Assembly (NCBI GenBank): GCA_009268125.1
Contig: WBOU01000012.1
Coordinates: 124,001-188,000, forward strand
DNA: 64,000 nucleotides
Direction: 5' to 3'
Source of the DNA: Chloroflexia bacterium SDU3-3
Lineage (GTDB): Bacteria; Chloroflexota; Chloroflexia; Chloroflexales; Roseiflexaceae
Positions 1 through 64,000 of the stretch are shown piece by piece (the stretch's first letter is position 1; each line of letters starts with the position of its first letter). Position numbers and translations under genes: made by a program. The notes below the pieces were generated by a model. That model had not been told where the DNA came from. It saw nothing but the letters and a program-made list of their open reading frames with translations, and made no database searches.

Positions 1-176
1 CCCTGCTTGATGAAGCCCCAGACCTCCTGCATGCGCGGCGTGCCCTTGTCCTGCTGCAGGATCTGCGAGCGCAGCAGGAAGGCGTAGGCGATCCCCAAGA
101 TTGAAATAGCGAGCACGGCCCAGACCGCGCTCTGCTCGAATGAGCTCAGCCCATTAAGTCCGTTTAGCCCTAGCAT
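1..176 (-). CDS. hppA: Membrane-bound proton-translocating pyrophosphatase, N-terminal part (cut by window edge)
   Basis: Only the first 58 residues are in the window; the gene continues beyond position 1. The protein starts MLGLNGLNGLSS, has one hydrophobic segment (about residues 16-35) and then the run DKGTPRMQEVWGFIKQG. That run matches the conserved segment (GTPKMQEIAxAIQEGA) after the first helix of H+- or Na+-translocating pyrophosphatases. The family couples hydrolysis of pyrophosphate to ion pumping across the membrane. The ATG is preceded by a strong ribosome binding site (AAAAGGAGAT), which supports the start. Ion specificity and K+ dependence cannot be judged because the deciding residues are outside the window. 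Confidence 0.8.
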   Translation of the reverse strand, partial: MLGLNGLNGLSSFEQSAVWAVLAISILGIAYAFLLRSQILQQDKGTPRMQEVWGFIKQ

Positions 177-711
177 GGCTATCTCCTTTTCACCACCGAA
201 GGCGCACTTGCGTGATCGACGCTGATCCGACACCCTAGGCCATGGCAGGAATCATGCCCGCCACCCCGCCGACGGGTCCGCCCTGCCGCGCGTGCTGATC
301 GCTCAGCCGCGCTGCGCCCCTACATACACACGCGCCGTGTATGCCTCCTTGTCCACCAGATGTAGTTGCCAAACGTGTGATCGTTGGGCGCTCTGGCCGC
401 ATTCTAACATATGGGGTTTGGCGCTGTAAAGCGTTTCCTCCTCTCTTGCGGCCTTGGCCCGGCCCCGCGCAGGCATTGGTCCTACCTGCGACTCATCCTC
501 TTGGCGGCCTGCATCCTTCTTGCGATGGATCTCACGATAGGGCTTGATGCCGATGCTGAATCTGCGGCCCAACGTTATGATAGCCCCACACAAGTCGGTG
601 ATCGCGGTGGCACCGCAGCGCTTGACGACACGGCGCTTTTTCCCCTCTGCCGCGCCTCATTTCTACCCCTAACGGCTGCTCTTACAGCGGAGCAGCCGTT
701 TCTTCATGCTG
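177..711. other. Intergenic stretch upstream of hppA
   Basis: No convincing gene is seen. Short open frames here lack ribosome binding sites and recognisable protein features. The stretch should contain the hppA promoter (minus strand) and holds one clear hairpin at 671-700, listed separately. Confidence 0.5.
671..700. terminator. Hairpin after the MFS transporter gene
   Basis: An 11-bp perfect stem (AACGGCTGCTC with GAGCAGCCGTT) and 8-nt loop lie 12 bases past the stop of the MFS gene. The T-rich tail (TTCTTC) is on the plus strand, so its action on the minus-strand operon is less certain. Confidence 0.5.
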
Positions 712-2046
712 CTAGATCTGGCTGGGCGGGGTGTTGCCCGCCTCCACGATCGCCCGCCGCAGATCCACCCGTGTGAACAGTGCCAGCCCGGCCACAAAGA
801 ATACGATCAGCGAGATCAGCGCCACGCGGTAGCTGCCCGTGAACTGCAGCGCCAGGCCGAACAGCAGCGGGGCCAGCCAGCTGGTGCCGCGCTCGCTCAG
901 CTCGTACAGGCTGAAGTACTCGGCCTCCTGCCCCGCCGGGATGATCTGCGAGAACACCGAGCGGCTGAGCGCCTGGCTGCCGCCCAGCACCAGGGCGATC
1001 GGCACCGCCAGCACAAAGAACTGGGTCTGGGTCTGGATGAAGAAGGCCAGGATGACGGTGGCCGACCAGATCAGCAGGCTCAGGATGATCGCCCGCTTGC
1101 TGCCCAGCTTCCGCGCCAGCCAGCCGAACAGCAGCGCCCCCAGGAAGGCCACGAACTGCACGATCAGGATCAGCGTGATCAGGCTGGAGCTGGCCATGCC
1201 CAGCTCTTGCGCGCCGAACTGCGACGAGAGCGCGATCACGGCCTGGATGCCGTCGTTATACAGCAGGTAGGCGGCTAGGAACAGCAGGGTCTGCGGCAGC
1301 CTGCGCACCTGGCTGAAGGTGTGGCGCAGCTGCGCGAAGCCCACTGTCAGGTAGTGCTGCCCTGGCGGCAGCCGCTTCACCGCGCCGCGCTGGCGCAGGG
1401 TGAGCATGGGCACGATGGTGAAGATCGCCCACCACGCGCCCGAGGAGGCCAGGCAGATCCGCACGGCCACGCTGTCCTCGATCCCCAGCTTGCCCGCGTT
1501 GAGGAACAGCGCCAGGTTGGCCACCAGCAGCAGCCCGCCGCCCAGGTAGCCCAGCGCCCACCCGCGCGAGGAGACCGTGTCGCGCTGGTCGGGGGTGGCG
1601 ATCTCAGAGAGGAAGGCGTTGTAGAAGACCATGGATGCGCCGAAGCACAGGTTGGCCACCAGCAGCAGCCCGCCGCCCAGCAGGTAGTTGCTGCCCTGCA
1701 GGAAGAACATGCCCATGGTCGCGATCGATCCGGCGTAGGCGAACAGCAGCAGCAGCGGCTTCTTCAGCCGCGAGTAGTCGGCGATCGCGCCCACCACCGG
1801 CAGCAGGAAGATCTGCAGGAAGACCGACAGCGACACCACGTAGGCATAGAACGAGTCGGCCCGCACGGGGATGCCCAGCGGGTAGACAAAGCCGCCCTCG
1901 CCTGCGGCGGCCTGGGTGACTGTGGTGAGATACGGCCCCAGGAAGACCGTGATGACCGTGGTGGTAAACGCGGAGTTGGCCCAGTCGTAGAAGTACCAGC
2001 CGATCTGCTCGCGGCGGTTCTCCGCCGCGCTCGGTTGGGGTGTCAT
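712..2046 (-). CDS. MFS transporter, UMF1 (Atg22-like) family
   Basis: The 444-residue polytopic membrane protein starts MTPQPSAAENRREQIGWYFY. The stretch GWYFYDWANSAF near the N-terminus is the hallmark of the UMF1 (unidentified major facilitator 1, vacuole effluxer Atg22-like) family. About twelve hydrophobic segments follow, as expected for a major facilitator. Its start codon overlaps the sfsA stop by 4 bp (ATGA), so it is probably translationally coupled as the last gene of the operon enoyl-CoA hydratase-sfsA-MFS. The open frame extends further upstream through sfsA in another frame, but that extension is compositional shadow. Bacterial substrates of this family are poorly known; none can be assigned here. 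Confidence 0.85.
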   Translation of the reverse strand: MTPQPSAAENRREQIGWYFYDWANSAFTTTVITVFLGPYLTTVTQAAAGEGGFVYPLGIPVRADSFYAYVVSLSVFLQIFLLPVVGAIADYSRLKKPLLLLFAYAGSIATMGMFFLQGSNYLLGGGLLLVANLCFGASMVFYNAFLSEIATPDQRDTVSSRGWALGYLGGGLLLVANLALFLNAGKLGIEDSVAVRICLASSGAWWAIFTIVPMLTLRQRGAVKRLPPGQHYLTVGFAQLRHTFSQVRRLPQTLLFLAAYLLYNDGIQAVIALSSQFGAQELGMASSSLITLILIVQFVAFLGALLFGWLARKLGSKRAIILSLLIWSATVILAFFIQTQTQFFVLAVPIALVLGGSQALSRSVFSQIIPAGQEAEYFSLYELSERGTSWLAPLLFGLALQFTGSYRVALISLIVFFVAGLALFTRVDLRRAIVEAGNTPPSQI

Positions 2047-2789
2047 AGGTGCTCCTTGGCTGTGGTCTCGAACAGAACCGGGATCTCGTGGCCCAGCGCG
2101 ATGCCCGCGCGGCTCAGCGGGCACGCGTAGGCGTACACCTCCACCCCGCGCCGGGCGGCCTCGGCCAGCGCCAGGGCGAACTGCGGGTCTATGGCGGTGT
2201 GCATGGCCACCGCGCTGGCGCTGCCCTGGGCCACAAACACCACCGCCGCGCGCGCCCCGGCCTGGGCCAGCGCCGCAAGCTCGCCCAGGTGCCGTCGCCC
2301 GCGCTCGGTGGGCGCGTCGGGGAAGTGCGCCACACCCTCGATCAGCAGGCTGGCCGACTTTACCTCCACCAGGCATGGTTCAGCCGCCCCACCCAGCTGA
2401 AAGTCGAACCGGCTCGCGCCTACGGTGGCCTCGCGGCGCACCTGCGGGTAGCGCGCGAAGGGCGGCAGGGCCTGCGCCCGCAGCGCGGCCTCGATCAGGC
2501 GGTTGGGCAGGTGGGTGTCCAGCCCCATCAGGCGCTCGGGCGGCCCCGCGTGGATGGCGGCCACCGCCTGGTACTGCGTCTTGCGCCCCGGCGCGGGCTG
2601 GTGGGCCAGCAGCAGGCGTGCGCCGGGCACCAGGGTCTCCTTCAGCCGCCCCCGGTCGGCCAGGTGGGCCTGCACGGTCGCGCCGCCCAGCTCCGCATCC
2701 ACCAGGAAGCGGTTCGGCCTGGCCAGGAACAGCGCCTCGCTCAGCGGCCCGCCCCGCCCCAGCGGCACAAGGATCTGCGCATTCGCCAC
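2043..2789 (-). CDS. sfsA: DNA/RNA nuclease SfsA (sugar fermentation stimulation protein homologue)
   Basis: The 248-residue protein matches SfsA along its length: an N-terminal OB-like part (RPNRFLVDAEL, HLADRGRLKE), then a nuclease-like core with the conserved FDFQL and CLVEVKSASL segments. The acidic and lysine residues of VEVKS form the PD-(D/E)xK-like site. E. coli SfsA was first described as a maltose-fermentation regulator and binds DNA; the family is now usually named a nuclease. The start is GTG, one base after the stop of the upstream enoyl-CoA hydratase (TAG-C-GTG), and the end overlaps the MFS start by 4 bp. This spacing argues for one transcript. Physiological role in this organism is unknown. 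Confidence 0.9.
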   Translation of the reverse strand: MANAQILVPLGRGGPLSEALFLARPNRFLVDAELGGATVQAHLADRGRLKETLVPGARLLLAHQPAPGRKTQYQAVAAIHAGPPERLMGLDTHLPNRLIEAALRAQALPPFARYPQVRREATVGASRFDFQLGGAAEPCLVEVKSASLLIEGVAHFPDAPTERGRRHLGELAALAQAGARAAVVFVAQGSASAVAMHTAIDPQFALALAEAARRGVEVYAYACPLSRAGIALGHEIPVLFETTAKEHL

Positions 2790-2790
2790 G

Positions 2791-3579
2791 CTAGCGGCCC
2801 TTCCACTGCGGCTCGCGCTTTTCTAAGAAGGCGCTGGTGCCCTCGCGCCCGTCCTCCGAGACCACCAGCTCGGCGAACAGCGCGGCCTCGTACATGCATG
2901 CGTCGGCCAGCGGCATCTCGCTGCCCCGCCCGATGGCCTGCTTGGCAGCGGCCACCGCCAGCGGCGCCTTCGCGGCAATGCTGCTGGCCAAGGCCCCCGC
3001 CGCGCCCAGCAGCCCGCTGGCGGGCACCACCCGCTCTACCAGGCCGATCCGCAGCGCCTCCTGGGCGCTGATCCGCTCGCCGGTGAGGATGAGCAGCTTG
3101 GCCATGCCCGGCCCCACCAGCCGCGTGAGCCGCTGGGTTCCGCCCCAGCCGGGGATGATCCCCAGGTTGATCTCGGGCTGGCCGAACTGGGCCGTCTCGG
3201 CGGCGATGCGGATATCGCAGGCCATGGCTAGCTCCATCCCACCGCCCAGCGCGAAGCCGTTGACAGCGGCGATCACCACCGTGCGCATCTGCGCGATCCG
3301 CAGGCCCAGCTGGTGGGCCTGCTCGGCCATCTCGCGGGCCGCCGTGGCGCTGGGCTGGGCCTTCAGCTCGCCGATGTCGGCCCCGGCCACGAACGAGCGC
3401 TCGCCCGCGCCCGTGATGATCGCCGCGCCGATGGCGTCGTCGTCCTCCACCTCGGCGAGCGCGGCCAGCAGCTCGCGGATGGTGGTTTGGTTGAGCGCGT
3501 TCAGCACCTTGGGGCGGTCTATGGTGATGGTGGCGACCGCGCCGCTGCGCTCCAGCACGATGTTCTGGTAGCTGTTCAT
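2791..3579 (-). CDS. Enoyl-CoA hydratase/isomerase (crotonase family)
   Basis: The 262-residue crotonase-fold protein would act on acyl-CoA thioesters in the cytoplasm, most simply hydrating 2-enoyl-CoA in fatty-acid or butyrate-type metabolism. Visible family motifs are the oxyanion-hole segments SFVAGADI and NGFALGGGMELAMACD, with the first catalytic Glu in GGMEL and the second in FGQPEINLGIIPG. Length is typical of short-chain hydratases. The ATG at 3579 has an upstream AGAGGATGT; in-frame upstream codons run into repeat DNA and were rejected. It is the first gene of the operon with sfsA and the MFS gene. Crotonases share a fold across many reactions, so the exact substrate is not assignable. 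Confidence 0.88.
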   Translation of the reverse strand: MNSYQNIVLERSGAVATITIDRPKVLNALNQTTIRELLAALAEVEDDDAIGAAIITGAGERSFVAGADIGELKAQPSATAAREMAEQAHQLGLRIAQMRTVVIAAVNGFALGGGMELAMACDIRIAAETAQFGQPEINLGIIPGWGGTQRLTRLVGPGMAKLLILTGERISAQEALRIGLVERVVPASGLLGAAGALASSIAAKAPLAVAAAKQAIGRGSEMPLADACMYEAALFAELVVSEDGREGTSAFLEKREPQWKGR

Positions 3580-3626
3580 ACATCCTCTTTTTGCTTGGCT
3601 TGCCGGGTGATTATAGCACCGCAGCT

Positions 3627-3700
3627 TTTTTACCACCAAGACACCAAGGGAACCCGCAAGAATGAATACCGCGAAGACGCGAAGGCACGAGGGGAAGAGC
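3627..3700 (+). repeat. ACCACCAAGACACCAAGG-type interspersed repeat, copy 1
   Basis: The module TTTTACCACCAAGACACC followed by CGCGAAGACGCGAAGGCACGAGG recurs, complete or partial, near 19150-19195 (inverted), 40431-40510, 42741-42812, inside the MITE at 49071-49204, and 60511-60583 (inverted). It is purine-rich, non-coding and always intergenic. Confidence 0.75.
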
Positions 3701-3787
3701 GACCCGGTATACCGCCAATACAGCAGGGCACCTAAGCACAAGGGAACAAACAGCAGCGGTTGGGCATGTGCGCGATGGGGTCATTGA

Positions 3788-3900
3788 CGTAGGGGCGGGT
3801 TTCATGCCCGCCCGCGCCGCGTTACGCGCCGTGGGCATCGGGTGGGGTTGCGATGCGGGCGGCGCATCGCGATGGGGCAGGTTTTATGCCCGCCCCATCG
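3788..3900. repeat. Two GGGGCGGG-type hairpin repeats
   Basis: GTAGGGGCGGGTTTCATGCC and, further on, GATGGGGCAGG...GCCCGCCCCATC each fold into a short GC-rich hairpin. The same family appears at 4132-4160, 4276-4302, 28114-28142 and 60344-60370. Confidence 0.65.
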
Positions 3901-3917
3901 CCGATGATCGGTAATCT

Positions 3918-4057
3918 TACCCACCTGGCCCATGCGGCGAAGGTGCTGCTCGTGCAAACTGGCCCTATGCTCGAACACGAGCCGCTAGGAAAACAGCATA
4001 GGAATACTCAAAATTGGGGAATCGAAGAGGGCGATGCCCTTCAACAGGTGTCACTTT
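3918..4057 (+). repeat. ~180-bp multi-hairpin intergenic repeat, copy A
   Basis: It starts CCCACCTGGCCCATGCGGCG and continues to AAAATTGGGGAATCGAAGAG. It aligns by eye with copies at 18957-19103 (inverted), 40542-40725 and 57128-57305. This copy departs from the others after GATGCCC and ends in CAACAGGTGTCACTTT, which is the reverse complement of a module found in the tandem units at 4400-4745. Confidence 0.75.
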
Positions 4058-4127
4058 CTTGGGCGGAGCGTCGGGATGCGCTCCACGGGATGAAACGGCG
4101 TGCCGGGCATGCGCGCCATGTGATCAT

Positions 4128-4305
4128 TGCTGTAGGGGCGGGTCTGGTGCCCGCCCACGCCGCGTTGCATCGCACGCATCGCAGGGCATTCGATGCGTGC
4201 GATGCAACGCGGCGTGGAACGCATTGGGATGTGCCGTAAGCATCGGATCGGGCCTTGCTGCTTGCGGCGCGTTACAATGGGGCGGACACGAGATCCGCCC
4301 CTACA
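4128..4305. repeat. Pair of GTAGGGGCGG hairpin repeats in opposite orientation
   Basis: A forward copy (GTAGGGGCGGGTCTGGTGCC) at 4132 and a reverse-oriented copy (GGGGCGGACACGAGATCCGC, ending CCCTAC) at 4276 bracket an ordinary GC-rich segment with palindromic GCATCG runs. No gene is seen. Confidence 0.6.
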
Positions 4306-4394
4306 CTCATGGCGGATCATTGCGAACATCGGGTCGGGTGCGATGACGGCAATGCGGTGCATCGGCCATCGATCGTGCATGGTTGCCAAAAACC

Positions 4395-4745
4395 CATGGG
4401 AACGCCACAAAAGTGACACCTGTTGAAGGCGATGCCCCCTGGCGGGGTTCCTAGGGGCTGGCCCCGAGGTGCTGCCCGCGCAGGGCATCCACCCACTACG
4501 CAAGTACAACCACCATCGCGTATAGGGAATAGGCCCAGCGCTGACGTGAAAAGTGACACCATGTTAAGGGTATCGCCCCTCGCGGAGGTTTCGGGAGGCG
4601 ATCCGCGCAGGGCTTCCACCTACTACGCAAGCAGAACCGCCAGCGCTTATCAGGAACAAGCACAGTGCTCTGACGTGAAAGTGACACCATGTGAGAGGGT
4701 AGACCCTGTGCGCCGCCCGTGCAGGGCACCTATCGCCAGCCGTGC
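4395..4745 (+). repeat. Three degenerate tandem units of a 128-140 bp repeat
   Basis: The core AAGTGACACC occurs at 4411, 4551 and 4679. Each is followed by a CCC...GGG hairpin region, then GCAGGGC(A/T)(T/C)CCACC and a ACTACGCAAG-like spacer in the first two units. The units are related to the 3' half of the ~180-bp repeat (GCCCGCGCAGGGCATCCACC). No protein is evident. Confidence 0.7.
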
Positions 4746-4891
4746 AGAGTCCCCGTGACGTTTGGCGCCCTTGGCGGCCAAGAATCCCTGCCCCCTCGAA
4801 CGCCTGCCGCCGATCACCTCATCCTCGCGGCGGTTGTGGGCGGTGGCGGCGGGCGATATACTGGCTTGGTTCTTCGATCCAAGGAGTCGCT

Positions 4892-5251
4892 ATGCCCCAG
4901 CAGAGGCCATCGATCATCGTGCGGATCGCCCGCCCGCGTGGCGGCAGCATCTGGAGCATCGGCAGCAGGCATAGTCTGCTCAGCATCGGCAGCACCGGCA
5001 GCATCCTGAGCATCGGCAGCGCGGGCAGCGTGCTCAGTATTGGCAGCGCGGGCAGCTTTTTGAGCATTGGCAGCCTGGGCAGTGTGGGCAGTATCCTGTG
5101 TGCGGCCAGCCTGTTCTCGATCCTGAGCGCCGCCAGCGTGCGCTCCATCCTCAGCGTGCGCGGGCGCGGCAGCCTGCGGCAGCGCCTGCCGCGCCGCCAG
5201 CGCACGCGGGGCCGCAGCTGGTGGCGCGGGCCGGGCGGGCGGCCCGCCTAG
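4892..5251 (+). CDS. Small Ser-Ile-Gly-Ser repeat protein
   Basis: A 119-residue protein starting MPQQRPSIIVRIARPRGG with a good ribosome binding site (CCAAGGAGTCGCT before ATG). Residues about 19-85 are built of short repeats on the pattern S-I-G-S-x-G-S-(I/V/F)-L, seven or more in a row, then a Ser-Ile-Leu-Ser tail and a strongly basic arginine-rich C-terminus (residues 90-119). No signal peptide and no catalytic motif is seen. Regularly spaced Ile/Leu and Ser/Gly suggest a beta-solenoid or a membrane- or surface-binding repeat; this is inference. The gene stands alone, convergent with the SPFH gene across a strong terminator. I do not recognise a named family. Confidence 0.7.
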   Translation: MPQQRPSIIVRIARPRGGSIWSIGSRHSLLSIGSTGSILSIGSAGSVLSIGSAGSFLSIGSLGSVGSILCAASLFSILSAASVRSILSVRGRGSLRQRLPRRQRTRGRSWWRGPGGRPA

Positions 5252-5301
5252 CTTGGCGCGCTGGCCTGCCCAGCATACCGCGAAAGCACATGCAAAAACA
5301 A

Positions 5302-5343
5302 CAGCGGCGGGTGGGGCATCACACGATGCCCCACCCGCCGCTG
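5302..5343. terminator. Bidirectional terminator between convergent genes
   Basis: A perfect 19-bp stem (CAGCGGCGGGTGGGGCATC and its complement) with a 4-nt loop ACAC lies between the SIGS-repeat gene and the SPFH gene, positioned to end transcripts from both sides. Confidence 0.85.
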
Positions 5344-5361
5344 TGTGCTGTGTCTGGGCGG

Positions 5362-6312
5362 CTAGCGCGTGCCGCTGATAATGCTGGTGGCGTCGATCAG
5401 TGGCGTCGCGCCGCCTGTGAAGGTCGGCAGCTGGCCGTTCCACTTCTCCATCATCTGGTACTGGATCAGGGCGGGCGTCAGGCTCTGCGAGAGCTTGGCG
5501 TTGGCCTCGGCCTGGGCCTGGGCGCGCAGCAGCGTGGCCTGGGCCTCGCCCTCGGCCTGAGCCTTCAGCGCATTGGCGTGGCCCTGGGCCTCGGCCACAT
5601 CCTGCTCGGCCTTGATCTTGGCCTGCTCCAGCTGATACTTCTGCTGCTCGGCGGCCTGCTGGGCCTGGATCTTCTGATCTAGGGCTGCCTGCAGCGACGC
5701 GGGCAGGTGCACCTCGCGCACGGCGAACGAGACGAGCTGCAGGTGGCGCTTCTTGAACTCGGTGCCTAGCGCCTTGCTGATCTCTTCGTTGATCTCGCCG
5801 CGCTTGGCCGATGTTATCTCCTCCCAGCCATATTTCGAGGCCACCACCGGCACCTGCGAGCGGGTGTACTGGCGCACCACGCGCTCCTCGACCGTGGTGA
5901 TGTCGGCCCCGCCCCAGTCCTGGTAGAGCTGGCCGGCCTCCTCGGCGATCACCTGGTATTGGATGACCACATCCAGGTTGATCTGCTGGCCCTCATCGCT
6001 CTGCACCTTGATCGAGTCATCGCCGTCGATGCTGCCCTCGCTGGATTTCAGCAGCATGCTGTAGGTCTGGATGGTGATCGGGTATTCCTGGATGGCCTCG
6101 GTGAACGGGTTGATGAACGCCCAGCCGGGCCGCTGGGCTCCGGCGTTCACATCGTGGGATGCTTTGTTGAACACGATGCCCACATAGCCGGGCCGGATGT
6201 TGCGCCACGATGAGAACATCAGGGCCAGCAGGGCGACGGCGACCACGGCGATGGTGATCAGCACGCCGATCCGTGATAAACCGCTGCGGGTTGTGGAAGT
6301 GCTGCGAGACAT
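5362..6312 (-). CDS. SPFH/band 7 (prohibitin-like) membrane protein
   Basis: The 316-residue protein has a cytoplasmic basic N-tail, one transmembrane helix (about residues 14-34) and an SPFH/band 7 domain (about 40-220: PGYVGIVFNK, VQSDEGQQINLDVVIQYQV). It ends in a long Ala/Glu/Gln-rich coiled coil (about 215-275: AEQQKYQLEQAKIKAEQDVA) and a short C-terminal tail. Prohibitin-type SPFH proteins form large membrane rings that organise lipids and regulate proteases such as FtsH; an ftsH gene lies 2.6 kb upstream on the same strand but in a separate unit. The start is ATG with AAGGAG about 10 nt upstream. A small membrane protein gene precedes it by 44 bp. Confidence 0.9.
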   Translation of the reverse strand: MSRSTSTTRSGLSRIGVLITIAVVAVALLALMFSSWRNIRPGYVGIVFNKASHDVNAGAQRPGWAFINPFTEAIQEYPITIQTYSMLLKSSEGSIDGDDSIKVQSDEGQQINLDVVIQYQVIAEEAGQLYQDWGGADITTVEERVVRQYTRSQVPVVASKYGWEEITSAKRGEINEEISKALGTEFKKRHLQLVSFAVREVHLPASLQAALDQKIQAQQAAEQQKYQLEQAKIKAEQDVAEAQGHANALKAQAEGEAQATLLRAQAQAEANAKLSQSLTPALIQYQMMEKWNGQLPTFTGGATPLIDATSIISGTR

Positions 6313-6356
6313 ATGCGAGTGCTCCTTATTTCAGTGCCGAAAAAAACCTCTGCCGA

Positions 6357-6647
6357 CTATGAGCGCGGTGGCCTGGGCTGCCGAGGTGGCTCTGGTGGGT
6401 CGGGGGCTTGGTCGGCCTCGTCGGCAGACTCGCGCACCTCGCCCCAGAGCGAGCGGATGGTCTGGAGCACACGGGGGGCCAGCGCGATGCCAATCTGCCA
6501 CGCGAGTACCAGAATGACGATCACGATTGCAAGCTCCAACAGTGTCGGGCTCACAGGGGGAAACTCCTGCCGCACGGGGCGGCGCTTACCGGGGCGCTGG
6601 ATGCGCCCCTGCTGCTGCGGGTAGGCCATGCCGCCCCAGTGGGGCAT
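6357..6647 (-). CDS. Small single-span membrane protein upstream of SPFH gene
   Basis: A 96-residue frame (90 if the second ATG at 6629, MAYPQQQGR, is used). Residues about 34-60 form one hydrophobic segment (LLELAIVIVILVLAWQIGIA) between a basic, proline-containing N-tail and an acidic, proline-rich C-tail. Neither ATG has a strong ribosome binding site, so the start is uncertain. It ends 44 bp before the SPFH gene in the same direction and could be a partner of the SPFH ring; that is an inference from position only. I do not recognise the family. Confidence 0.5.
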   Translation of the reverse strand: MPHWGGMAYPQQQGRIQRPGKRRPVRQEFPPVSPTLLELAIVIVILVLAWQIGIALAPRVLQTIRSLWGEVRESADEADQAPDPPEPPRQPRPPRS

Positions 6648-6692
6648 GGCTGCGGCGGCTGGCTGGCAGGCCGTCGCGCTCGCTTTCTAAGA

Positions 6693-8207
6693 TTATATAC
6701 GCGCTGGCTCGTGTGGGGTTGCAGCCGCGATCCGGCTGGCGTCGTGCTGGCTGAGGCGGATGGCTGGCTCGTGGCGCTCGACCAGCGGGATGCGGATGAG
6801 CATGGTGGTGCCCTGGCCCAGCGAGCTGGTGACGCTGATGGTGCCGCCGTGGCTCTCGATGATGCCGTAGCAGATCGCTAGGCCCAGGCCGGTGCCCTTG
6901 TTGCCCTTGGTGGTGATGAAGGGCTGGAAGATCTGCTGCTGTAGCTCGGATGGCATGCCGCTGCCGGTGTCGGCGAAGGTGATGAAGATCGACTCGCTGT
7001 CGTGGTGCATGCTCAGCGTGATCGTGCCGCCGCCCAGCTCGTGCATGGCGTCGCGGGCGTTGGTCAGCATGTTCAGGAACACCTGCACCATCTGCCCTGG
7101 GTCGCACAGGGTGGGCGGCACGGCGCTCAGATGACGCACGATCTGGATATGCTCCTTCTCGAAGTCGTACTCGATCATCTTGAGCGTGTCGTCGATCAGC
7201 TCGCCCAGCTGGCACATTACCTGCTGGGTCTCGCGCTGGCGGGCGAAGGTCAGCAGCCCCTTGGTGATGCTGCTGCCGCGCCTGCAGGCCTTCACGATCA
7301 GGTCGAGGGACTCGTGCATCTCATCCAGATCGTTGGTGACGATGCCGATCTGGGCCTGGCCCTGGATAGCGGTCAGCAGGTTATTGAACTCGTGGGCGAT
7401 CCCCGAGGCGAAGGTGCCCAGCGCCGAGAGCTTGGATGTGCGGATCAGCTCTTCCTGGTGGGCCTGCAGCTCCTTCAGCAGCCGTTCGCGCTCGTCGGCC
7501 AGCTGCTGGCGGCGGTGGCTCTCCTCGTGCAGCTGGGCCACCATCACGAACGAGCGCTGCGCGATCAGCAGAATGAGCAGGTCGAACACCAGCATCCAGA
7601 AGTTGCTGTTCCAGTGCGCGGCCATCAGCGCGCCGATCGGCAGGGTCAGCAGGTGGATCCACTGCACTAGCTGGTAGCTGTCGCGGTAGATCGACTGCAC
7701 CGGCGTGTTGCTGGCCAGCGCCACCACCGTGCCTACCAGCAGCGTGCTGGAGATATAGAACCCCAGGGCGATGGCGATGAAGGCGCAGATCTCGCGCGGG
7801 GTGCTGAAGGTGGCCACGCCCGGCTCGTGGATAAGCGTGTAGATCCCCACCATGATCGCGGTGGTGATCGTGCGCGAGGCCAGGTTGAACAGGGCCTTGT
7901 GCCAGGGTCGTCTGCGGGTAATCTCGACGATCAGCGTGCTGGCGGCGATGATGTAGATCGCGGCCACCCCGGCGGTAGGCACTAGGAAGATCGTAAAGGC
8001 CTCGGCCAGCGTCATGCCGATGCGGTTGCCGTTCGTCTCGAAGTTCACCTCGAAGAAATCGGCCAGGGCGTAGCCAGCTAGCCAGCTGATCAGCCAGATC
8101 ACAGGCTGGCTAGGGGGGAGCCAGTGCAGTAGGCCTACCAGCAGCAGCGCGGCGACCGACCATACTACGTAGAGGTAGGCGCGAGCCGGGCGAGAAAGTT
8201 CAGACAT
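6693..8207 (-). CDS. Membrane sensor histidine kinase with multi-span N-terminal sensor
   Basis: The 504-residue protein has seven or so hydrophobic helices in its first 215 residues, forming an integral-membrane sensor, then a short coiled linker. The dimerisation box is GIAHEFNNLLTAIQGQ (phospho-acceptor His about residue 272). The ATP-binding domain shows the N box (NMLTNARDAM), G1 box (FADTGSGMP), F box (IFQPFITTKG) and G2 box (GTGLGLAICYGIIESHGG). It would autophosphorylate and pass phosphate to a response regulator, but none is adjacent. ATG at 8207 is preferred because GAGG stands 6 nt upstream; an ATG 24 bases earlier has no such site. A 34-codon peptide gene with its own promoter and terminator lies just upstream. 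Confidence 0.9.
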   Translation of the reverse strand: MSELSRPARAYLYVVWSVAALLLVGLLHWLPPSQPVIWLISWLAGYALADFFEVNFETNGNRIGMTLAEAFTIFLVPTAGVAAIYIIAASTLIVEITRRRPWHKALFNLASRTITTAIMVGIYTLIHEPGVATFSTPREICAFIAIALGFYISSTLLVGTVVALASNTPVQSIYRDSYQLVQWIHLLTLPIGALMAAHWNSNFWMLVFDLLILLIAQRSFVMVAQLHEESHRRQQLADERERLLKELQAHQEELIRTSKLSALGTFASGIAHEFNNLLTAIQGQAQIGIVTNDLDEMHESLDLIVKACRRGSSITKGLLTFARQRETQQVMCQLGELIDDTLKMIEYDFEKEHIQIVRHLSAVPPTLCDPGQMVQVFLNMLTNARDAMHELGGGTITLSMHHDSESIFITFADTGSGMPSELQQQIFQPFITTKGNKGTGLGLAICYGIIESHGGTISVTSSLGQGTTMLIRIPLVERHEPAIRLSQHDASRIAAATPHEPARI

Positions 8208-8238
8208 AGTGGCCTCGCATCGTATCGTCATTGGTCAT

Positions 8239-8271
8239 AAAAAATACCGGAGAACGGTAGGTTCTCCGGTA
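8239..8271 (-). terminator. Rho-independent terminator of the 34-codon peptide gene
   Basis: On the minus strand an 11-bp perfect stem (TACCGGAGAAC...GTTCTCCGGTA, 5-nt loop) is followed directly by six T residues. It separates the peptide gene from the kinase gene. Confidence 0.9.
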
Positions 8272-8299
8272 CAGTAGGCTGAATGAGCGCAGCGAGCGC

Positions 8300-8404
8300 C
8301 TAGGTCCACTTTCCGATGTTCGGAATGCTGCCGCCGAGGGCCAAGACCACGGGGAGCGCGGTCAGCGCAAACTGCACGATCCGGCGCATAAGAGTCTTGC
8401 TCAT
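8300..8404 (-). CDS. Short hydrophobic cationic peptide (34 residues)
   Basis: A 34-codon frame starts MSKTLMRRIVQF, continues through a hydrophobic stretch (residues 9-23, rich in Val, Leu, Ala) and ends GGSIPNIGKWT. The ribosome binding site is essentially perfect (CAGGGAGG, 6 nt before ATG). A near-consensus promoter (8492-8519) stands about 80 nt upstream and an intrinsic terminator 29 nt downstream, so this is a self-contained ~250-nt transcription unit. The layout (basic N-tail, single hydrophobic segment, short polar tail after Gly-Gly) resembles precursors of small secreted signals or membrane-active peptides. It sits upstream of an integral-membrane sensor kinase, which makes a pheromone-receptor relation conceivable but unproven. 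No family is recognised. Confidence 0.7.
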   Translation of the reverse strand: MSKTLMRRIVQFALTALPVVLALGGSIPNIGKWT

Positions 8405-8491
8405 GCTGGGCCTCCCTGAGTTGTAATAACGACACACGGTAGTATGTTCGGCCCCGCGTTGTATGATGAGGGTGCGTGGGGGGATAACTAC

Positions 8492-8519
8492 ATTGTATCG
8501 TACTACTGAAAGTTGTCAA
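8492..8519 (-). promoter_or_regulatory. Near-consensus sigma-70 promoter for the peptide gene
   Basis: Read on the minus strand: TTGACA (8514-8519), a 16-nt spacer, then TACAAT (8492-8497). It points at the 34-codon peptide gene, leaving an untranslated leader of roughly 80 nt. Confidence 0.8.
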
Positions 8520-8937
8520 CAGGTTAAGTTGATAATGTGTTGCCGAATTGGCCAGCATGTTAGGTAGATAGGGAGGTGTGTACACGAATAAATGCCTTCT
8601 CCAACAGGGAATATGTACCCGCCTATTCCGCTCGCGTAAAAAACGGAAGCTAGGTTAGGATGCGTGGTGGTTAGGCGGGCAGGGTGTATCGCTCATACCC
8701 TGGCCTGGGCGGCCCGGCGGCCCGCCCCAGGGGCATGGGGCGCACCACCATATGCCCGGCCCACTTGTGGGCAAGTATGGCCATAGGGAAGCGGTACCAT
8801 GCGTATGGGTATGGTAGCCTGCCCGCCGCGCTTGTCAAGCAGCTTATCACGATAGGCGGTCGTTTTTTTGCCCAGCAACGCCAGACGGGGGCGAGGGATT
8901 AATTCCCCCGCCCCCGTCTGCTCTGGCCCGCCCCCAG
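8520..8937. other. Intergenic stretch between peptide promoter and ftsH
   Basis: No gene is supported. The first ~120 bases are AT-richer than the flanks; the rest is GC-rich with small palindromes. The ftsH terminator hairpin lies at 8882-8920. Confidence 0.5.
8882..8920 (-). terminator. Terminator hairpin after ftsH
   Basis: A 12-bp perfect stem (CAGACGGGGGCG and complement) lies 17 bases beyond the ftsH stop. A T-tract is not immediately adjacent, so termination strength is uncertain. Confidence 0.65.
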
Positions 8938-11019
8938 CTAGGGCGCGAACGCCGACACGCTGGGCTGGCTACGGCGTGAGGCGATGCCGGTGGCCTGCAG
9001 GATGGCCTGCTCATCCAGCGAGTCCTCGCGCAGCAGCGCCTGGGTCAGCGATTCCAGCTTGTCGCGGTTCTCGTTCAGCAGGCGGATGGCCTTGGCGTAG
9101 CTGTCGTCCACGATCTTGCGCACCGCGCGGTCGGCGGCCTGCGCCGTGGCGTCGCTGTAGGGCCGCTGGCTGCCCCCGCCAAAGCCCGACTCGAGGTAGT
9201 TGCCCTCGTCGCGGCTGTCGAGCTGGATCTGGCCGACCTCGCTGCTCATGCCGAAGCGGGCCACCATAGCGCGGGCCAGGCTGGTCACCTGCTGCAGGTC
9301 GTTCTCGGCACCGGTGGTGATATTGCCATACACCACCAGCTCGGCTGCGCGCCCGCCCAGGGCCAGCACGATCCGGGCGCGCAGGTAGTCCTCGGTGTAG
9401 TTATAGCGGTCCATGTCGGGCACGCTCAGGGTCACGCCCAGCGACTGGGCGCGCGGCACCACCGTGACCCGCCGCACCGGGTCGGCCTCGGGCTGCAGCA
9501 GGCCACACAGCGCGTGGCCCGCCTCGTGGTAGGCGGTGCGCTCGCGCTCGGCGGGGCTGAGCACCAGCGGGCGCTCGGCCCCCAGCATGATCTTCTCCAG
9601 CGAGCGGTCGAAGTCCTCGGCGCGCACGTCGCTCTGGCCGCTGCGCGCGGCTAGCAGGGCCGCCTCGTTCACTAGGTTGGCGATCTCGGCCCCGGTGGCC
9701 CCCGGCATGGCGGCGGCAATCTTCTCCAGGCTCACATCCGGCCCCAGCGGCACGCCGCGCGTGTGGATCTTCAGGATCTCGACGCGGCCATTTTTGTCGG
9801 TTGGCTGCACCGTCACGCGGCGGTCGAAGCGGCCAGGGCGCAGCAGCGCGGGGTCCAGCACATCGGCGCGGTTGGTGGCGGCCAGCACGATCACGGTGGT
9901 GCTCGCGTCGAAGCCATCCATCTCGATCAGCAGCTGGTTGAGCGTCTGCTCGCGCTCATCGTTCCCACCCAGGCTGTTGCCGCCCCGCCGCCGCCCGATG
10001 GCGTCCAGCTCATCTACAAAGATGATCGAGGGCGAGGACTGCCGGGCCTGCTGGAACAGGTCGCGCACGCGGGCCGCGCCCACGCCCACCACCATCTCGA
10101 CAAACTCCGACCCGCTCATGCTGAAGAAGGGCACATTGGCCTCGCCAGCCACCGCGCGGGCCAGCAGCGTCTTGCCGGTGCCTGGGGGGCCGATCAGCAG
10201 CACGCCTTTGGGGATGCGCCCGCCCAGGCGCTGGTACTTCTGCGGGTCTTTCAGGAAATCAACGATCTCCTGCAGCTCCTGCTCGACCTCGTCGATGCCC
10301 GCGACATCGGCAAAGGTCACGCGCTTCTCGGCCTGCGACTGGTCGTAGCGCTTGGCGCGGCTGCGGCCTAGGTTGAACGCGCCGCTGCCGTTTTTGAGCA
10401 TGCGGCTGTTGAGCCACAGGAAGCCGCCGATCAGCAGCAGGGTCGGCCCGAACGAGAGCAGCAGCGTGAACAGCGGGTTGCGGCTGGTCTCCAGCGGCGA
10501 GGCGTCCTCGATCACCTTGTTGGCGCTCAGCAGCTGGGCCAGCTCCTCATCCGCATAGGTGGGCTTGATTGTCGAGAACTGCGAGTAGCTTGGCTCCTCG
10601 CGCGGGCTGCCGCCAAACAGCCCCAGCGGCTGGGGCGTAGGGGTGGTGCTGGCCTGCGCAGGGTCTTGCGAGCGCTTGATCGGCTGCTTGAAATCGCCCT
10701 GCAGGTCTTCGCCCCGGCTTGTGACCTTGCTCACGTTGCCAGCCTGCACCTGCTGCTTAAAGAAGGTGTAGGAGATCTCGACGCGGTCGTGCGGCTCGGG
10801 GAAGATCATCGGCAGGATGAGGTAGTTGATCCCAAGCAGCACCATAAAGAGTATCCAGAAGCGCCATGTCCGCAGCGGGTTGGGAACCTGGGGCGGGGGC
10901 GCGCCATTTGGCGTAGCGCGGCTGCCGCCGGGCGGGTTGCCGTGTGGCCCCGTCGATCGCGGCGCGGGGGGGCGGCTTGTGGCGTTTGCGCCACTGGCCG
11001 GAGGCAGAGAATCACTCAT
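8938..11019 (-). CDS. ftsH: ATP-dependent zinc metalloprotease FtsH
   Basis: The 693-residue membrane protease degrades membrane and regulatory proteins. It carries a proline/glycine-rich cytoplasmic N-extension (about residues 1-50), transmembrane helix 1 (about 52-72), an extracytoplasmic loop and helix 2 (about 184-203). The AAA+ domain follows with Walker A GPPGTGKT (about 277-284), Walker [12 protein letters not shown] and [13 protein letters not shown]. The M41 peptidase domain has the zinc site HEAGH (about 498-502) with a later Asp in [13 protein letters not shown] at 11019 is chosen because AAGGAT stands just upstream; the frame runs five codons further to a GTG. The loop between the helices is enlarged by a Ser/Thr/Pro-rich insert ([15 protein letters not shown]). 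It is transcribed alone. Confidence 0.96.
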
Positions 11020-11339
11020 CGTCACATCCTTCACCCAACATCAACCTCTTTCGGCTACGAACTATAGCACGAAGCGCGCCGCGTTTGCTTTCCCTAATAT
11101 AAGAGTTCTACAAGAAAATCAGCCTTTTTCCTCATATTGGCCCTGTCTGGCCACACAGGCGCGGGCTGCGGCAGTGCTGCCGCAGCCCGTGGGCCACCCG
11201 CTCGCTTTGTATGGCGCGCTGCCTAGCGCTTGATTCCCTAGGATGGCGGGTTGTTGAATTGATGACATAACGTATTCTTTTTGAAAAAGATGGGCGGCAT
11301 GGCCCTGGCCAGCCGCCCATGCCGCCCACCGCGCCAGGG
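11020..11339. other. Intergenic stretch between ftsH and the LivHM gene
   Basis: No gene is seen. It should contain the ftsH promoter near 11040-11110. A GC-rich hairpin (GGGCTGCGGCA...TGCCGCAGCCC) lies at 11162-11189, and the LivHM terminator at 11284-11319. Confidence 0.5.
11284..11319 (-). terminator. Terminator of the LivHM fusion gene
   Basis: On the minus strand the stem TGGGCGGC-TGGCC pairs across a short loop with GGCC..GCCGCCCA and is followed by TCTTTTTC. Confidence 0.8.
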
Positions 11340-13385
11340 CTAGGCCGCCGCGCTTCGGCGCGAGCGCAGCAGCACCGTCAGGTAGAGCGCCAGCCCAAAT
11401 ACCAAAAAGTTCAGCGAGCGCACATCCAGCATGCCCAGCAGCCACATGCCGCTGGCCGCCTGGCCCGCCGTCCACGCGCCCAGCGCCGCGATCAGCACTT
11501 GGTCGCACAGGGCTATCAGCAGCGCGCCGATGATCGCACCGTGGATGCTGCCCGCCCCGCCCACCACCACCATGGCCAGCACCATGGCCGAGAGCCGAAA
11601 CTCGGTCTGGGTCGGGTCCACATAGCTAAAGCCGCTGGCGAAGATCGCCCCGGCCAGCCCTGCGCAGGCCGCGCCTAGCGCAAAGGCCAGGCAGCGCAGC
11701 CGCGCGGGCGGCACGCCGCTGCTCACCGCCGCCAGCTCGTCGGCGCTGAGCGCGGCCCAGGCGCGGCCTAGGCGCGAGCGGGCCAGCCACACGCTGGCCA
11801 GCACCACTAGGGCGATGATGCCCAGGGCCAGGTAGTAGCGGGCGGTGGGCGTGCTCAGCGCCACACCCGCGATCTGCGGCGGCGGCAGGCCCGCCATGCC
11901 ACGGCTGCCGCCTGTCCATGTGTCTAGGTTCAGCACCAGCAGGGGCGCAAGCTGCCCGAAGGCCAGGGTGACGATCGCCATATACTCGCCGCGCAGCCGC
12001 ATGGTCAGTAGCCCATTCAGCAGCCCGAACAGCGCGGCCACAGCGGCGGCGATAGCGAACACCAGCACGAAGTTCTGGGCCGCGCCCAGCGGGGCCAGCG
12101 GGCTGCCGGTCATGGTCAGGATCCCGGCGACATACGCGCCGATCGCGAAGCAGGCGGCGAAGCCCAGGTCGAGCAGGCCTGCGAAGCCCAGCACCACATT
12201 CAGGCCCAGGGCCAGCAGCACATACACCAGGATGCTGAGCGCCAGCACCATGCCCCTGCCGCCCATGGCCGCATCCAGCAGCGGGTAGAGCGCGCCCACG
12301 ACGAGCAGCGCCGCCAGCGCCAGGTGGCCGCGCCGCCCGCCGCCGCCCGCCCGCCCGATGGTCGCATCGCCCGACCCGCCATCCAGCAGCGTCTGCTTCT
12401 CGCTGCGGCCCAGGCCGGTGGGCCGGACCACCAGCAGCACGATCAGCAGGCCCAGCAGCACCACCGGCGTCCACTGCACCTGCAGAAAGTAGTCGGAGAA
12501 CGAGGCCACCACGCCTAGCATCAGCCCAGCCAGGAACGCGCCGCGCGGCCTGCCGATGCCGCCCAGCACCGCCGCCGTCAGCGCTGTGAGGCTGCTCTGC
12601 GCGCCATACAGCGTGTAGGGGTGGGTATAGTAGAGCGCGTAGGCCAGCGCCGACGCGCCCGCCATCGCGCCGCCGATGGCGAAGATGATCTGGATAGCGC
12701 GGGTGCGGTCGATGCCGCACAGCTCGGCCATCTCGGCATCCTGGGCGCAGGCCTGCAGCGCCTTGCCCATGCGGCTGCGCAGGAATAGGCCCACCAGGGC
12801 GGCCAGCGCCAGCGCTACCAGCGGCATCAGCGCGTCGCGCAGCGGGTACTGCACCCGCAGCGGCAGGCCCAGCGCCGCGACCAGATCGACATCGGGCAGC
12901 AGCTGCGGGATGCGAAACCGTGGCAGCTCGGGGATGCCCGGCACGCTGCGGTGCTCGCCTGGGATGTAGGCGTTGGTGATGTAGCGGGCCAGCAGCGCCA
13001 CCTGATAGAGGATGAACGAGATCCCGATGGTGGCGATCAGCGGCGCGATGCGCGGGCCGCTGCGGAACGGGCGGAAGGCCGCCCGCTCGATGGCCACGTT
13101 CAGCAGCGCCCCGGCCCCGCTGGCCAGCACAAAGGCCAGGGCGATGCCCCCGGCTAGCGCCAGGGGCGGCGTGCTGGGCGAGAGGCCCAGCTTCTCGATC
13201 ACAAAGGCGGCCAGCACGGTGGCCAGCGCAAACAGATCGCCGTGGGCGAAGTTGATCAGGCGCACCACGCTATACACCAGGGTCACGCCGATGGCGTTCA
13301 GGGCGATGATCGCCCCGTTGGAAAGCCCGATGGCCAAGAGCCGCAGCACGATCTCGGCGCAGGTGTGATTCACTCCACAGGTCAT
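11340..13385 (-). CDS. Fused LivH-LivM branched-chain amino acid-type ABC permease
   Basis: One 681-residue reading frame joins two permease domains that are usually separate. The N-terminal half (about 1-320) is LivH-like ([28 protein letters not shown]; a GGIGRPRGAFLAGLMLG segment). The C-terminal half (about 360-670) is LivM-like (LALGLNVVLGFAGLLDLGFAACFAIGAY; GGAGSIHGAIIGALL). Such permeases form the channel of hydrophobic amino acid (HAAT) importers. The fusion is continuous with no frameshift, and a second, clearly related fusion lies at 38599-40419. ATG at 13385 has GAGGA 5 nt upstream; the frame extends further only through the next gene. No binding protein or ATPase is adjacent, so it is an orphan or borrows partners. 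Genes 62 bp upstream encode unrelated surface proteins. Confidence 0.9.
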   Translation of the reverse strand: MTCGVNHTCAEIVLRLLAIGLSNGAIIALNAIGVTLVYSVVRLINFAHGDLFALATVLAAFVIEKLGLSPSTPPLALAGGIALAFVLASGAGALLNVAIERAAFRPFRSGPRIAPLIATIGISFILYQVALLARYITNAYIPGEHRSVPGIPELPRFRIPQLLPDVDLVAALGLPLRVQYPLRDALMPLVALALAALVGLFLRSRMGKALQACAQDAEMAELCGIDRTRAIQIIFAIGGAMAGASALAYALYYTHPYTLYGAQSSLTALTAAVLGGIGRPRGAFLAGLMLGVVASFSDYFLQVQWTPVVLLGLLIVLLVVRPTGLGRSEKQTLLDGGSGDATIGRAGGGGRRGHLALAALLVVGALYPLLDAAMGGRGMVLALSILVYVLLALGLNVVLGFAGLLDLGFAACFAIGAYVAGILTMTGSPLAPLGAAQNFVLVFAIAAAVAALFGLLNGLLTMRLRGEYMAIVTLAFGQLAPLLVLNLDTWTGGSRGMAGLPPPQIAGVALSTPTARYYLALGIIALVVLASVWLARSRLGRAWAALSADELAAVSSGVPPARLRCLAFALGAACAGLAGAIFASGFSYVDPTQTEFRLSAMVLAMVVVGGAGSIHGAIIGALLIALCDQVLIAALGAWTAGQAASGMWLLGMLDVRSLNFLVFGLALYLTVLLRSRRSAAA

Positions 13386-13447
13386 GCGTTCCTCGCTATG
13401 CGCTAGAAGGAAGAACAGATGGCGCGGCGCTGCGGCCTGGCGGCGAT

Positions 13448-13846
13448 CTACTCGGTGGGGATGGTCAGCAGGAAGCGGGCGGTCTCCTGCTGGCCGCCCT
13501 TCTGGACGGTGACATCGAGCTCCCACTCGCCGGTCATCGAGAAGAGCAGCGGCTGGCTGGTGTACTGCCCGGAGCCGCTGGGCTGGGCGGTGCCCTTGGG
13601 CGAGGCCATGCCCATGCTCAGCATGGTGGGGGCCAGCGTCACCGCGTCGGCCACCACGGGCTGGCCCGCCGCATCGCTGATGCTGATCGTGGCGGTGCGA
13701 TCGCCCACCTTCAGCGCGTCCAGCGAGAGCTTGATGGTGTAGCTGCCGGTCTGCTGGGTGAGCGTGGGCGCGCCGCCGCAGGCGGCCAGCAGCAGCGCGC
13801 AGCCGAGCAGGATGGGCGCGCAGAGGCGCGTGATCAGGTGGCTCAT
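13448..13846 (-). CDS. FixH/YtkA-like lipoprotein
   Basis: The 132-residue protein has a lipoprotein signal (MSHLITRLCAPILLGCALLLAACGG, lipobox LLAAC). It is followed by a single beta-sandwich-like domain (YTIKLSLDAL, GDRTATISISDAAGQPV, FSMTGEWELDVTVQKGG) of the type seen in YtkA and FixH proteins. It would be anchored on the outer face of the membrane. Its start overlaps the stop of the upstream 474-residue gene by 4 bp (ATGA), so the two are translationally coupled and probably work together. Function is unknown; relatives are often found with copper or cytochrome oxidase genes, but nothing else here supports that. Confidence 0.75.
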   Translation of the reverse strand: MSHLITRLCAPILLGCALLLAACGGAPTLTQQTGSYTIKLSLDALKVGDRTATISISDAAGQPVVADAVTLAPTMLSMGMASPKGTAQPSGSGQYTSQPLLFSMTGEWELDVTVQKGGQQETARFLLTIPTE

Positions 13847-15267
13847 GGGGCGACCTCGATGCTGATCGGCACGGTGATGATGTCTCCTTTATATTTGAAC
13901 TGGCCCCAGACCTGGTAGCGACCAGCCTGTGGGAAGGTGTAGACAAAGCGGATATCGGGGCCGTAGGTCACGCCGTTCACCAGCATGGGGCGGCCATAGG
14001 GCGGCATGCGCTCGGCGGCGTGGACGTGGGCGAAGATCACGCCATCGGCGCTGCGGGCCATTAGGTGCCCGGCCATGCCCAGCCAGGGGCTGAGATCGCG
14101 GATGGGCTGGCCCGCCGCATCGCGGAAGCTGAAGGTCAGCGTGCTCTGCTGGCCCGCCCTGGGCGCTGCGTCGGCCTGCACATCCACCTGCACGCCGCCC
14201 ACGCTGCGCTGCCCCAGCCCTGGGGCGGGCGTGGCTGCCACCGCCGCACCCGCCACGCTGAACGAGCCGCGCAGCACCTGGCTGCCGCTATCCACGCGCT
14301 CGATCTCGGCGTAGGCGGTGTAGCCGCCCGCCTGGGTGGGCGTGATCGCCACCTGGTAGACGCCGGGGGCCACGCGGGCGGGGTGGGTGTGCAGGTAGTA
14401 GCTGCCGTCGTCGCTGATCACGGCCAGGTGCAGCAGGGCGTTGTGGTGGGTCACAATGTCGTCAATCGGCAGGCCGGTGCCGCCGTCGGTGAGCGTGATG
14501 GTGAGCGTGGTGCTCTGGCCCAGGGCAGGCGCGGGCGCGGCCTGCAGCGCCAGGTTGGCGTGGGGCCTGCCGCTGTCGGTGATCAGGGTGCCAGCGGGCA
14601 GGTAGGTGAAGCCAGCGGCGGTGGCCTTGGCCTCCTCGGTGGTGTAGGTGTACTGCTGCGCGCCGAAGATCGCCACGGCCACCAGGGTGCCGAAGGCCCC
14701 ATAGCCCAGCGCGCGCCCAAGCCACGATGGCCCCGCCGCGCCGCGCCGCTGGGCCGCGCTGCTGGCGATGATGTTGGCGATCATAAAAAGGATGAGCGCG
14801 CCGATGCTGACATACAGCGGGATGCTGAAGGGCTGGAGCGGCGCGGGCGTGATGGTGAAGGGCACGCGGGCCATGCCCTCGCCCTTCGCGCCTTTGGCCA
14901 CGATCTCCAGCTCCCAGTCGCCGGGGCGATCGAGGTTGAGGGTGGCGTTATAGATCGGCTGCTCGCCAGTGGCGGCGGTGGCCACCTCGGCGCGGTTGGC
15001 ATCGCTGAAGGGCTGGCCGCGCGGCGCGGCGCGCAGCACGATCGTGGCTGCGCCAATGTCTTTGGGCACCTCCACATCGAGCGTGATCGGCGCGGGGGTG
15101 GCGGGCGGCAGCTCGACGGTGACGCCGATCTCGTATGGCCCGACCATCTGGGTGAAGGTCTGGATGGGGCTGCTGTGCTTGCCGTGCGCCTGGGCGCTGC
15201 CTGCGCCCAGCAGGGCCAGCAGCAGCGCCAGGCAGGCTGGCAACCAGCGCTGCGGGGGACGTTGCAT
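13843..15267 (-). CDS. Exported membrane protein with repeated His-rich YtkA-like domains
   Basis: The 474-residue protein has a signal peptide (about 1-27, ending SAQAHG) and an N-terminal beta-rich domain (IGVTVELPPATPAPITLDVE). Two membrane helices follow (about 148-170 and 187-205). The C-terminal part holds two related beta domains, each with a His-bearing pair of motifs: HHNALLHLAV...YLHTHPA and GMAGHLMA...FAHVHAAE. The repeated H-x-H pattern suggests metal binding, which is inference. ATG is preceded by GAGGAAGAG. It is the first gene of a two-gene unit with the FixH/YtkA-like lipoprotein. I cannot name a family with confidence. Confidence 0.75.
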   Translation of the reverse strand: MQRPPQRWLPACLALLLALLGAGSAQAHGKHSSPIQTFTQMVGPYEIGVTVELPPATPAPITLDVEVPKDIGAATIVLRAAPRGQPFSDANRAEVATAATGEQPIYNATLNLDRPGDWELEIVAKGAKGEGMARVPFTITPAPLQPFSIPLYVSIGALILFMIANIIASSAAQRRGAAGPSWLGRALGYGAFGTLVAVAIFGAQQYTYTTEEAKATAAGFTYLPAGTLITDSGRPHANLALQAAPAPALGQSTTLTITLTDGGTGLPIDDIVTHHNALLHLAVISDDGSYYLHTHPARVAPGVYQVAITPTQAGGYTAYAEIERVDSGSQVLRGSFSVAGAAVAATPAPGLGQRSVGGVQVDVQADAAPRAGQQSTLTFSFRDAAGQPIRDLSPWLGMAGHLMARSADGVIFAHVHAAERMPPYGRPMLVNGVTYGPDIRFVYTFPQAGRYQVWGQFKYKGDIITVPISIEVAP

Positions 15268-15603
15268 GAGATCTCTTCCTCGACTGTGATGAATGGCTCA
15301 ATAATAGCACGCCAGCGCGGCGCGGTGCTAAAGTTCTCAGTTTGATTCAGGCGGATAGTACTAGGTTTTTTGTAGCGCGCTCCCTTGACGCTGGCGTGCG
15401 GCGGGTGCTATGCTTCTTGCCTGTAGCGCGGCGCACGCCCCTCGCGCCGCCCAGCCATCCCCGCTCCTCTCGTAGCGCAATCTCATTGATCTGTGTGAGC
15501 GGAGCGTTTTTTTGCGGGGCCTAGTCCTCTCTTTCCCCGCTGTGCGCTGTGCGCGGTTACACACCATATAGGAATGCTCTATCACGCCATGGGAGCCACC
15601 AGT
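15268..15603. other. Divergent promoter region between the YtkA-like operon and the subtilase gene
   Basis: No gene is supported. Promoters for both directions must lie here; the best candidate for the plus strand is at 15385-15414. A T7 run at 15508-15514 has no clear hairpin before it. Confidence 0.5.
15385..15414 (+). promoter_or_regulatory. Candidate sigma-70 promoter for the subtilase gene
   Basis: TTGACG (15385-15390), 18-nt spacer, TATGCT (15409-15414). The leader to the chosen start would be about 180 nt. Confidence 0.45.
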
Positions 15604-18600
15604 ATGCACCTTCGTCGGTATCGTCTCTACGCCGCTGCTGCTGTTCTGGCCTTCTGCGCTGGCTGGCTGGCCCCGGCCTCGGCGCGCGCCGCCGCGCTAT
15701 CGGTCACGCCTGCAGCGGTCTCGCTGAGCGTGCCGCTCGGCCAGACTACCCAGACATCGATCACCTTTACCAACACCAGCGGCGAGCCGCTGGCGCTGGC
15801 GCTGCGCGAGGCCCAGGCGACCGGCCCGGCGCGGGCGCGGGCTGGCGAGGCGCGGGCGCAGATCCCCTCGGTGGAGGGGCGGATCGACCCGGCCCTGCTG
15901 CGGGCCACGCGGGCCGCGCCCCAGCAGCAGCGCGACTTTATCATCTATATGGGCGACCAGGCCGATCTGGCCGAGGCCTACGGCATAGCCGACTGGAAGG
16001 AGCGGGGCGAGTTTGTCTATCGCACGCTGGTCGATCACGCGGCGCGCAGCCAGGCGGGCCTGCTGGCGCAGCTGCGCGAGCGCGGGCTGGGCTACCGCAG
16101 CTTCTGGGTGGTGAACGCGGTGCTGGCGCACGGCAGCGCCGCCGATGTGCAGGCCGTGTCCCAGCGGGCCGATGTGGCGCTGGTGCGCGCCAACCACACG
16201 GCGGCGCTGCCGGATGAGCAGGCCACGCCCGCCGCCGATGACCCGTGCAGCCCCGACGACCCCGGCAACCCGCTATGCTGGAACGTGCGTCAGCTGCGCG
16301 CCAGCAGCGTGTGGTCAGACTTCGGGGTGGATGGCGCGGGCGTGGTGGTGGCGAATATCGACACCGGCGTGGATGTGACCCACCCGGCGCTCAAGGCCAG
16401 CTACCGAGGCACCCAGGGCGACGGCTCGCTGGTGAACGACTACAACTGGTTCGACCCGCAGGGCTACGACCTGCAGCCGCGCGATGCGGGCACCCATGGC
16501 ACCCACACTATGGGTACGATGGTGGGGGCCGCCGTGGCCGGGCAGGCGGCGGTGGGCGTGGCACCGGGGGCGCGCTGGGTGGCCGCGCAGGGCTGCGTGG
16601 GGTTTGTGTGCAACGACTCCTACCTGCTGCAGAGCGCACAGTGGCTGCTGGCCCCCAGCAAGCTGGATCTCTCGCAGCCGCGCCCGGACCTGCGCCCGAT
16701 GATCATCAACAACTCGTGGTCGGGCACGCCCAACGACCAGTGGTTCGCGCCGTATGTGGCGGCCTGGCGGGTGGCGGGCATGTTCCCGGTCTTCTCCGCC
16801 GGAAACGCCAGCGCGCTGGTGAAGCAGGACTGCAAGACGCTCAACTCGCCGGGCGACTACCCCAGCGTCGTGGCGGTGGGCGCGGTGGATGTGGCCGGGC
16901 AGATCGCTGACTTCAGCCTGTTTGGGCCTGCCTGGGATGGTCGCGTGAAGCCAGATTTTGTTGGCCCAGGGGCCAAGGTCTACTCCACAGTACCGGTGGA
17001 GGATGGCAGCTACCGCCTGATGAGCGGCACCAGCATGTCCACGCCCGCCGTGGCCGGGGTGGTGGCGCTGATCTGGTCGGCCAACCCCGCGCTGATCGGC
17101 GACTACGAGGCCACCTACGACATCCTGCGGAGCAGCGCTGTGGCCACCAGCGACACTCGCTGCGGCGATGCGGCGGGCGGGCCAAACAGCGTATACGGCT
17201 ATGGCCGCGTGGATGCCTACGCCGCCGTGGCCCAGGCGCGGGTGGATGTGCCGTGGCTGTCGGTGGATGCGCCGCCCGCCAGCCTAGCCGCCGGGAAGTC
17301 GGTGGCGCTGGTGGCGCATGTGGATGCGGCGAACGTGCCCGGCCCAGGCAGCTACAGCGCGCGCGTCCAGATCTACGGCGGCGACCTGACGACCCCGCTG
17401 GCCAGCGTGCCGGTGAGCATCCAGGTGCAGGCGGGCGCAGGGGCTGTCACCATCCAGGGGCAGGTGCGCCACGCCACCAGTGGCCAGCCGCTGGCCGCCA
17501 GCGTGCAGGCCGCGCGCCCCGGCGCGGCGGGCGCGAGCGTGGCCACCGATGCCAGCGGGCGCTTCCAGCTGACCTTGGCCAGCGGGCAGCCCTACGACCT
17601 GATCGCCAGCGCGCCCTCGTTCCTCACCGCGCGGCAGACGTCCACCTACACCAGCAGCGCGACCATCGGCATCGCGCTCGCGCCCGATCAGCCCAACCTC
17701 GCAGCCGCCACCGATCCGATCTCGCTGACGGTGGGCTTCGGCGCGAGCGCCGAGGGCCAGATCCCGATAGCCAACACCGGCACCCGACCGCTCTATTATG
17801 AGGTGGTGGTGCCCAGCAGCGATTTCGCGGTGGCCACCAGCGACGACGCGGGCGGCCCGAGCTTCGACTGGGTCGATCTGCCCGCCGATGCGCCGACCCT
17901 GCCCGCTGGCCACAGCCAGATTGTGGATGACATACCCATGGGCATCAAGTTCCCGTTCTACGGCTATGTGCTCACCGACACCGTGCTGACATCCGACGGC
18001 ATGGTGGCGTTCGACCGACCAATTAGCTATGGCGGCGCGGTGACAAGCTGCCTGCCCGACCCGTGGCTCAACTTCTACACGATCGCCGGGCTGCGGATGG
18101 ACTACGACACCAGCCAGGGCGGCAGGGTGCGCTACGGTACGGTGGGTGATCGCTTCGTGGTGAGCTACGAGAACATGCCGCTGTATGGCTCGGCTGGCGG
18201 GCCGACCTATACGTTCCAGATGGTGCTGCACCAGGATGGCCGCGTGCTGTTTCAGTACGGCCAGCTGGGCGCAAGCCTAGCGCGCGCGTCAGCTGGCATC
18301 CAGCGCTCGCCATCCGATGTGCTGAGCCTGGGCTGCGGCCCCACGCTCGCCATCCATAGCAACATGGCGGTGGAGCTGCGCCCGCAGCCGAACGCCGCGC
18401 TCTGGCTGGCCAGCGTGGTGCAGGCCGGGGTGCTACAGCCGGGCGAGCAGGCCACGCTGCCCATCCAGGCCGCGTGGGTGCGGCCATCGAGCGCGCAGGC
18501 GCTGTACCACAGCGCGGTCGAGATCCGCAGCAGCGACCCGATGAAGCCGGTGGTGTCGGTGCCGGTGGCGCTCGCGCCGGGGGCTGCGCCGCACGAACTG

Positions 18601-18627
18601 CTGCTGCCGCTGGTGGCCCGCCGCTAG
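15604..18627 (+). CDS. Secreted subtilisin-like serine protease (S8) with C-terminal beta domains
   Basis: A 1007-residue exported protease. In order: signal peptide (about 1-30), an Ig-like segment (LSVTPAAVSLSVPLGQ), and an inhibitor-I9-like propeptide (about 108-195). The S8 domain has catalytic Asp in VANIDTGVD (about 253), His in GTHGTH (about 298), oxyanion Asn in SAGNAS (about 401) and Ser in GTSMSTP (about 477). A carboxypeptidase-regulatory-like domain (ITIQGQVRHATSGQPL) and further beta-rich repeats follow. The protein ends LLLPLVARR, a tail type discussed in the findings. The start at 15604 is preferred because GGGAG stands 9 nt upstream and the signal peptide then begins MHLRRYRLY; two in-frame ATGs lie 15 and 30 bases earlier. 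It likely degrades extracellular protein. Confidence 0.93.
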   Translation: MHLRRYRLYAAAAVLAFCAGWLAPASARAAALSVTPAAVSLSVPLGQTTQTSITFTNTSGEPLALALREAQATGPARARAGEARAQIPSVEGRIDPALLRATRAAPQQQRDFIIYMGDQADLAEAYGIADWKERGEFVYRTLVDHAARSQAGLLAQLRERGLGYRSFWVVNAVLAHGSAADVQAVSQRADVALVRANHTAALPDEQATPAADDPCSPDDPGNPLCWNVRQLRASSVWSDFGVDGAGVVVANIDTGVDVTHPALKASYRGTQGDGSLVNDYNWFDPQGYDLQPRDAGTHGTHTMGTMVGAAVAGQAAVGVAPGARWVAAQGCVGFVCNDSYLLQSAQWLLAPSKLDLSQPRPDLRPMIINNSWSGTPNDQWFAPYVAAWRVAGMFPVFSAGNASALVKQDCKTLNSPGDYPSVVAVGAVDVAGQIADFSLFGPAWDGRVKPDFVGPGAKVYSTVPVEDGSYRLMSGTSMSTPAVAGVVALIWSANPALIGDYEATYDILRSSAVATSDTRCGDAAGGPNSVYGYGRVDAYAAVAQARVDVPWLSVDAPPASLAAGKSVALVAHVDAANVPGPGSYSARVQIYGGDLTTPLASVPVSIQVQAGAGAVTIQGQVRHATSGQPLAASVQAARPGAAGASVATDASGRFQLTLASGQPYDLIASAPSFLTARQTSTYTSSATIGIALAPDQPNLAAATDPISLTVGFGASAEGQIPIANTGTRPLYYEVVVPSSDFAVATSDDAGGPSFDWVDLPADAPTLPAGHSQIVDDIPMGIKFPFYGYVLTDTVLTSDGMVAFDRPISYGGAVTSCLPDPWLNFYTIAGLRMDYDTSQGGRVRYGTVGDRFVVSYENMPLYGSAGGPTYTFQMVLHQDGRVLFQYGQLGASLARASAGIQRSPSDVLSLGCGPTLAIHSNMAVELRPQPNAALWLASVVQAGVLQPGEQATLPIQAAWVRPSSAQALYHSAVEIRSSDPMKPVVSVPVALAPGAAPHELLLPLVARR

Positions 18628-18740
18628 GCGGGGCCTTGGCTAGGCTGGCTGGCGGGCTGGTGCGGGCGCTGGGCGCACGGGCGGGGCATGGGCGCTGGGC
18701 GACACTCGTGTGAGGTGGCGTCCCGCCTGGGGGTGGTTCG

Positions 18741-18799
18741 GGTCGGGTCGACCGTGGGCAATGCTTGGTGCGCTGCCCGGTCGGCCCGATTTGCTGCGG
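18741..18799 (-). repeat. GGTCGGNCCGACC palindromic repeat, inverted copy
   Basis: GGTCGGGTCGACCGTGGGCA, then ATGCTTG and a closing GGTCGGCCCGA with GCTGCGG. Its reverse complement matches 57337-57395 over about 58 bases with few changes. It folds into paired palindromic arms. Confidence 0.75.
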
Positions 18800-18956
18800 T
18801 GTTGGTCAGGATGGCGGCGCTTGGTTGGGGGGTGGATGCGCTGCGCGGGCGGCTTCCGGGGGGTAGCCCTCGGAAGCCGCCAGGCGCCCTCAACAGGTAT
18901 GGCTTTTACATCGATGCTGGGCTTTCTGCCATGAGCAATGGCGGTCGTTTTTGTGC

Positions 18957-19103
18957 GGTGGGTGGATGCCCTACGCGGGCAGCGCCCCCTTCGATTCCCC
19001 AACTTTGGGCGTTCCAATGCTGACCGCAAGCAACTGCCGTTCGTGCATAGGGCCAGCTGGCGCGAGCAGCACCTGCGCCGCATGGGCCAGGTTGGTAGGA
19101 TGG
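18957..19103 (-). repeat. ~180-bp multi-hairpin intergenic repeat, copy B (inverted)
   Basis: Read on the minus strand it runs from ACCAACCTGGCCCATGCGGCG through GTTGGGGAATCGAAGGGG to GTAGGGCATCCACCC, matching copies at 3918, 40542 and 57128. It is closest by eye to copy A in its first half (GCTGGCCCTATG versus ACTGGCCCTATG). Confidence 0.75.
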
Positions 19104-19149
19104 CGCGCCTCGATCCCGTGTTTACCCCAGCGCGGTATGTCCCTGCGAG

Positions 19150-19227
19150 ATCGGTTATTTTCCGCCTTGTGTGTCTTGGCGTCTTGGTGGTAAACCCGTG
19201 CAGCCGAATGAGAGCGCATCGGCCCTG
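19150..19227 (-). mobile_element. Decayed relative of the 49-kb MITE carrying an ACCACCAAGACGCC module
   Basis: On the minus strand CAGGGCCGATGCGCTCT (19211-19227) differs from the perfect MITE end TAGGGCCTATGCGTTCT at three of 17 positions. Both are followed by CATTCGGC and then by TTTACCACCAAGAC. Only one end can be recognised. Confidence 0.6.
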
Positions 19228-19383
19228 CTGGCGGGGTGGCGGGCAGCCGAGGGCGCAAAATGAACATGGTATAATGGCCGCGACGCGGGATGCTTCGCAG
19301 CGCTGAATGTTGGGCTGGTGCCTGTGGCACCGCCCCGCGCCGCATCCCCCGCCGTGGTTTTTTCTATGGCTGTTAGGCCCGCT

Positions 19384-19821
19384 ATGTATACGATCCACCC
19401 GCTTCTGGTTCACGCGCCCATCGGACTGCTGGTAGGCAACGCCCTGCTGACCGCCCTGTACCTCTGGCGCGGCGACCGCAGCGTCGAGCAGGCCGCCTAC
19501 CACTGCCTGTGGCTGGGCCTGCTGCTGCTGGTGCCCGCCCTGGCCAGCGGCGGGGCGGCGGCGGCGCTGTACCTGGCGGGCGGGGGCAGCCCGCGCCCCG
19601 ACGCGCTGGGCTGGATCAACGCCCACGCCCTTGGCGCGGGCGCTACGCTGCTGGCCTACTGGCGCGCGTGGCTGGCCCGCAGGCGCAGCCCAGGCCTGCT
19701 GGATGACCGGCGGGCGCGGCGCGGCTACCTAGCCACGCTGGCCCTGGGCATGGCGCTGCTGGTGCTGACGGGCTGGGCGGGCGGTCACATGGTGTATGTT
19801 CTTGGGGTGGGCCTGCGCTAG
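19384..19821 (+). CDS. DUF2231 family membrane protein
   Basis: The 145-residue protein starts MYTIHPLLVHAPIGLLVGNA, the N-terminal signature of DUF2231 proteins (HPLLVHFPIGL type). It has four hydrophobic helices and the loop LGWINAHALGAG. Family members are predicted inner-membrane proteins of unknown function, sometimes next to cytochromes. The start is uncertain: an in-frame ATG lies 18 bases upstream and neither has a good ribosome binding site; the later one is chosen because it places the HPLLVH motif at the N-terminus as in relatives. It lies 53 bp before the acyltransferase gene, possibly cotranscribed. Confidence 0.8.
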   Translation: MYTIHPLLVHAPIGLLVGNALLTALYLWRGDRSVEQAAYHCLWLGLLLLVPALASGGAAAALYLAGGGSPRPDALGWINAHALGAGATLLAYWRAWLARRRSPGLLDDRRARRGYLATLALGMALLVLTGWAGGHMVYVLGVGLR

Positions 19822-19874
19822 CGCCGCGCTCCTCCATCGGCTGGCTATAAGTGAGATAAGGTAAAGGAGCACGC

Positions 19875-20561
19875 ATGCTCGGCGCGATCATGTACTTTTT
19901 GCTCTGGGCACCGCTGAATCTGGTGCGCAGGATCTACTGGCGCTGGTCTGTGGAGGGGCTGGAGCATCTGCCGCCGCCCGGCACCGGCGTGGTGCTGGCC
20001 GCCAACCACATGAGCTGGCTGGATATCATTGTCGTCGCGGCGTCGCTGCCGCTTTCGCACCGGCCCACCTGGATGGCCAAGGCCGAGCTGTTTGAAAACC
20101 CCGTGCTGGGCTGGTGGTTCCGCCAGATGAAGGTGATCCCCATCCGGCGCGGCAAGAGCGACCTGAACGCGCTGAACGAGCTTGAGAAGGCGCTGAGCAA
20201 GGGCGCGCTGCTGATCGTCTTCCCCGAGGGCCACCGCAGCAAGACGGGCGGCCTGATCGAGGGGCGCGGCGGCGCGGTGCGGCTGGCGGGCAGCAGCGGC
20301 ACGCTGATCATGCCCACGGCGCTGTGGGGCTGCGAGCGCGGCCTGGGCGGCCTGATGCGGCGCAAGCCGGTGCACGTGCGCTTTGGCCCCACCTACGCCC
20401 CCGAGGGCGCAGCGGGCACCATCCCCGCCGACAAGATGCGCATGCTCACCACGGAGCTGATGCTGCGGATCGCCGAGCTGCTGCCGGAGAGCTACCGCGG
20501 CGTGTACCGCGAGCTGCACGACGAGCGCATGGGCCGGATGTCGCTGGGGTCGCCCGAGTAG
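19875..20561 (+). CDS. 1-acyl-sn-glycerol-3-phosphate acyltransferase (PlsC-like)
   Basis: The 228-residue membrane-associated enzyme should transfer an acyl chain to lysophosphatidic acid in phospholipid synthesis. The PlsC domain shows block I NHMSWLD (the HX4D catalytic motif, His about 46), block II (IPIRRGKSD), block III FPEGHRSKTG and block IV (MPTALWG). An N-terminal hydrophobic segment (MYFLLWAPLNLV) anchors it. ATG follows AAGGAG at good distance. Length fits the short PlsC class. It precedes metF by 73 bp with no obvious terminator. Other lysophospholipid acyltransferases share these motifs, so the acceptor is not certain. Confidence 0.88.
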   Translation: MLGAIMYFLLWAPLNLVRRIYWRWSVEGLEHLPPPGTGVVLAANHMSWLDIIVVAASLPLSHRPTWMAKAELFENPVLGWWFRQMKVIPIRRGKSDLNALNELEKALSKGALLIVFPEGHRSKTGGLIEGRGGAVRLAGSSGTLIMPTALWGCERGLGGLMRRKPVHVRFGPTYAPEGAAGTIPADKMRMLTTELMLRIAELLPESYRGVYRELHDERMGRMSLGSPE

Positions 20562-20634
20562 GGCTGCGAGCGCGCCCCGCACGTGCGGAGGGCCGCGACA
20601 CGCACGAGAACAAGCCGATAGATGAAAGAGAACT

Positions 20635-21558
20635 ATGGCAATCTATAGCACCTTGCAGCGCCGCCTTGCGCAGGGCCAGATCGTGGTGACGGGCGAGGTC
20701 GCCCCGCCCAAGGGGGCCTCGCGCGCGGCGCTGGAGCGGCTGGCGGGCGGCCTGCGTGGCTATGTGGATGCGATCAACCTGACGGACAACCAGCGCGGGC
20801 TGGCCCGCATGTCGTCGCTGGGGGCGGGCGTGGTGATGCAGCAGATCGGCATGGAGCCGGTGATGCAGATGACATGCCAGCACCGCAACCGGATCGCACT
20901 CCAGGCCGACGCGCTGAGCGCCGCAGTGTGCGGCATCCACAACCTGGTGTGCATGACGGGCGACCACCCGCGCATCGGCGACCACGCCGAGGCGAAGAAC
21001 GTGCTTGATCTCAACTCGTTCCAGCTGATCAAGATGATGCGCTCGCTGCGCGACGACGGGGCCTTCCAGTCGGGCGTGAAGCTCTCCGACGCGCCGGGCT
21101 TCTTCCTAGGCGCGGTGGCAAACCCCAACATCGAGCGGGCCGCGCGGCTGGCCAAGAAGGTCGAGTCGGGGGCCGAGTTCATCCAGACCCAGATCATTTT
21201 TGATATGGAGCGCTTCCGCAGCTGGATGACGGATGTGCGGGCGGTCTCGGCGCACCAGCAGGCGCATATCCTGGGCGGCATCCTGGTGCTGCGCTCGGCG
21301 CAGCAGGCCAAGTTCCTGCGCGACCACCTGCCTGGATCGCGGGTGCCCGAGTGGGTGGTGGAGCGGATGGAGCAGGCCGAGGACGCCGAGCGCGAGGGGA
21401 TCGCGATCGCCAGCGAGCTGACCCGCGATCTGCTGGCGGTGGATGGGGTGCGCGGGGTGCATATTATGTCGGTGGGGTGGACCAAGGCCATCCCGCGCGT
21501 GGTCGAGGATGCGGGGCTGCTGCCTCGGCCTGCGGCACCGGCGGGCGCAGGCGAATAA
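20635..21558 (+). CDS. metF: Methylenetetrahydrofolate reductase
   Basis: The 307-residue flavoprotein reduces 5,10-methylene-THF to 5-methyl-THF, the methyl donor for methionine synthesis. Family features are the N-terminal Glu in VVTGEVAPPKG, the NLTDNQRG segment, MTCQHRNRIALQ (methionine-cycle MTHFR fold), LVCMTGDHPRIGDH and the FIQTQIIFD strand. It begins AACTATGGCAATC with GAAAGAGAA before the ATG, a modest ribosome binding site. Genes downstream make aspartate-family precursors (aspartokinase), so the region serves amino-acid and one-carbon metabolism. No SAM riboswitch is seen before this gene, unlike the transporter operon at 36 kb. Confidence 0.92.
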   Translation: MAIYSTLQRRLAQGQIVVTGEVAPPKGASRAALERLAGGLRGYVDAINLTDNQRGLARMSSLGAGVVMQQIGMEPVMQMTCQHRNRIALQADALSAAVCGIHNLVCMTGDHPRIGDHAEAKNVLDLNSFQLIKMMRSLRDDGAFQSGVKLSDAPGFFLGAVANPNIERAARLAKKVESGAEFIQTQIIFDMERFRSWMTDVRAVSAHQQAHILGGILVLRSAQQAKFLRDHLPGSRVPEWVVERMEQAEDAEREGIAIASELTRDLLAVDGVRGVHIMSVGWTKAIPRVVEDAGLLPRPAAPAGAGE

Positions 21559-21669
21559 GCCCTTTTTCAGCAGACACTGGGGTCGGCTGCGGCACATGAG
21601 CTGCCTGCCCCTGTGGCTTGCCCAGCTGGCTGCCGCCGCCGCGCACCCCGCGCATGAGGGAGAACGGCC

Positions 21670-23061
21670 ATGCAAGTGATGAAGTTTGGCGCGGTGTCGG
21701 TGGGCGAGGCCGCGCGGCTGCGCGATGTGGTGGGGATCGTGCAGGCGGCGGTGGAGGAGGATCGCGGGCTGGTGGTGGTATGCACCGCCCACCCGGAGAC
21801 CACCGACATGCTGATCAACGCCGCCCGTATGGCCGCCTCCGGCTCCGAGGCCCAGGCCGAGGCCACCCGGCGCGAGCTGTGGAACCGCCACCGCGCCCTG
21901 GCCGAGAAGCTGGTGACCGACGAGTGGGAGCGCGAGTCGCTGTACCGCGAGTGGGCCGAGCTGCTCAAGCAGTTCGACCGGATCACGCGCGCGATCGCCA
22001 CGCTGCGCGAGCCCTCGCCGCGCGGGATCGACGCGGTGGCGGCGATCGGCGAGCGCTTCATCGCCCATCTGTTCGCGGTGGTGCTGCGGCAGGGCGGCGT
22101 GGCGGCCCGCATGACCGACGCCGCCGACCTAGTGGTGACAGATAGCCACTTCGGCGCGGCACAGGTGGACCCGGCCGAGTCGATGGACCGGATCTTCAAG
22201 CGGCTCTCGTACCTGATGGATGCCGGGATTGTGCCGGTGATCACGGGGTACATCGGCGCAACCCGCGAGGGCCTGGTGACCACGCTGGGGCGCGGCGGCG
22301 GCGACTACACCGCCGCGCTGATCGGCTCGGCGCTGAAGGCCCGCGAGGTGACGCTCTGGATCGATGTGGATGGCATCCTGACCGCCGACCCCAAGCTGGT
22401 GCCTAGCGCCCGATCGCTGGCCGAGCTCTCCTACGCCGAGGCCAGCGAGATCGCCACCTTCGGGGCCGAGGTGCTGCACTCGCGGGCGCTGGCGCCGCTG
22501 GTGGCCCAGGGCATCCCGCTGCGTCTGCGCGATGTGCTCAACCCCGAGCGGGATGGCACCAGCATCCACGCCGCGCCCAAGCCCGCGAACTCGGGGGTGC
22601 GCGCGATCATCTCGGCACCGCACCTGGCGCTGCTGAAGGTGCTGCCGCCGACGGGCACGCTCTGGTCGCCTGGGCGGGTGGCCTCGGCGCTGGGCCAGCT
22701 CTCGGATGCGGGCGTGGAGGTGCTGTCGTTCGCCCAGAGCTTTAGCGAGCACAGCATGAGCGTGTGCGTGCGGGCCACCGACGCTGGATTCGCGCGCGGC
22801 ACGCTGGAGACGCTGCTGGCCCCGCCCTGCGGCGACACGCCCAGCGCCGCCACGGTGGAGCAGGAGGACGTGGCGCTGATCGCGGTGATCACATCGAGCG
22901 GCGGCGACGTGGCGCCCAAGGTGCTGGGGGCGATCAGCAAGGCCAGCGCGCACGTGCTGAGCCTGGCGCGCTCGTCGCACGGGGCGCATCTGGCGCTGAT
23001 CGTGCCCGAGGGCGAGCTGGGCGGGCTGGTGCGCTCGATGCACCGCGAGCTGGGGCTGTAG
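21670..23061 (+). CDS. Aspartate kinase
   Basis: The 463-residue enzyme phosphorylates aspartate, the first step toward lysine, threonine and methionine. It has the amino-acid kinase domain (about 1-285) with GRGGGDYTAALIG and the aspartokinase-specific WIDVDGILTADPKLVPSARS plus EVLHSRAL. Two C-terminal ACT domains follow (about 305-375 and 395-460: LALLKVLPPTG, VALIAVITSSGG). An oddity is the N-terminal lysine motif, which reads KFGAVSVG where most aspartokinases have KFGGTSVG; the Lys and Ser are kept. The start has GAGGGAGA upstream. The monofunctional layout (no homoserine dehydrogenase) and 463-residue length fit LysC/Ask enzymes of the longer type. Confidence 0.92.
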   Translation: MQVMKFGAVSVGEAARLRDVVGIVQAAVEEDRGLVVVCTAHPETTDMLINAARMAASGSEAQAEATRRELWNRHRALAEKLVTDEWERESLYREWAELLKQFDRITRAIATLREPSPRGIDAVAAIGERFIAHLFAVVLRQGGVAARMTDAADLVVTDSHFGAAQVDPAESMDRIFKRLSYLMDAGIVPVITGYIGATREGLVTTLGRGGGDYTAALIGSALKAREVTLWIDVDGILTADPKLVPSARSLAELSYAEASEIATFGAEVLHSRALAPLVAQGIPLRLRDVLNPERDGTSIHAAPKPANSGVRAIISAPHLALLKVLPPTGTLWSPGRVASALGQLSDAGVEVLSFAQSFSEHSMSVCVRATDAGFARGTLETLLAPPCGDTPSAATVEQEDVALIAVITSSGGDVAPKVLGAISKASAHVLSLARSSHGAHLALIVPEGELGGLVRSMHRELGL

Positions 23062-23076
23062 CGCAGGGCAGAGCGA

Positions 23077-23104
23077 CGCGGCGGGGGCAGCTGCCCCCGC
23101 CGCG
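23077..23104. terminator. Terminator hairpin after the aspartokinase gene
   Basis: A perfect 28-bp palindrome centred on CAGCTG (CGCGGCGGGGGCAG and complement) lies between the aspartokinase stop and the convergent small gene, followed by TTCT on the plus strand. Confidence 0.7.
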
Positions 23105-23119
23105 TTCTGCATGGCGCGC

Positions 23120-23374
23120 CTAGCGCTTGCCGCCGTTCTGATGCCCTGGGGCCTCGGTCGAATAGCCGGGCGTCGGTTCGCCCTGCTGCTCGTTCTGGCC
23201 GCCCTCGATGGACGACCGGCTGCTGCGATTGTTGAAGCGCTTGTCGACCTCGTTCAGGCCGCCTTTGTGCGACTGGTGCTTCTGCTCGGAGCCGATCTGT
23301 TTCTCCAGCTGCTCGCTCAGGTTCGAGGTGTCGACCGATGGCTCGCCACCCTTGCGCTTATCATTTTGGGCCAT
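23120..23374 (-). CDS. Small hydrophilic protein of unknown function
   Basis: An 84-residue very polar protein starting MAQNDKRKGGEPSVDTS, rich in Gln, Asn, Ser, Gly, Lys and Glu, with no hydrophobic core and no Cys or Trp. It is probably intrinsically disordered. The ribosome binding site is perfect (AAGGAGGT, 5 nt before ATG), which argues strongly that it is expressed; the longer upstream frame is not needed. The composition resembles small stress-induced or DNA-associated KGG-type proteins, but no specific family can be named. It is convergent with the aspartokinase gene and divergent from the zinc-ribbon gene. Confidence 0.7.
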   Translation of the reverse strand: MAQNDKRKGGEPSVDTSNLSEQLEKQIGSEQKHQSHKGGLNEVDKRFNNRSSRSSIEGGQNEQQGEPTPGYSTEAPGHQNGGKR

Positions 23375-23510
23375 AGCAAACCTCCTTGTATGCGTATGCC
23401 GCAGATCAAAGCAGGTTGTGTGCCAGGCTGTGCCGACGCCTGAAACCTCGCCTCGCTGCGCGCGTATTGCTATCAGGCGCACCTCTGCGCGGAACAAGGT
23501 GAGATCTCAG

Positions 23511-23765
23511 ATGAAACAATGCCCCCTGTGCGGCTCCACGAAGATCATCCCCGATCTTCAGGTTGAAGATGGCGAGAGCTACCCCTCGCGGTTCCACCGC
23601 GTGCATGTCGACCGCAAGCCAGCGGCGCTGTGGATGCGCGAGCCGGTGGAGAGCCGCGTGCTGGTGTCCGTGTGCGGCGGCTGCGGCTTCACGGCGCTGT
23701 TTGCCGAGGACCCCGAGCTGCTCTACATGGCCTACATGCAGCAGAGCGGCGAAGACGAGTGGTAG
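23511..23765 (+). CDS. Small zinc-ribbon protein
   Basis: An 84-residue protein with two CxxC pairs: CPLC (residues 4-7) and CGGC (about 55-58), spaced as in a zinc ribbon with a long beta insert between them (YPSRFHRVHVDRKPAALWM). No other catalytic motif is seen. The start has AAGGTGA about 8 nt upstream. It is a monocistronic gene ended by a strong bidirectional terminator. Function is unknown. Confidence 0.75.
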   Translation: MKQCPLCGSTKIIPDLQVEDGESYPSRFHRVHVDRKPAALWMREPVESRVLVSVCGGCGFTALFAEDPELLYMAYMQQSGEDEW

Positions 23766-23789
23766 CGCAGCTTTCGCGCAGACACACAG

Positions 23790-23829
23790 CAGCGCCCCCG
23801 CGAGAACATCTCGCGGGGGCGCTGTTCTT
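23790..23829. terminator. Bidirectional intrinsic terminator
   Basis: A 16-bp perfect stem (CAGCGCCCCCGCGAGA and complement, loop ACA) followed by TTCTT lies between the zinc-ribbon gene and the convergent serA. Confidence 0.85.
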
Positions 23830-23845
23830 GATGGATGCGTGCGAG

Positions 23846-25420
23846 CTAGAGTGTGATGCCCACGGCGCGGTGGATGTCGGGCTGCTGCTCCAGCTTGGAG
23901 AGCAGCTCGGCGGGCACCGGCTCGTCGAGCGTCAGCACCATCATCGCGCGGTCGCGGGGGGCTAGGCGGCCCACGAACATGCCCGAGATGTTCACATCGG
24001 CACCGCCCAGCACCGTGCCGACCGTGCCGATCATGCCGGGGCGGTCGCGGTGGTAGGTCAGCAGCAGCGCGTCGGTGGGGATGAAGTCGACCCAGTAGCC
24101 ATCAACCTCGACGATGTGGGTCTCGTCGCGGATGACCGAGCCTGCGAACTCGTGCTTGCCATCGGCGGTGATGGCGCGCACCACCAGCAGGCCGGTGTAG
24201 CTCTCGGACTCCTCGGTGGTGAACTCGGTGTACTTGATGCCGCGCTCGCGGGCCAGCAGCGGGGCGTTCACCGGCGTCACGCGCTGCTCGGTGAGGCTGG
24301 CCAGCAGGCCCTGCAGCACCGCCAGGCGGATGGCGGCGGTGGCCACGCTGGCGATCTCGCCGCGGTACTCGATCTCGTAGCCGTGGATGGGGCCTCGCAC
24401 CATGCCGGTGCAGATCGCGCCGAGCTGCCTGCCCAGCTTCAGGTAGGGCGCGATCACCTCCCACTCCTCCGGCGGCACGAACGGCGCGTTCACGGCGTAG
24501 CTGGGGGTGCCGCCCGCCAGCGCGGTCAGCACACCCTCGGCCACATCCACGCCCGCGATGGCCTGGGCCTCGACGGTGGACGCGCCCAGGTGGGGCGTGG
24601 TGATCACCAGCGGGTGCCCGACCAGCGGGCTGTCCTTTGGCGGCTCGCTCTCGTAGACATCCAGGGCGGCCCCGGCGATCTGGCCCTGCTCTAGGGCCTG
24701 GTAGAGCGCCTGCTCATCCACCACGCCGCCGCGCGCCGCGTTGATCAGGTAGGCGCTGGGCTTCATCTGGGCCAGCCGCTCGGCGTTGATGATGTGGCGG
24801 GTCGCGTCGAGCAGGGGTACGTGCACCGAGATGAAGTCGCTCTGGCTGATCACCTCATCCAGCGTGGCCAGCACCACGCCCAGCTGGGCCGCGCGGTCGG
24901 TGGAGACCACCGGGTCGTAGGCCAGCACGTGCATCTCTAGGCCGCGCGCGCGGCGGGCCACCTCGGCACCGATCCGGCCCAGGCCCACCAGGCCCAGCGT
25001 TTTGCCCGTGACCTGGCGGCCCATGTACTTCGAGCGCTCCCACTTGCCCTGCTGCATCGAGGCGCTGGCCTGCGGCACGTGGCGCGAGAGCGCGCAGATG
25101 AAGCTGACGGCCAGCTCGGCGGCGGCCACGCTGTTGGCGGCGGGGGCATTCACCACGATGATGCCGCGCTGGGTGGCGGCGGCCACGTCGATGTTGTCCA
25201 CGCCGGTTCCGGCACGGCCAACCACGCGCAGCTTGGCACCGGCGGCCAGCACCTCGGCGGTGACTTTGGTGGCGCTGCGGACGATGAGGGCGTCGTATTC
25301 GGGTAGCACGCTCATAAGCGCGGCTTTGTCGAGATCGGTGCGGAGATCAACCTGGGCGCGGGCGCGCAAGGCAGCCAGTCCTTCTTCTGCAATCTGCTCG
25401 GTGACGAGGATACGATCCAC
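23846..25420 (-). CDS. serA: D-3-phosphoglycerate dehydrogenase
   Basis: The 524-residue enzyme makes 3-phosphohydroxypyruvate, the first step of serine synthesis. It has a split substrate-binding domain, an NAD-binding domain (GLGRIGAEVARRA), and the catalytic residues in RAGTGVDNID (Arg), YESEPP (Glu) and PHLGAST (His). The intervening ASB domain (about 320-435) and a C-terminal ACT domain (about 450-524: RPGMIGTVGTVLGG) mark the long form. The start is GTG with AAGGAG upstream. It is monocistronic, convergent with the zinc-ribbon gene and divergent from the LPMO gene. The ACT domain suggests serine feedback inhibition, as known for the family. Confidence 0.95.
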   Translation of the reverse strand: MDRILVTEQIAEEGLAALRARAQVDLRTDLDKAALMSVLPEYDALIVRSATKVTAEVLAAGAKLRVVGRAGTGVDNIDVAAATQRGIIVVNAPAANSVAAAELAVSFICALSRHVPQASASMQQGKWERSKYMGRQVTGKTLGLVGLGRIGAEVARRARGLEMHVLAYDPVVSTDRAAQLGVVLATLDEVISQSDFISVHVPLLDATRHIINAERLAQMKPSAYLINAARGGVVDEQALYQALEQGQIAGAALDVYESEPPKDSPLVGHPLVITTPHLGASTVEAQAIAGVDVAEGVLTALAGGTPSYAVNAPFVPPEEWEVIAPYLKLGRQLGAICTGMVRGPIHGYEIEYRGEIASVATAAIRLAVLQGLLASLTEQRVTPVNAPLLARERGIKYTEFTTEESESYTGLLVVRAITADGKHEFAGSVIRDETHIVEVDGYWVDFIPTDALLLTYHRDRPGMIGTVGTVLGGADVNISGMFVGRLAPRDRAMMVLTLDEPVPAELLSKLEQQPDIHRAVGITL

Positions 25421-25581
25421 ACGAAGCTCCTTATCCGAATTGTAAGGCGCGGGGGCCGCCAGCGGCGATAGTGGCGCTCACATCCGCGCGGGCCGCTCTT
25501 GCTGACGATGGCAGAGCGCCATTCAGTATAGCGAGAATGGGGCGACCGTCAAGGAGCTACACTGCTATTTTTTTGCGCCAC

Positions 25582-25617
25582 GCCGTGACGCATGCCGTGA
25601 CGCATGCCGTGACATCT
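25582..25617. promoter_or_regulatory. Three tandem 12-bp repeats upstream of the LPMO gene
   Basis: GCCGTGACGCAT is repeated perfectly twice and then as GCCGTGACATCT, followed by a partial GCGTGAC. The array stands about 65 bp before the LPMO start, where operators are common. Confidence 0.45.
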
Positions 25618-25683
25618 GCGTGACTCCTTTCACGTAGAATCGCTAGGCATAGCCTGGATCAGAAGATCTTGAAAGGAGTTCCC

Positions 25684-27075
25684 ATGGGACGGAATGCCAT
25701 CCGTGTGCTCCTCGCCGTTGCTGTCCTGATCACCTCGGCGGCGCTGATACGTGTGGCGGATGCCCACGGCTCGATGCTGACGCCGATCAGCCGCGTCTAT
25801 GCCTGCTACCTAGAGGGGCCGGAGTCGCCCGATACCATGGCCTGCCGCGATGCGATCGCACAGGGCGGTACGCAGCCGCTGTACGATTGGAATGAGGTCA
25901 ATATCTCCAACGCTAGCGGCAACCACCGCGCGCTCATCCCCGACGGCAAGCTCTGCAGCGCAGGCCGCGCCAAGTACGCCGCCTTCGACGAGCCACGGCT
26001 CGACTGGGCGACGACGATGATGCCGACCAGCGGCAACTACACCTTCCTCTACAGCGCGTATGTGCCGCACAACCAGGGCATGTTCGAGCTGTATGTGACC
26101 AAGGATAGCTACGATCCGCTGCAGCCGCTGAAGTGGTCGGATCTGGAGGATACACCCTTCCTCACCGTCGAGCAGCCGCCGGTGGTGGATGGCAACTATG
26201 TGATGACCGGCCCGCTGCCCACCGGCAAGAGCGGCCACCACGTGATCTACGCCATCTGGCAGCGCCACGACAGCGGCGAGGCCTTCTACTCGTGCTCGGA
26301 TGTGTGGTTTGGCAGCCAGCCCACGCCCACGCCCACGGTGGCCCCGGCCTGCACCGCCGCCCCCTGGAGCAGCAGCCAGGTCTACCAGACCGGCGATATG
26401 GTGGCCTACAACGGCATCGAGTGGGTGGCCAAGTGGAGCAACAGCGCCACCGCGCCCAGCACCGCCGGGATCGTGAACCCATGGGGCATGCTGCGCTACT
26501 GCCAGGTGGGCGGCCCAACGGCCACGCCGGGCGCGGCCACCGCCACGCCAGCAGCCACCCGCACGGCCACGCCGCTGCCATCCGCAACCGGCGGCCCCAC
26601 CAGCGCGGCCACCGCCACCCGCACAGCCACACCCACCGCCATCCGCACAGCCACCGCTACCGGCACAGCCACACCCACCGCCATCCGCACAGCCACGGTA
26701 CCCCCGGCGACGCCCACCGCCATCCGCACCTTCACGCCCACGCCCGCCAGCGGCGCGGCCTGCCAGGTGACCTATGTGGCCAACCAGTGGGAGACCGGCT
26801 TCACCGCCACGGTGACGGTGAAGAACACCGGCGCGAGCGCGATCAGCGGCTGGACGCTGGCGTGGAGCTTCCCCGGCAACCAGCAGGTCACCAATGCCTG
26901 GAATGCCACCGTCGCGCAGACTGGCGCGAGCGCGGTGGCCACGAATGCCAGCTGGAACGGCGCTATCGCCAGCGGCGGCAGCACCAGCTTTGGCTTCCAG
27001 GCCACGTTTAGCGGCGCGAACGCGGCCCCGGCCAGCTTCACGCTGAACGGTGCGGCCTGCACCATCGCGCCCTAG
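25684..27075 (+). CDS. Lytic polysaccharide monooxygenase (AA10) with two carbohydrate-binding modules
   Basis: The 463-residue secreted copper enzyme oxidatively cleaves crystalline chitin or cellulose. The signal peptide (1-27) ends VADA, so the mature protein begins with His28 (HGSMLTP), the first residue of the copper His-brace. The second His is probably in YVPHNQG, and the axial Phe in EAFYSCSDVWF. Then come a CBM5/12-like module (about 219-262: PWSSSQVYQTGDMVAYNG), a long Thr/Pro/Ala linker with TPTAIRTAT repeats, and a C-terminal CBM2 (about 360-463: CQVTYVANQWETGF). CBM2 favours cellulose or chitin. The start at 25684 follows AAAGGAG. It is convergent with an expansin gene, forming a plant- or fungal-wall-loosening pair. 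Confidence 0.93.
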   Translation: MGRNAIRVLLAVAVLITSAALIRVADAHGSMLTPISRVYACYLEGPESPDTMACRDAIAQGGTQPLYDWNEVNISNASGNHRALIPDGKLCSAGRAKYAAFDEPRLDWATTMMPTSGNYTFLYSAYVPHNQGMFELYVTKDSYDPLQPLKWSDLEDTPFLTVEQPPVVDGNYVMTGPLPTGKSGHHVIYAIWQRHDSGEAFYSCSDVWFGSQPTPTPTVAPACTAAPWSSSQVYQTGDMVAYNGIEWVAKWSNSATAPSTAGIVNPWGMLRYCQVGGPTATPGAATATPAATRTATPLPSATGGPTSAATATRTATPTAIRTATATGTATPTAIRTATVPPATPTAIRTFTPTPASGAACQVTYVANQWETGFTATVTVKNTGASAISGWTLAWSFPGNQQVTNAWNATVAQTGASAVATNASWNGAIASGGSTSFGFQATFSGANAAPASFTLNGAACTIAP

Positions 27076-27101
27076 CGCATCTTTCCCTCGGCACGCATGC
27101 C

Positions 27102-27132
27102 AAACGCCCCCGCCAAACTGGCGGGGGCGTTT
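27102..27132. terminator. Bidirectional terminator between LPMO and expansin genes
   Basis: A 14-bp perfect stem AAACGCCCCCGCCA / TGGCGGGGGCGTTT with a 3-nt loop; A- and T-runs flank the stem so it can work in both directions. Confidence 0.85.
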
Positions 27133-27151
27133 GCTGTGGTGGGCGGCGGCG

Positions 27152-27892
27152 CTACTCTTTGGGGAACTGGGCCGCGCCCGCGATCTCGGTCGTGACCGTG
27201 AGCGGGATGCCGGTGTCGACGATCTGGTTGCCGTAGATGTCGGTCACGCGGAAGGTGTAGGGGCCGGTGCCCATGCCTTTGTCATCCGAGTTTTTGAGGA
27301 AGTAGTTGTACTCCATGCGCCCCAGCTCCTCAAACTCGCCATTGGCGTTCTTGTACTCGAACTTGGCGATCGGGTTGCGGTGGTTGCGCACCTGCACCGC
27401 TGTCCACCACTGGCTGCTGCCCTCTTTGATATAGTAGATCAGGTTGCCCGAGATGTCGGGGCTGATGATCTTCCATGTGATCGGCACGCGCCCGGCGGAG
27501 CGCTCGGCGATCTTGTCGAAGGCCTCGACGCTCAGGTCGATGTCGCCCGGCTTGCACTCGGGGCAGCGGTCCACGATTCGGATGGTGGCCGTGCCCTTGG
27601 GGCCGGTGAGCGTGACATAGGCCCCGCAGATGGCCGAGTTGGCGTAGTCGGTCTGGTTCATCGCGCCCACCATCAGGTCGTTGGGCGTGGCGGGGTAGGA
27701 GCAGTTGCCAGCGCCGGTCGCGCCGTAGTAGGTGCCCTCGCCGCTGTGGGTGGGCTGGCTGCTGGCCTTGCCCCCGGCCTTGGTGATCAGCGGCAGGTAC
27801 ACGCTGGATGTGGCGCTGATGATATTCTGGGCGTTGGCAACACCTGCGCTGAGGAAAAAGAGCGTAACAAGTGCGAGCAGACGTCGTCGCAT
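27152..27892 (-). CDS. Bacterial expansin (EXLX type)
   Basis: The 246-residue secreted protein has a signal peptide (MRRRLLALVTLFFLSAGVAN, cleavage near AQ), a short spacer that contains SSVYLPLITK, and then the two expansin domains. The first is a double-psi beta-barrel (about 50-145: GEGTYYGATGAGNCSY; catalytic-type Asp in IVDRCPECKPGDIDLS). The second is a CBM63-like domain (about 155-240: WWTAVQVRNHRNPIAKFEY). Expansins loosen cellulose without hydrolysis. ATG at 27892 follows AAAGGAC. It is convergent with the LPMO gene, and the pair probably acts on the same plant-type substrate. Confidence 0.9.
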   Translation of the reverse strand: MRRRLLALVTLFFLSAGVANAQNIISATSSVYLPLITKAGGKASSQPTHSGEGTYYGATGAGNCSYPATPNDLMVGAMNQTDYANSAICGAYVTLTGPKGTATIRIVDRCPECKPGDIDLSVEAFDKIAERSAGRVPITWKIISPDISGNLIYYIKEGSSQWWTAVQVRNHRNPIAKFEYKNANGEFEELGRMEYNYFLKNSDDKGMGTGPYTFRVTDIYGNQIVDTGIPLTVTTEIAGAAQFPKE

Positions 27893-28034
27893 GCAGGCAG
27901 TCCTTTCTGTATCTGACACCACCGCTATGATAGGCCAGCGCTGCGCGATCTGCTAGGTGCGTAGCATGACAGTTTGGTCACAGGCATTTTAGCGGCGCGG
28001 TGAAATGATTCAGTGGTGAATTCACCTACCGTTC

Positions 28035-28073
28035 AAAAAAAGCCGCAGCGCCAGTGTTGCGAGCGCTGCGGCT
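28035..28073 (-). terminator. Intrinsic terminator of the Clp-RF2 gene
   Basis: On the minus strand an 11-bp stem (AGCCGCAGCGC and complement) is followed by seven T residues, 195 bases beyond the stop, after the repeat insertion. Confidence 0.85.
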
Positions 28074-28113
28074 ATATGACGATGTGTTTCGCGCCGCGTG
28101 CACTGCCCTCATC

Positions 28114-28142
28114 GTAGGGGCGGGCACGGGACCCGCCCCTAC
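28114..28142. repeat. GTAGGGGCGGG hairpin repeat, best-preserved copy
   Basis: GTAGGGGCGGG and CCCGCCCCTAC form an 11-bp perfect inverted repeat around a short CACGGGA-type loop. It lies between the Clp-RF2 stop and its terminator, so it is transcribed. Confidence 0.75.
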
Positions 28143-28266
28143 GTCAATGACAACAGCGCGCCTGTCCAACCGCTGCCGGTGTGCACCCACCAGGTATGCC
28201 TCGGTACCCCAGATCGCCCCGCCTGCCACATCGGAATGCCTCCAAAACGGTGATACCTGTTGAGCG

Positions 28267-31236
28267 CTACGCCGCGCTCTGGGCGCTGCGCCGCTGGAGG
28301 TAGGCGGCGATGAAGGCATCCAGCGCGCCCTCGAACACCGCGCGCGGGTTGGTGCTCACCACGCCGGTGCGCGGGTCTTTCACCTGCGAGCGGCGCGAGA
28401 GCTGGTAGGCCCGCGCCACCGAGCCCCAGGGCGGCTCGGCCTCTAGCTCGGCGCTGGCCGCGCGGCCCAGGCTGAGCCGCCCGCGCAGCAGCGCCAGGGC
28501 CAGCGCCTCGGCGCTGCTGGCGTCGCCCTCGGTGGCGGCGGTGGCGCTGGTGCCGCTGGGCAGGTGCACCGCCCGCGCCTCGCCGCGCAGCCGCCGCAGC
28601 CGCCTGCCCCGGCTGTGCAGCATGCGCGGCTCGACCAGCAGATCGGCGGCGGGGATGCGCAGCGCGCCCTCCTCCACGGCGGGGATGACCTCCACGCGCA
28701 CCTGCGACACCTGCTTGCGGCGGGCCTCGCCGCTGGCCACCACCTCCGCGAAGCGGTGGGTGCCGCGCTCGGCCTGCAGCAGCCCATAGGCCCCGCGCCC
28801 CTCCACCAGCAGGGTCACGCGCCAGGCGCTGGCCTCGGGCGGGGCCTCGTCCACCGTGGTGCATGTCAGGTCGTGGCCCGAGGCCCAGCTGGTGTACATC
28901 TCGGCCAGATGGCCGCCCCAGCGCGGAGCCTCGGCCTCGCCCGGCGCGCCCGAGAGCACCAGGTAGGCGTCGCCCCACTCCTCGGCGGCGCTGAAGTGCT
29001 CCTCCAGCTCGGCGAAGCCGATCTCGCGCTCGATCTGGGCTAGCTGGCGGGCCGCGTCGGGGATGAGCCTGCGCTGGTGGCGGGCCACCACCCGCTCGAC
29101 CAGCGCCTCGAAGTCCTCGATCGCGCGGCGCAGCTCGTCGCTGCGGTCCACCTGGCGGCTCATCTCGCCTAGCTCGGCCAGGCGGGTCTCGGCGGCGCGG
29201 CTGTCATCCCAGAAGGCCGGGCCGCTCATCTCGGCCAGCAGCTCGTCCATGCGCTCGCGGGCGGCCTGCACGCCGATCCGCTCGCGGTAGCGGTCGAGCC
29301 GCTCGCGCAGCTGGCGGGCGCTGGCCACCAGATCGGCGGGGGCCAGGCTGCGCCGCTGCCCGTCCACCACCACGCTGGTCTCCTCCTGCTCGGGGCTGTC
29401 CTCGCGCACCCACCCAGCCTCGATCATCTCGCCTCTGGTGTAGAGCCGCACCGTGCGGCCGCTGGCCTCGCCGGGGCGGGCCAGGATGGCGCGGGCTAGC
29501 GGGTACGAGATGCGCTTCTCGATCTGGCGCTTCAGGTAGCGCGCACCGTAGCGTGCGCTGTAGCCGTGCTTGAGCAGCAGGTCGATCACGGCGTCATCCA
29601 GCTCCACTGTCAGCGCGCGGCGGGTCAGGCCCTCGCGCTGGAACAGCTTGCGCAGCTCGCGGTAGGCGATGTGGCGCATGTCGGCCAGCGACAGCGGCTT
29701 GAAGAACAGCACGCTGTCCAGCCGGTTGATGAACTCGGGGGTGAAGAAGCTCTCGGTCTCGCGCATGATCCGGCGCTCGGTCGACTCGACATCCTCGCGC
29801 CCGCCGAAGCCCCAGCCCTCGCCCTGCAGCAGCTGCGCGCCGAAGTTGCTGGTCATAATGATGACCATGTTGCGCAGGTTCACCTCCTCGCCCGCCGGGT
29901 TGATCAGGATGCCCTCGTCGAACACCTGCAGGAAGCGCTGGAAGATCATCTCGTGGGCCTTCTCGAACTCATCCAGCAGCACCACGCCGAAGCTCTCGCC
30001 CGCCAGCCGCCGCGAGAGCGAGCCGCGCTTGAGCGCCAGCTCGTCGGCGTCGGGGTCGCCGAATAGCTCCTCGTACTGCCAGTAGAAGGCGTAGTCGGCC
30101 ATGTTGAAGCGCAGCAGCTTCTCCTCGGTGCCGAACAGGAAGGCGCACAGGGTCTTGGCCAGCTCGGTCTTGCCCACGCCGGTGGGGCCAAGGAATAGGA
30201 ACACGCCCAGCGGGCGGGCCGGGTCGTTCAGGCGGGCCTTGATCAGGGCGATGGCCTGCACCACGGCGGCGATGGCTGGCTCCTGGCCCAGCACGCGCTC
30301 GCTGAAGTAGCGCTGCACCTCATCCTCGGCGAAGGGCTGCGAGTCATCCAGCAGCAGCCCGGCCAGCCCGGTGCGCTCGGCGAAGGATGCGAACACGTGC
30401 TGGGCATCCAGCTGCTGCGCGCCGCTGCGGCGGGCGTAGCGGATGGCGTCCTCCAGCATGTCGATGGCCTTGCCGGGCAGGGCCTGGTTGAGCAGGAAGC
30501 GCGCGGCCACATCCAGCGCGGCCTCTAGCGCCTCGGGCTGCGGCACGATCGCCGATCCGCCCGCCAGGTCGAGCGCCGCCGCCTCAAGGATGGGCCGCGC
30601 GGCATCCAGCCCTAGGTCGGGCATGGCCACTTGGCCGAAGCACTCGGTGAAGGTGGTGTCCTCGCTGGCGGTCACGCGCCAGACATCGGCGCGGGCCTCG
30701 GCCAGCCAGCGCTGCTTGCCGTTGCGCAGCGATGTCACCAGGGCGTCGGCCAGGTCGCTGTCGTCGTCGCCCTGCTTGCCCGCGCCCACGGCGTGGTGGG
30801 CGTCGCGCAGGAACAGGATGGCGTTGCCCTGCTCCTCAAGGCCCTGTAGCAGCTTGTTCAGGTTCTCGCGCCAGCCCTCGCCAAACGAGAGCGCCGAGAT
30901 TAGGCTGGATGGCGAGATCTCGTACACGGTGGCGCTGGCCAGATCTTCGGGGCACTGGCCACTGGCGATCCGCCAGGCCAGCTCGTGGGCCAGCGCGGTC
31001 TTTCCGCTGCGGGCCTTGCCGATGATCAGCGGGCACTTGCTGCTGTCGGCGCGCAGCAGCTGCCAGATGGCCTCGATCTGCGCCTCTACGCCGTAGGCGC
31101 GGCGCGCGGCCCTGGCCGGATCGGTGAGGCTGGTGGCGCAGCGCTGCAGCAGGTGGGCGACGCTCGGCTCGCTGGCATCGCCGCCCGCTGGCGTGCTGGT
31201 CTCCTCTTCGGCGTGGGAGGGGGTTGAATCTGTCAT
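28267..31236 (-). CDS. Clp-type AAA+ unfoldase fused to a degenerate release-factor-2 domain
   Basis: A 989-residue fusion. Residues about 25-300 are a Clp D1 module with Walker A GKARSGKT (about 73-80). Its Walker B region reads AILFLRDAHHAVGAG, so the usual acidic DE pair is RD and D1 is probably weak or inactive. Residues about 305-600 are an intact D2: GPTGVGKT (about 350-357), VVLLDEFEKAH, TSNFGA, FTPEFINRLD, and the D2-small SARYGARYLKRQI. After TSNFGA the protein has WGFGG where ClpC has its ClpP-binding VGF loop. Residues about 640-989 match RF2: GPAFWDDSRAAE, YGLLQAERGTHRF, and a closing WGSVARAYQL...VKDPRTGV. The SPF and GGQ motifs are absent. ATG at 31236 lacks a strong Shine-Dalgarno. 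It may act at stalled ribosomes; that is inference. Confidence 0.85.
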   Translation of the reverse strand: MTDSTPSHAEEETSTPAGGDASEPSVAHLLQRCATSLTDPARAARRAYGVEAQIEAIWQLLRADSSKCPLIIGKARSGKTALAHELAWRIASGQCPEDLASATVYEISPSSLISALSFGEGWRENLNKLLQGLEEQGNAILFLRDAHHAVGAGKQGDDDSDLADALVTSLRNGKQRWLAEARADVWRVTASEDTTFTECFGQVAMPDLGLDAARPILEAAALDLAGGSAIVPQPEALEAALDVAARFLLNQALPGKAIDMLEDAIRYARRSGAQQLDAQHVFASFAERTGLAGLLLDDSQPFAEDEVQRYFSERVLGQEPAIAAVVQAIALIKARLNDPARPLGVFLFLGPTGVGKTELAKTLCAFLFGTEEKLLRFNMADYAFYWQYEELFGDPDADELALKRGSLSRRLAGESFGVVLLDEFEKAHEMIFQRFLQVFDEGILINPAGEEVNLRNMVIIMTSNFGAQLLQGEGWGFGGREDVESTERRIMRETESFFTPEFINRLDSVLFFKPLSLADMRHIAYRELRKLFQREGLTRRALTVELDDAVIDLLLKHGYSARYGARYLKRQIEKRISYPLARAILARPGEASGRTVRLYTRGEMIEAGWVREDSPEQEETSVVVDGQRRSLAPADLVASARQLRERLDRYRERIGVQAARERMDELLAEMSGPAFWDDSRAAETRLAELGEMSRQVDRSDELRRAIEDFEALVERVVARHQRRLIPDAARQLAQIEREIGFAELEEHFSAAEEWGDAYLVLSGAPGEAEAPRWGGHLAEMYTSWASGHDLTCTTVDEAPPEASAWRVTLLVEGRGAYGLLQAERGTHRFAEVVASGEARRKQVSQVRVEVIPAVEEGALRIPAADLLVEPRMLHSRGRRLRRLRGEARAVHLPSGTSATAATEGDASSAEALALALLRGRLSLGRAASAELEAEPPWGSVARAYQLSRRSQVKDPRTGVVSTNPRAVFEGALDAFIAAYLQRRSAQSAA

Positions 31237-31555
31237 ATGGCGCGGTTCATCAGGGTCTGGTAGCGCAGGCTTGGCACATGGTTCGGCCTGCGGTGAGGGG
31301 CGGGGAAACACCACTATTATAGCATGGTAGGCAGCGCTTTCGGGCAATGTGCTATCGTACTGCAACGAAAAACGTACCAGAGACGTATATTGTTCACTGT
31401 CGACCTTCGATTTTCTCCCAACTGAAGCGCGCGCGCCGTGGTTCGGGCGTCCATGGCGCAGATTTTGCCATTCTGAAGGGCGAATCGAAGTATGGTATCA
31501 TAATCGGGCGAAGGCTTTTCCGATTCCCCCAGAGCACAAGAAGAAGGAGCGACCG
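31237..31555. other. Divergent promoter region, Clp-RF2 and Ca2+/H+ antiporter genes
   Basis: No gene is supported. On the minus strand TATAAT (31316-31321) could be the -10 of the Clp-RF2 gene, though no good -35 is present. The plus-strand promoter is not evident. Confidence 0.4.
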
Positions 31556-32671
31556 TTGAAGTATCTGCGCTTTATGCTGATCTTTCTGCCGCTGGCCCTG
31601 CTGGCCGAGTTTGTATGGCACAACCCCCTGATGATCTTCATCTTCTCTAGTCTGGCGCTCATCCCGCTGGCGGGCTACCTGGGCGAGGCTACCGAGGAGC
31701 TGGCCATCCACACCGGCCCGAAGGTGGGCGGCCTGCTCAACGCGACTCTGGGCAACGCGGCGGAGCTGATCATCACCATTGTGGCGCTGCGCGAGGGCCA
31801 GTACGCCCTCGTCAAGGCCTCGATCACCGGATCGATCTTCGGCAACCTGCTGCTGATCCTGGGCGCGAGCCTGCTGCTGGGCGGCCTGAAGAATGGCTTC
31901 CAGCGCTTCGACCGCTCATCGAGCGGCATCTCGGCCACGCTGATGCTGCTGGCGGTGATCGGCCTGCTCATCCCCACTATGTTCGAGCTGTTCCAGGAGG
32001 TGCAGTTCGGCAAGGTCGATCTGTTCAACACCGAGGTGGTGGACCCCGCCCTCAACGGGCTGAGCATGTGGGTGGCGGGCATCCTCATGCTGATGTACAT
32101 CCTCAGCCTGGTGTTCTCGTTCCGCACGCCCGAGCGCGGCGTGGGCCAGCCGGTGGGCGTGGATGAACGCACCGAGGAGATCGAGCAGCACAAGGCCAAG
32201 TGGAGCGTGCCGCAGGCCGCTGGTGTGCTGGCCGCAGCCACGCTGGCGATCGTGTTCCTGAGCGAGTTCCTGGTGGGTGCGGTCGAGCCAGTGGTGGAGA
32301 GCCTGGGCGTCAGCGAGCTGTTCCTGGGCATCATCATCATCCCGATTGTGGGCAATGTGGCCGAGCACATCGTGGGCGTGCAGGTGGCGATCAAGAATAA
32401 GATGGATCTTTCGCTGGCGATCTCGCTTGGCTCCAGCACCCAGGTGGCGCTGTTCGTGGCCCCGCTGCTGGTGTTTGTCAGCGCGTTCTTCTTCGGGCGC
32501 GAGATGACGCTGTTCTTCACCCTGTTCGAGGTGGTGGCGCTGGGCGCTGCGGTGCTGGCCGCATCATTTGTGGCCAACGATGGCGAGAGCAACTGGCTTG
32601 AGGGCGCGATGCTGCTGGCCGTGTACGCCATCTTCGGCTTTGGCTTCTTCTTCCTCCCCAACGCGATCTAG
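31556..32671 (+). CDS. Ca2+/H+ antiporter (CAX family)
   Basis: The 371-residue protein has about eleven membrane helices and the two CAX repeats: c-1 GNAAELIITIVALREG and c-2 GNVAEHIVGVQVAIKNKMDLS, with the conserved Glu in each GN-x-AE. An acidic loop (GVDERTEEIEQHK) separates the halves. It exchanges cytoplasmic Ca2+ (or other cations) for protons. The start is TTG at 31556, set by AAGAAGGAGC 7 nt upstream; the open frame runs further upstream but without a ribosome binding site. A LysR regulator gene follows 47 bp later in the same direction and may be cotranscribed. Confidence 0.93.
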   Translation: MKYLRFMLIFLPLALLAEFVWHNPLMIFIFSSLALIPLAGYLGEATEELAIHTGPKVGGLLNATLGNAAELIITIVALREGQYALVKASITGSIFGNLLLILGASLLLGGLKNGFQRFDRSSSGISATLMLLAVIGLLIPTMFELFQEVQFGKVDLFNTEVVDPALNGLSMWVAGILMLMYILSLVFSFRTPERGVGQPVGVDERTEEIEQHKAKWSVPQAAGVLAAATLAIVFLSEFLVGAVEPVVESLGVSELFLGIIIIPIVGNVAEHIVGVQVAIKNKMDLSLAISLGSSTQVALFVAPLLVFVSAFFFGREMTLFFTLFEVVALGAAVLAASFVANDGESNWLEGAMLLAVYAIFGFGFFFLPNAI

Positions 32672-32718
32672 ATCCGCGACCACGCCGCGCGGCGCGCCCC
32701 GCCGCGCGGCCCAATCCC

Positions 32719-33651
32719 ATGCTCAACACCATCCATCTTCGCACCTTTTTGGCGGTGGTCGATAGCGGCAACTACAGCGCCGCCGCCGAGCGGCTGCACC
32801 TCTCGCAGCCTGCGGTCAGCCAGCACATCCGCACGCTTGAGGCCGAGCTAGACAACGCCCGCCTGTTCCGCCGCGTCGGCCAGCAGATGCTGCTGACCCA
32901 TGTGGGCGAGCAGCTGGTAGATGTGGCCCGCGACATGCTGGCCCTGGCCCAGCGCGCCGAGGAGGATATCCGCGCCATGCGCGGGCAGGTGAGCGGGCGT
33001 GTGGTGCTGGGTTGCACCGCATCCAGCGGCGAGCACCTGCTGCCCACGCTGCTGGCGGGCTTTCGCGCCCTCTACCCCGCGATCGCGGTGGAGGTGGCGC
33101 TGGCCCCGCTGGAGACGCTGCTGGAGTGGCTGGGCAGCCAGCAGATCCACGTGCTGCTGGCCGAGGAGCAGCAGCGCAAGCGCGGCTGGGATGCCCAGTT
33201 GCTGGGCAGCGAGCCACTGGCGCTGCTGGCCCCGCGCGGCAACCCACTGCTGGCCGAGGAGCAGGCCCCGCCCGGCGCGATCAAGGGCATGCCGCTGGTG
33301 CTGCCCCGCCGCGGTAGCCCCATGCGCCGCGTGATCGACGACGGCCTGCGGCGGCGCGGTATCGGCGCAGCCGACACCCAGGTGATGCTGGAGACCGATA
33401 GCGTGTCCATGATGGTCGAGGCGGTGCGGGCTGGTGTTGGCCTTGCATTCATCCCCCAGTCGTGCATGCCGCGTGGCCGCGACGCCGGCCTGGTGAGCCT
33501 CGCCGGGGTCAATCTGCAGATCGATTGGTACCTCATCCGCTCGCGCGAGCGCGGCGCACCTCGCGCCATCCAGGAGCTGTTCAGCTTTGCTACGGGCAAG
33601 GATAGCAGGCGTATCTTGGTCAAAGAGGGCCTGAAGCTGCCTAGCGAGTAG
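32719..33651 (+). CDS. LysR-family transcriptional regulator
   Basis: The 310-residue protein starts MLNTIHLRTFLAVVDSGNYS, with the LysR winged-helix N-terminus (about 1-62: AAAERLHLSQPAVSQHIRTL). A linker helix and a periplasmic-binding-like effector domain follow (about 90-290). The recognition helix LSQPAVSQHI is canonical. It lies just after the Ca2+/H+ antiporter gene in the same direction (47 bp), whereas most LysR genes are divergent from their target; its target is not evident. Effector is unknown. Confidence 0.9.
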   Translation: MLNTIHLRTFLAVVDSGNYSAAAERLHLSQPAVSQHIRTLEAELDNARLFRRVGQQMLLTHVGEQLVDVARDMLALAQRAEEDIRAMRGQVSGRVVLGCTASSGEHLLPTLLAGFRALYPAIAVEVALAPLETLLEWLGSQQIHVLLAEEQQRKRGWDAQLLGSEPLALLAPRGNPLLAEEQAPPGAIKGMPLVLPRRGSPMRRVIDDGLRRRGIGAADTQVMLETDSVSMMVEAVRAGVGLAFIPQSCMPRGRDAGLVSLAGVNLQIDWYLIRSRERGAPRAIQELFSFATGKDSRRILVKEGLKLPSE

Positions 33652-33839
33652 GGCGCCCCCGAGACCATAGCCATCCCCACAGCGCACAAGCACACGCATC
33701 GTGCTAGAATACCTGTAGGGCGAGCTGCGCCTTGCATTGCGCCTAACACAGTATCTGAAGTGTACTATTCTTATGCAGAAAGATAGCACTTTATATCCAT
33801 TTCGTGAACTAATCGTCACACGAACGCAATGCAAGAATC

Positions 33840-33868
33840 TTGTTGCATAGATGTGCGTATGCTATACT
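33840..33868 (+). promoter_or_regulatory. Candidate promoter for the DegS-like kinase gene
   Basis: TTGTTG (33840-33845), 17-nt spacer, TATACT (33863-33868), about 38 nt before the ATG. Confidence 0.5.
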
Positions 33869-33905
33869 TCCGCCATTCCGTTCTAGCTTTGTCCGATTGG
33901 AGAAC

Positions 33906-34925
33906 ATGGTGAGCGCCCAACTTCCTGATGTGCTTCAGGAAGCGCATGCGATCGTGGAGCAGCAGCAAGATCGGCTTCGCGCCCTTGCGACTGTGGCGCG
34001 GCAGCGGTGTGACACCGCCGCAGTGGCGCTGCGCCAGATCGAGCGCCAGCTTGATGAGATAAGCGTCCAGCATCGAGCCGCCGTCGAGCGCCGCGCCCCC
34101 AGCGTCGCCACGCTGACCAAACGGCTCCAGGATCTGCGCCGCCAGTTTGAAGATGCCGAGCAGGCGCTTCACCGCCAGCAGCACGCGCACAAGCAGATCG
34201 AGCAGCTCATCCGCCAGATCGAGATGAGCAGCGGGTCGCTCACCACCAGCCCCGCCAACAACGACCCATGGGTGCTGGCCCTGCGCGCCCAGATCATCCA
34301 GGGCCGCGAGGAAGAGCGCGTGCGGCTCGCCCGTGAGGTGCACGATGGCCCGGCCCAGGTGCTGGCCAACTCGCTGATGGTGCTGGAGACCTGCTACACC
34401 CTGGCCCAGGCCACCACCAGCGAGAAGCTGGTGACGATGCTCGACCGCATGCGCACCGCCACCAAAGAGGGCCTGCAGGATGTCCGCCGCTTCATCGCCG
34501 ACCTCCGCCCCGGCAGGCTCGACGAGCTGGGCCTTGAGGCCGCGATCGCTGAGTATGTGCGTGGCTACACCAACGCCTATGGCACTCGCGTGCACCTGGA
34601 GAGCGAGCCGCTGCCAGTCCTGAACAACGAGACCGCGATCGTGCTCTACCGCATCATGCAGGAGTCGCTGCAGAATGCGCATAAATATGCCCGCAATGCC
34701 CCGATCACGCTGCGCGTGCTGCACCAGGCTGGCAAGATCACGCTGGTGGTGCGCGACGAGGGGCCGGGCTTCGATGTCTACGAGGTCGCGCGGCGCGCGG
34801 GCCGCAGCAGCTGGGGCCTGACCAGCATGCGCGAGCGGGCCGAGATGATCGGCGCGCGCTTCACCGTCAGCTCGCGGCCAGGGTATGGCACCGAGGTGAT
34901 GGTGGTGCTGCCGGTGGATGTCTAG
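33906..34925 (+). CDS. DegS-like cytoplasmic sensor histidine kinase
   Basis: The 339-residue protein has no membrane segment. Its first ~115 residues are coiled coil (LRQIERQLDEISVQHRAAVE and after), resembling the DegS sensor region. The HisKA_3 box is EERVRLAREVHDGPAQVLAN (His about 146). The ATPase domain shows the N box ESLQNAHKYARNA, VRDEGPGFD, and WGLTSMRERAEMIG. It is followed by a NarL/DegU-type regulator 216 bp downstream, its probable partner. The ATG at 33906 is chosen because the N-terminus MVSAQLPDVLQEA begins the helical region. The signal is unknown. Confidence 0.9.
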   Translation: MVSAQLPDVLQEAHAIVEQQQDRLRALATVARQRCDTAAVALRQIERQLDEISVQHRAAVERRAPSVATLTKRLQDLRRQFEDAEQALHRQQHAHKQIEQLIRQIEMSSGSLTTSPANNDPWVLALRAQIIQGREEERVRLAREVHDGPAQVLANSLMVLETCYTLAQATTSEKLVTMLDRMRTATKEGLQDVRRFIADLRPGRLDELGLEAAIAEYVRGYTNAYGTRVHLESEPLPVLNNETAIVLYRIMQESLQNAHKYARNAPITLRVLHQAGKITLVVRDEGPGFDVYEVARRAGRSSWGLTSMRERAEMIGARFTVSSRPGYGTEVMVVLPVDV

Positions 34926-35141
34926 CGGCGCTGCGCCCTGCGGTATAGGGATGGCCAATCGTCAGGCACGGTCGTACGTACCCCAGCGTTTTTCCCACCG
35001 CGCCAGATTGCGCGATGCTTACAGATAGAGCACGGCATGCGAAGGACGCGCGTGGGCCGCGTTTGTGAACATACGCAGGGGCACCGCGCCAGCTGAGAAC
35101 GCGGATACCTCTGTTCGCCATCATACGTATCGAGGCAGATC

Positions 35142-35855
35142 ATGGCCGACACAATTTCAGTTCTTATCATCGATGACCATCCGCTCTTCCGCCAGGGCAT
35201 CCGCTGGAGCCTGGAGGAGGCTGGGGATATGCGGGTTGTGGGCGAGGCCGAGAATGGCCAAGAGGCGATCAAGCTGACCGAGCGCCTGACGCCGGATGTG
35301 GTGCTGGTCGATATCAACCTGCCCGGCCTGAACGGCCTGGAGGTGGCCCGCGTGCTCAAGCGCCGCGAGCCGCGCATGGGCCTGGTGGTGCTCAGCGTCT
35401 ACGAGGATGACGACCAGCTGTTCCAGGCCATCAAGGTCGGCGCGGCGGCCTACTCATCCAAGGATGTCCACCCCGACCAGCTCATCCGCATCATCCGCGA
35501 TGTGGCGCGCGGGCGCTACCTGATCAACGACAGCGTGCTGGCCAAGCCCCACGTGGCCTCGCGCGTGCTGCACCAGTTCCGCGAGCTGGCCGCCAGCGAG
35601 GACGAGCAGACCTCGGCGCTGTTTGCCCCGCTCACCTCGCGCGAGATCGAGATCCTCGACTGCATCGCCCGCGGCCTCTCGAACAAGGAGATCGCCAACG
35701 AGCTGTCGATCAGCGGCCAGACCGTGAAGAACCACATCACCTCCATCCTCTCCAAGCTGCAGGTGAATGACCGCACCATGGCGGTGATCTATGCCATCCA
35801 GAAGGGCTGGATCAAGATGGGCTACGACCCCAGCGGCACCCAGCCCGCGCGCTAG
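35142..35855 (+). CDS. NarL/DegU-type response regulator
   Basis: The 237-residue protein has a receiver domain (phospho-acceptor Asp57 in VVLVDINLPG, acidic pair in IIDDHP, Thr/Ser replaced by Ser in LVVLSVYEDDD, Lys in SSKD) and a LuxR-type helix-turn-helix domain (about 165-225: LTSREIEILDCIARGLSNKE, HITSILSKL). A ~30-residue linker separates them. It is probably phosphorylated by the DegS-like kinase encoded just upstream. Targets are unknown. An intrinsic terminator follows the stop. Confidence 0.92.
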   Translation: MADTISVLIIDDHPLFRQGIRWSLEEAGDMRVVGEAENGQEAIKLTERLTPDVVLVDINLPGLNGLEVARVLKRREPRMGLVVLSVYEDDDQLFQAIKVGAAAYSSKDVHPDQLIRIIRDVARGRYLINDSVLAKPHVASRVLHQFRELAASEDEQTSALFAPLTSREIEILDCIARGLSNKEIANELSISGQTVKNHITSILSKLQVNDRTMAVIYAIQKGWIKMGYDPSGTQPAR

Positions 35856-35875
35856 CTAGATAACAGGTTGCATAT

Positions 35876-35909
35876 CGGCGGGGCGGCGCAGGCTGCCCCG
35901 CCGTTTTTT
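35876..35909 (+). terminator. Intrinsic terminator of the response regulator gene
   Basis: A 9-bp GC stem (CGGCGGGGC / GCCCCGCCG) followed by six T residues, 20 bases after the stop. Confidence 0.9.
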
Positions 35910-36025
35910 CGTCCGCATGCCGGAGGTCGCAGCGCCTGCCTGCGTGGTATACTTTGCCCATACCAGCGTTTTCGCCCTTGCCAGTGCGCTTTCTGCCTGT
36001 TGTGAAAGAAGTCACATCTACTAAC

Positions 36026-36054
36026 TTGACAAACATGATTAAGTAATTTAGTAT
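36026..36054 (+). promoter_or_regulatory. Consensus sigma-70 promoter of the SAM-riboswitch operon
   Basis: TTGACA (36026-36031), exact 17-nt spacer, TAGTAT (36049-36054). Transcription would start about 36061, just before the riboswitch P1 stem. Confidence 0.85.
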
Positions 36055-36070
36055 TGATCACAAATGAAAT

Positions 36071-36166
36071 GCGCTTATCCAGAGAGGCGGAGGGACCGGC
36101 CCGACGAAGCCTCGGCAACCCTACGGCGGGTGCCAATTCCGGCAGGCATTCCTGGAAGATGAGCGC
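36071..36166 (+). promoter_or_regulatory. SAM-I (S box) riboswitch aptamer
   Basis: The conserved S-box cores are all present: GCGCTTATCCAGAGAGGCGG, AGGGACCGGCCCGACGAAGC, CTCGGCAACC, GGTGCCAATTCCGGCAGG and GGAAGATGAGCGC. P1 pairs GCGCTTATC with GATGAGCGC. The family binds S-adenosylmethionine and lowers expression when SAM is plentiful. It is followed by a terminator at 36214-36244 and a binding-protein gene. Confidence 0.95.
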
Positions 36167-36213
36167 CAAAACGAGCGGGCGTGGCCATGCTGCCGCGCGC
36201 GTGGATCGTGGAG

Positions 36214-36244
36214 GCTCGCATCTTGATGGATGTGGGCTTTTTTT
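36214..36244 (+). terminator. Riboswitch-controlled terminator
   Basis: Stem GCTCGCATC / GATGTGGGC (with G-U pairs), 6-nt loop, then seven T residues. It lies 47 nt after the aptamer and 37 nt before the start codon, the expected place for the expression platform. Confidence 0.85.
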
Positions 36245-36281
36245 GTTTGGTGGCGCAGGCCGCCGCGTGAAGGAGTCAGGC

Positions 36282-37502
36282 ATGAGAGCACACGTGCAGG
36301 GAAGTTTTGGTCGTTTTGCCGCGTTCGCACTGGTCGGGGTTTTCGCGCTCTCTGCCTGCGGTAGCTCGGGCGCCACATCGGCCACGCCAGCCGCTGGCGG
36401 CGCGGCATCCACCAGCGCGGCGGGCGGCGCGGCGGGCGAGCCGATCATCATCGGCGTGAGCGGGCCGCTCACCGGCGACAATGCCCAGTACGGCGCACAG
36501 TGGAAGAAGGGCTTTGATCTGGCCCTGGAGGAGATCAACGGCGCTGGCGGCATCGACGGTCGCCCCCTGCAGTACCAGTTCGAGGATAGCCAGAGCGACC
36601 CCAAGCAGTCGGTGGTGGTGGCCCAGAAGTTTGTGGCCGACGACAAGATCGTCGTCGAGCTGGGCGATTTCAGCAGCACGGCCTCCATGGCGGCCTCGCA
36701 GATCTACCAGCGCGCCGGGCTGGTGCAGTTCGGCTTCACCAACTCGCACCCCGACTTCACCAAGGGCGGCGACTACATGTGGAGCAACTCGCCCACCCAG
36801 AACGACACCGCCCCGCTGCACGCCGACTTCGTGGCCGCGCTGGGCCTGAAGAAGGTGGCGGTGCTGCGCCTGAACACCGACTGGGGCAAGGCCACCTACG
36901 ACCAGCTGGAGCCGCGCCTGAAGGCGCTGGGCATCGAGGTGACCGATGTGGAGGCCTATCTGGCCGACGAGAAGGACTTCCGCTCGGCGCTCACCCGCGT
37001 TCGCGACTCGCAGCCCCAGGGCATCATGCTGATCTCGTACTACACCGACGCCTCGCTGATCGTGCGCCAGGTGCGCGACCTGGGCCTAGATCTGCCGATC
37101 GTGGCCAACAGCTCCAACCACTCGCCCAAGTTCATCGAGCTGGGCGGCGCGGCGGTGAACGGGGTGTACGTGGCCTCCAACTTCTCGGCAGATGACCCGC
37201 GCCCCGAGGTGCAGACCTTTGTGAAGAAGTACCAGGCCAAGTACAACGAGGTGCCCGACTATTTCACCACCCACGCCTACGACACGCTCAATCTGATCGC
37301 CGCCGCCATCAAGCTGGGCGGCCCCACCCGCCAGGGCGTGCACGACGCGCTGCCCAAGCTGAAGGATGTGCCCAGCGTGGTGTACGGCACGGTCACGTTC
37401 AACGCCGAGACCCGCCGCGTGGACAAGCCCAAGGATGTGCGCCTGATCATCCAGGATGGCAAGTTCGTGGTGTGGGACGGCAAGCCGCTGGCGGCGAAGT
37501 AG
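36282..37502 (+). CDS. LivJ-like ABC transporter substrate-binding lipoprotein
   Basis: The 406-residue lipoprotein (lipobox FALSACGSSG) has an Ala/Ser/Gly-rich spacer and then a type I periplasmic-binding fold of the branched-chain amino acid (HAAT) class: IIIGVSGPLTGDNAQYG, EEINGAGGIDGRPL, KYNEVPDYFTTHAYD. It captures a small amide- or amino-acid-like ligand outside the cell and delivers it to the LivHM permease downstream. AAGGAG lies 8 nt before the ATG. The gene is first in a SAM-riboswitch operon, so the ligand is probably linked to methionine or methyl metabolism rather than leucine; this is inference. Confidence 0.92.
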   Translation: MRAHVQGSFGRFAAFALVGVFALSACGSSGATSATPAAGGAASTSAAGGAAGEPIIIGVSGPLTGDNAQYGAQWKKGFDLALEEINGAGGIDGRPLQYQFEDSQSDPKQSVVVAQKFVADDKIVVELGDFSSTASMAASQIYQRAGLVQFGFTNSHPDFTKGGDYMWSNSPTQNDTAPLHADFVAALGLKKVAVLRLNTDWGKATYDQLEPRLKALGIEVTDVEAYLADEKDFRSALTRVRDSQPQGIMLISYYTDASLIVRQVRDLGLDLPIVANSSNHSPKFIELGGAAVNGVYVASNFSADDPRPEVQTFVKKYQAKYNEVPDYFTTHAYDTLNLIAAAIKLGGPTRQGVHDALPKLKDVPSVVYGTVTFNAETRRVDKPKDVRLIIQDGKFVVWDGKPLAAK

Positions 37503-37564
37503 GATCATCCCCCTGGCGGGCGGCCCCGACAGCCGCCCGCCGCTAGAGAAGAGCGAGGCCGACA

Positions 37565-38596
<1,032 letters not shown>

Positions 38597-38598
38597 CC

Positions 38599-40419
38599 AT
38601 GAACTCGTTCATCGACCAGACGCTCAACGGCCTGATCATCGGCAACATCTACGCGCTGCTGGCCGTGGGCCTGGCGCTGATCTTCGGCTCGGCCCGCCTG
38701 ATCAACTTCGCCCACGGCTCGGTGTACATGGTGGGCGCGTATATCGGCTGGTTCTGCCTGCGCCTCGGCCTGCCCTTCCCCCTGATGCTGCTGGTGGTGG
38801 TGCTGGGCTGCGCGCTGGTCGGCCTGCTGCTAGAGCGCTTCGCGGTGCGCCCGCTGCAGGGCAAGGCCGCGATCGCGCCGCTGCTGGCCACCATCGGCGT
38901 GAGCTTCATCCTCGACCAGGGCGCGCAGGTGGTGTTCGGGCCAGACACCCAGGCCTTCCCGCCCACGCTGCCCACCTGGCGCATCCCGGTGGGCGGCATC
39001 ACCATCGGCGCGCTCGACCTGCTGATCGCGGGCATCGGCCTGGGCAGCGGCGCGCTGCTCTACGGCTTCCTGCGCTTCTCGCGGCTGGGCTGGGCTGTGC
39101 GCGCCACCGCCCAAGATCGCGACGCCGCCCTGCAGATGGGCGTGGATGTGCACCGCGTGAACCAGACGGTGTTCGCGATCGCCTCGGCGCTGGGCGGCGT
39201 CAGCGGCGTGCTGGTGGGCATGTACTACAACAGCGTCTACCCGACCATGGGCTACCAGGCGGGCCTGAAGGGCATTGTGGCGGGCCTGATCGGCGGGCTG
39301 GGCAGCGTGCCGGGGGCCATCCTCGGCAGCCTGGCGCTGGGCCTGATCGAGAGCTATGGCGTGGGCCTGCTGGGCGCGAGCTACCGCAACCTGTTCGCCT
39401 TCGCCATCCTGCTGCTGGTGCTGGTGCTGCGCCCCAACGGCCTGTTCCGCCGGAGCGGCGGCCTGCCGCCCGAGCCGATGACCGGCACGTTCATGGCCGC
39501 CAGCCGCCCCGTGCGCGTGCCGCCCTGGGCCGTGGCGGTGGCGGTGGCCGTGGCCGCCGCGCTGCCGCTGGTGATCACCAGCCCCAGCGTGCTGCAGATC
39601 ATGATCAACGCCTGGTTCTTCGGCCTGCTGGCGCTCAGCCTCACGCTGGTGGCCGGCACCGTGGGCCAGGTCTCGCTGGGCCACGCCGGCCTGCTGGCCA
39701 TCGGCGGCTACGCCTCGTCGCTGCTGTCGCTGCGGGCGGGCTTCCCCATGGCGCTGGCGCTGCTGTCAGCTGGTCTGATCACCGCCGTGCTAGGCATGGC
39801 GCTGATCTACCCCTCGTTCCGCCTGCGCGGCCCCTACGTGGTGATTGCCACGCTGGGCATCGGCGAGATCGTGCGGCTGGTTATCCTCAACTGGGACTGG
39901 CTGACCGGCGGGCCGATGGGCGTGACCAACATCCCGCCCTTCGAGCTGTTCGGCCACGCGCTGGTGACGAACCGCGAGATCTACTGGTTCGGCCTAGCGC
40001 TGCTGGTGCTGGTGGGCCTGCTGCAGTGGCGGCTGCTCGGCTCGCACCTGGGGCGCACGCTGCGCGCCATCCGCGAGGATGAGGTGGCGGCCCAGGCCTA
40101 CGGCATCAGCCTGAACCGCTACAAGGCGCTGGCCTTCGCGGTCAGCGGCTTCGTGGCCGGGCTGAGCGGCGCGTGCATGGCCCACTCCTACTCGTACATC
40201 AACAGCGACACCTTCACCGCCCCCTCCTCCACCCTGGCGCTCACCATGGTCATCCTGGGCGGCATGGGCAACGTGCTGGGTGCGGTGCTGGGCGCGGTCA
40301 TCCTGATCGCCCTGCCCGAGGCATTCCGCGATGTGACGCAGTATCGCTACCTGATCTACGGCGTAGTGCTGCTGCTGCTCATCCGCTTCCGCCCCCAAGG
40401 CCTGCTCGGCGCGGTGTAG
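38599..40419 (+). CDS. Fused LivH-LivM ABC permease of the SAM-riboswitch operon
   Basis: A 606-residue single frame joins LivH (about 1-290: [53 protein letters not shown]) and LivM (about 310-600: [48 protein letters not shown]). It provides both channel halves for the LivJ/LivG/LivF proteins encoded around it. The start overlaps nothing but follows the methyltransferase stop by 2 bp. The same fused layout occurs in the orphan gene at 11340-13385, so fusion seems a lineage habit rather than a local error. The downstream ATPase genes are separated by 700 bp of repeats. Confidence 0.93.
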
Positions 40420-40430
40420 GGGATGGGGGA

Positions 40431-40510
40431 CCGATTTACCACGAAGGCACGAAGACGCGAAGGGAAAAAGACCGATTTACCACCAAGACACCAAGGCACC
40501 AAGGGGACGA
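40431..40510 (+). repeat. ACCACCAAGACACCAAGG module, copy 3
   Basis: Two tandem forms: GACCGATTTACCACGAAGGC followed by GACCGATTTACCACCAAGAC, the latter continuing ACCAAGGCACCAAGG. See 3627-3700 for the family. Confidence 0.75.
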
Positions 40511-40541
40511 AACGACATAGAAAAGAGCGGCGGACCCAACC

Positions 40542-40725
40542 CTACCCACCCGGCCCATGCGGCGAAGGTGCCGCTAGGGTTTTGATGGCCATATGCAACA
40601 ACATCAGCGGCCAGGCAACAGCACGGGAACGCCCAAAATTGGGGGATCGAAGGGGGCACCGCCCCCTCGCGGGGTTCCTAGGGGCTGGCCCCTAGGCGCC
40701 GCCCGCGCAGGGCATCCACCCACCA
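40542..40725 (+). repeat. ~180-bp multi-hairpin intergenic repeat, copy C (most complete)
   Basis: Runs from CCCACCCGGCCCATGCGGCG through GGGGGATCGAAGGGGGCACC, a CCCCTCGCGGGG hairpin, a TAGGGGCTGGCCCCTA hairpin and a final GCAGGGCATCCACCC. It aligns nearly end to end with 57128-57305. Confidence 0.85.
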
Positions 40726-40829
40726 CCTACGTATGATTGCTATTGACAAATGCGCAGAGGTTCGCATGCTTGGTAGTGATACTTTATTGGCAGATAGAAT
40801 ATTTTGTGCGTAGATCAACGGAATGTCAC

Positions 40830-41081
40830 GAAGATCTGACGGAAGGCCGCGAAGATCTGGCGGAAGGCCGCGAAGATCTGACGGAAGGCCGCGAAGATCT
40901 AGCCGAAGGCCGCGAAGATCTGGCGGAAGGCCACGAAGATCTGACGGAAGGCCGCGAAGATCTGATGGAAGGCCGCGAAGATCTGACGGAAGGCCGCGAA
41001 GATCTGGCGGAAGGCCGCGAAGATCTGGCGGAAGGCCGCGAAGATCTGGCGGAAGGCCGCGAAGATCTGACCGAACGTCGG
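40830..41081 (+). repeat. Tandem array of twelve 21-bp units
   Basis: The unit GAAGATCTGRCGGAAGGCCG(C) repeats twelve times with only single-base changes; the last unit is the most diverged. 21 bp is an exact multiple of three, so all frames stay open: plus frame encodes E-D-L-(T/A)-E-G-R repeats and the minus frame I-F-A-A-F-R-Q repeats. No start codon with a ribosome binding site was found for either. The array ends 38 bp before livG. Confidence 0.9.
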
Positions 41082-41118
41082 GGGAAACTGGCGGGAAGCC
41101 CGCATACGAGGTGAGCAC

Positions 41119-41990
41119 ATGGCGCTACTGGAAGTCCAAGGTCTGACCCGCCGCTTCGGCGGCCTCGTTGCGGTCAACGCCGTCGACCTGCATGTGGATG
41201 CGGGCGAGACCGTCAGCATCATCGGGCCGAACGGCGCGGGCAAGACCACCCTTTTTAACCTGATCAGCGGCACCGACCGCGCCGACGCGGGCGACATCCG
41301 CCTCGACGGCCAGTCGGTGGCGCGGCTGCGCCCCGAGCAGTTCACCGCGCGCGGGCTGGCCCGCACCTTCCAGCATGGCCGCGTGTTCGGCAACCTGAGC
41401 GTGCTCGACAACGTGCTGCTGGGCGCGCACGCCCGGCTGCGCGCCGTGCGCCCGCGCCTGCCCGTGCTGGGCGCGGGGGCCGAGCTGCTGCTGGCCCTGG
41501 TGCGCCCGCCCGCCGTGGCCCGCGAGGAGGCCGCGCTGCGCGAGGAGGCGCTGGAGATCATCGGGATGTTCGGCGAGCGCCTGCTGCCCCGGCTTGACCA
41601 CCCCACCTACAGCCTCTCCTACGCCAACCGGCGGCGCGTGGAGATCGCCCGCGCCCTGGCGGCCCGCCCGCGCCTACTGCTGCTGGATGAGCCGACGGCG
41701 GGCATGAACCCCACCGAGACCGCCGAGATGCTGGATGTGATCCGCACGCTCAAACAGCGCGGCATCACCATCCTGCTGATCGAGCACAAGCTCTCGCTGG
41801 TGATGCAGCTCTCGGACCGGGTGGTGGCCATGGACAACGGCAGCAAGATCGCCGAGGGCGCGCCGGACGTGGTGCGCAACGACCCGGCGGTGATCGAGGC
41901 CTACCTGGGCCACAGCGCCATCGGCGGCGACGAGCAGCCCGAGCAAGCGCTGGGCCATGCCGTAGGCGCGGCCAGAGAGGAAGTGACGCG

Positions 41991-41994
<4 letters not shown>
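41119..41994 (+). CDS. LivG-like ABC transporter ATPase
   Basis: The 291-residue ATPase energises the Liv-type importer. Walker A is GPNGAGKTT (about 36-44), Q-loop FQHGRVFGNL, signature LSYANRRRVEIARAL (a LivG-type variant of LSGGQ), Walker B LLLLDEPTAG and switch His in LIEHKL. The insertion after the Q-loop (ARLRAVRPRLP...) is typical of LivG. The start has GAGGTGAGCAC upstream of ATG. It overlaps livF by 4 bp. It is separated from the permease gene by a 700-bp repeat block, so it may be expressed from the operon promoter, from an internal one, or both. Confidence 0.93.
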
Positions 41995-42740
<746 letters not shown>

Positions 42741-42812
42741 GGCCGATTCACCACCAAGACACCAAGGCACCAAGGGCAGAAAAGAACCGACTCACCACGA
42801 AGGCTCGAAGAG
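42741..42812 (+). repeat. ACCACCAAGACACCAAGG module, copy 4
   Basis: Starts at the livF stop with GGCCGATTCACCACCAAGAC and continues through ACCAAGGCACCAAGG and CACCACGAAGGCTCGAAG. It lies between livF and the VOC gene. Confidence 0.7.
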
Positions 42813-42915
42813 AAAACAAGAAACAAAGGTGCGGCCCATGCTTTGCTGGCTATAGATACTGGTATATGACGCAGGCCCACCGCATCGGCCCTGGCAGCTT
42901 GAAAGGAGCAGCGCT

Positions 42916-43644
42916 ATGAGCTTCCGCATCGATCATCTGGTCATCCTAGTGGCCGATCTGGCCCAGGCCAGCGCCGACTTCGCCGATCTGGGCTTCACCG
43001 TGGTGCCCGGCGGCACCCACACCGACGGCGCGACCCACAACGCCCTGATCAGCTTCGCCGACGGCACCTACCTTGAGCTGATCGCCTTCCTGCGCGAGGC
43101 CCCCGAGCACCGCTGGTGGCGCTACGCCGCCACCGGCGAGGGCCTGATCGACTGGGCCTTACTGCCCGCCGACATCGCCGCCGACATCGCGGCGGCCCGC
43201 GCGCGCGGCGTGGCCTACGATGGCCCCATCCTGGGCGGCAGGCAGCGCCCCGACGGCCAGGAAATCGCGTGGCAGATCGGCCTGCCGCCCGCGCCCGATC
43301 TGCCCTTCCTGTGCGCCGATGTGACGCCGCGCGCGCTGCGGGTGCCGGGCGGCGCGGCCACCCAGCACGCCAACGGCGCAGCGGGCATCGCCCGCCTGTC
43401 GCTGGCCGCCGCCGATGTGCGGGCCAGCGCGGCGCGCTACGCCGCCCTGCTAGGCCAGGATGCCAGCCCCGCCGCCGAGCCGTGCTTCGCCCTGGGCGAG
43501 GCCGCGCTGTGCCTGGCCAGCGGCGGGCGCGCGGCGGCCCGGCTGGCCGCCCGTGGCGAGGGGCCGTACGCCCTGGTGCTGCGCACCCAGCGCGGCGCAC
43601 CCCAGCGCGACTGGCACCACGGGCTGCTGTTCAGCTTCGAGTAG
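42916..43644 (+). CDS. VOC/glyoxalase-like domain protein
   Basis: The 242-residue protein starts MSFRIDHLVILVADLAQASA, the typical first strand of vicinal-oxygen-chelate proteins with the metal-type His7. The segment GATHNALISFADGTYLELIAF fits the larger glyoxalase-like-domain family. A second, weaker repeat follows (GIARLSLAAADVRASAARY). The start has GAAAGGAGCAGCGCT before the ATG. It lies 175 bp beyond livF in the same direction across a repeat and may or may not share the operon. VOC proteins include lyases, dioxygenases and isomerases; the reaction is not assignable. Confidence 0.75.
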   Translation: MSFRIDHLVILVADLAQASADFADLGFTVVPGGTHTDGATHNALISFADGTYLELIAFLREAPEHRWWRYAATGEGLIDWALLPADIAADIAAARARGVAYDGPILGGRQRPDGQEIAWQIGLPPAPDLPFLCADVTPRALRVPGGAATQHANGAAGIARLSLAAADVRASAARYAALLGQDASPAAEPCFALGEAALCLASGGRAAARLAARGEGPYALVLRTQRGAPQRDWHHGLLFSFE

Positions 43645-44004
43645 CCCCCGCCAGATCATATCTCGCGTGAAGATTTGACATCCAAAGAACTGTTTCTTTC
43701 CTCGGCGCTGCACATAACGATGGTGTAGCGCCTTCTTTCATTCTTTCTTTCAGTGTTCTTTCGCCACACGAATTTCCCCCAGCCTACCTATATGATTTTT
43801 TACTAGTGCTGCCAAAAACCCAACTATCTGCAAATAAAGCGCGCTAGAGCATATCGATGCGCAAGGCCACAAATGATACGCTTTTGTTGCGTCGAAGCAT
43901 GGCAAACCTGGGTTTTTTTTGACGGGCTGGATTAAATCCTGTATAGTAACAGTGCTGCAGCAAAAAATTCCACACTCTGATTTCATTTTTCTCAAGGAGG
44001 AGAA
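43645..44004. other. AT-richer leader region before mglB
   Basis: No gene is supported. It is clearly more AT-rich than the neighbouring coding DNA, contains T- and A-runs, and carries the mglB promoter at 43919-43947. Confidence 0.55.
43919..43947 (+). promoter_or_regulatory. Near-consensus promoter for the mglBAC operon
   Basis: TTGACG (43919-43924), exact 17-nt spacer, TATAGT (43942-43947); the leader to the mglB ATG is about 50 nt. Confidence 0.8.
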
Positions 44005-45078
44005 ATGAAAAGGCTCGCACATCTGATTGGCCTCTCGTCGGTTGTTATTGCCGTGACGGCTGCTTGTGGGTCGACCGGTGGCACTGCCACTAGCGGGGGC
44101 ACTGGTGCCCAGACAACCGCCGCTGCCTCGGGCGGCGCGGCAGCCACGAACCTGAAGGCTGGCGTCGCGATCTACAAGTTCGACGACACCTTTATGACGG
44201 GCGTCCGCGACAACATCAACGCCGCCGCCGCTGGCAAGCTGACCGTCGACATCGTCGATAGCCAGAACGCCCAGCCCACCCAGAACGACCAGGTCGATCT
44301 GTTCATCTCCAAGAAGGTCAACGTGCTTGCGATCAACCCTGTGGATCGCTCGGCTGCCGCCGCCATCCTCGAGAAGGCCAAGGCCGCCAGCATCCCCGTG
44401 GTGTTCTTCAACCGCGAGCCGCTGGCCGAGGACATGCAGAAGTGGGACAAGGTCTACTACGTCGGCGCGAAGGCCGAGGAGTCCGGCACGCTGCAGGGAC
44501 AGCTGCTGGTCGACTACTGGAAGGCCCACCCCGAGGCTGACAAGAACAAGGATGGCAAACTCCAGTATGTGATGCTGAAGGGCGAGCCGGGTCACCAGGA
44601 CGCCGAGCTTCGCACCCAGTACTCGATCAAGGCGATCACCGACGCCGGCATCCAGGTCGAGAAGCTGGCCGAGGACACGGGCATGTGGGATCGCGTGAAG
44701 GGCCAGGAGAAGATGGCCGCGTTCCTCGGCTCGCAGGGCGACAAGATCGAGGCCGTGCTGGCCAACAACGACGACATGGCGCTCGGCGCGATCGAGGCGC
44801 TGAAGGCCGCTGGCTACTTCACCGGCGACAAGTATGTGCCCGTGGTGGGCGTAGATGCCACCGTCCCCGGCCTGGCGGCCCTGAAGGACAAGACCATGCT
44901 CGGCACCGTGCTGAACGATGCCAAGAACCAGGGTAAGGCCACGCTGGATCTCTCCTATGTGCTGGCCCAGGGCCAGGCCCCCACGAAGGAGAATGTCGGC
45001 TACGACATCACCGATGGCAAGTACATCTGGGTTCCCTACAAGAAGATCACCATCGACAACATCCAGGACGCACAGTAA
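44005..45078 (+). CDS. mglB: Galactose/glucose-type substrate-binding lipoprotein
   Basis: The 357-residue lipoprotein (lipobox VTAACGST) has a low-complexity Gly/Thr/Ala spacer and a type I sugar-binding fold. It matches the MglB galactose-binding family: YKFDDTFMTGVRDNI, NDQVDLFISKKVNVLAINPVD, PVVFFNREPL, ANNDDMALGAIEALK, GVDATVPGL. Aromatic and Asp/Asn residues at sugar-contact positions are present. AAGGAGG stands 5 nt before the ATG. It heads an operon in the E. coli mglBAC order and is followed by a hairpin that probably raises its expression over the ATPase and permease genes. Galactose or glucose is the likely ligand, by family. Confidence 0.9.
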   Translation: MKRLAHLIGLSSVVIAVTAACGSTGGTATSGGTGAQTTAAASGGAAATNLKAGVAIYKFDDTFMTGVRDNINAAAAGKLTVDIVDSQNAQPTQNDQVDLFISKKVNVLAINPVDRSAAAAILEKAKAASIPVVFFNREPLAEDMQKWDKVYYVGAKAEESGTLQGQLLVDYWKAHPEADKNKDGKLQYVMLKGEPGHQDAELRTQYSIKAITDAGIQVEKLAEDTGMWDRVKGQEKMAAFLGSQGDKIEAVLANNDDMALGAIEALKAAGYFTGDKYVPVVGVDATVPGLAALKDKTMLGTVLNDAKNQGKATLDLSYVLAQGQAPTKENVGYDITDGKYIWVPYKKITIDNIQDAQ

Positions 45079-45096
45079 AACCTAGGCGACTGGCAC

Positions 45097-45128
45097 GGGG
45101 TGTGGATAAGCTCCACACCCCTCTTCTT
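45097..45128 (+). terminator. Intercistronic hairpin between mglB and mglA
   Basis: A 10-bp perfect stem (GGGGTGTGGA / TCCACACCCC) and 5-nt loop followed by TCTTCTT. It is a partial terminator or mRNA 3'-end stabiliser. Confidence 0.75.
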
Positions 45129-45151
45129 GGCATTCCTCTGAGGCACATACC

Positions 45152-46669
45152 ATGAGCGCACCTACTGAATATCTGCTGGAGATGCGCAACATCTCCAAAT
45201 CCTTCCCCGGCGTGAAGGCGCTCGACAACGTGACTCTGCGGGTGCGGCCCGGCACGGTGCACGCCCTGATGGGCGAGAACGGCGCTGGCAAGTCCACCCT
45301 CATGAAGATCCTGTTCGGCCTCTACTCCGCCGACTCTGGCGAGGTCATCCTGAATGGCCAGCCCATGCACCTGGAAAGCCCGCGCCAGGCGCTGGACGCT
45401 GGCATCACCATGATCCACCAGGAGCTGCACCCCATCCCGTTTCGCAGCGTGATGGAGAACATCTGGCTGGGGCGCTACCCCCAGCGCAAGATCGGCCCGC
45501 TCAGCTTTGTCGACCACAAGAAGATGTATGACGACACCAAGCGGCTGATGGACGACCTGCAGATGAGCATCCGCCCCGAGGTCCGCACCGGCGACCTCTC
45601 GGTCTCACACATCCAGTCCATGGAGATCGCCAAGGCCGTCTCGTACAATGCAAAAGTAATTATTATGGACGAGCCGACCTCGTCGCTCACCGAGAGCGAG
45701 GTCGCGCACCTGTTCCGCATCATCAACCGCCTGCGCAGCCAGGGCGTCTCGATCATCTACATCTCGCACAAGATGGAGGAGATCCTCAAGATCTCGGACG
45801 ACGTGACGATCATGCGCGACGGCAAGTATGTGGGCACCTGGGAGTCCAAAGATCTCAACATCGACCTGATTATCAGCCGCATGGTCGGGCGCGATCTGAC
45901 CCAGCGCTTCCCCGACAAGACTAACACGCCAGCCGAGGTGCTGATGCGCGTGGAGGGCCTGACGTCGCCGCTGCCGCGCTCGTTCAAGGATGTCTCGTTC
46001 GAGGTGCGCCGAGGCGAGATCCTGGGCATCGGCGGTCTGGTGGGTGCGCAGCGCACCGAGCTGGTCGAGGCGATCTTTGGCCTGCGCTCGGTCTCGTCGG
46101 GCAGTATCACGGTGGATGGCGAGCGCATCTCGATCCACTCGCCGATCGACGCCAAGCGCCACAAGATCGCCCTGCTGACCGAGGAGCGCCGCGCCACGGG
46201 CATCATCCCCACTATGTCGGTCTACGACAACACGATCATCGCCAACCTGCGCCGCTACGCCAACGCGCTTGGTTTTATCAACTACAAGCGTGCCGGGGGC
46301 GATGTAGAGGAGAATGTGCGCCGCCTGCGCGTGAAGACGCCCAGCTCGCGCACCCTGATCGCAAATCTCTCGGGCGGCAATCAGCAGAAGGTGCTGCTGG
46401 CCCGCTGGCTGCTGACCGAGCCGGATGTGCTGATCCTCGACGAGCCGACCCGCGGTATTGATGTTGGCGCAAAGTACGAGATCTACTCGCTGATCATCGA
46501 GCTGGCGCAGCGCGGCAAGGCCGTGATCATGATCTCCTCGGAGATGCCCGAGCTGCTTGGCATCTCGGATCGTATTCTGGTGATGAGCACGGGGAAAGTT
46601 GCTGGCGTTCTTGACCGCGAGGATGCAAATCAAGAGAAAATTATGCGTCTGGCAACCCAGTTTATGTGA
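45152..46669 (+). CDS. mglA: Sugar ABC transporter ATPase, duplicated domains
   Basis: The 505-residue ATPase has two ABC domains. The first has Walker [10 protein letters not shown] (about 44), signature LSVSHIQSMEIAKAVS and Walker B VIIMDEPTSSLTESE. The second has no standard Walker A (GIGGLVGAQRTELVEA, as usual in this family), with LSGGNQQKVLLARWL and LILDEPTRGIDVGAK. This layout is typical of MglA/RbsA ATPases of CUT2 sugar importers. It lies between mglB and mglC and powers the same importer. Its ATG is set by the family N-terminus (LLEMRNISKSFPGVKALDNV); the ribosome binding site (GAGGCACATACC) is moderate. Confidence 0.93.
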   Translation: MSAPTEYLLEMRNISKSFPGVKALDNVTLRVRPGTVHALMGENGAGKSTLMKILFGLYSADSGEVILNGQPMHLESPRQALDAGITMIHQELHPIPFRSVMENIWLGRYPQRKIGPLSFVDHKKMYDDTKRLMDDLQMSIRPEVRTGDLSVSHIQSMEIAKAVSYNAKVIIMDEPTSSLTESEVAHLFRIINRLRSQGVSIIYISHKMEEILKISDDVTIMRDGKYVGTWESKDLNIDLIISRMVGRDLTQRFPDKTNTPAEVLMRVEGLTSPLPRSFKDVSFEVRRGEILGIGGLVGAQRTELVEAIFGLRSVSSGSITVDGERISIHSPIDAKRHKIALLTEERRATGIIPTMSVYDNTIIANLRRYANALGFINYKRAGGDVEENVRRLRVKTPSSRTLIANLSGGNQQKVLLARWLLTEPDVLILDEPTRGIDVGAKYEIYSLIIELAQRGKAVIMISSEMPELLGISDRILVMSTGKVAGVLDREDANQEKIMRLATQFM

Positions 46670-46693
46670 TATTTTGCTGTGGGGTAATTGATT

Positions 46694-47728
46694 ATGGGAT
46701 CTGAAAATAAAGCTGAGTCGCGCCTCCGCATGCCGACCTTTGATGAGGTGCGCAACTTTGTCTCGCAGAACGCTATCTATGTGGTGCTGATTCTGCTGCT
46801 GCTAGGCATTGTGATCAAGGATTCTTCGTTTCTTGACCCTGGCAACTTCCGCAACATTCTGATCAGCATCTCCACCCGCGTGATCATCGCGCTGGGCATC
46901 GGCGCGATCCTGATCACCAGCGGCGTGGATCTCTCGGCGGGGCGCATCGTGGGCTTCGCCGCCGTGATCTCGGCCTCCATGATGCAGACCATGGACTACG
47001 CCCGCCGCTTCTACCCCGACATGGTGGCGCTGCCGATGATCCTGCCCATCCTGGCGGCGATCGTGGCCTGCCTGCTGCTGGGGGCGATCAACGGCTTTAT
47101 CATCGCCAAGCTGAATGTGCCGCCGTTCATCACCACGCTGGGCATGACGGTGATCGTGTACGGCATGAACTCGCTGTACTTCGACCTGCCGCCGAACTCG
47201 TCGCAGCCGATCGGCGGCCTGCGCTCCGATTTTACCACGCTGGGCAGCGGCTCGATCGTGGGCGTGCCCTACATCGTGCTGATCGCGCTGGTGTGCGCCG
47301 GGCTTACCTGGGTGCTGTTTAACAAGACCACGATCGGCAAGAATATGTACGCGATCGGCGGCAACCGCGAGGCGGCTAAGGTCTCGGGCATCAACGTGGG
47401 CATGAACCTGATCATGATCTACGCCTTCGCGGGCGCGATGTACGGCCTGGCTGGCGTGCTTGAGGCCGCGCGCACCGGCGGCGCGACCAACAACTACGGC
47501 AACGGCTACGAGCTGGATGCGATCGCGGCCTGCGTGGTGGGCGGTGTCTCGACCTCGGGCGGCGTGGGCACAGTGCCGGGCATCCTGGTGGGCGTGCTGA
47601 TCTTCGGCGTGATCAACTACGGCCTGACCTTCATCGGCATCAGCCCCTACTGGCAGCAGATCGTCAAGGGCCTGATCATCGTGGTGGCAGTGGCCTTCGA
47701 TATCGCCAAGTACTACCGCAAAAAGTAG
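46694..47728 (+). CDS. mglC: Sugar ABC transporter permease
   Basis: The 344-residue permease has about eight to ten helices and CUT2-family features: ISTRVIIALGIGAILITSGV, DLSAGRIVGFAA, FITTLGMTVIVYGMNSLYF, IGKNMYAIGGNREAAKVSGI and the EAARTGGATNNYGNGYELDA ATPase-contact region. It forms the galactose-type channel with MglA. ATG at 46694 is chosen; an upstream TTG two codons earlier is possible, and the ribosome binding site is weak. It closes the operon, ending at a strong terminator. Confidence 0.93.
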   Translation: MGSENKAESRLRMPTFDEVRNFVSQNAIYVVLILLLLGIVIKDSSFLDPGNFRNILISISTRVIIALGIGAILITSGVDLSAGRIVGFAAVISASMMQTMDYARRFYPDMVALPMILPILAAIVACLLLGAINGFIIAKLNVPPFITTLGMTVIVYGMNSLYFDLPPNSSQPIGGLRSDFTTLGSGSIVGVPYIVLIALVCAGLTWVLFNKTTIGKNMYAIGGNREAAKVSGINVGMNLIMIYAFAGAMYGLAGVLEAARTGGATNNYGNGYELDAIAACVVGGVSTSGGVGTVPGILVGVLIFGVINYGLTFIGISPYWQQIVKGLIIVVAVAFDIAKYYRKK

Positions 47729-47748
47729 CGCTGTTCATATTACGATAA

Positions 47749-47790
47749 GCAAAAGCGGATGGGCCAAATGTCTGGCCCATCCGCTTTTGC
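47749..47790. terminator. Strong terminator after mglC
   Basis: A 17-bp perfect stem GCAAAAGCGGATGGGCC and complement with an 8-nt loop. A- and T-rich arms let it serve both the mgl operon and the convergent gene at 47882. Confidence 0.85.
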
Positions 47791-47881
47791 GCTTATTGAT
47801 CGAAATATTGTCAGTCTGTGATTAGAAGAAGTTATATGATTAAAGTGTACAGTATATACATATTGAATGGGTATACATTGT

Positions 47882-48328
47882 TTATGTACGCTGTATTTCT
47901 CGTACATAGTTAATGAATTCAGGATAGGACACAAATTCTGTTACTAATTTTGGCCAAGCCCGCCTTATGAGAGGAGATCTTAATGTGCGTTTGATTTCCT
48001 GTTTCCAAATTTTCCAGACTTTATCATCAAGATACTTTGATTTCCACAGGTAATATTCTTCAGATGTCATGTTAAGGTATTTAAGTGTGCATAAACTTAG
48101 GATTTCATCTTCTGGAGGTAGAATCTGGTCTAAATCATATCTAGTATGAAACGCATTACTAGGGAAGGATTCCATAATTTCTTCATATCGTTGTGTGTAA
48201 TTTATGAAAATAGACATATTCATCTGTTTGCGATTGATTATTGCGCTAAATTTAATGGTGAATATGGCTACAATTAATGCTAGTATGGTGGCTATCTGAG
48301 CAATAATATTAATTAAATCTGTAGTCAT
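47882..48328 (-). CDS. Unknown protein with N-terminal membrane helix (AT-rich gene)
   Basis: A 148-residue protein starting MTTDLINIIAQIATILALIVAIFTIKFSAI, a single N-terminal membrane segment (about 5-28). A cytoplasmic region follows with FINYTQRYEEIMESFPSNAF, LCTLKYLNMTSEEYYLWKSK and WPKLVTEFVSYPEFINYV. The style resembles small membrane proteins found in phage or mobile islands, but I cannot name the family. Base composition is far more AT-rich than the flanking genes and codon use differs (ATA, TTA, AGA used freely), indicating recent transfer. It follows another AT-rich gene by 15 bp in the same direction and probably shares its transcript. Confidence 0.65.
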   Translation of the reverse strand: MTTDLINIIAQIATILALIVAIFTIKFSAIINRKQMNMSIFINYTQRYEEIMESFPSNAFHTRYDLDQILPPEDEILSLCTLKYLNMTSEEYYLWKSKYLDDKVWKIWKQEIKRTLRSPLIRRAWPKLVTEFVSYPEFINYVREIQRT

Positions 48329-48343
48329 AGCTACCTTTAGTTA

Positions 48344-49033
48344 TCAATAGAAAAGATCGGATGGATCTTCTTCAATGTATGCTAACCAATAATCAATCTC
48401 CGGATGAGTTGATTCTTCTATACGTATCCACTCGTCAGTATATCGGTACCAATATAACATCCACTCTAGCTTTTTTATTTTACTGGGGACCCAAATATCA
48501 AAATTATCTAAGAGATTACCAGTATTGCTAGTACGCCACGATCCCTGTTGTTCAAATCGAAGTTGTGCAAGCTGTCTTATCTTTCGAGGGGTCATTTCTG
48601 TAAAAGGAAAGTCTGTAGGTTCGGATATATTAATAGTGATGCATCTACCTCTTATGATATAGCTATAAATATGACCAATATCTTGATTTTCGTTTGTTTG
48701 ATGAATACAATATGTTTCTAATTTAGGTTTTATCTCCTCGTGAATATTGATATTGAGGTTTTTAAGATTATCGTGGTAGTCTAATGGTAGGTATATTGAG
48801 AATGCATTAATATTTGCCTTGTTTGTGTAAACATAATCTATGCTACTACCTATAGATTCATAATCTAATTTGCCATGAGCAGATAGTTCGTTGGTAATAG
48901 CATGAGGTTTGCAGATAAATGGACATAACGTATCATTCTCACAAATAACCCCACCTGTATCGGGACAGAACTGATATAGAATAACACGATAACTTGCTGC
49001 ATTTCTGCATCCGGCAACAGAGCATAATATCAT
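48344..49033 (-). CDS. Unknown protein with Cys-rich N-terminus (AT-rich gene)
   Basis: With the start at 49033 the protein has 229 residues. The first ~45 residues are Cys-rich (MILCSVAGCRNAASYRV, FCPDTGG, CENDTLCPFICKPHA), which looks like a small zinc-binding module of C-x4-C and CPF-x-C-x2-H type. The rest is predicted soluble with aromatic, charged segments (LYWYRYTDEWIRIEESTHPE). The frame stays open further upstream to 49153, but that extension runs through the MITE and encodes repeat sequence; the gene start is placed at the first ATG downstream of the insertion. Composition is AT-rich like its neighbour. No function is recognised; a restriction- or toxin-type effector role would be speculation. 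Confidence 0.6.
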   Translation of the reverse strand: MILCSVAGCRNAASYRVILYQFCPDTGGVICENDTLCPFICKPHAITNELSAHGKLDYESIGSSIDYVYTNKANINAFSIYLPLDYHDNLKNLNINIHEEIKPKLETYCIHQTNENQDIGHIYSYIIRGRCITINISEPTDFPFTEMTPRKIRQLAQLRFEQQGSWRTSNTGNLLDNFDIWVPSKIKKLEWMLYWYRYTDEWIRIEESTHPEIDYWLAYIEEDPSDLFY

Positions 49034-49070
49034 TGAAAGCCTGTATAATCTAATAGGTATGTCAGGACTG

Positions 49071-49204
49071 TAGGGCCTATGCGTTCTCATTCGGCAGAAC
49101 GTTTTACCACCAAGACTCCAAGGAACAAGAGGGAATGAATCCTCTGGTGCCATCGGTGCTTACGTCATGTCGATGGGTCGGTTTTGAAGAACGCATAGGC
49201 CCTA
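49071..49204. mobile_element. MITE: 134-bp element with perfect 17-bp inverted ends and 10-bp target duplication
   Basis: The left end TAGGGCCTATGCGTTCT and right end AGAACGCATAGGCCCTA are exact reverse complements. Both are flanked directly by GTCAGGACTG (49061-49070 and 49205-49214). The element encodes no transposase. Inside it carries TTTTACCACCAAGACTCC, the interspersed module found elsewhere in the window. A 10-bp duplication suits IS4- or IS1634-like transposases, so it is probably a non-autonomous derivative of such an element. The insertion sits just upstream of the AT-rich Cys-rich gene. Confidence 0.9.
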
Positions 49205-49384
49205 GTCAGGACTGATAATAATGAAAGTTTTTCATAATGCAGCTAGGTAGGTATTACTAACCTCAAACACCCACATTATACACCATCCTGCAAAAGCTGT
49301 TAGGAGGTTTTGAATACCCCCGCCTGTGCCGCGTGAACTTGGCTCTCTCGCACTTAGCTGCGCTTCCAGCGCCACTCGAACACG

Positions 49385-49427
49385 ACCGATATCGTGCCAT
49401 TGACCACGTTGATGGCACGATATCGGT
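49385..49427. terminator. 16-bp perfect inverted repeat downstream of the hydrolase gene
   Basis: ACCGATATCGTGCCAT and its complement around an 11-nt loop, 24 bases past the hydrolase stop (minus strand). No T-tract follows on the minus strand, so it could be a terminator or an operator. Confidence 0.55.
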
Positions 49428-49450
49428 TTCCACGTTTATGCCTGAGTTTG

Positions 49451-50215
49451 TTAGGCCGCCAGGAACTCCTCGATCATGGTCGCCACCAGCGCGGGCAGCT
49501 GGCTTGCGTGCTCGGCGGACATGAGTTCGCCCAGGTAGTCGCCGTGGCCGCTGGGCAGGATGGCCAGCCGCGCCTGGGGCAGGGTCTGCGCCAGCTCAAG
49601 GGCGTGGGATGCCAGCACCATCTCGGCGTCGCCGTTGATCACCAGGGTCGCCGCTGTGATTGACCGTATGTCCTCGTCGCGGATGTCCTGGAAGCTCCGC
49701 ATCCGCGCGGTGTCGCGTTCGAACATCGCCTGCAGGCCAGCGGGGTCGGGGTTGACCTTGAGATAGGCCTGCTTGAGCGGCTCTGGCAGCATGGCGATTG
49801 TGGCCTGATCGAAGCCGTCGAAGAAATTTGGCGGCATCCCGCTGCGCCGGAAGATGGCCGAGGCCAGCACCAGCTTGCGCACCAGCGTGGGGTGACGGAT
49901 GCCGAGCTGTAGGCAGGTGGTGCCGCCGTTGCTAAAGCCGAGGAAGTCGGCCTGGTCGATCTGGAGGTGCTGGAGCAGCGCGGCCACATCATCGGCATCC
50001 TGCTCGAAGCTCAGCGGGCGGTCGATGTCTTTGGTGCGCCCGTGCGCCTGCAGCTCTACCGCGATCACACGGTGGCTGCGGGCGAAGGTTGGCAGCAGGT
50101 AGCCGAAGGTGGATTCGATCGTCGAGCCGCCGCCGTGGATGAGCACCAGCGGGCTACCGCTGCCATGTACCTCGTAGTAGAGCTCTAGTCCATTGATCTG
50201 GGCAAATGCGCACAT
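49451..50215 (-). CDS. Alpha/beta hydrolase
   Basis: The 254-residue cytoplasmic protein begins CAFAQINGLELYYEVHGSG and has the alpha/beta-hydrolase fold: oxyanion LIHGGGST, nucleophile elbow FSNGGTTCLQLG (Ser in GFSNGG), acid Asp in LVINGDAEMVLA and His in GHGDYLG. Length and order fit simple esterase/hydrolase members. A start at 50215 is preferred because AAGG lies 7 nt before it; an ATG 21 bases upstream is the alternative. It stands alone between an AT-rich island and a two-component system. Substrate cannot be told. Confidence 0.88.
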   Translation of the reverse strand: MCAFAQINGLELYYEVHGSGSPLVLIHGGGSTIESTFGYLLPTFARSHRVIAVELQAHGRTKDIDRPLSFEQDADDVAALLQHLQIDQADFLGFSNGGTTCLQLGIRHPTLVRKLVLASAIFRRSGMPPNFFDGFDQATIAMLPEPLKQAYLKVNPDPAGLQAMFERDTARMRSFQDIRDEDIRSITAATLVINGDAEMVLASHALELAQTLPQARLAILPSGHGDYLGELMSAEHASQLPALVATMIEEFLAA

Positions 50216-50552
50216 AGGGTTGCCTTGATTGCTCATGTGGATGATAGACCTTCCTAACTATTGTGTTGGCGGCGGTATGCGCGACCCAACAGCCAGCGTG
50301 TGGCTCTACGAGCGTTGGCAGGTGGCGATCGTATCGCGCGCTAGGGCACGAGGCTGCCCCGCATCACATGTTGCTCGGTTCTGGCTGTGGCGGCGGTGAA
50401 TGGATAGCGTCAGTATAGCGTCGCACTGCGACAGGTAGCGTCACTTTTTTACGCCCATTCGAGCAGGGTGCTGCCCACGGTGCAATGAGGCCGTGTGGCG
50501 CACCTGCCCCAGCGAGCCAGCCGCAGACGGCCAACCCGCTTTCCCCAGTTGT
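50216..50552. other. Intergenic stretch between hydrolase and response regulator genes
   Basis: Nothing convincing is seen: no gene, no repeat of the families in this window, and only a T7 run near 50444-50450 that lacks a clear hairpin. Confidence 0.45.
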
Positions 50553-51191
50553 CTAGATCAGCCCGCGCCGCACGGCCTCGGCCACAGCCTGCACGCGGTT
50601 GCTAGCGTCCAGCTTGTCCACGATGTCCTGGATCTTGCGCTTGACCGTGATCTCGCTCCAGAACAGGCGCTCGGCGATCACCTGGGTGCTCATGCCCGCC
50701 GCCAGCAGGCGCAGCACCTCGATCTCGGCGGAGGAGAGGCCCGAGTCGTGGCGGATCTGCTCGTGGACCACGCGGTAGTACTCCTCCAGCACGTGGTGCA
50801 CCAGATCGGGTGAGAGCAGGCGCTGGCCCGCCGCCACCCGGCGGATGGTCTGGGCCAGGGTGTCGTACGAGCTATTCTTGAGCACATAGGCGTAGGCCCC
50901 GGCCTGCAGCGCGCCCAGCAGGTACTCGCGGTCGTCGTAGGTGGTCAGCATCACCACGCGCACCTCGGGGAAGCGCTGGCTGATGCTGCGGGCGGTCTGG
51001 ATGCCGTCGCTCGCGCCCAGGCGGATGTCGAGCGTGACCACATCCGGCCCCAGCCGCTCGATCGCGGCCATGGCGGCGGCGGCGCTCTCGGCCTCCTCGA
51101 TCACCCGGATGTCGTGCTCCTCGGCGAGCAGGCTGCGCAGGCCGCGCCGGAAGATGGCGTGGTCGTCGGCTATCAGTACTCGGATGGGCAT
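50553..51191 (-). CDS. NarL/LuxR-type response regulator
   Basis: The 212-residue regulator has a receiver domain (Asp55 in VVTLDIRLG, acidic pair in IADDHA, Thr in VMLTTYDD, Lys in YVLKNSS) and a C-terminal helix-turn-helix (about 150-208: LSSAEIEVLRLLAAGMSTQV, LFWSEITVKRKIQDIVDKL). The HTH is somewhat unusual in having WSEITVKRKI where most have SEKTVKNHV. It overlaps the 3' end of the kinase gene by 19 bp, so it is translationally coupled to its probable partner kinase. Targets are unknown. Confidence 0.9.
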   Translation of the reverse strand: MPIRVLIADDHAIFRRGLRSLLAEEHDIRVIEEAESAAAAMAAIERLGPDVVTLDIRLGASDGIQTARSISQRFPEVRVVMLTTYDDREYLLGALQAGAYAYVLKNSSYDTLAQTIRRVAAGQRLLSPDLVHHVLEEYYRVVHEQIRHDSGLSSAEIEVLRLLAAGMSTQVIAERLFWSEITVKRKIQDIVDKLDASNRVQAVAEAVRRGLI

Positions 51192-53287
51192 TTTTCCTCC
51201 TGTGGGGCGCTGTGGTGCGGAAGTACGAGTTCGATGGTGGTGCCCCTGCCGGGGGCGCTGCGCAGCGCCAGGGTGCCGCCGTGGGCCTCGGCGCGCTCGC
51301 GCATGCCGATGATGCCCAGGCCCAGCTCGGCGTACTCGGGCACGAAGCCGCGCCCGTCGTCGCTGATGGTGACGCGCAGCCCCGCCGCCGTGTAGTCGAG
51401 CTGGATGCGGATGTCGCTGGCCTGGGCGTGGCGCGCGCTGTTATGGCAGGCCTCCTGGATGATGCGGTAGATCGCCAGCTCCACCTCGTTGGGGTAGGGC
51501 GCTGGGTCGCCCGCGACCTGGAAGCGCACGTCGGCCCCGTGGTGGGCGCGGATGGCCCCGGCCAGGTGCTCCAGCGCGGCGTGCAGGCCCAGCTCATCCA
51601 GCGCGCGCGGGCGCAGGGCGTAGATGATCCGCTTCATCTCTTGCAAGGTCTGCTCCAGCAGCTGCTTACACTCGGCCAGGCGCTCGGCGGCTGGCTCGGC
51701 GGCGATGCGGCGCTGGAGCGCGTGCAGCTCGTAGATCGCGCCCAGGATGTCCTGCGTCACGCCGTCGTGGAGGTCGTGGGCGATGCGCTGGCGCTCCTCC
51801 TCCTGCACCCGCACCACGCGGCGGAACAGCGCGCGCAGCTGGCCCTGGGCCTGCTGCAGCTGGGCGGTGCGCTGCTGCACGTTCTGCTCTAGCTCGTCGG
51901 AGAACTGGCGCACGGTGGCGTAGAGCCGCGCGTGCTCGATGGCCACGGCGGCCTGGTCGGCGAAGGCGCGCACGATCCGGGCGTGCTGCTGGGTGTAGAA
52001 GTTCGGCTCGTGCCAGTCGACGCACAGCCAGCCGATGCACTCGCCCTTGATCACCAGCGGGGCGCAGCACCACGAGCGCACCTGCTCGGCCCCGGTCTGC
52101 CAGTACCAGCGCGGCTCGGTGCGGGCGTCGGCCACCACCAGGGTCTGCAGCTCGAACAGCACGGGGGCGGTCAGCGGCGCGTCGGCGATGCGGAAGGCCG
52201 ACTGCTGGGCCAGCTGGTTGTCGGGGTAGCCCATGGCTGCCACCACGCGCATCATGTCGCCGTCGGCGCGCAGGGTGATGCGGGTGCCGTGGTGGGGCAC
52301 CACGCGGCCTATCTGCTGGAGGATGTGGTCGAGCACCTGGTCGAGGTCGAGGCTGGATGAGATGATCCGCGACACGTCGCGCAGCGTGGTGGCCAGCTCG
52401 CGCTCGGCGCGCTCGGCGGCCAGCAGGCGGTGGTGCTCCAGCGCCGGGGCGATCTGGTCGGCTACCGTCTGCAGCAGGAACACGTCCTCGTCGTCGAAGC
52501 CGTGGGCGCGGTCGCTCTGCACATCCAGCACGCCGATCACGCGCTCGCCCAGCTTGAGCGGCAGGGCGATCTCGGCGGCGGTGTTGGGCAGCAGCGCGTG
52601 CGACATAAAGCGGGCGTCGCGCTGCACGTCGTCGCTGCGCCAGATCTGGCCGTGCTGGGCCACCCAGCCGATGATGCCGGGGCCGCCGATCTGCTCGCGG
52701 AAGCCCTGGGCCAGCAGCCGCGCGCCGAAGGGGCCGCTGGCGTGGGCCAGCTCGATGTCGCCGCGCGCCGGGTCGGCCAGCAGCAGCTGGATGTGGTCGT
52801 AGCCCAGCGCGGCGTAGATCGCGCTGGTGATCTGGGCGAACAGCTGCGGGCGGTCGTGGATGGATGTGGTGTGCTGGCCCAGCTGGTTGATCAGCGCCAT
52901 CTGGCGGGCCAGCCGCTGGGCCTGCCCGGCCATGTGGTCGGCGTGGAGCCGCTGGGCCAGCCCGCCCGCCAGCGCCTCGGCCAGCTGCCGCTGGGCTGGG
53001 GCTGGCGCGCCGCCGCCGCCCAGCAGCAGCATGCCGTAGCACGCGCCCCCCGCCGTGAGCGGCAGCGCCAGCTGGGCTAGCGCCTCGGCCTGGGCTGCGC
53101 CGCCGAGCGCGGGCGGGCTGCCCGCCGACTGGGCCAGATCAAGCCGCGCGCCGCGCATGCGCAGCAGCGCCGCCCAGCCGCACTGGGCTATCTGCACAAT
53201 CGTCTCAAGCTCGGCTCCTAGCTCCAGTGCGGGGTCGACGCTCATTATGGGCGCGGGTGTGGTCGGGCCGGTGGATGTTTCGGTCAT
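51173..53287 (-). CDS. GAF-domain sensor histidine kinase (HisKA_3 type)
   Basis: The 704-residue soluble kinase has an N-terminal region rich in Ala/Leu and then two GAF-like domains (about 140-290: IYAALGYDHIQLLLADPARG; about 300-470: ISSSLDLDQVLDHILQQIGR). A coiled region (about 470-510) leads to the HisKA_3 box EERQRIAHDLHDGVTQDILG. The ATPase domain shows IIQEACHNSARHA, ISDDGRGFVPEY and LGLGIIGMRERAEAHGG. GAF domains often bind small ligands, haem or light-sensing pigments, none of which is evident here. ATG at 53287 lacks a strong Shine-Dalgarno; an ATG at 53245 is possible. It is divergent from the BMP-type transporter genes. Confidence 0.9.
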   Translation of the reverse strand: MTETSTGPTTPAPIMSVDPALELGAELETIVQIAQCGWAALLRMRGARLDLAQSAGSPPALGGAAQAEALAQLALPLTAGGACYGMLLLGGGGAPAPAQRQLAEALAGGLAQRLHADHMAGQAQRLARQMALINQLGQHTTSIHDRPQLFAQITSAIYAALGYDHIQLLLADPARGDIELAHASGPFGARLLAQGFREQIGGPGIIGWVAQHGQIWRSDDVQRDARFMSHALLPNTAAEIALPLKLGERVIGVLDVQSDRAHGFDDEDVFLLQTVADQIAPALEHHRLLAAERAERELATTLRDVSRIISSSLDLDQVLDHILQQIGRVVPHHGTRITLRADGDMMRVVAAMGYPDNQLAQQSAFRIADAPLTAPVLFELQTLVVADARTEPRWYWQTGAEQVRSWCCAPLVIKGECIGWLCVDWHEPNFYTQQHARIVRAFADQAAVAIEHARLYATVRQFSDELEQNVQQRTAQLQQAQGQLRALFRRVVRVQEEERQRIAHDLHDGVTQDILGAIYELHALQRRIAAEPAAERLAECKQLLEQTLQEMKRIIYALRPRALDELGLHAALEHLAGAIRAHHGADVRFQVAGDPAPYPNEVELAIYRIIQEACHNSARHAQASDIRIQLDYTAAGLRVTISDDGRGFVPEYAELGLGIIGMRERAEAHGGTLALRSAPGRGTTIELVLPHHSAPQEEKCPSEY

Positions 53288-53529
53288 ACTAGCCTAATAG
53301 GGTGGCCTCGGCGCGCGCCGACAGCCCCTTCGTGGGAGGGTGATACAAAAAGCTTGCGCCCTGATACGCTTATATCTTTATGCCGCTTTGTCAGTATGGT
53401 ACAACAACTTCATCCCACCGCAAAGCCATCATAGAAGATGCGAGATCGCTGGTCGTGCTGGCGTACGCTGATTATAGCGCGTTCTGCGCATGTTTGGCTG
53501 GTCGAGCGCCGCCCCAGAGAGAGCCGAGA

Positions 53530-54672
53530 TTGCCCGTGAGAGAGACACGCACGCCAAGATTGCGCGCTGTGGCGGGGCCTGCGCTTGACGCGCTGCTGCC
53601 GCTGGCGGCGGTGGCGCTGGCCCTGGCCCTGGGCGCGCTCATCCTGCTGGCCCTGGGCAAAAGCCCGCTGATGGCCTATGGGGCCATGCTGCGCGGTGCG
53701 TTCGGTAGCCTGCCCGGCCTGGCGCAGACCCTGGCCAAGGCCACGCCGCTGCTGCTGGTGGCGCTGGGCATCATCATCGCCTTCCGCGCCAAGGTCACCA
53801 ACATCGGCGGCGAGGGCCAGCTGATCGCCGGGGCCATGGCCGCCACCGCTTTCGCGCTGGCGCTGCCCACGTGGCCCGGCTGGCTGCTGCTGCCGCTCAC
53901 CGCGCTGGTGGGCGCGCTGGCCGGTGGGCTGTGGGCGCTGGTGCCCGGCCTGCTCAAGGCGCGGCTGGCCGTGAACGAGATCCTGACCACCGTGATGATG
54001 AACGCCATCGCGGTGCAGCTGATGAACTTCCTGCTGCGCGGCCCTATGCTCGACCCCGCCCAGGTGGCGGCGGGCACCAACATCCCGCAGTCGGCGGCGC
54101 TGCCCGAGCAGGTCTGGCTGGCGCGGCTCATCCCGCGCACGCTGCTGCACGCGGGCTTCTTTCTGGCCGTGGCGCTGGCCGCGCTGGTGGCCGTGCTGCT
54201 CTGGCGCACCACCCTGGGCTACCGCATCCGCGCCGTGGGCCTCAGCCCCGCGGCCTCGCGCTACGCGGGCATCCCCGTCGAGCGCGTCACCGCGCTGGCC
54301 ATGGTGCTCAGCGGGGCCTTCTGCGGGCTTGCGGGCGCGGTGGAGGTGATGGGCATCCACCACCGCGTGGTGGAGGGTATCACCGGCAACTACGGTTTCA
54401 ACGGCATCGTGGCGGCGCTGTTTGGCGGCCTGCACCCGCTGGGGGCCATCCCAGCCTCGGTGCTGTTCGGCGCGCTGCTGGTGGGGGCCGATCAGATGCA
54501 GCGCTCGGTGCAGGTGCCCGCCGCGCTGATCACCATGCTGAACGGCCTGGTGGTGCTGATGGTGGTCAGCAGCGCGCTCTGGCGTCAGCGCCGCGCCGCC
54601 CGCCGCCAGAGCGCGGTCGCCGCGCCCAGCCCGGCCCCCGCCGCCTCCGCCGAGCCGCTTCCGCCCACGTAG
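53530..54672 (+). CDS. BMP-type (nucleoside/purine) ABC transporter permease 1
   Basis: The 380-residue permease has about ten helices and family features GALILLALGKSPLMAYGAML, AFRAKVTNIGGEGQLIAGAM, LLKARLAVNEILTTVMMNAI and GYRIRAVGLSPAASRYAGI. It is the YufP/NupP type, forming the channel with permease 2. The start is TTG at 53530 or GTG at 53536 after AGAGAGCCGAG; both fit. The open frame extends upstream but through a region with no protein-like signal. It is followed by permease 2 after 16 bp. Confidence 0.9.
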   Translation: MPVRETRTPRLRAVAGPALDALLPLAAVALALALGALILLALGKSPLMAYGAMLRGAFGSLPGLAQTLAKATPLLLVALGIIIAFRAKVTNIGGEGQLIAGAMAATAFALALPTWPGWLLLPLTALVGALAGGLWALVPGLLKARLAVNEILTTVMMNAIAVQLMNFLLRGPMLDPAQVAAGTNIPQSAALPEQVWLARLIPRTLLHAGFFLAVALAALVAVLLWRTTLGYRIRAVGLSPAASRYAGIPVERVTALAMVLSGAFCGLAGAVEVMGIHHRVVEGITGNYGFNGIVAALFGGLHPLGAIPASVLFGALLVGADQMQRSVQVPAALITMLNGLVVLMVVSSALWRQRRAARRQSAVAAPSPAPAASAEPLPPT

Positions 54673-54688
54673 CCAGGAGAGGTGCGCA

Positions 54689-55621
54689 ATGGCCGATTTC
54701 TTCACATGGACGACGCTGCTTGGCATCCTGCACTCCACCGTGCGGCTGGCCACGCCCTACCTCTACGCCGCCGTGGGCGAGACCTTCGCCCAGCGCTCGG
54801 GGGTGGTGAACCTGGGCGTCGAGGGTATGATGCTCATGGGCGCGTTCGCGGGCTTCTACGTGGTCTTCACCACCGGCAGCCCGCTGGCTGGGGTGCTGGC
54901 CGCCGCGCTGGTGGGCGCGCTCATGGGCGCGCTGATGGCCCTGGTGAGCGTCACCTTCCGCGCCGAGCAGGGCATCAGCGGCATCGGACTGCACCTGGTG
55001 GGGCTGGGCCTCTCCAGCATGCTGTTCAAGCTGCTGCTGGGCACCGTGCAGGGTGTGGATGGCCTGCCCGAGCTGCGCCTGCCGCTGCTGGCCGACATCC
55101 CCGCCATCGGTCCGGTGCTGTTCCAGCATTCCATCCTGGTCTACATGGCCTTCCTGCTGGTGCCCATCGCGGCCTGGGTGCTCGACCGCACCACCTGGGG
55201 CCTGAACATCCGCGCCGTGGGCGACAACCCCCAGGCCGCCGACGCGGCGGGCGTGCCGGTGCTGCTCATCCGCTACGCCACCGTCACGCTGGGCGGCGCG
55301 CTGGCGGGCGTGGGCGGGGCGTCGCTCTCGATCTCGGCGCTCAACATCTTTCAGGAGAACATGACCGGCGGCATCGGCTTTATCGCGGTGGCGCTGGTCT
55401 ACTTCGGCGGCTGGCGACCCTACGGCGTGCTGCTGGGCGTGCTGCTGTTCAGCCTAGTGAACAGCATCCAGCTGTGGATGCAGGTCTCCGGCGTGGGCAT
55501 CGCCTCCGATCTGGCGGTGATGATGCCCTACGTCCTCACCATCGTGGCGCTGGCCTTCTCCACGCGGCGGCTCGGCCAGCCCTCGGCGCTCACCAAGCCG
55601 TTCACGCGCGGCTCGGCCTAA
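54689..55621 (+). CDS. BMP-type (nucleoside/purine) ABC transporter permease 2
   Basis: The 310-residue permease is the YufQ/NupQ type: YLYAAVGETFAQRSGVVNLG, VEGMMLMGAFAGF, SVTFRAEQGISGIGLHLVGL, WGLNIRAVGDNPQAADAAGV, IALVYFGGWRPYGVLLGVLL-like segments. About eight helices. AGGAGAGGTGCGCA precedes the ATG, a good ribosome binding site. The binding-protein gene follows 66 bp later. Confidence 0.93.
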   Translation: MADFFTWTTLLGILHSTVRLATPYLYAAVGETFAQRSGVVNLGVEGMMLMGAFAGFYVVFTTGSPLAGVLAAALVGALMGALMALVSVTFRAEQGISGIGLHLVGLGLSSMLFKLLLGTVQGVDGLPELRLPLLADIPAIGPVLFQHSILVYMAFLLVPIAAWVLDRTTWGLNIRAVGDNPQAADAAGVPVLLIRYATVTLGGALAGVGGASLSISALNIFQENMTGGIGFIAVALVYFGGWRPYGVLLGVLLFSLVNSIQLWMQVSGVGIASDLAVMMPYVLTIVALAFSTRRLGQPSALTKPFTRGSA

Positions 55622-55687
55622 TCTGTGGGTTCTGCGCGTGGCCGCCGACGCCGCCGACATGCGCCTGTATACGAAGGGACGCAGCAG

Positions 55688-56776
55688 ATGACTCGGTTCT
55701 CTCGGTTCTTCCTGGGCGTGATCTCGGCGGCGGCACTGGCGGCCTGCGGAGCGCCCGCCGCCAGCGCGCCCACCAGCGCGCCCGCCGCCACCAGCGCGGT
55801 CACCGCCGCCCCCGCCGAAACCACGGCTCCCGCCGCCGAGGCCACGGCCCCCGCCGCCAGCGGCGAGCCGTTCAAGGTGGCGATCGTGATGCCTAGCTCC
55901 ACCACCGACCTGGCCTGGAGCCAGTCGATGTACGACGCCCTGGTGGCCGTGCAGCAGGAGATGGGCGGCGAGTCGGCCATGCAGATCTCGGTCTCCGAGA
56001 ACATGTTCAATGTCACCGACGCCGCCGCCGCGCTGCGCGACTACGCCAGCGCCGGAAACGACCTGGTGATCGCCCACGGCACCCAGTACGGCACCTCGCT
56101 GTTCGACCTGGCCAAGGAGTTCCCCGAGACCAGCTTCGCCTGGGGCACCGCCACCGACACCGGCGCGGACAAGGGCCTGGCCAACATTTTTGCCTACAAC
56201 GCCAAGGCCGAGGAGGGCGGCTACGTCAACGGTGTGCTGGCGGCCTCGCTCTCCAAGGCGGGCAAGATCGGCGTGATCGGCCCGGTCGAGGCGGGCGATG
56301 CCAAGACCTACATCGACGGCTTTGAGAAGGGCGTGAAGGACACCAAGCCCGACGCCACTGTGGCCAAGATCTACACCGGCGGCTTCGGCGACACCGCCAA
56401 GGCCGCCGAGGCCGCCACCACCCAGATCGCCGCCGGTGCCGATGTGCTCACCGGCTCGGCCCAGCAGGTGGTGGGCGCGATCGGCGTGGCCAAGGACAAG
56501 GGCATCCCCTGGTTCGGCACCCAGTCCGACCAGAGCAGCCTCGCGCCCAGCCTAGTGGTGGCCACGCAGGTCTATGACTGGAAGGCGGTCGTCAAAGATA
56601 TGATCGCGAAGATCCACGCAGGCACGCTGGGCGGCACCGCCTACAACCTGGAGCTGAAGGACGGCGGCCTGAAGATCGTCTACAACTCCGGCTTCACCCT
56701 GCCCGCCGAGGCCAAGGCCGCCGCCGACAAGGCCATCGCAGGCCTCACCGACGGCAGCATCAAGCCCCTGCCCTAA
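55688..56776 (+). CDS. BMP-family substrate-binding lipoprotein
   Basis: The 362-residue lipoprotein has lipobox LAACGAPA, a 40-residue Ala/Pro/Thr spacer, and the BMP (basic membrane protein/PnrA-like) fold: FKVAIVMPSSTTDLAWSQSM, IAHGTQYGTSLFDLAKEFP, GVLAASLSKAGKIGVIGPVE. PnrA-like proteins bind purine nucleosides or bases. The DLAWSQ-type ligand loop and Trp in FAWGT are present. It is placed after the two permease genes, and its ATPase gene is displaced 735 bp downstream by repeats. Together with PuuD downstream, purine or urate-related uptake is likely, by inference. Confidence 0.9.
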   Translation: MTRFSRFFLGVISAAALAACGAPAASAPTSAPAATSAVTAAPAETTAPAAEATAPAASGEPFKVAIVMPSSTTDLAWSQSMYDALVAVQQEMGGESAMQISVSENMFNVTDAAAALRDYASAGNDLVIAHGTQYGTSLFDLAKEFPETSFAWGTATDTGADKGLANIFAYNAKAEEGGYVNGVLAASLSKAGKIGVIGPVEAGDAKTYIDGFEKGVKDTKPDATVAKIYTGGFGDTAKAAEAATTQIAAGADVLTGSAQQVVGAIGVAKDKGIPWFGTQSDQSSLAPSLVVATQVYDWKAVVKDMIAKIHAGTLGGTAYNLELKDGGLKIVYNSGFTLPAEAKAAADKAIAGLTDGSIKPLP

Positions 56777-56830
56777 GCCCACGCCCGCACGGCGCGGCGG
56801 CACACCACAGCCCGCCGCGCCCTGCCAAAG

Positions 56831-56905
56831 AGGTGAACGCGCGACGAAGGCAGGTGAACGCGCGACGAAGGCAGGTGAGCGCGCGACGAAGGCAGGTGAA
56901 CGCAT
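56831..56905 (+). repeat. Tandem array of 21-bp units (about 3.5 copies)
   Basis: AGGTGAACGCGCGACGAAGG(C) three times with one change, then a partial AGGTGAACGCATGATGAAGC. Each unit contains an AGGTGA that looks like a Shine-Dalgarno. It lies 54 bp after the BMP stop. The unit differs in sequence from the 40.8-kb array but has the same length. Confidence 0.85.
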
Positions 56906-57127
56906 GATGAAGCATGTAGAGAAAATCGTGCCGCCTCGTGCGCAGCCGCCCCGTCGCTACGGATGGGATTATGGCCAGTACCACCATTGCACACCTTCGC
57001 CGGATGGGCCAGGCCGCGCGGCACCAGCATGCAGGCCCTGCCAGCCCGCCCCGCTGCGGCGGGGGCGCAAGGCTTCAAGCCTTGCCTACGTCTGCGATAG
57101 CGGGTGCCAATGTTGGGCTGGGCGCTC

Positions 57128-57305
57128 CACCCACCCGGCCCATGCGGCGAAGGTGCCGATAGTGTTTTGATGGCCATATGCACGAACACCAGCCGCCATA
57201 TTTCGGCATAGGAACGCTACAAATTGGGGGTTCGAAGGGGGTGACACCCCCTCGCGGGGTTACTAGGGGCAGGCCCCTAGTCGCCGCCCGCGTAGGGCAT
57301 TCACC
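57128..57305 (+). repeat. ~180-bp multi-hairpin intergenic repeat, copy D
   Basis: Starts CCCACCCGGCCCATGCGGCG, continues TTTTGATGGCCATATGCACG, AAATTGGGGGTTCGAAGGGG, hairpins CCCCCTCGCGGGG and TAGGGGCAGGCCCCTA, and ends GTAGGGCATTCACC. It aligns nearly end to end with 40542-40725. Confidence 0.85.
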
Positions 57306-57336
57306 AAACAACAACCAGGAACTATTATCATCGGAG

Positions 57337-57395
57337 CCGCAGCAGGTCGGCCCGACCGGGCAACGCTGCAAGCATTGCCTACGGTCGGGCCGACC
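57337..57395 (+). repeat. GGTCGGNCCGACC palindromic repeat, direct copy
   Basis: CCGCAGCAGGTCGGCCCGAC, then CAACGCTGCAAGCATTGCC and a closing GGTCGGGCCGACC. It matches the inverted copy at 18741-18799. Both copies lie near a copy of the ~180-bp repeat in the same relative order. Confidence 0.75.
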
Positions 57396-57512
57396 CCAAA
57401 ATAACGCGGAAACGCTCGAAAAGTGACACCCAGGCCCATCGCACCCCGCGCAGCGCACGCACCCAGCAGCCGAGAGCGACCGCCAAGGCGCAACGGCAGC
57501 AAGAGAGACACC

Positions 57513-59063
57513 ATGCACCACCCGCACCACATCGCCAGCCTAGAGCTGCGCGGCATCACCAAGCGCTACCCCGGCGTCGTCGCCAACGACCGCGTCAGCC
57601 TCGACGTGCGCGCGGGCGAGATCCACGCCCTGCTCGGCGAGAACGGCGCGGGCAAATCCACCCTCATGAAGATCCTCTACGGCCTCCAGCAGCCCGACGA
57701 GGGCCAGATCCTGATCGACGGCCAGCCCGCCCCCATAGGCTCGCCCCACGAGGCCATCCGGCGCGGCATCGGCATGATCCACCAGCACTTCATGCTCGTG
57801 CCCGCGCTCACCGTGGCCGAGAACGTGGCGCTGGGCCTGCGCTCCTCGCGCGGCGTGCGGCTCGACCTCGACCGCGTCGAGGCCCGCATCCGCGAGCTGG
57901 TGGCGGCCTACGGCCTGCGCGTCGACCCGCGCGCCCCGGTCTGGCAGCTCTCGGTCGGCGAGCAGCAGCGCGTCGAGATCATCAAGGCGCTCTACCGTGG
58001 CGCGGCCCTGCTGGTGATGGACGAGCCGACCGCCGTGCTCACCCCCGCCGAGAGCGACGACCTGTTCGCCATGCTGCGCCAGATGCGCGCCGAGGGCCGC
58101 GCCCTGATCTTCATCTCGCACAAGCTGAACGAGGTGCTGGCCCTGTGCGACCGCATCACCGTGCTGCGCGACGGGCGCAACGTGGGCACCTACGCCAGCG
58201 CGGGCCTCTCGCGCGGCGAGCTGGCCCGCCTGATGGTCGGGCGCGAGATCGCCCCCGCCCGCAACGAGGCCCCGCGCCCCGCCGACGCGGCCACATCCAC
58301 CGTGCTGCGCATGTCCGGCGTCGACGCCCTGGGCGACCGAGGCACCCCGGCCCTGCGCGGCGTGGCGCTGGCCATGGGCGCGGGCGAGATCGTGGGGCTG
58401 GCCGGGGTCTCGGGCAACGGCCAGCGCGAGCTTGCCGAGGTGCTGGCCGGGCTACGCCAGCCCACCGCAGGCCAGATCGAGCTGTGCGGCCAACCCCTGG
58501 CGGGCGGGCCAGCCGCCCACACCGCCGCAGGCGTCAGCTACATCCCCGAGGAGCGCATGCGCGACGGCGCGGTGATGGATTTCACCGTGGCCGAGAACAT
58601 CGTGCTGCGCGACCACGCCCGCCCGCCCTACGCTCGCGCTGGCTTCCTGAATACCGCCCACATCGCCGCCGCCAGCCGCGAGCTGATCGAGCGCTTCCGC
58701 GTCAAGACGCCCAGCGCCAACACGCCCATCCGCGCCCTCTCCGGCGGCAACATCCAGAAGGTGATCATGGCCCGCGAGCTGGCGCGCGGCCCACGCCTGC
58801 TGGTGGCGGCCCAGCCCACGCGCGGCGTGGACATCGGCGCGTCCGAGTACATCCACCAGACCCTGCTCGACCTGCGGCGGCAGGGCACCGCCATCCTGCT
58901 GATCTCGGAAGACCTCGATGAGATCATGGCCCTTGCCGATCGCGTCGCGGTGATGTACGCTGGCGGCATCGCCGCCGTGCTGCCGCGCGCCCAGGCCAGC
59001 CCCGAGCGCATCGGCATGCTCATGGCGGGCGCGGGCGAGGCCCATGGCAGCACACATGTGTAG
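57513..59063 (+). CDS. BMP-type ABC transporter ATPase, duplicated domains
   Basis: The 516-residue ATPase has two ABC domains. The first has Walker [30 protein letters not shown] (typical of NupO/YufO), [19 protein letters not shown] and [13 protein letters not shown]. The second has [54 protein letters not shown] and a Walker B-like [13 protein letters not shown]. In the second domain the usual acidic Walker B is AAQPTRG, as in other nucleoside ABC ATPases. The ATG at 57513 is chosen by the family N-terminus; AGAGAGACACC precedes it. It powers the two permeases encoded upstream. The PuuD gene follows 15 bp later. Confidence 0.92.
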
Positions 59064-59078
59064 ATAAGGAGCATCCCT

Positions 59079-60278
59079 GTGGACCCGATGGTGCGCGAAC
59101 TACTTGACCTCTTCGTCCGCTGGACGCACGTCATCGCCGGAATCATGTGGATCGGCAACTCGCTGCTGTTCAACTGGCTTGACCGCAACCTCAAGCCGTT
59201 CGAGGAGCAAGACCCCGCCTCGTTTGGCAAGATCTGGCTGCTGCACAGCGGCGCGTTCTACGAGGTCGAGAAGAAGCTGCTGCCCGCCGGTATGGCCTAC
59301 CCCAGCAAAGTCCACTGGTTCATGTTCCAGAACCTCACCACATGGCTCAGCGGCATCGGCCTGCTGATCATCGTCTACTACATGGGCGGCGCGGCCTACA
59401 TGGTCGACCCCGCCGTGGCCAACATCAGCGCGGGGATGGCCATCGCCATCGGCGTGGGCACGCTGGTGGTCTCGTGGTTCGTCTACGACCTGCTGTGGTG
59501 CTCGCCGCTGGGCAAGAACACCCCGCTGGCCTTCGCTATCTCGTTCGCGCTGCTCATGGCCGTCACCTACGGCCTCACCCACGTGCTCAGCGGGCGGGCC
59601 GCCTACATCCACGTGGGCGCGCTGCTCGGCACGATCATGACGGCCAACGTGTGGCAGTATATCGTGCCCTCGCAGCGGGCCTTGGTGGCCGCCACCAAGG
59701 CGGGCCTAGCCCAAGATCCAGCGATCTCGTACCGCGCCAAGCAGCGCTCCATCCACAACAACTACATGACCTTCCCCGTGATCTTCATCATGATCAGCAA
59801 CCACTTCCCCAGCACCTACGGCAACGCGCTCAACTGGCTGCTGCTGATCATCCTGATGGTGGGCAGCGCCACGCTGCGCCACCTGATGAACATCCGCTTC
59901 TCCTACGGCGGCTGGCTGCGGCTGGCCGCTGGCACCGTGCTGGCCACCGTGGCGCTGCTGATCATCGTCATCACGATCACCACCCGCGCCCAGGCCACGG
60001 CGGCGGTCAGCGGGCCGGTCAGCTTCGCCCAGGCGCGCGGCATCATCGCCCAGCGCTGCGTGCCCTGCCACTCGGCCACACCCACCGACGACACCTACAC
60101 CACCGCGCCCGCCGGGGTGCTGTTCGACACGCCCGCGCAGATCATCAACTACGCCACGCGCATCCAGGAGCGCGCGGTGATCGGCAAGACCATGCCGCTG
60201 GGCAACAAGACCGGCATCACCGATGAGGAGCGCGCCATCCTGGGGGCGTGGGTGGCGCAGGGCGCGCAGGCGAAGTAG
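59079..60278 (+). CDS. puuD: Urate hydroxylase PuuD with C-terminal cytochrome c domain
   Basis: The 399-residue membrane protein has about eight helices in a urate-hydroxylase N-domain (LFVRWTHVIAGIMWIGNSLL, KVHWFMFQNLTTWLSGIGLL, ANVWQYIVPSQRALV). A C-terminal cytochrome c-type domain carries CVPCH (Cys327, Cys330, His331) and probably Met in KTMPLGNKTG. The family oxidises urate to 5-hydroxyisourate, passing electrons through the haem. The start is GTG, fixed by AAGGAG 8 nt upstream, 15 bp after the ATPase gene. Its place in the transporter operon suggests that the imported compound is a purine on the way to urate. No other uricolytic genes are in the window. Confidence 0.92.
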   Translation: MDPMVRELLDLFVRWTHVIAGIMWIGNSLLFNWLDRNLKPFEEQDPASFGKIWLLHSGAFYEVEKKLLPAGMAYPSKVHWFMFQNLTTWLSGIGLLIIVYYMGGAAYMVDPAVANISAGMAIAIGVGTLVVSWFVYDLLWCSPLGKNTPLAFAISFALLMAVTYGLTHVLSGRAAYIHVGALLGTIMTANVWQYIVPSQRALVAATKAGLAQDPAISYRAKQRSIHNNYMTFPVIFIMISNHFPSTYGNALNWLLLIILMVGSATLRHLMNIRFSYGGWLRLAAGTVLATVALLIIVITITTRAQATAAVSGPVSFAQARGIIAQRCVPCHSATPTDDTYTTAPAGVLFDTPAQIINYATRIQERAVIGKTMPLGNKTGITDEERAILGAWVAQGAQAK

Positions 60279-60343
60279 CGCGGTGGTGCGTGCGGCAGGC
60301 CCCGCGAATGCCCGCGCGAACCTTGCGCTGCGTGGTCATTCCC

Positions 60344-60370
60344 GTAGGGGCGGATCTCGTGTCTGCCCGC
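60344..60370. repeat. GTAGGGGCGG hairpin repeat, partial copy
   Basis: GTAGGGGCGGATCTCGTGTC followed by TGCCCGC; the right arm is degenerate. Same family as 28114-28142. Confidence 0.6.
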
Positions 60371-60510
60371 AGTGAGAACGCCAAAGCCATCGCTCTCATC
60401 GGGTGTGATGACGATGAGAGCGATGGCTTCGGTGTCGTATCGTGGCTGCGCTGCTTCGGGCGGGCGCGCGGGCCATCGTGCCAGCGGGCGATGCGTGCTC
60501 TGCGTGTGCC

Positions 60511-60583
60511 CCTTCGTGCCTTCGGGTTTTCGTGGTGAAAGGGGCCGCTTATTCCTTGGTGTCTTGGTGCCTTGGTGGTAAAA
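60511..60583 (-). repeat. ACCACCAAGGCACCAAGACACC module, inverted copy
   Basis: On the minus strand it reads TTTTACCACCAAGGCACC, AGACACCAAGGAATAAG, CCACGAAAACCCGAAGGCAC. It ends just before the GNAT gene stop, in the convergent gap. Confidence 0.75.
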
Positions 60584-60595
60584 ACGTACTGCCTA

Positions 60596-61093
60596 TCAAG
60601 AAGGTATCGGCGCTGCCTTGGCATCCAGCCGCTTGATCATCTGGATGTTGGTCGGCTCGTAGCCGGCCTTCTCGTAGAGCGCCCGCGCCGCGTGGTTGTG
60701 CCCGAACACATGCAGCCGGATGGCGCTGGCCCCGCGCTCGCGCGCCCAGTCATCCAGCAGTGCGAAGGCCTGCGCGGCGTAGCCCCTGCGCCGGAACGGC
60801 TCGTAGATCTCCACCTCATAGATGAACACCTGTAGCTCGCCGCCGCGCTGCTGGGTGTTTAGCCATAGCACGCCCACCGCCTGCCGCCCCTCGCCTTCCA
60901 CCAGATCGTAGATGAAGTGGTCGGGTGTGGCCACGCCCTGCGGCAGCAGCGTGCGGAACTCCTCCGCCGACTTCTCGTAGGCCTCGTCGGGCGTCCAGCG
61001 CCCGCCGCGGATGTGGTCCTCGGCGTAGGCGCGGATGGCCTGCTCGCAGTAGCGCTGGAACGTCTCTTCGCCCATCGGCTCGAATGTGATCAT
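60596..61093 (-). CDS. GNAT-family N-acetyltransferase
   Basis: The 165-residue protein has the acetyl-CoA binding motif A (VFIYEVEIYEPFRRRGYAAQAF; R-R-R-G-Y-A pattern), motif B (HVFGHNHAARALYEKAGYEP) and a C-terminal strand. GNAT enzymes acetylate amino groups of proteins or small molecules; the acceptor is not evident. Its ATG overlaps the stop of the upstream RpiB-like gene by 4 bp (ATGA), so the two are coupled. Confidence 0.88.
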   Translation of the reverse strand: MITFEPMGEETFQRYCEQAIRAYAEDHIRGGRWTPDEAYEKSAEEFRTLLPQGVATPDHFIYDLVEGEGRQAVGVLWLNTQQRGGELQVFIYEVEIYEPFRRRGYAAQAFALLDDWARERGASAIRLHVFGHNHAARALYEKAGYEPTNIQMIKRLDAKAAPIPS

Positions 61094-61563
61094 GCTCCCC
61101 CCTCAGCTGTTCGTTGGTAGTCCCGCTCGATCTGCCCCACCCGCGCCACCTGCTGCAGGTTCCACGCGTCGTCGCCGGGCGGCGTGGCGAACCACGCGTC
61201 CAGGATCTCGGGCAGCGTGCCCTCGGGCGTGGCGCGCAGGCTCAGCGCCAGCGCGTTGGCGTGGTTCCACACCCGCGCGCCCCTGGCCGTCTCGGCGTCG
61301 TGGCAGAGCGCGGCGCGGATGCCGGGCACTTTGTTGGCCGCGATGCTGCAGCCCGTGCCCGTCCAGCACAGCACGATGGCCTCGTCGACCTCGCCGCTGG
61401 CCACCTGCTCCGCCGCCTGGCGTGTGACCACCGGCCAGTCGGCGTCGGCATCGCCCCTGGCCTGCGGGCCGAAGTAGCGCACCTCGTGGCCGCGCCACGC
61501 CAGCTCATTCAGCAGCGCGTCGATCAGGCCGGTGCGCATGTCGCTGCTCAGCGCGATCTTCAT
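61090..61563 (-). CDS. RpiB/LacA/LacB-family sugar-phosphate isomerase
   Basis: The 157-residue protein resembles RpiB/LacAB: ALSSDMRTGLIDALLNELAW, WTGTGCSIAANKVPGIRAAL, and HDAETARGARVWNHANALAL. Those are the phosphate-binding loop and the ARxxNxAN motif of the family. It would interconvert ribulose- and ribose-phosphate or a related sugar phosphate in the cytoplasm. In the active loop GTGC is found where RpiB often has GSGIG or GTGIG, so substrate may differ. It is the first gene of a coupled pair with the GNAT gene. Confidence 0.85.
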   Translation of the reverse strand: MKIALSSDMRTGLIDALLNELAWRGHEVRYFGPQARGDADADWPVVTRQAAEQVASGEVDEAIVLCWTGTGCSIAANKVPGIRAALCHDAETARGARVWNHANALALSLRATPEGTLPEILDAWFATPPGDDAWNLQQVARVGQIERDYQRTAEGGA

Positions 61564-61632
61564 AGCGGTCGCTCCTCTGCTCGATGCCCCGTCGGGGCTG
61601 CGCGATGGTCTTTCTGGCCTGCTTGATAGGCT

Positions 61633-62178
61633 CTACGGCAGCTCGCCCCGCTCGATCTGGCCGATCAGGTCATCCATCCATGCCAGCGTGGTCTCGATCT
61701 GCATGCTGGCCAGCGCCAGCCCCGCGAAGATATTGCCTGGCATGCCGGGCTGCTGCCGCAGCTGCTCGCCCCGCTGGTGCAGCTGCGGCAGCACCGCGCG
61801 CATGTGCTGGCTGCGATGCTGGATCGCGGCCAGCAGATCCTCGCGGGGCAGCGCGTGCGCGAAGGTGATGGCCACCTGCAGCGGGTCGATCGTGGGCTTG
61901 TACTCCCACCAGTACTCGCGCAGCAGCCGCTGGAACTCGGCGTGGCCTGCCGGGGTGATGGCGTAGGTGGTGCGCGCTGGCCGACGACCCACCTGCCCCG
62001 CCCCGATCACATCGACAAGCCCCTCCTCTTCCATCTTGCCGAGCGCGAAGTAGATCGAGCCGTAGGCGATGTTGGCCCAGTGCTCGGCGTTCCATAGCTC
62101 CAAGGTGCGGCGCACATCGTAGCCGTGCTGTGGCTGCTGGCGCAGGACGCCAAGGATGAGCAGGCGTGTGGCGGTCAT
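61633..62178 (-). CDS. PadR-family transcriptional regulator
   Basis: The 181-residue protein has the PadR winged-helix (about 1-85: LLILGVLRQQPQHGYDVRRT, GSIYFALGKMEEEGLVDVIG, RPARTTYAITPAGHAEF). A C-terminal helical dimerisation region (about 95-175) makes it the Vir/PadR-s2 long type. ATG at 62178 has AAGG upstream. It stands alone and its target is unknown; the open frame runs further upstream but with no regulator-like sequence. Confidence 0.9.
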   Translation of the reverse strand: MTATRLLILGVLRQQPQHGYDVRRTLELWNAEHWANIAYGSIYFALGKMEEEGLVDVIGAGQVGRRPARTTYAITPAGHAEFQRLLREYWWEYKPTIDPLQVAITFAHALPREDLLAAIQHRSQHMRAVLPQLHQRGEQLRQQPGMPGNIFAGLALASMQIETTLAWMDDLIGQIERGELP

Positions 62179-62443
62179 GGCCTTTTTCCTTATGCTCGTG
62201 CTTGGGGGAGCGCACCATGGGGCATGTTGCCCCGCGCTGCGGCTACCCGTTTTCTCGTAGGCCACACGGTGCGCGGTGCGGCGGGCGTCGCCTGCTGCCG
62301 CGCGTGTCTCGCAGGTTGTGGTGGTGCCATCTATTATTGCGGACACATAGGCGGCTGTCAATGTACGGCGGCGCGTCGCTGTGCTACAATCGTCGTTGGG
62401 CATTGCGGTATTGTTGATATGCGCGATGCGTATGCTTGTACGT

Positions 62444-62812
62444 ATGAAAGGTACGTTTGCTGTGGAAGATAAGGTGTCAACGCGCGTGGTGGTCGCGTTC
62501 GCGCTCGTGTGCGTGGCAGTGCCGCTGATCGTGATGATCTGGCAGCCCGTGCTGGGCTTGCTGCTGCTGCCGATGGCTCTGCTGGTTGCGGCGCGTAGCT
62601 GGTATCTGCACCGCCGATGGGTGGATGCCGAGGGGCGCAAGCAGCACAGCCGCGCGCAGGTGAAGGCCAACCAGGCCAATATTATCTACGTGCAGGTGGT
62701 GGATGATCAGGGCAACGATCTGCCTCCTGCGGTGGCCCGCGCCAAGCTGGAGGCGGCGCACATGGAGGCGGGGCCGCGCGACACGGTGCTTCCGGCCCGC
62801 CGCAAGCTCTAG
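62444..62812 (+). CDS. Small two-helix membrane protein of unknown function
   Basis: A 122-residue frame with two adjacent hydrophobic helices (about 12-56: VVVAFALVCVAVPLIVMIWQ and VLGLLLLPMALLVAARSWY). A basic, soluble C-terminal part follows (WVDAEGRKQHSRAQVKANQA, VVDDQGNDLPPAVARAKLEA). The start is uncertain: several upstream in-frame ATGs exist and none has a clear ribosome binding site. A hairpin follows the stop. I do not recognise a family. Confidence 0.6.
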   Translation: MKGTFAVEDKVSTRVVVAFALVCVAVPLIVMIWQPVLGLLLLPMALLVAARSWYLHRRWVDAEGRKQHSRAQVKANQANIIYVQVVDDQGNDLPPAVARAKLEAAHMEAGPRDTVLPARRKL

Positions 62813-62838
62813 CGGCAGCGCCCCGCGCAGCGCGCGGG

Positions 62839-62869
62839 CGGCGGCGGCGACCCCATGGCCGCCGCCGTC
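62839..62869 (+). terminator. Terminator hairpin
   Basis: A 10-bp GC stem (CGGCGGCGGC / GCCGCCGCCG) followed by TCTTCT, 27 bases after the small membrane protein stop and before the convergent glycosyltransferase gene. Confidence 0.65.
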
Positions 62870-62894
62870 TTCTGATGTAGCCTGTGCTACCCTG

Positions 62895-64000
62895 CTACGC
62901 CGCCGCCCCTGCGCTCAGCCGGGCGTAGATGCGCCTGGCCTGCCCGGATGTGAGCGCCGCCAGCGCCGCCGCGCTGTACATCACCAGCCAGGGCATCGCA
63001 GGCAGGTGGTAGCGGCTCTCGCCGTGGAACACCACCGCCACCGCCGAGTAGTACAGCGCGGTGAACACGCCAAACCACAGCAGCGGGTCGCGCCACTGCC
63101 CATGCCGTACCGCCGACACAAGCGCCATCCCCGCCAGCAGCAAGATGAGCACGTAGAAGCACGCCGCCGCCAGCTTTAGTCCCAGCAGCGCATAGCGCAG
63201 CGTGCTGGTGGGGTAGCTCTCGCGGCTGAAGCCGAGCTGGGCGAAGTCGAGGTTCTGCTCGTTGAGCCGTATGCCATCCACATCGCCCTTCCACAGATAC
63301 CACGCCTGCGAGAGCATCCGCCCGGCGGTCGCGATCGGCTGGGTTTTGATCGCGTCGATAGCCTGGTCGCGCAGCCAGCGGTCGGCCTCGTACTCGTTGG
63401 TGTTCATCATTCTGCCGTAGGTGTCCATGATCTCGCGTGGGACCGCCATCCCATCCAGCTCGCCGCGTGTGACGACCGGGCTGGTGCTGAGGAAGAGCGT
63501 TAGACCGCTGTTGCCGGAGACGAGCTGCACGTGGCCGGTGATGCGATAGTTGCGCACGATCCATGGCACCATTATGAGCGCGATGGTGAGCGCCAGGATG
63601 CCAAGCGAGCGCGCCAGGATGCGTAGCGGCGGGCGCGGCGCGGGCCGTGCCATGTGCTCGAAGACCAGCAGGGCCAGCGGGATGAACAGAAACTGCGGCT
63701 TGACCATGGTGGTGACGCCGCACATGACCCCGGCCAGCGCCAGCTTCCACGGCGAGCCGCCCTGCGCGAGCATGAGGTAGCAGCTAGCCAGCGAGCAGCA
63801 CAGGAACAGGCTCTCGGACATCACCTCGGCGCTGTAGGCGATCTGGTTGGCGTAGCACGCCATCAGCAGCACGGTGAGCAGGCCCACATACCGCGACCGG
63901 AAGATTTGCACGGCGATGCGATAGCTAAACCACATGCTCATAGCGGCGAGCGCGATGTTTATCAGCTTGGCAGCGAGCACCGATGGGCCGGTGGCCATGA
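62895..64000 (-). CDS. GT39/ArnT-like integral-membrane glycosyltransferase, C-terminal part (cut by window edge)
   Basis: The last ~368 residues of a polytopic membrane protein are present; the gene continues beyond 64000. Visible features are multiple helices, NQIAYSAEVMSESLFLCCSL, MCGVTTMVKPQFLFIPLALL, MVPWIVRNYRITGHVQLVSG and LFLSTSP. A PWxxRNYxxxG motif of this type is characteristic of dolichyl-phosphate-mannose/ArnT-like (GT39/PMT_2) membrane transferases. These use polyprenyl-phosphate sugars to glycosylate lipids or proteins outside the membrane. The catalytic acidic loop lies in the missing N-terminal part. An ATG at 63998 is probably internal. Confidence 0.75.
   Translation of the reverse strand, partial: MATGPSVLAAKLINIALAAMSMWFSYRIAVQIFRSRYVGLLTVLLMACYANQIAYSAEVMSESLFLCCSLASCYLMLAQGGSPWKLALAGVMCGVTTMVKPQFLFIPLALLVFEHMARPAPRPPLRILARSLGILALTIALIMVPWIVRNYRITGHVQLVSGNSGLTLFLSTSPVVTRGELDGMAVPREIMDTYGRMMNTNEYEADRWLRDQAIDAIKTQPIATAGRMLSQAWYLWKGDVDGIRLNEQNLDFAQLGFSRESYPTSTLRYALLGLKLAAACFYVLILLLAGMALVSAVRHGQWRDPLLWFGVFTALYYSAVAVVFHGESRYHLPAMPWLVMYSAAALAALTSGQARRIYARLSAGAAA

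What the first reader, a model, noticed from the sequence alone, without database searches (positions are those of the whole stretch)
28267..31236. Clp unfoldase fused to a release factor that has lost both functional motifs
One 989-codon frame joins a two-domain Clp AAA+ ATPase with a full-length RF2-like module. Seen directly: GPAFWDD and YGLLQAERGTHRF-type RF2 blocks and a closing WGSVARAYQL...KDPRTGV, which align with the RF2 start, core and end. Where RF2 has SPF (stop-codon reading) this protein has ASG. Where RF2 has GGQ (peptide release) it has a basic HSRGRRLRR stretch. Inference: the module can still dock in the ribosomal A site but neither reads stops nor releases peptides, so it may deliver an unfoldase to stalled or vacant ribosomes. 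That would be a rescue or quality-control system I do not know to have been described.
Basis: partly seen in the sequence, partly recalled or inferred. Interest (0 to 1): 0.92.

Follow-up and report, generated by a model that had tools for sequence, protein, structure and literature searches.

The report
Clp ATPase joined to dead RF2
Several groups of Chloroflexota bacteria carry a single conserved protein in which a ClpC-type ATPase ring subunit is joined to a release factor 2 that has lost both its stop-codon reader and its peptide-release part (in some species the release domain is deleted outright), suggesting an undescribed ATP-driven factor that probably works on ribosomes, though this is untested.

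Summary
The minus-strand gene at 28267-31236 encodes 989 residues: two Clp AAA+ modules followed by an RF2-like module (prfB profile, 163 bits, full length). It is not an artefact. The fusion occurs in 26 Chloroflexota genomes from 10 families and at least three classes, including the complete genome of Herpetosiphon aurantiacus. All 25 complete copies lack GGQ and SPF, and six lack the whole GGQ domain. RF domains 1, 2 and 4 stay under purifying selection (dN/dS mostly 0.02-0.5), and the module models as RF2 (pLDDT 86, Z 29.9 to 1gqe). Every checked host genome also has tmRNA and separate ordinary release-factor genes.

D2 keeps its ATPase motifs, but its GYVG pore loop is lost in all 19 copies aligned. 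D1 has lost Walker B and its arginine finger. A ClpP-docking-like [W/I/L/V]G[F/L] loop is kept. "Unfoldase" is therefore doubtful.

My best reading is an RF2-derived docking platform, probably for the ribosomal A site, that brings an ATP-driven Clp ring to stalled or idle ribosomes. Ribosome binding is inferred, not shown. I found no description of this architecture in the open-access papers searched.

The parts
28267..31236 (-). Clp-RF2 fusion gene, 989 codons plus stop; ATG at 31236
30337..31110 (-). AAA+ module D1 (residues about 43-300); no Clp_N domain and no ClpB-type middle domain
   Evidence: Pfam AAA match from residue 70; alignment to the genome's own ClpB and ClpC-type proteins
30997..31020 (-). 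D1 Walker A GKARSGKT, intact
30802..30807 (-). D1 Walker B site: RD where Clp proteins have DE; hydrolysis residues lost
29392..30336 (-). AAA+ module D2 with small domain (residues about 301-615)
   Evidence: AAA_2 341-508, ClpB_D2-small 515-597
30166..30189 (-). D2 Walker A GPTGVGKT, intact
30022..30057 (-). D2 pore-loop site: DPDADELALKRG in place of (A/S)PPGYVGYxEGG; the aromatic substrate grip is lost
   Evidence: lost in 19 of 19 family members
29968..29979 (-). D2 Walker B LLDE, intact
29806..29814 (-). WGF at the position of the ClpP-docking IGF/IGL loop of ClpC (absent from ClpB)
   Evidence: [W/I/L/V]G[F/L] in 18 of 19 members, GGF in one
29722..29724 (-). D2 arginine finger (EFINRLD)
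29539..29547 (-). Sensor 2 GAR
28963..29304 (-). RF2-like domain 1 (helical, PCRF start; GPAFWDD)
   Evidence: PCRF 660-848; model
28672..28962 (-). RF2-like domain 2 (codon-recognition fold)
28729..28737 (-). ASG at the RF2 SPF stop-codon-reading site
28432..28671 (-). Remnant of RF2 domain 3 (peptide-release domain)
   Evidence: PF00472 not matched; fastest-evolving part
28603..28611 (-). RGR at the RF2 GGQ site
28282..28431 (-). RF2-like domain 4 (WGSVARAYQL...KDPRTG...ALDAFIAAYL), the best-kept RF2 part
   Evidence: 14 near-invariant RF2 columns, mean retention 0.81 in fusions

Best explanation
A ClpC-derived AAA+ ATPase has lost its N-domain and substrate-gripping D2 pore loop and gained an RF2-derived C-terminal module. 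Shown by sequence: the module keeps RF2 domains 1 and 2/4, has lost stop-codon reading and GGQ, has a shortened alpha7/switch segment, and in some lineages has lost domain 3 entirely. Inferred: the module is a docking platform that uses the old RF2 surfaces (30S A site and L11/GTPase-centre side) to hold a hexameric ring, with D2 as motor and D1 as nucleotide-binding scaffold, on ribosomes whose A site is empty. Inferred: ATP hydrolysis then remodels or clears what is stuck there (stalled complex, bound factor or nascent-chain complex), possibly with ClpP through the conserved GF loop. It would work like a one-protein bacterial analogue of Cdc48-Vms1 or of a Pelota-type rescue factor, without being homologous to them.
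For: Single-origin family: RF modules form one clade apart from RF1/RF2 (SH-aLRT 100), and the ATPase halves form one group. 26 genomes from 10 families. The profile matches solved RF2 end to end at E 6e-66 against 1e-38 for RF1. Model pLDDT 85.9, pTM 0.81; closest solved structures are E. coli RF2 1gqe (Z 29.9, 346 residues) and pre-accommodated RF2 on the ribosome 5mdw (Z 27.3). Domains 1, 2 and 4 under purifying selection, domain 3 least so. Domain 3 absent in six copies while domains 1, 2 and 4 persist. D2 ATPase motifs intact in 18 of 19. Precedent: Balon lacks NIKS and GGQ yet sits in the A site (PMC10901736); RF-family proteins without the catalytic Gln are proposed to insert into the A site (PMC6514570).
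Against: No direct evidence of ribosome binding. Many residues that in RF2 meet the mRNA, decoding centre and peptidyl-transferase centre are lost, and what remains could be kept for fold alone. The D2 pore loop is lost, so threading-type unfolding is doubtful. Gene neighbours give no consistent translation link. The full-length model is too poor (pLDDT 63, pTM 0.39) to place the two halves.
Confidence: 0.4

Rival explanations
1. The RF2 fold was recruited as a protein-protein adaptor or regulatory/oligomerisation domain of a Clp ATPase and no longer touches the ribosome.
For: Decoding and peptidyl-transferase contacts are lost, domain 3 can be deleted, neighbours are not translation genes, and in some members an extra N-terminal domain is added.
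Against: Domains 1, 2 and 4 are all kept together, with RF2-wide near-invariant residues such as RxY and DxRT unchanged. An arbitrary adaptor would be freer to drop parts, as domain 3 was.
Confidence: 0.33
2. A hibernation or idle-ribosome factor: the module plugs the A site of inactive ribosomes, Balon-like, and the ATPase ring removes it or other hibernation factors on recovery.
For: Balon shows that a GGQ-less, NIKS-less RF-like protein can do this (PMC10901736). The fusion coexists with tmRNA and separate ordinary release-factor genes, so it is not a replacement rescue system.
Against: No linkage to stress or RaiA/HPF genes was seen near the gene in the loci read. Balon comes from the unrelated aeRF1 superfamily.
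Confidence: 0.15
3. A ClpP partner: the RF module brings a ClpCP-type protease to ribosomes or another address to degrade nascent chains.
For: The [W/I/L/V]G[F/L] loop at the ClpP-docking position is kept in 18 of 19 members (GGF in the other) while ClpB lacks it.
Against: The D2 pore loop that feeds ClpP is lost in all members. The RF module hangs from the D2 C-terminus, on the ClpP-facing side (established Clp architecture), and may block docking.
Confidence: 0.08
4. A decaying fusion or assembly error without function.
For: Motif loss in both halves; G168 shows further decay of D2 (GVGKI, LLDD, no arginine finger).
Against: Open frames of about 990-1190 codons in 10 families, including complete or closed genomes, and dN/dS well below 1 in both halves.
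Confidence: 0.03

Closest known systems
Peptide chain release factor 2 (RF2, prfB)
   Same: Fold, domain order 1-2-3-4, and conserved FW, EXGXHR, RxY and DxRT blocks
   Different: No SPF, no GGQ, no TSF or CQNERSQ block; alpha7/switch 15-25 residues against 29; fused to an ATPase; coexists with a normal RF2
ClpC / ClpA (class I Clp ATPases)
   Same: Two AAA+ modules, intact D2 ATPase motifs, ClpP-docking-like GF loop
   Different: No Clp_N or middle domain, D1 Walker B and arginine finger lost, D2 GYVG pore loop lost, RF2 module at the C-terminus
Balon (bacterial hibernation factor, PMC10901736)
   Same: RF-type protein that lacks both stop-reading and GGQ motifs
   Different: aeRF1 superfamily, unrelated to the RF2 fold; no ATPase; ribosome binding there is shown, here only inferred
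Cdc48/VCP with Vms1 (eukaryotic ribosome quality control)
   Same: A AAA+ ATPase paired with an RF-like protein (PMC6514570)
   Different: Separate polypeptides, aeRF1-type domain, Cdc48 family ATPase; analogy only
mS35 (mitochondrial, inactive bacterial-type RF domain)
   Same: Bacterial-type RF domain without the catalytic Gln, recruited to a non-catalytic role (PMC6514570)
   Different: Keeps the catalytic-domain fold and lost the codon-recognition domain; here the reverse

Membership tests
Release factor RF2 (prfB) | PCRF / RF2 fold over the full length | tested here: met
   PCRF 77.5 bits, TIGR00020 over 2-353; model Z 29.9 to RF2 1gqe
Release factor RF2 (prfB) | Curated prfB score cut-off (370 bits) | tested here: not met
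   163 bits
Release factor RF2 (prfB) | GGQ peptide-release motif | tested here: not met
   Absent in 25 of 25 full-length copies; RF-1 domain PF00472 not found
Release factor RF2 (prfB) | SPF stop-codon-reading motif | tested here: not met
   ASG and others; nearest is SPK/SPE in the G424 group
Release factor RF2 (prfB) | alpha7/switch segment of about 29 residues needed for accommodation | tested here: not met
   15-25 residues in 11 fusions against 29 in the six RF2s listed
Clp/Hsp100 class I ATPase | Two AAA+ modules with intact D2 ATPase motifs | tested here: met
Clp/Hsp100 class I ATPase | Catalytic Walker B and arginine finger in D1 | tested here: not met
   RD/ED/SD/DD/DQ in place of DE; ERRF lost in 19 of 19
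Clp/Hsp100 class I ATPase | D2 GYVG pore loop (substrate threading) | tested here: not met
   Replaced or deleted in 19 of 19
Clp/Hsp100 class I ATPase | N-terminal Clp_N domain | tested here: not met
   No Clp_N match; protein starts about 40 residues before D1
ClpP-dependent Clp ATPase | IGF/IGL-type docking loop | tested here: met
   [W/I/L/V]G[F/L] in 18 of 19 by sequence only; binding itself not testable here
Ribosome-bound A-site factor | Physical binding to the ribosome | not testable with these tools
   Needs sedimentation or cryo-EM
Balon / aeRF1-type hibernation factor | aeRF1-superfamily fold | tested here: not met
   The module is positively an RF2-type (bacterial RF) fold
Known anti-phage defence system | Match to a PADLOC family beyond the generic AAA+ core | tested here: not met
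   Only partial AAA-core matches (DolB, PDC-M37B) confined to ATPase modules

The most novel reading that the evidence does not exclude
A new kind of bacterial translation quality-control machine: a ribosome-docking, non-threading Clp-type AAA+ ATPase aimed by an RF2 stripped of its decoding and release functions, i.e. a one-protein bacterial counterpart of Cdc48-Vms1.
Probability: 0.3. Interest if true: 0.93.

Novelty: categorically new. Interest (0 to 1): 0.82.

Why it matters
No AAA+ ATPase that targets ribosomes through a release-factor module is known to me in bacteria, and the one broad survey of release-factor architectures I could search does not mention Clp (PMC6514570). If it docks on ribosomes, it adds an ATP-driven class of ribosome rescue, hibernation or remodelling factor, and shows that RF2 can be cut down to a pure docking platform. 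If it does not, it is a striking case of a translation factor fully re-used as a Clp accessory domain. Either way, Herpetosiphon strains make it directly testable. 'Categorically new' refers to the architecture; the function is unproven.

Tried and rejected
Assembly artefact or single-strain oddity: rejected by 26 genomes, including complete H. aurantiacus CP000875. Pseudogene: rejected by dN/dS. Replacement for a missing release factor or missing tmRNA: rejected, since PF00472 found full-length release-factor frames beside the fusion in all 11 genomes checked (usually two; one found in G062 and G436) and tmRNA was found in all 11; RqcH is present in only 7 of 11, with no clear pattern. Operon with a translation gene: not found. 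The window neighbours are an expansin-like gene and a divergent Ca2+/H+ exchanger; in Herpetosiphonaceae the gene sits between pyrR and pyrB, and two other lineages have an XPB-type helicase nearby. Plasmid search gave only ordinary prfB among the records listed. First genome-contig scan found nothing; the second found the Chloroflexia copies. A phylum search outside Chloroflexota was not possible, so wider distribution is untested. The full-length structure model was too poor to use. Midpoint rooting of the ATPase tree drew the f49 copies beside ordinary Clp, but unrooted they are still one group. Literature searches for this fusion found nothing.

Full report
Observation. The minus-strand frame 28267-31236 exists exactly as described. 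Pfam finds AAA_2, ClpB_D2-small and PCRF, all over cut-off, and the NCBI prfB profile matches residues 641-981 from end to end at 163 bits against a cut-off of 370. The RF-1 domain (PF00472), which holds GGQ, does not match. The same genome has separate, ordinary RF1 and RF2 genes (L001 and L002, both with GGQ).

Conservation. A class-wide search with the RF module found nine further fusions of 41-66% identity with frames of about 1020-1057 codons. They are one Roseiflexaceae MAG, two Herpetosiphonaceae MAGs and six Herpetosiphon strains; one search names several of them, including H. aurantiacus DSM 785. Phylum-wide searches added G168, G424, G240, G310, G331, G433 and G436. With a full-length profile the fusions score 856 bits or more and the next ordinary Clp proteins 514. 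A search of the class of G436 added G682, G700, G727 and a longer form of 1155-1194 codons in G581, G591, G695, G713, G738 and G760 (706-750 bits). In total: 26 genomes, 10 families, at least three classes. The distribution is patchy (15 of 400 sampled genomes). The E-value threshold used undercounts diverged copies.

The release factor half. In 25 full-length copies GGQ is absent. At the site stand RGR, VGQ, NGH, DGY, SGE, AGM and others; the second glycine is usually kept. SPF is gone in all; the nearest is SPK or SPE in the G424 group. The alpha7/switch segment is 15-25 residues against 29 in the six RF2s listed. In RF1/RF2 this segment lets domain 3 swing into the peptidyl-transferase centre (established knowledge), so accommodation looks impossible (inference). 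In the six long-form copies domain 3 is deleted or reduced to an unrelated short linker while domains 1, 2 and 4 remain. Of RF2 columns at least 95% invariant, fusions keep on average 0.81 in domain 4, 0.75 in domain 1 (four columns only), 0.45 in domain 2 and 0.31 in domain 3. Between the compared pairs, dN/dS in domains 1, 2 and 4 is mostly 0.02-0.5, with domain 3 the fastest of the RF parts in most pairs. The module's profile finds solved RF2 at E 6e-66 and RF1 at 1e-38. Its AlphaFold model (pLDDT 85.9, pTM 0.81) matches free RF2 1gqe (Z 29.9, 346 residues) and pre-accommodated RF2 on the ribosome (5mdw, Z 27.3), above accommodated forms, so the model is in the compact form. In a tree, all 11 fusion modules tested form one group apart from 34 RF2 and 8 RF1 rows (SH-aLRT 100; long branches noted).

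The ATPase half. Compared with the genome's own ClpB and two ClpC-type proteins, the fusion lacks the N-domain and the middle domain. D1 keeps Walker A but has RD, ED, SD, DD or DQ in place of Walker B DE, and has lost the ERRF arginine finger. D2 keeps Walker A, LLDE (VLDE in G436), the NR(L/I)D finger and GAR in 18 of 19 (G168 is degenerate). The D2 pore loop GYVGY is replaced or deleted in 19 of 19. The D1 pore loop aromatic is kept in some lineages (KYLGEW, QYIGTW) and not in others (GGLHQW). A loop [W/I/L/V]G[F/L] stands where ClpC docks to ClpP; ClpB lacks it. So the motor is probably D2, D1 is probably a nucleotide-binding scaffold, and classic threading through D2 is doubtful (inference).

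Setting. In the window the gene stands alone: an expansin-like gene downstream and a divergent Ca2+/H+ exchanger upstream. In Herpetosiphonaceae it lies between pyrR and pyrB. In G168 and G424 an XPB-type helicase is close. No other neighbour was seen to recur between distant families with a translation role. All 11 genomes tested have tmRNA and separate full-length release-factor frames, usually two (one found in G062 and in G436); 7 of 11 have RqcH. So the protein is an addition, not a substitute.

Mechanism. Best supported, with confidence 0.4: an RF2-derived docking platform (domains 1 and 2/4) that brings an ATP-driven Clp ring to ribosomes with an open A site, without reading codons or releasing peptide. 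Shown: architecture, motif losses, selection, fold. Inferred: ribosome binding, hexamer, remodelling. Balon proves that an RF-like protein without stop-reading and GGQ motifs can hold the A site (PMC10901736), but it is of another superfamily. The main rival (0.33) is an adaptor domain that has left the ribosome.

Known or new. The main text of the release-factor survey PMC6514570 does not contain the word Clp and links AAA+ only to Cdc48-Vms1; other searches found nothing. Subscription papers and phyla outside Chloroflexota could not be searched, so novelty is claimed for the architecture only and within those limits.

Noticed in passing
window 40818-41075: A 21-base tandem repeat (12.3 copies, 92% matches) lies between a transporter permease gene and an ABC ATPase gene; a second 21-base array is at 56831-56903.
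   Followed up: no
window 25669-27922: An AA10-type lytic polysaccharide mono-oxygenase with CBM2 (Pfam LPMO_10, 194 bits) lies next to a DPBB expansin-like secreted protein on the opposite strand, a likely cellulose/chitin attack pair.
   Followed up: partly
L038 6749-12233; L035; L036: In Herpetosiphonaceae the fusion gene sits between a pyrR-like phosphoribosyltransferase and an aspartate/ornithine carbamoyltransferase gene, inside what looks like the pyrimidine operon.
   Followed up: partly
L096 9243-11345; L097 1576-3441: XPB/Rad25-like helicase genes near the fusion in two distant lineages (G168, G424); in G168 a HEAT-repeat protein and the fusion frame overlap as an apparent operon.
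   Followed up: partly
L145, L146, L147, L148, L149, L153 (first about 190 residues of the fusion): Six long-form fusions carry an N-terminal domain of about 190 residues; in the four scanned it has no Pfam match among the families listed, and it looks like two similar halves.
   Followed up: no
G240, G049, G168, G062, G424 (rows of 128-150 codons): Stand-alone RF-1-domain frames of 128-150 codons, probably ArfB-like rescue hydrolases, in five of the eleven fusion genomes.
   Followed up: no
L096 4181-7072: The G168 copy has also lost key D2 residues (GVGKI, LLDD, no arginine finger) and may be a decaying or non-hydrolytic copy.
   Followed up: no
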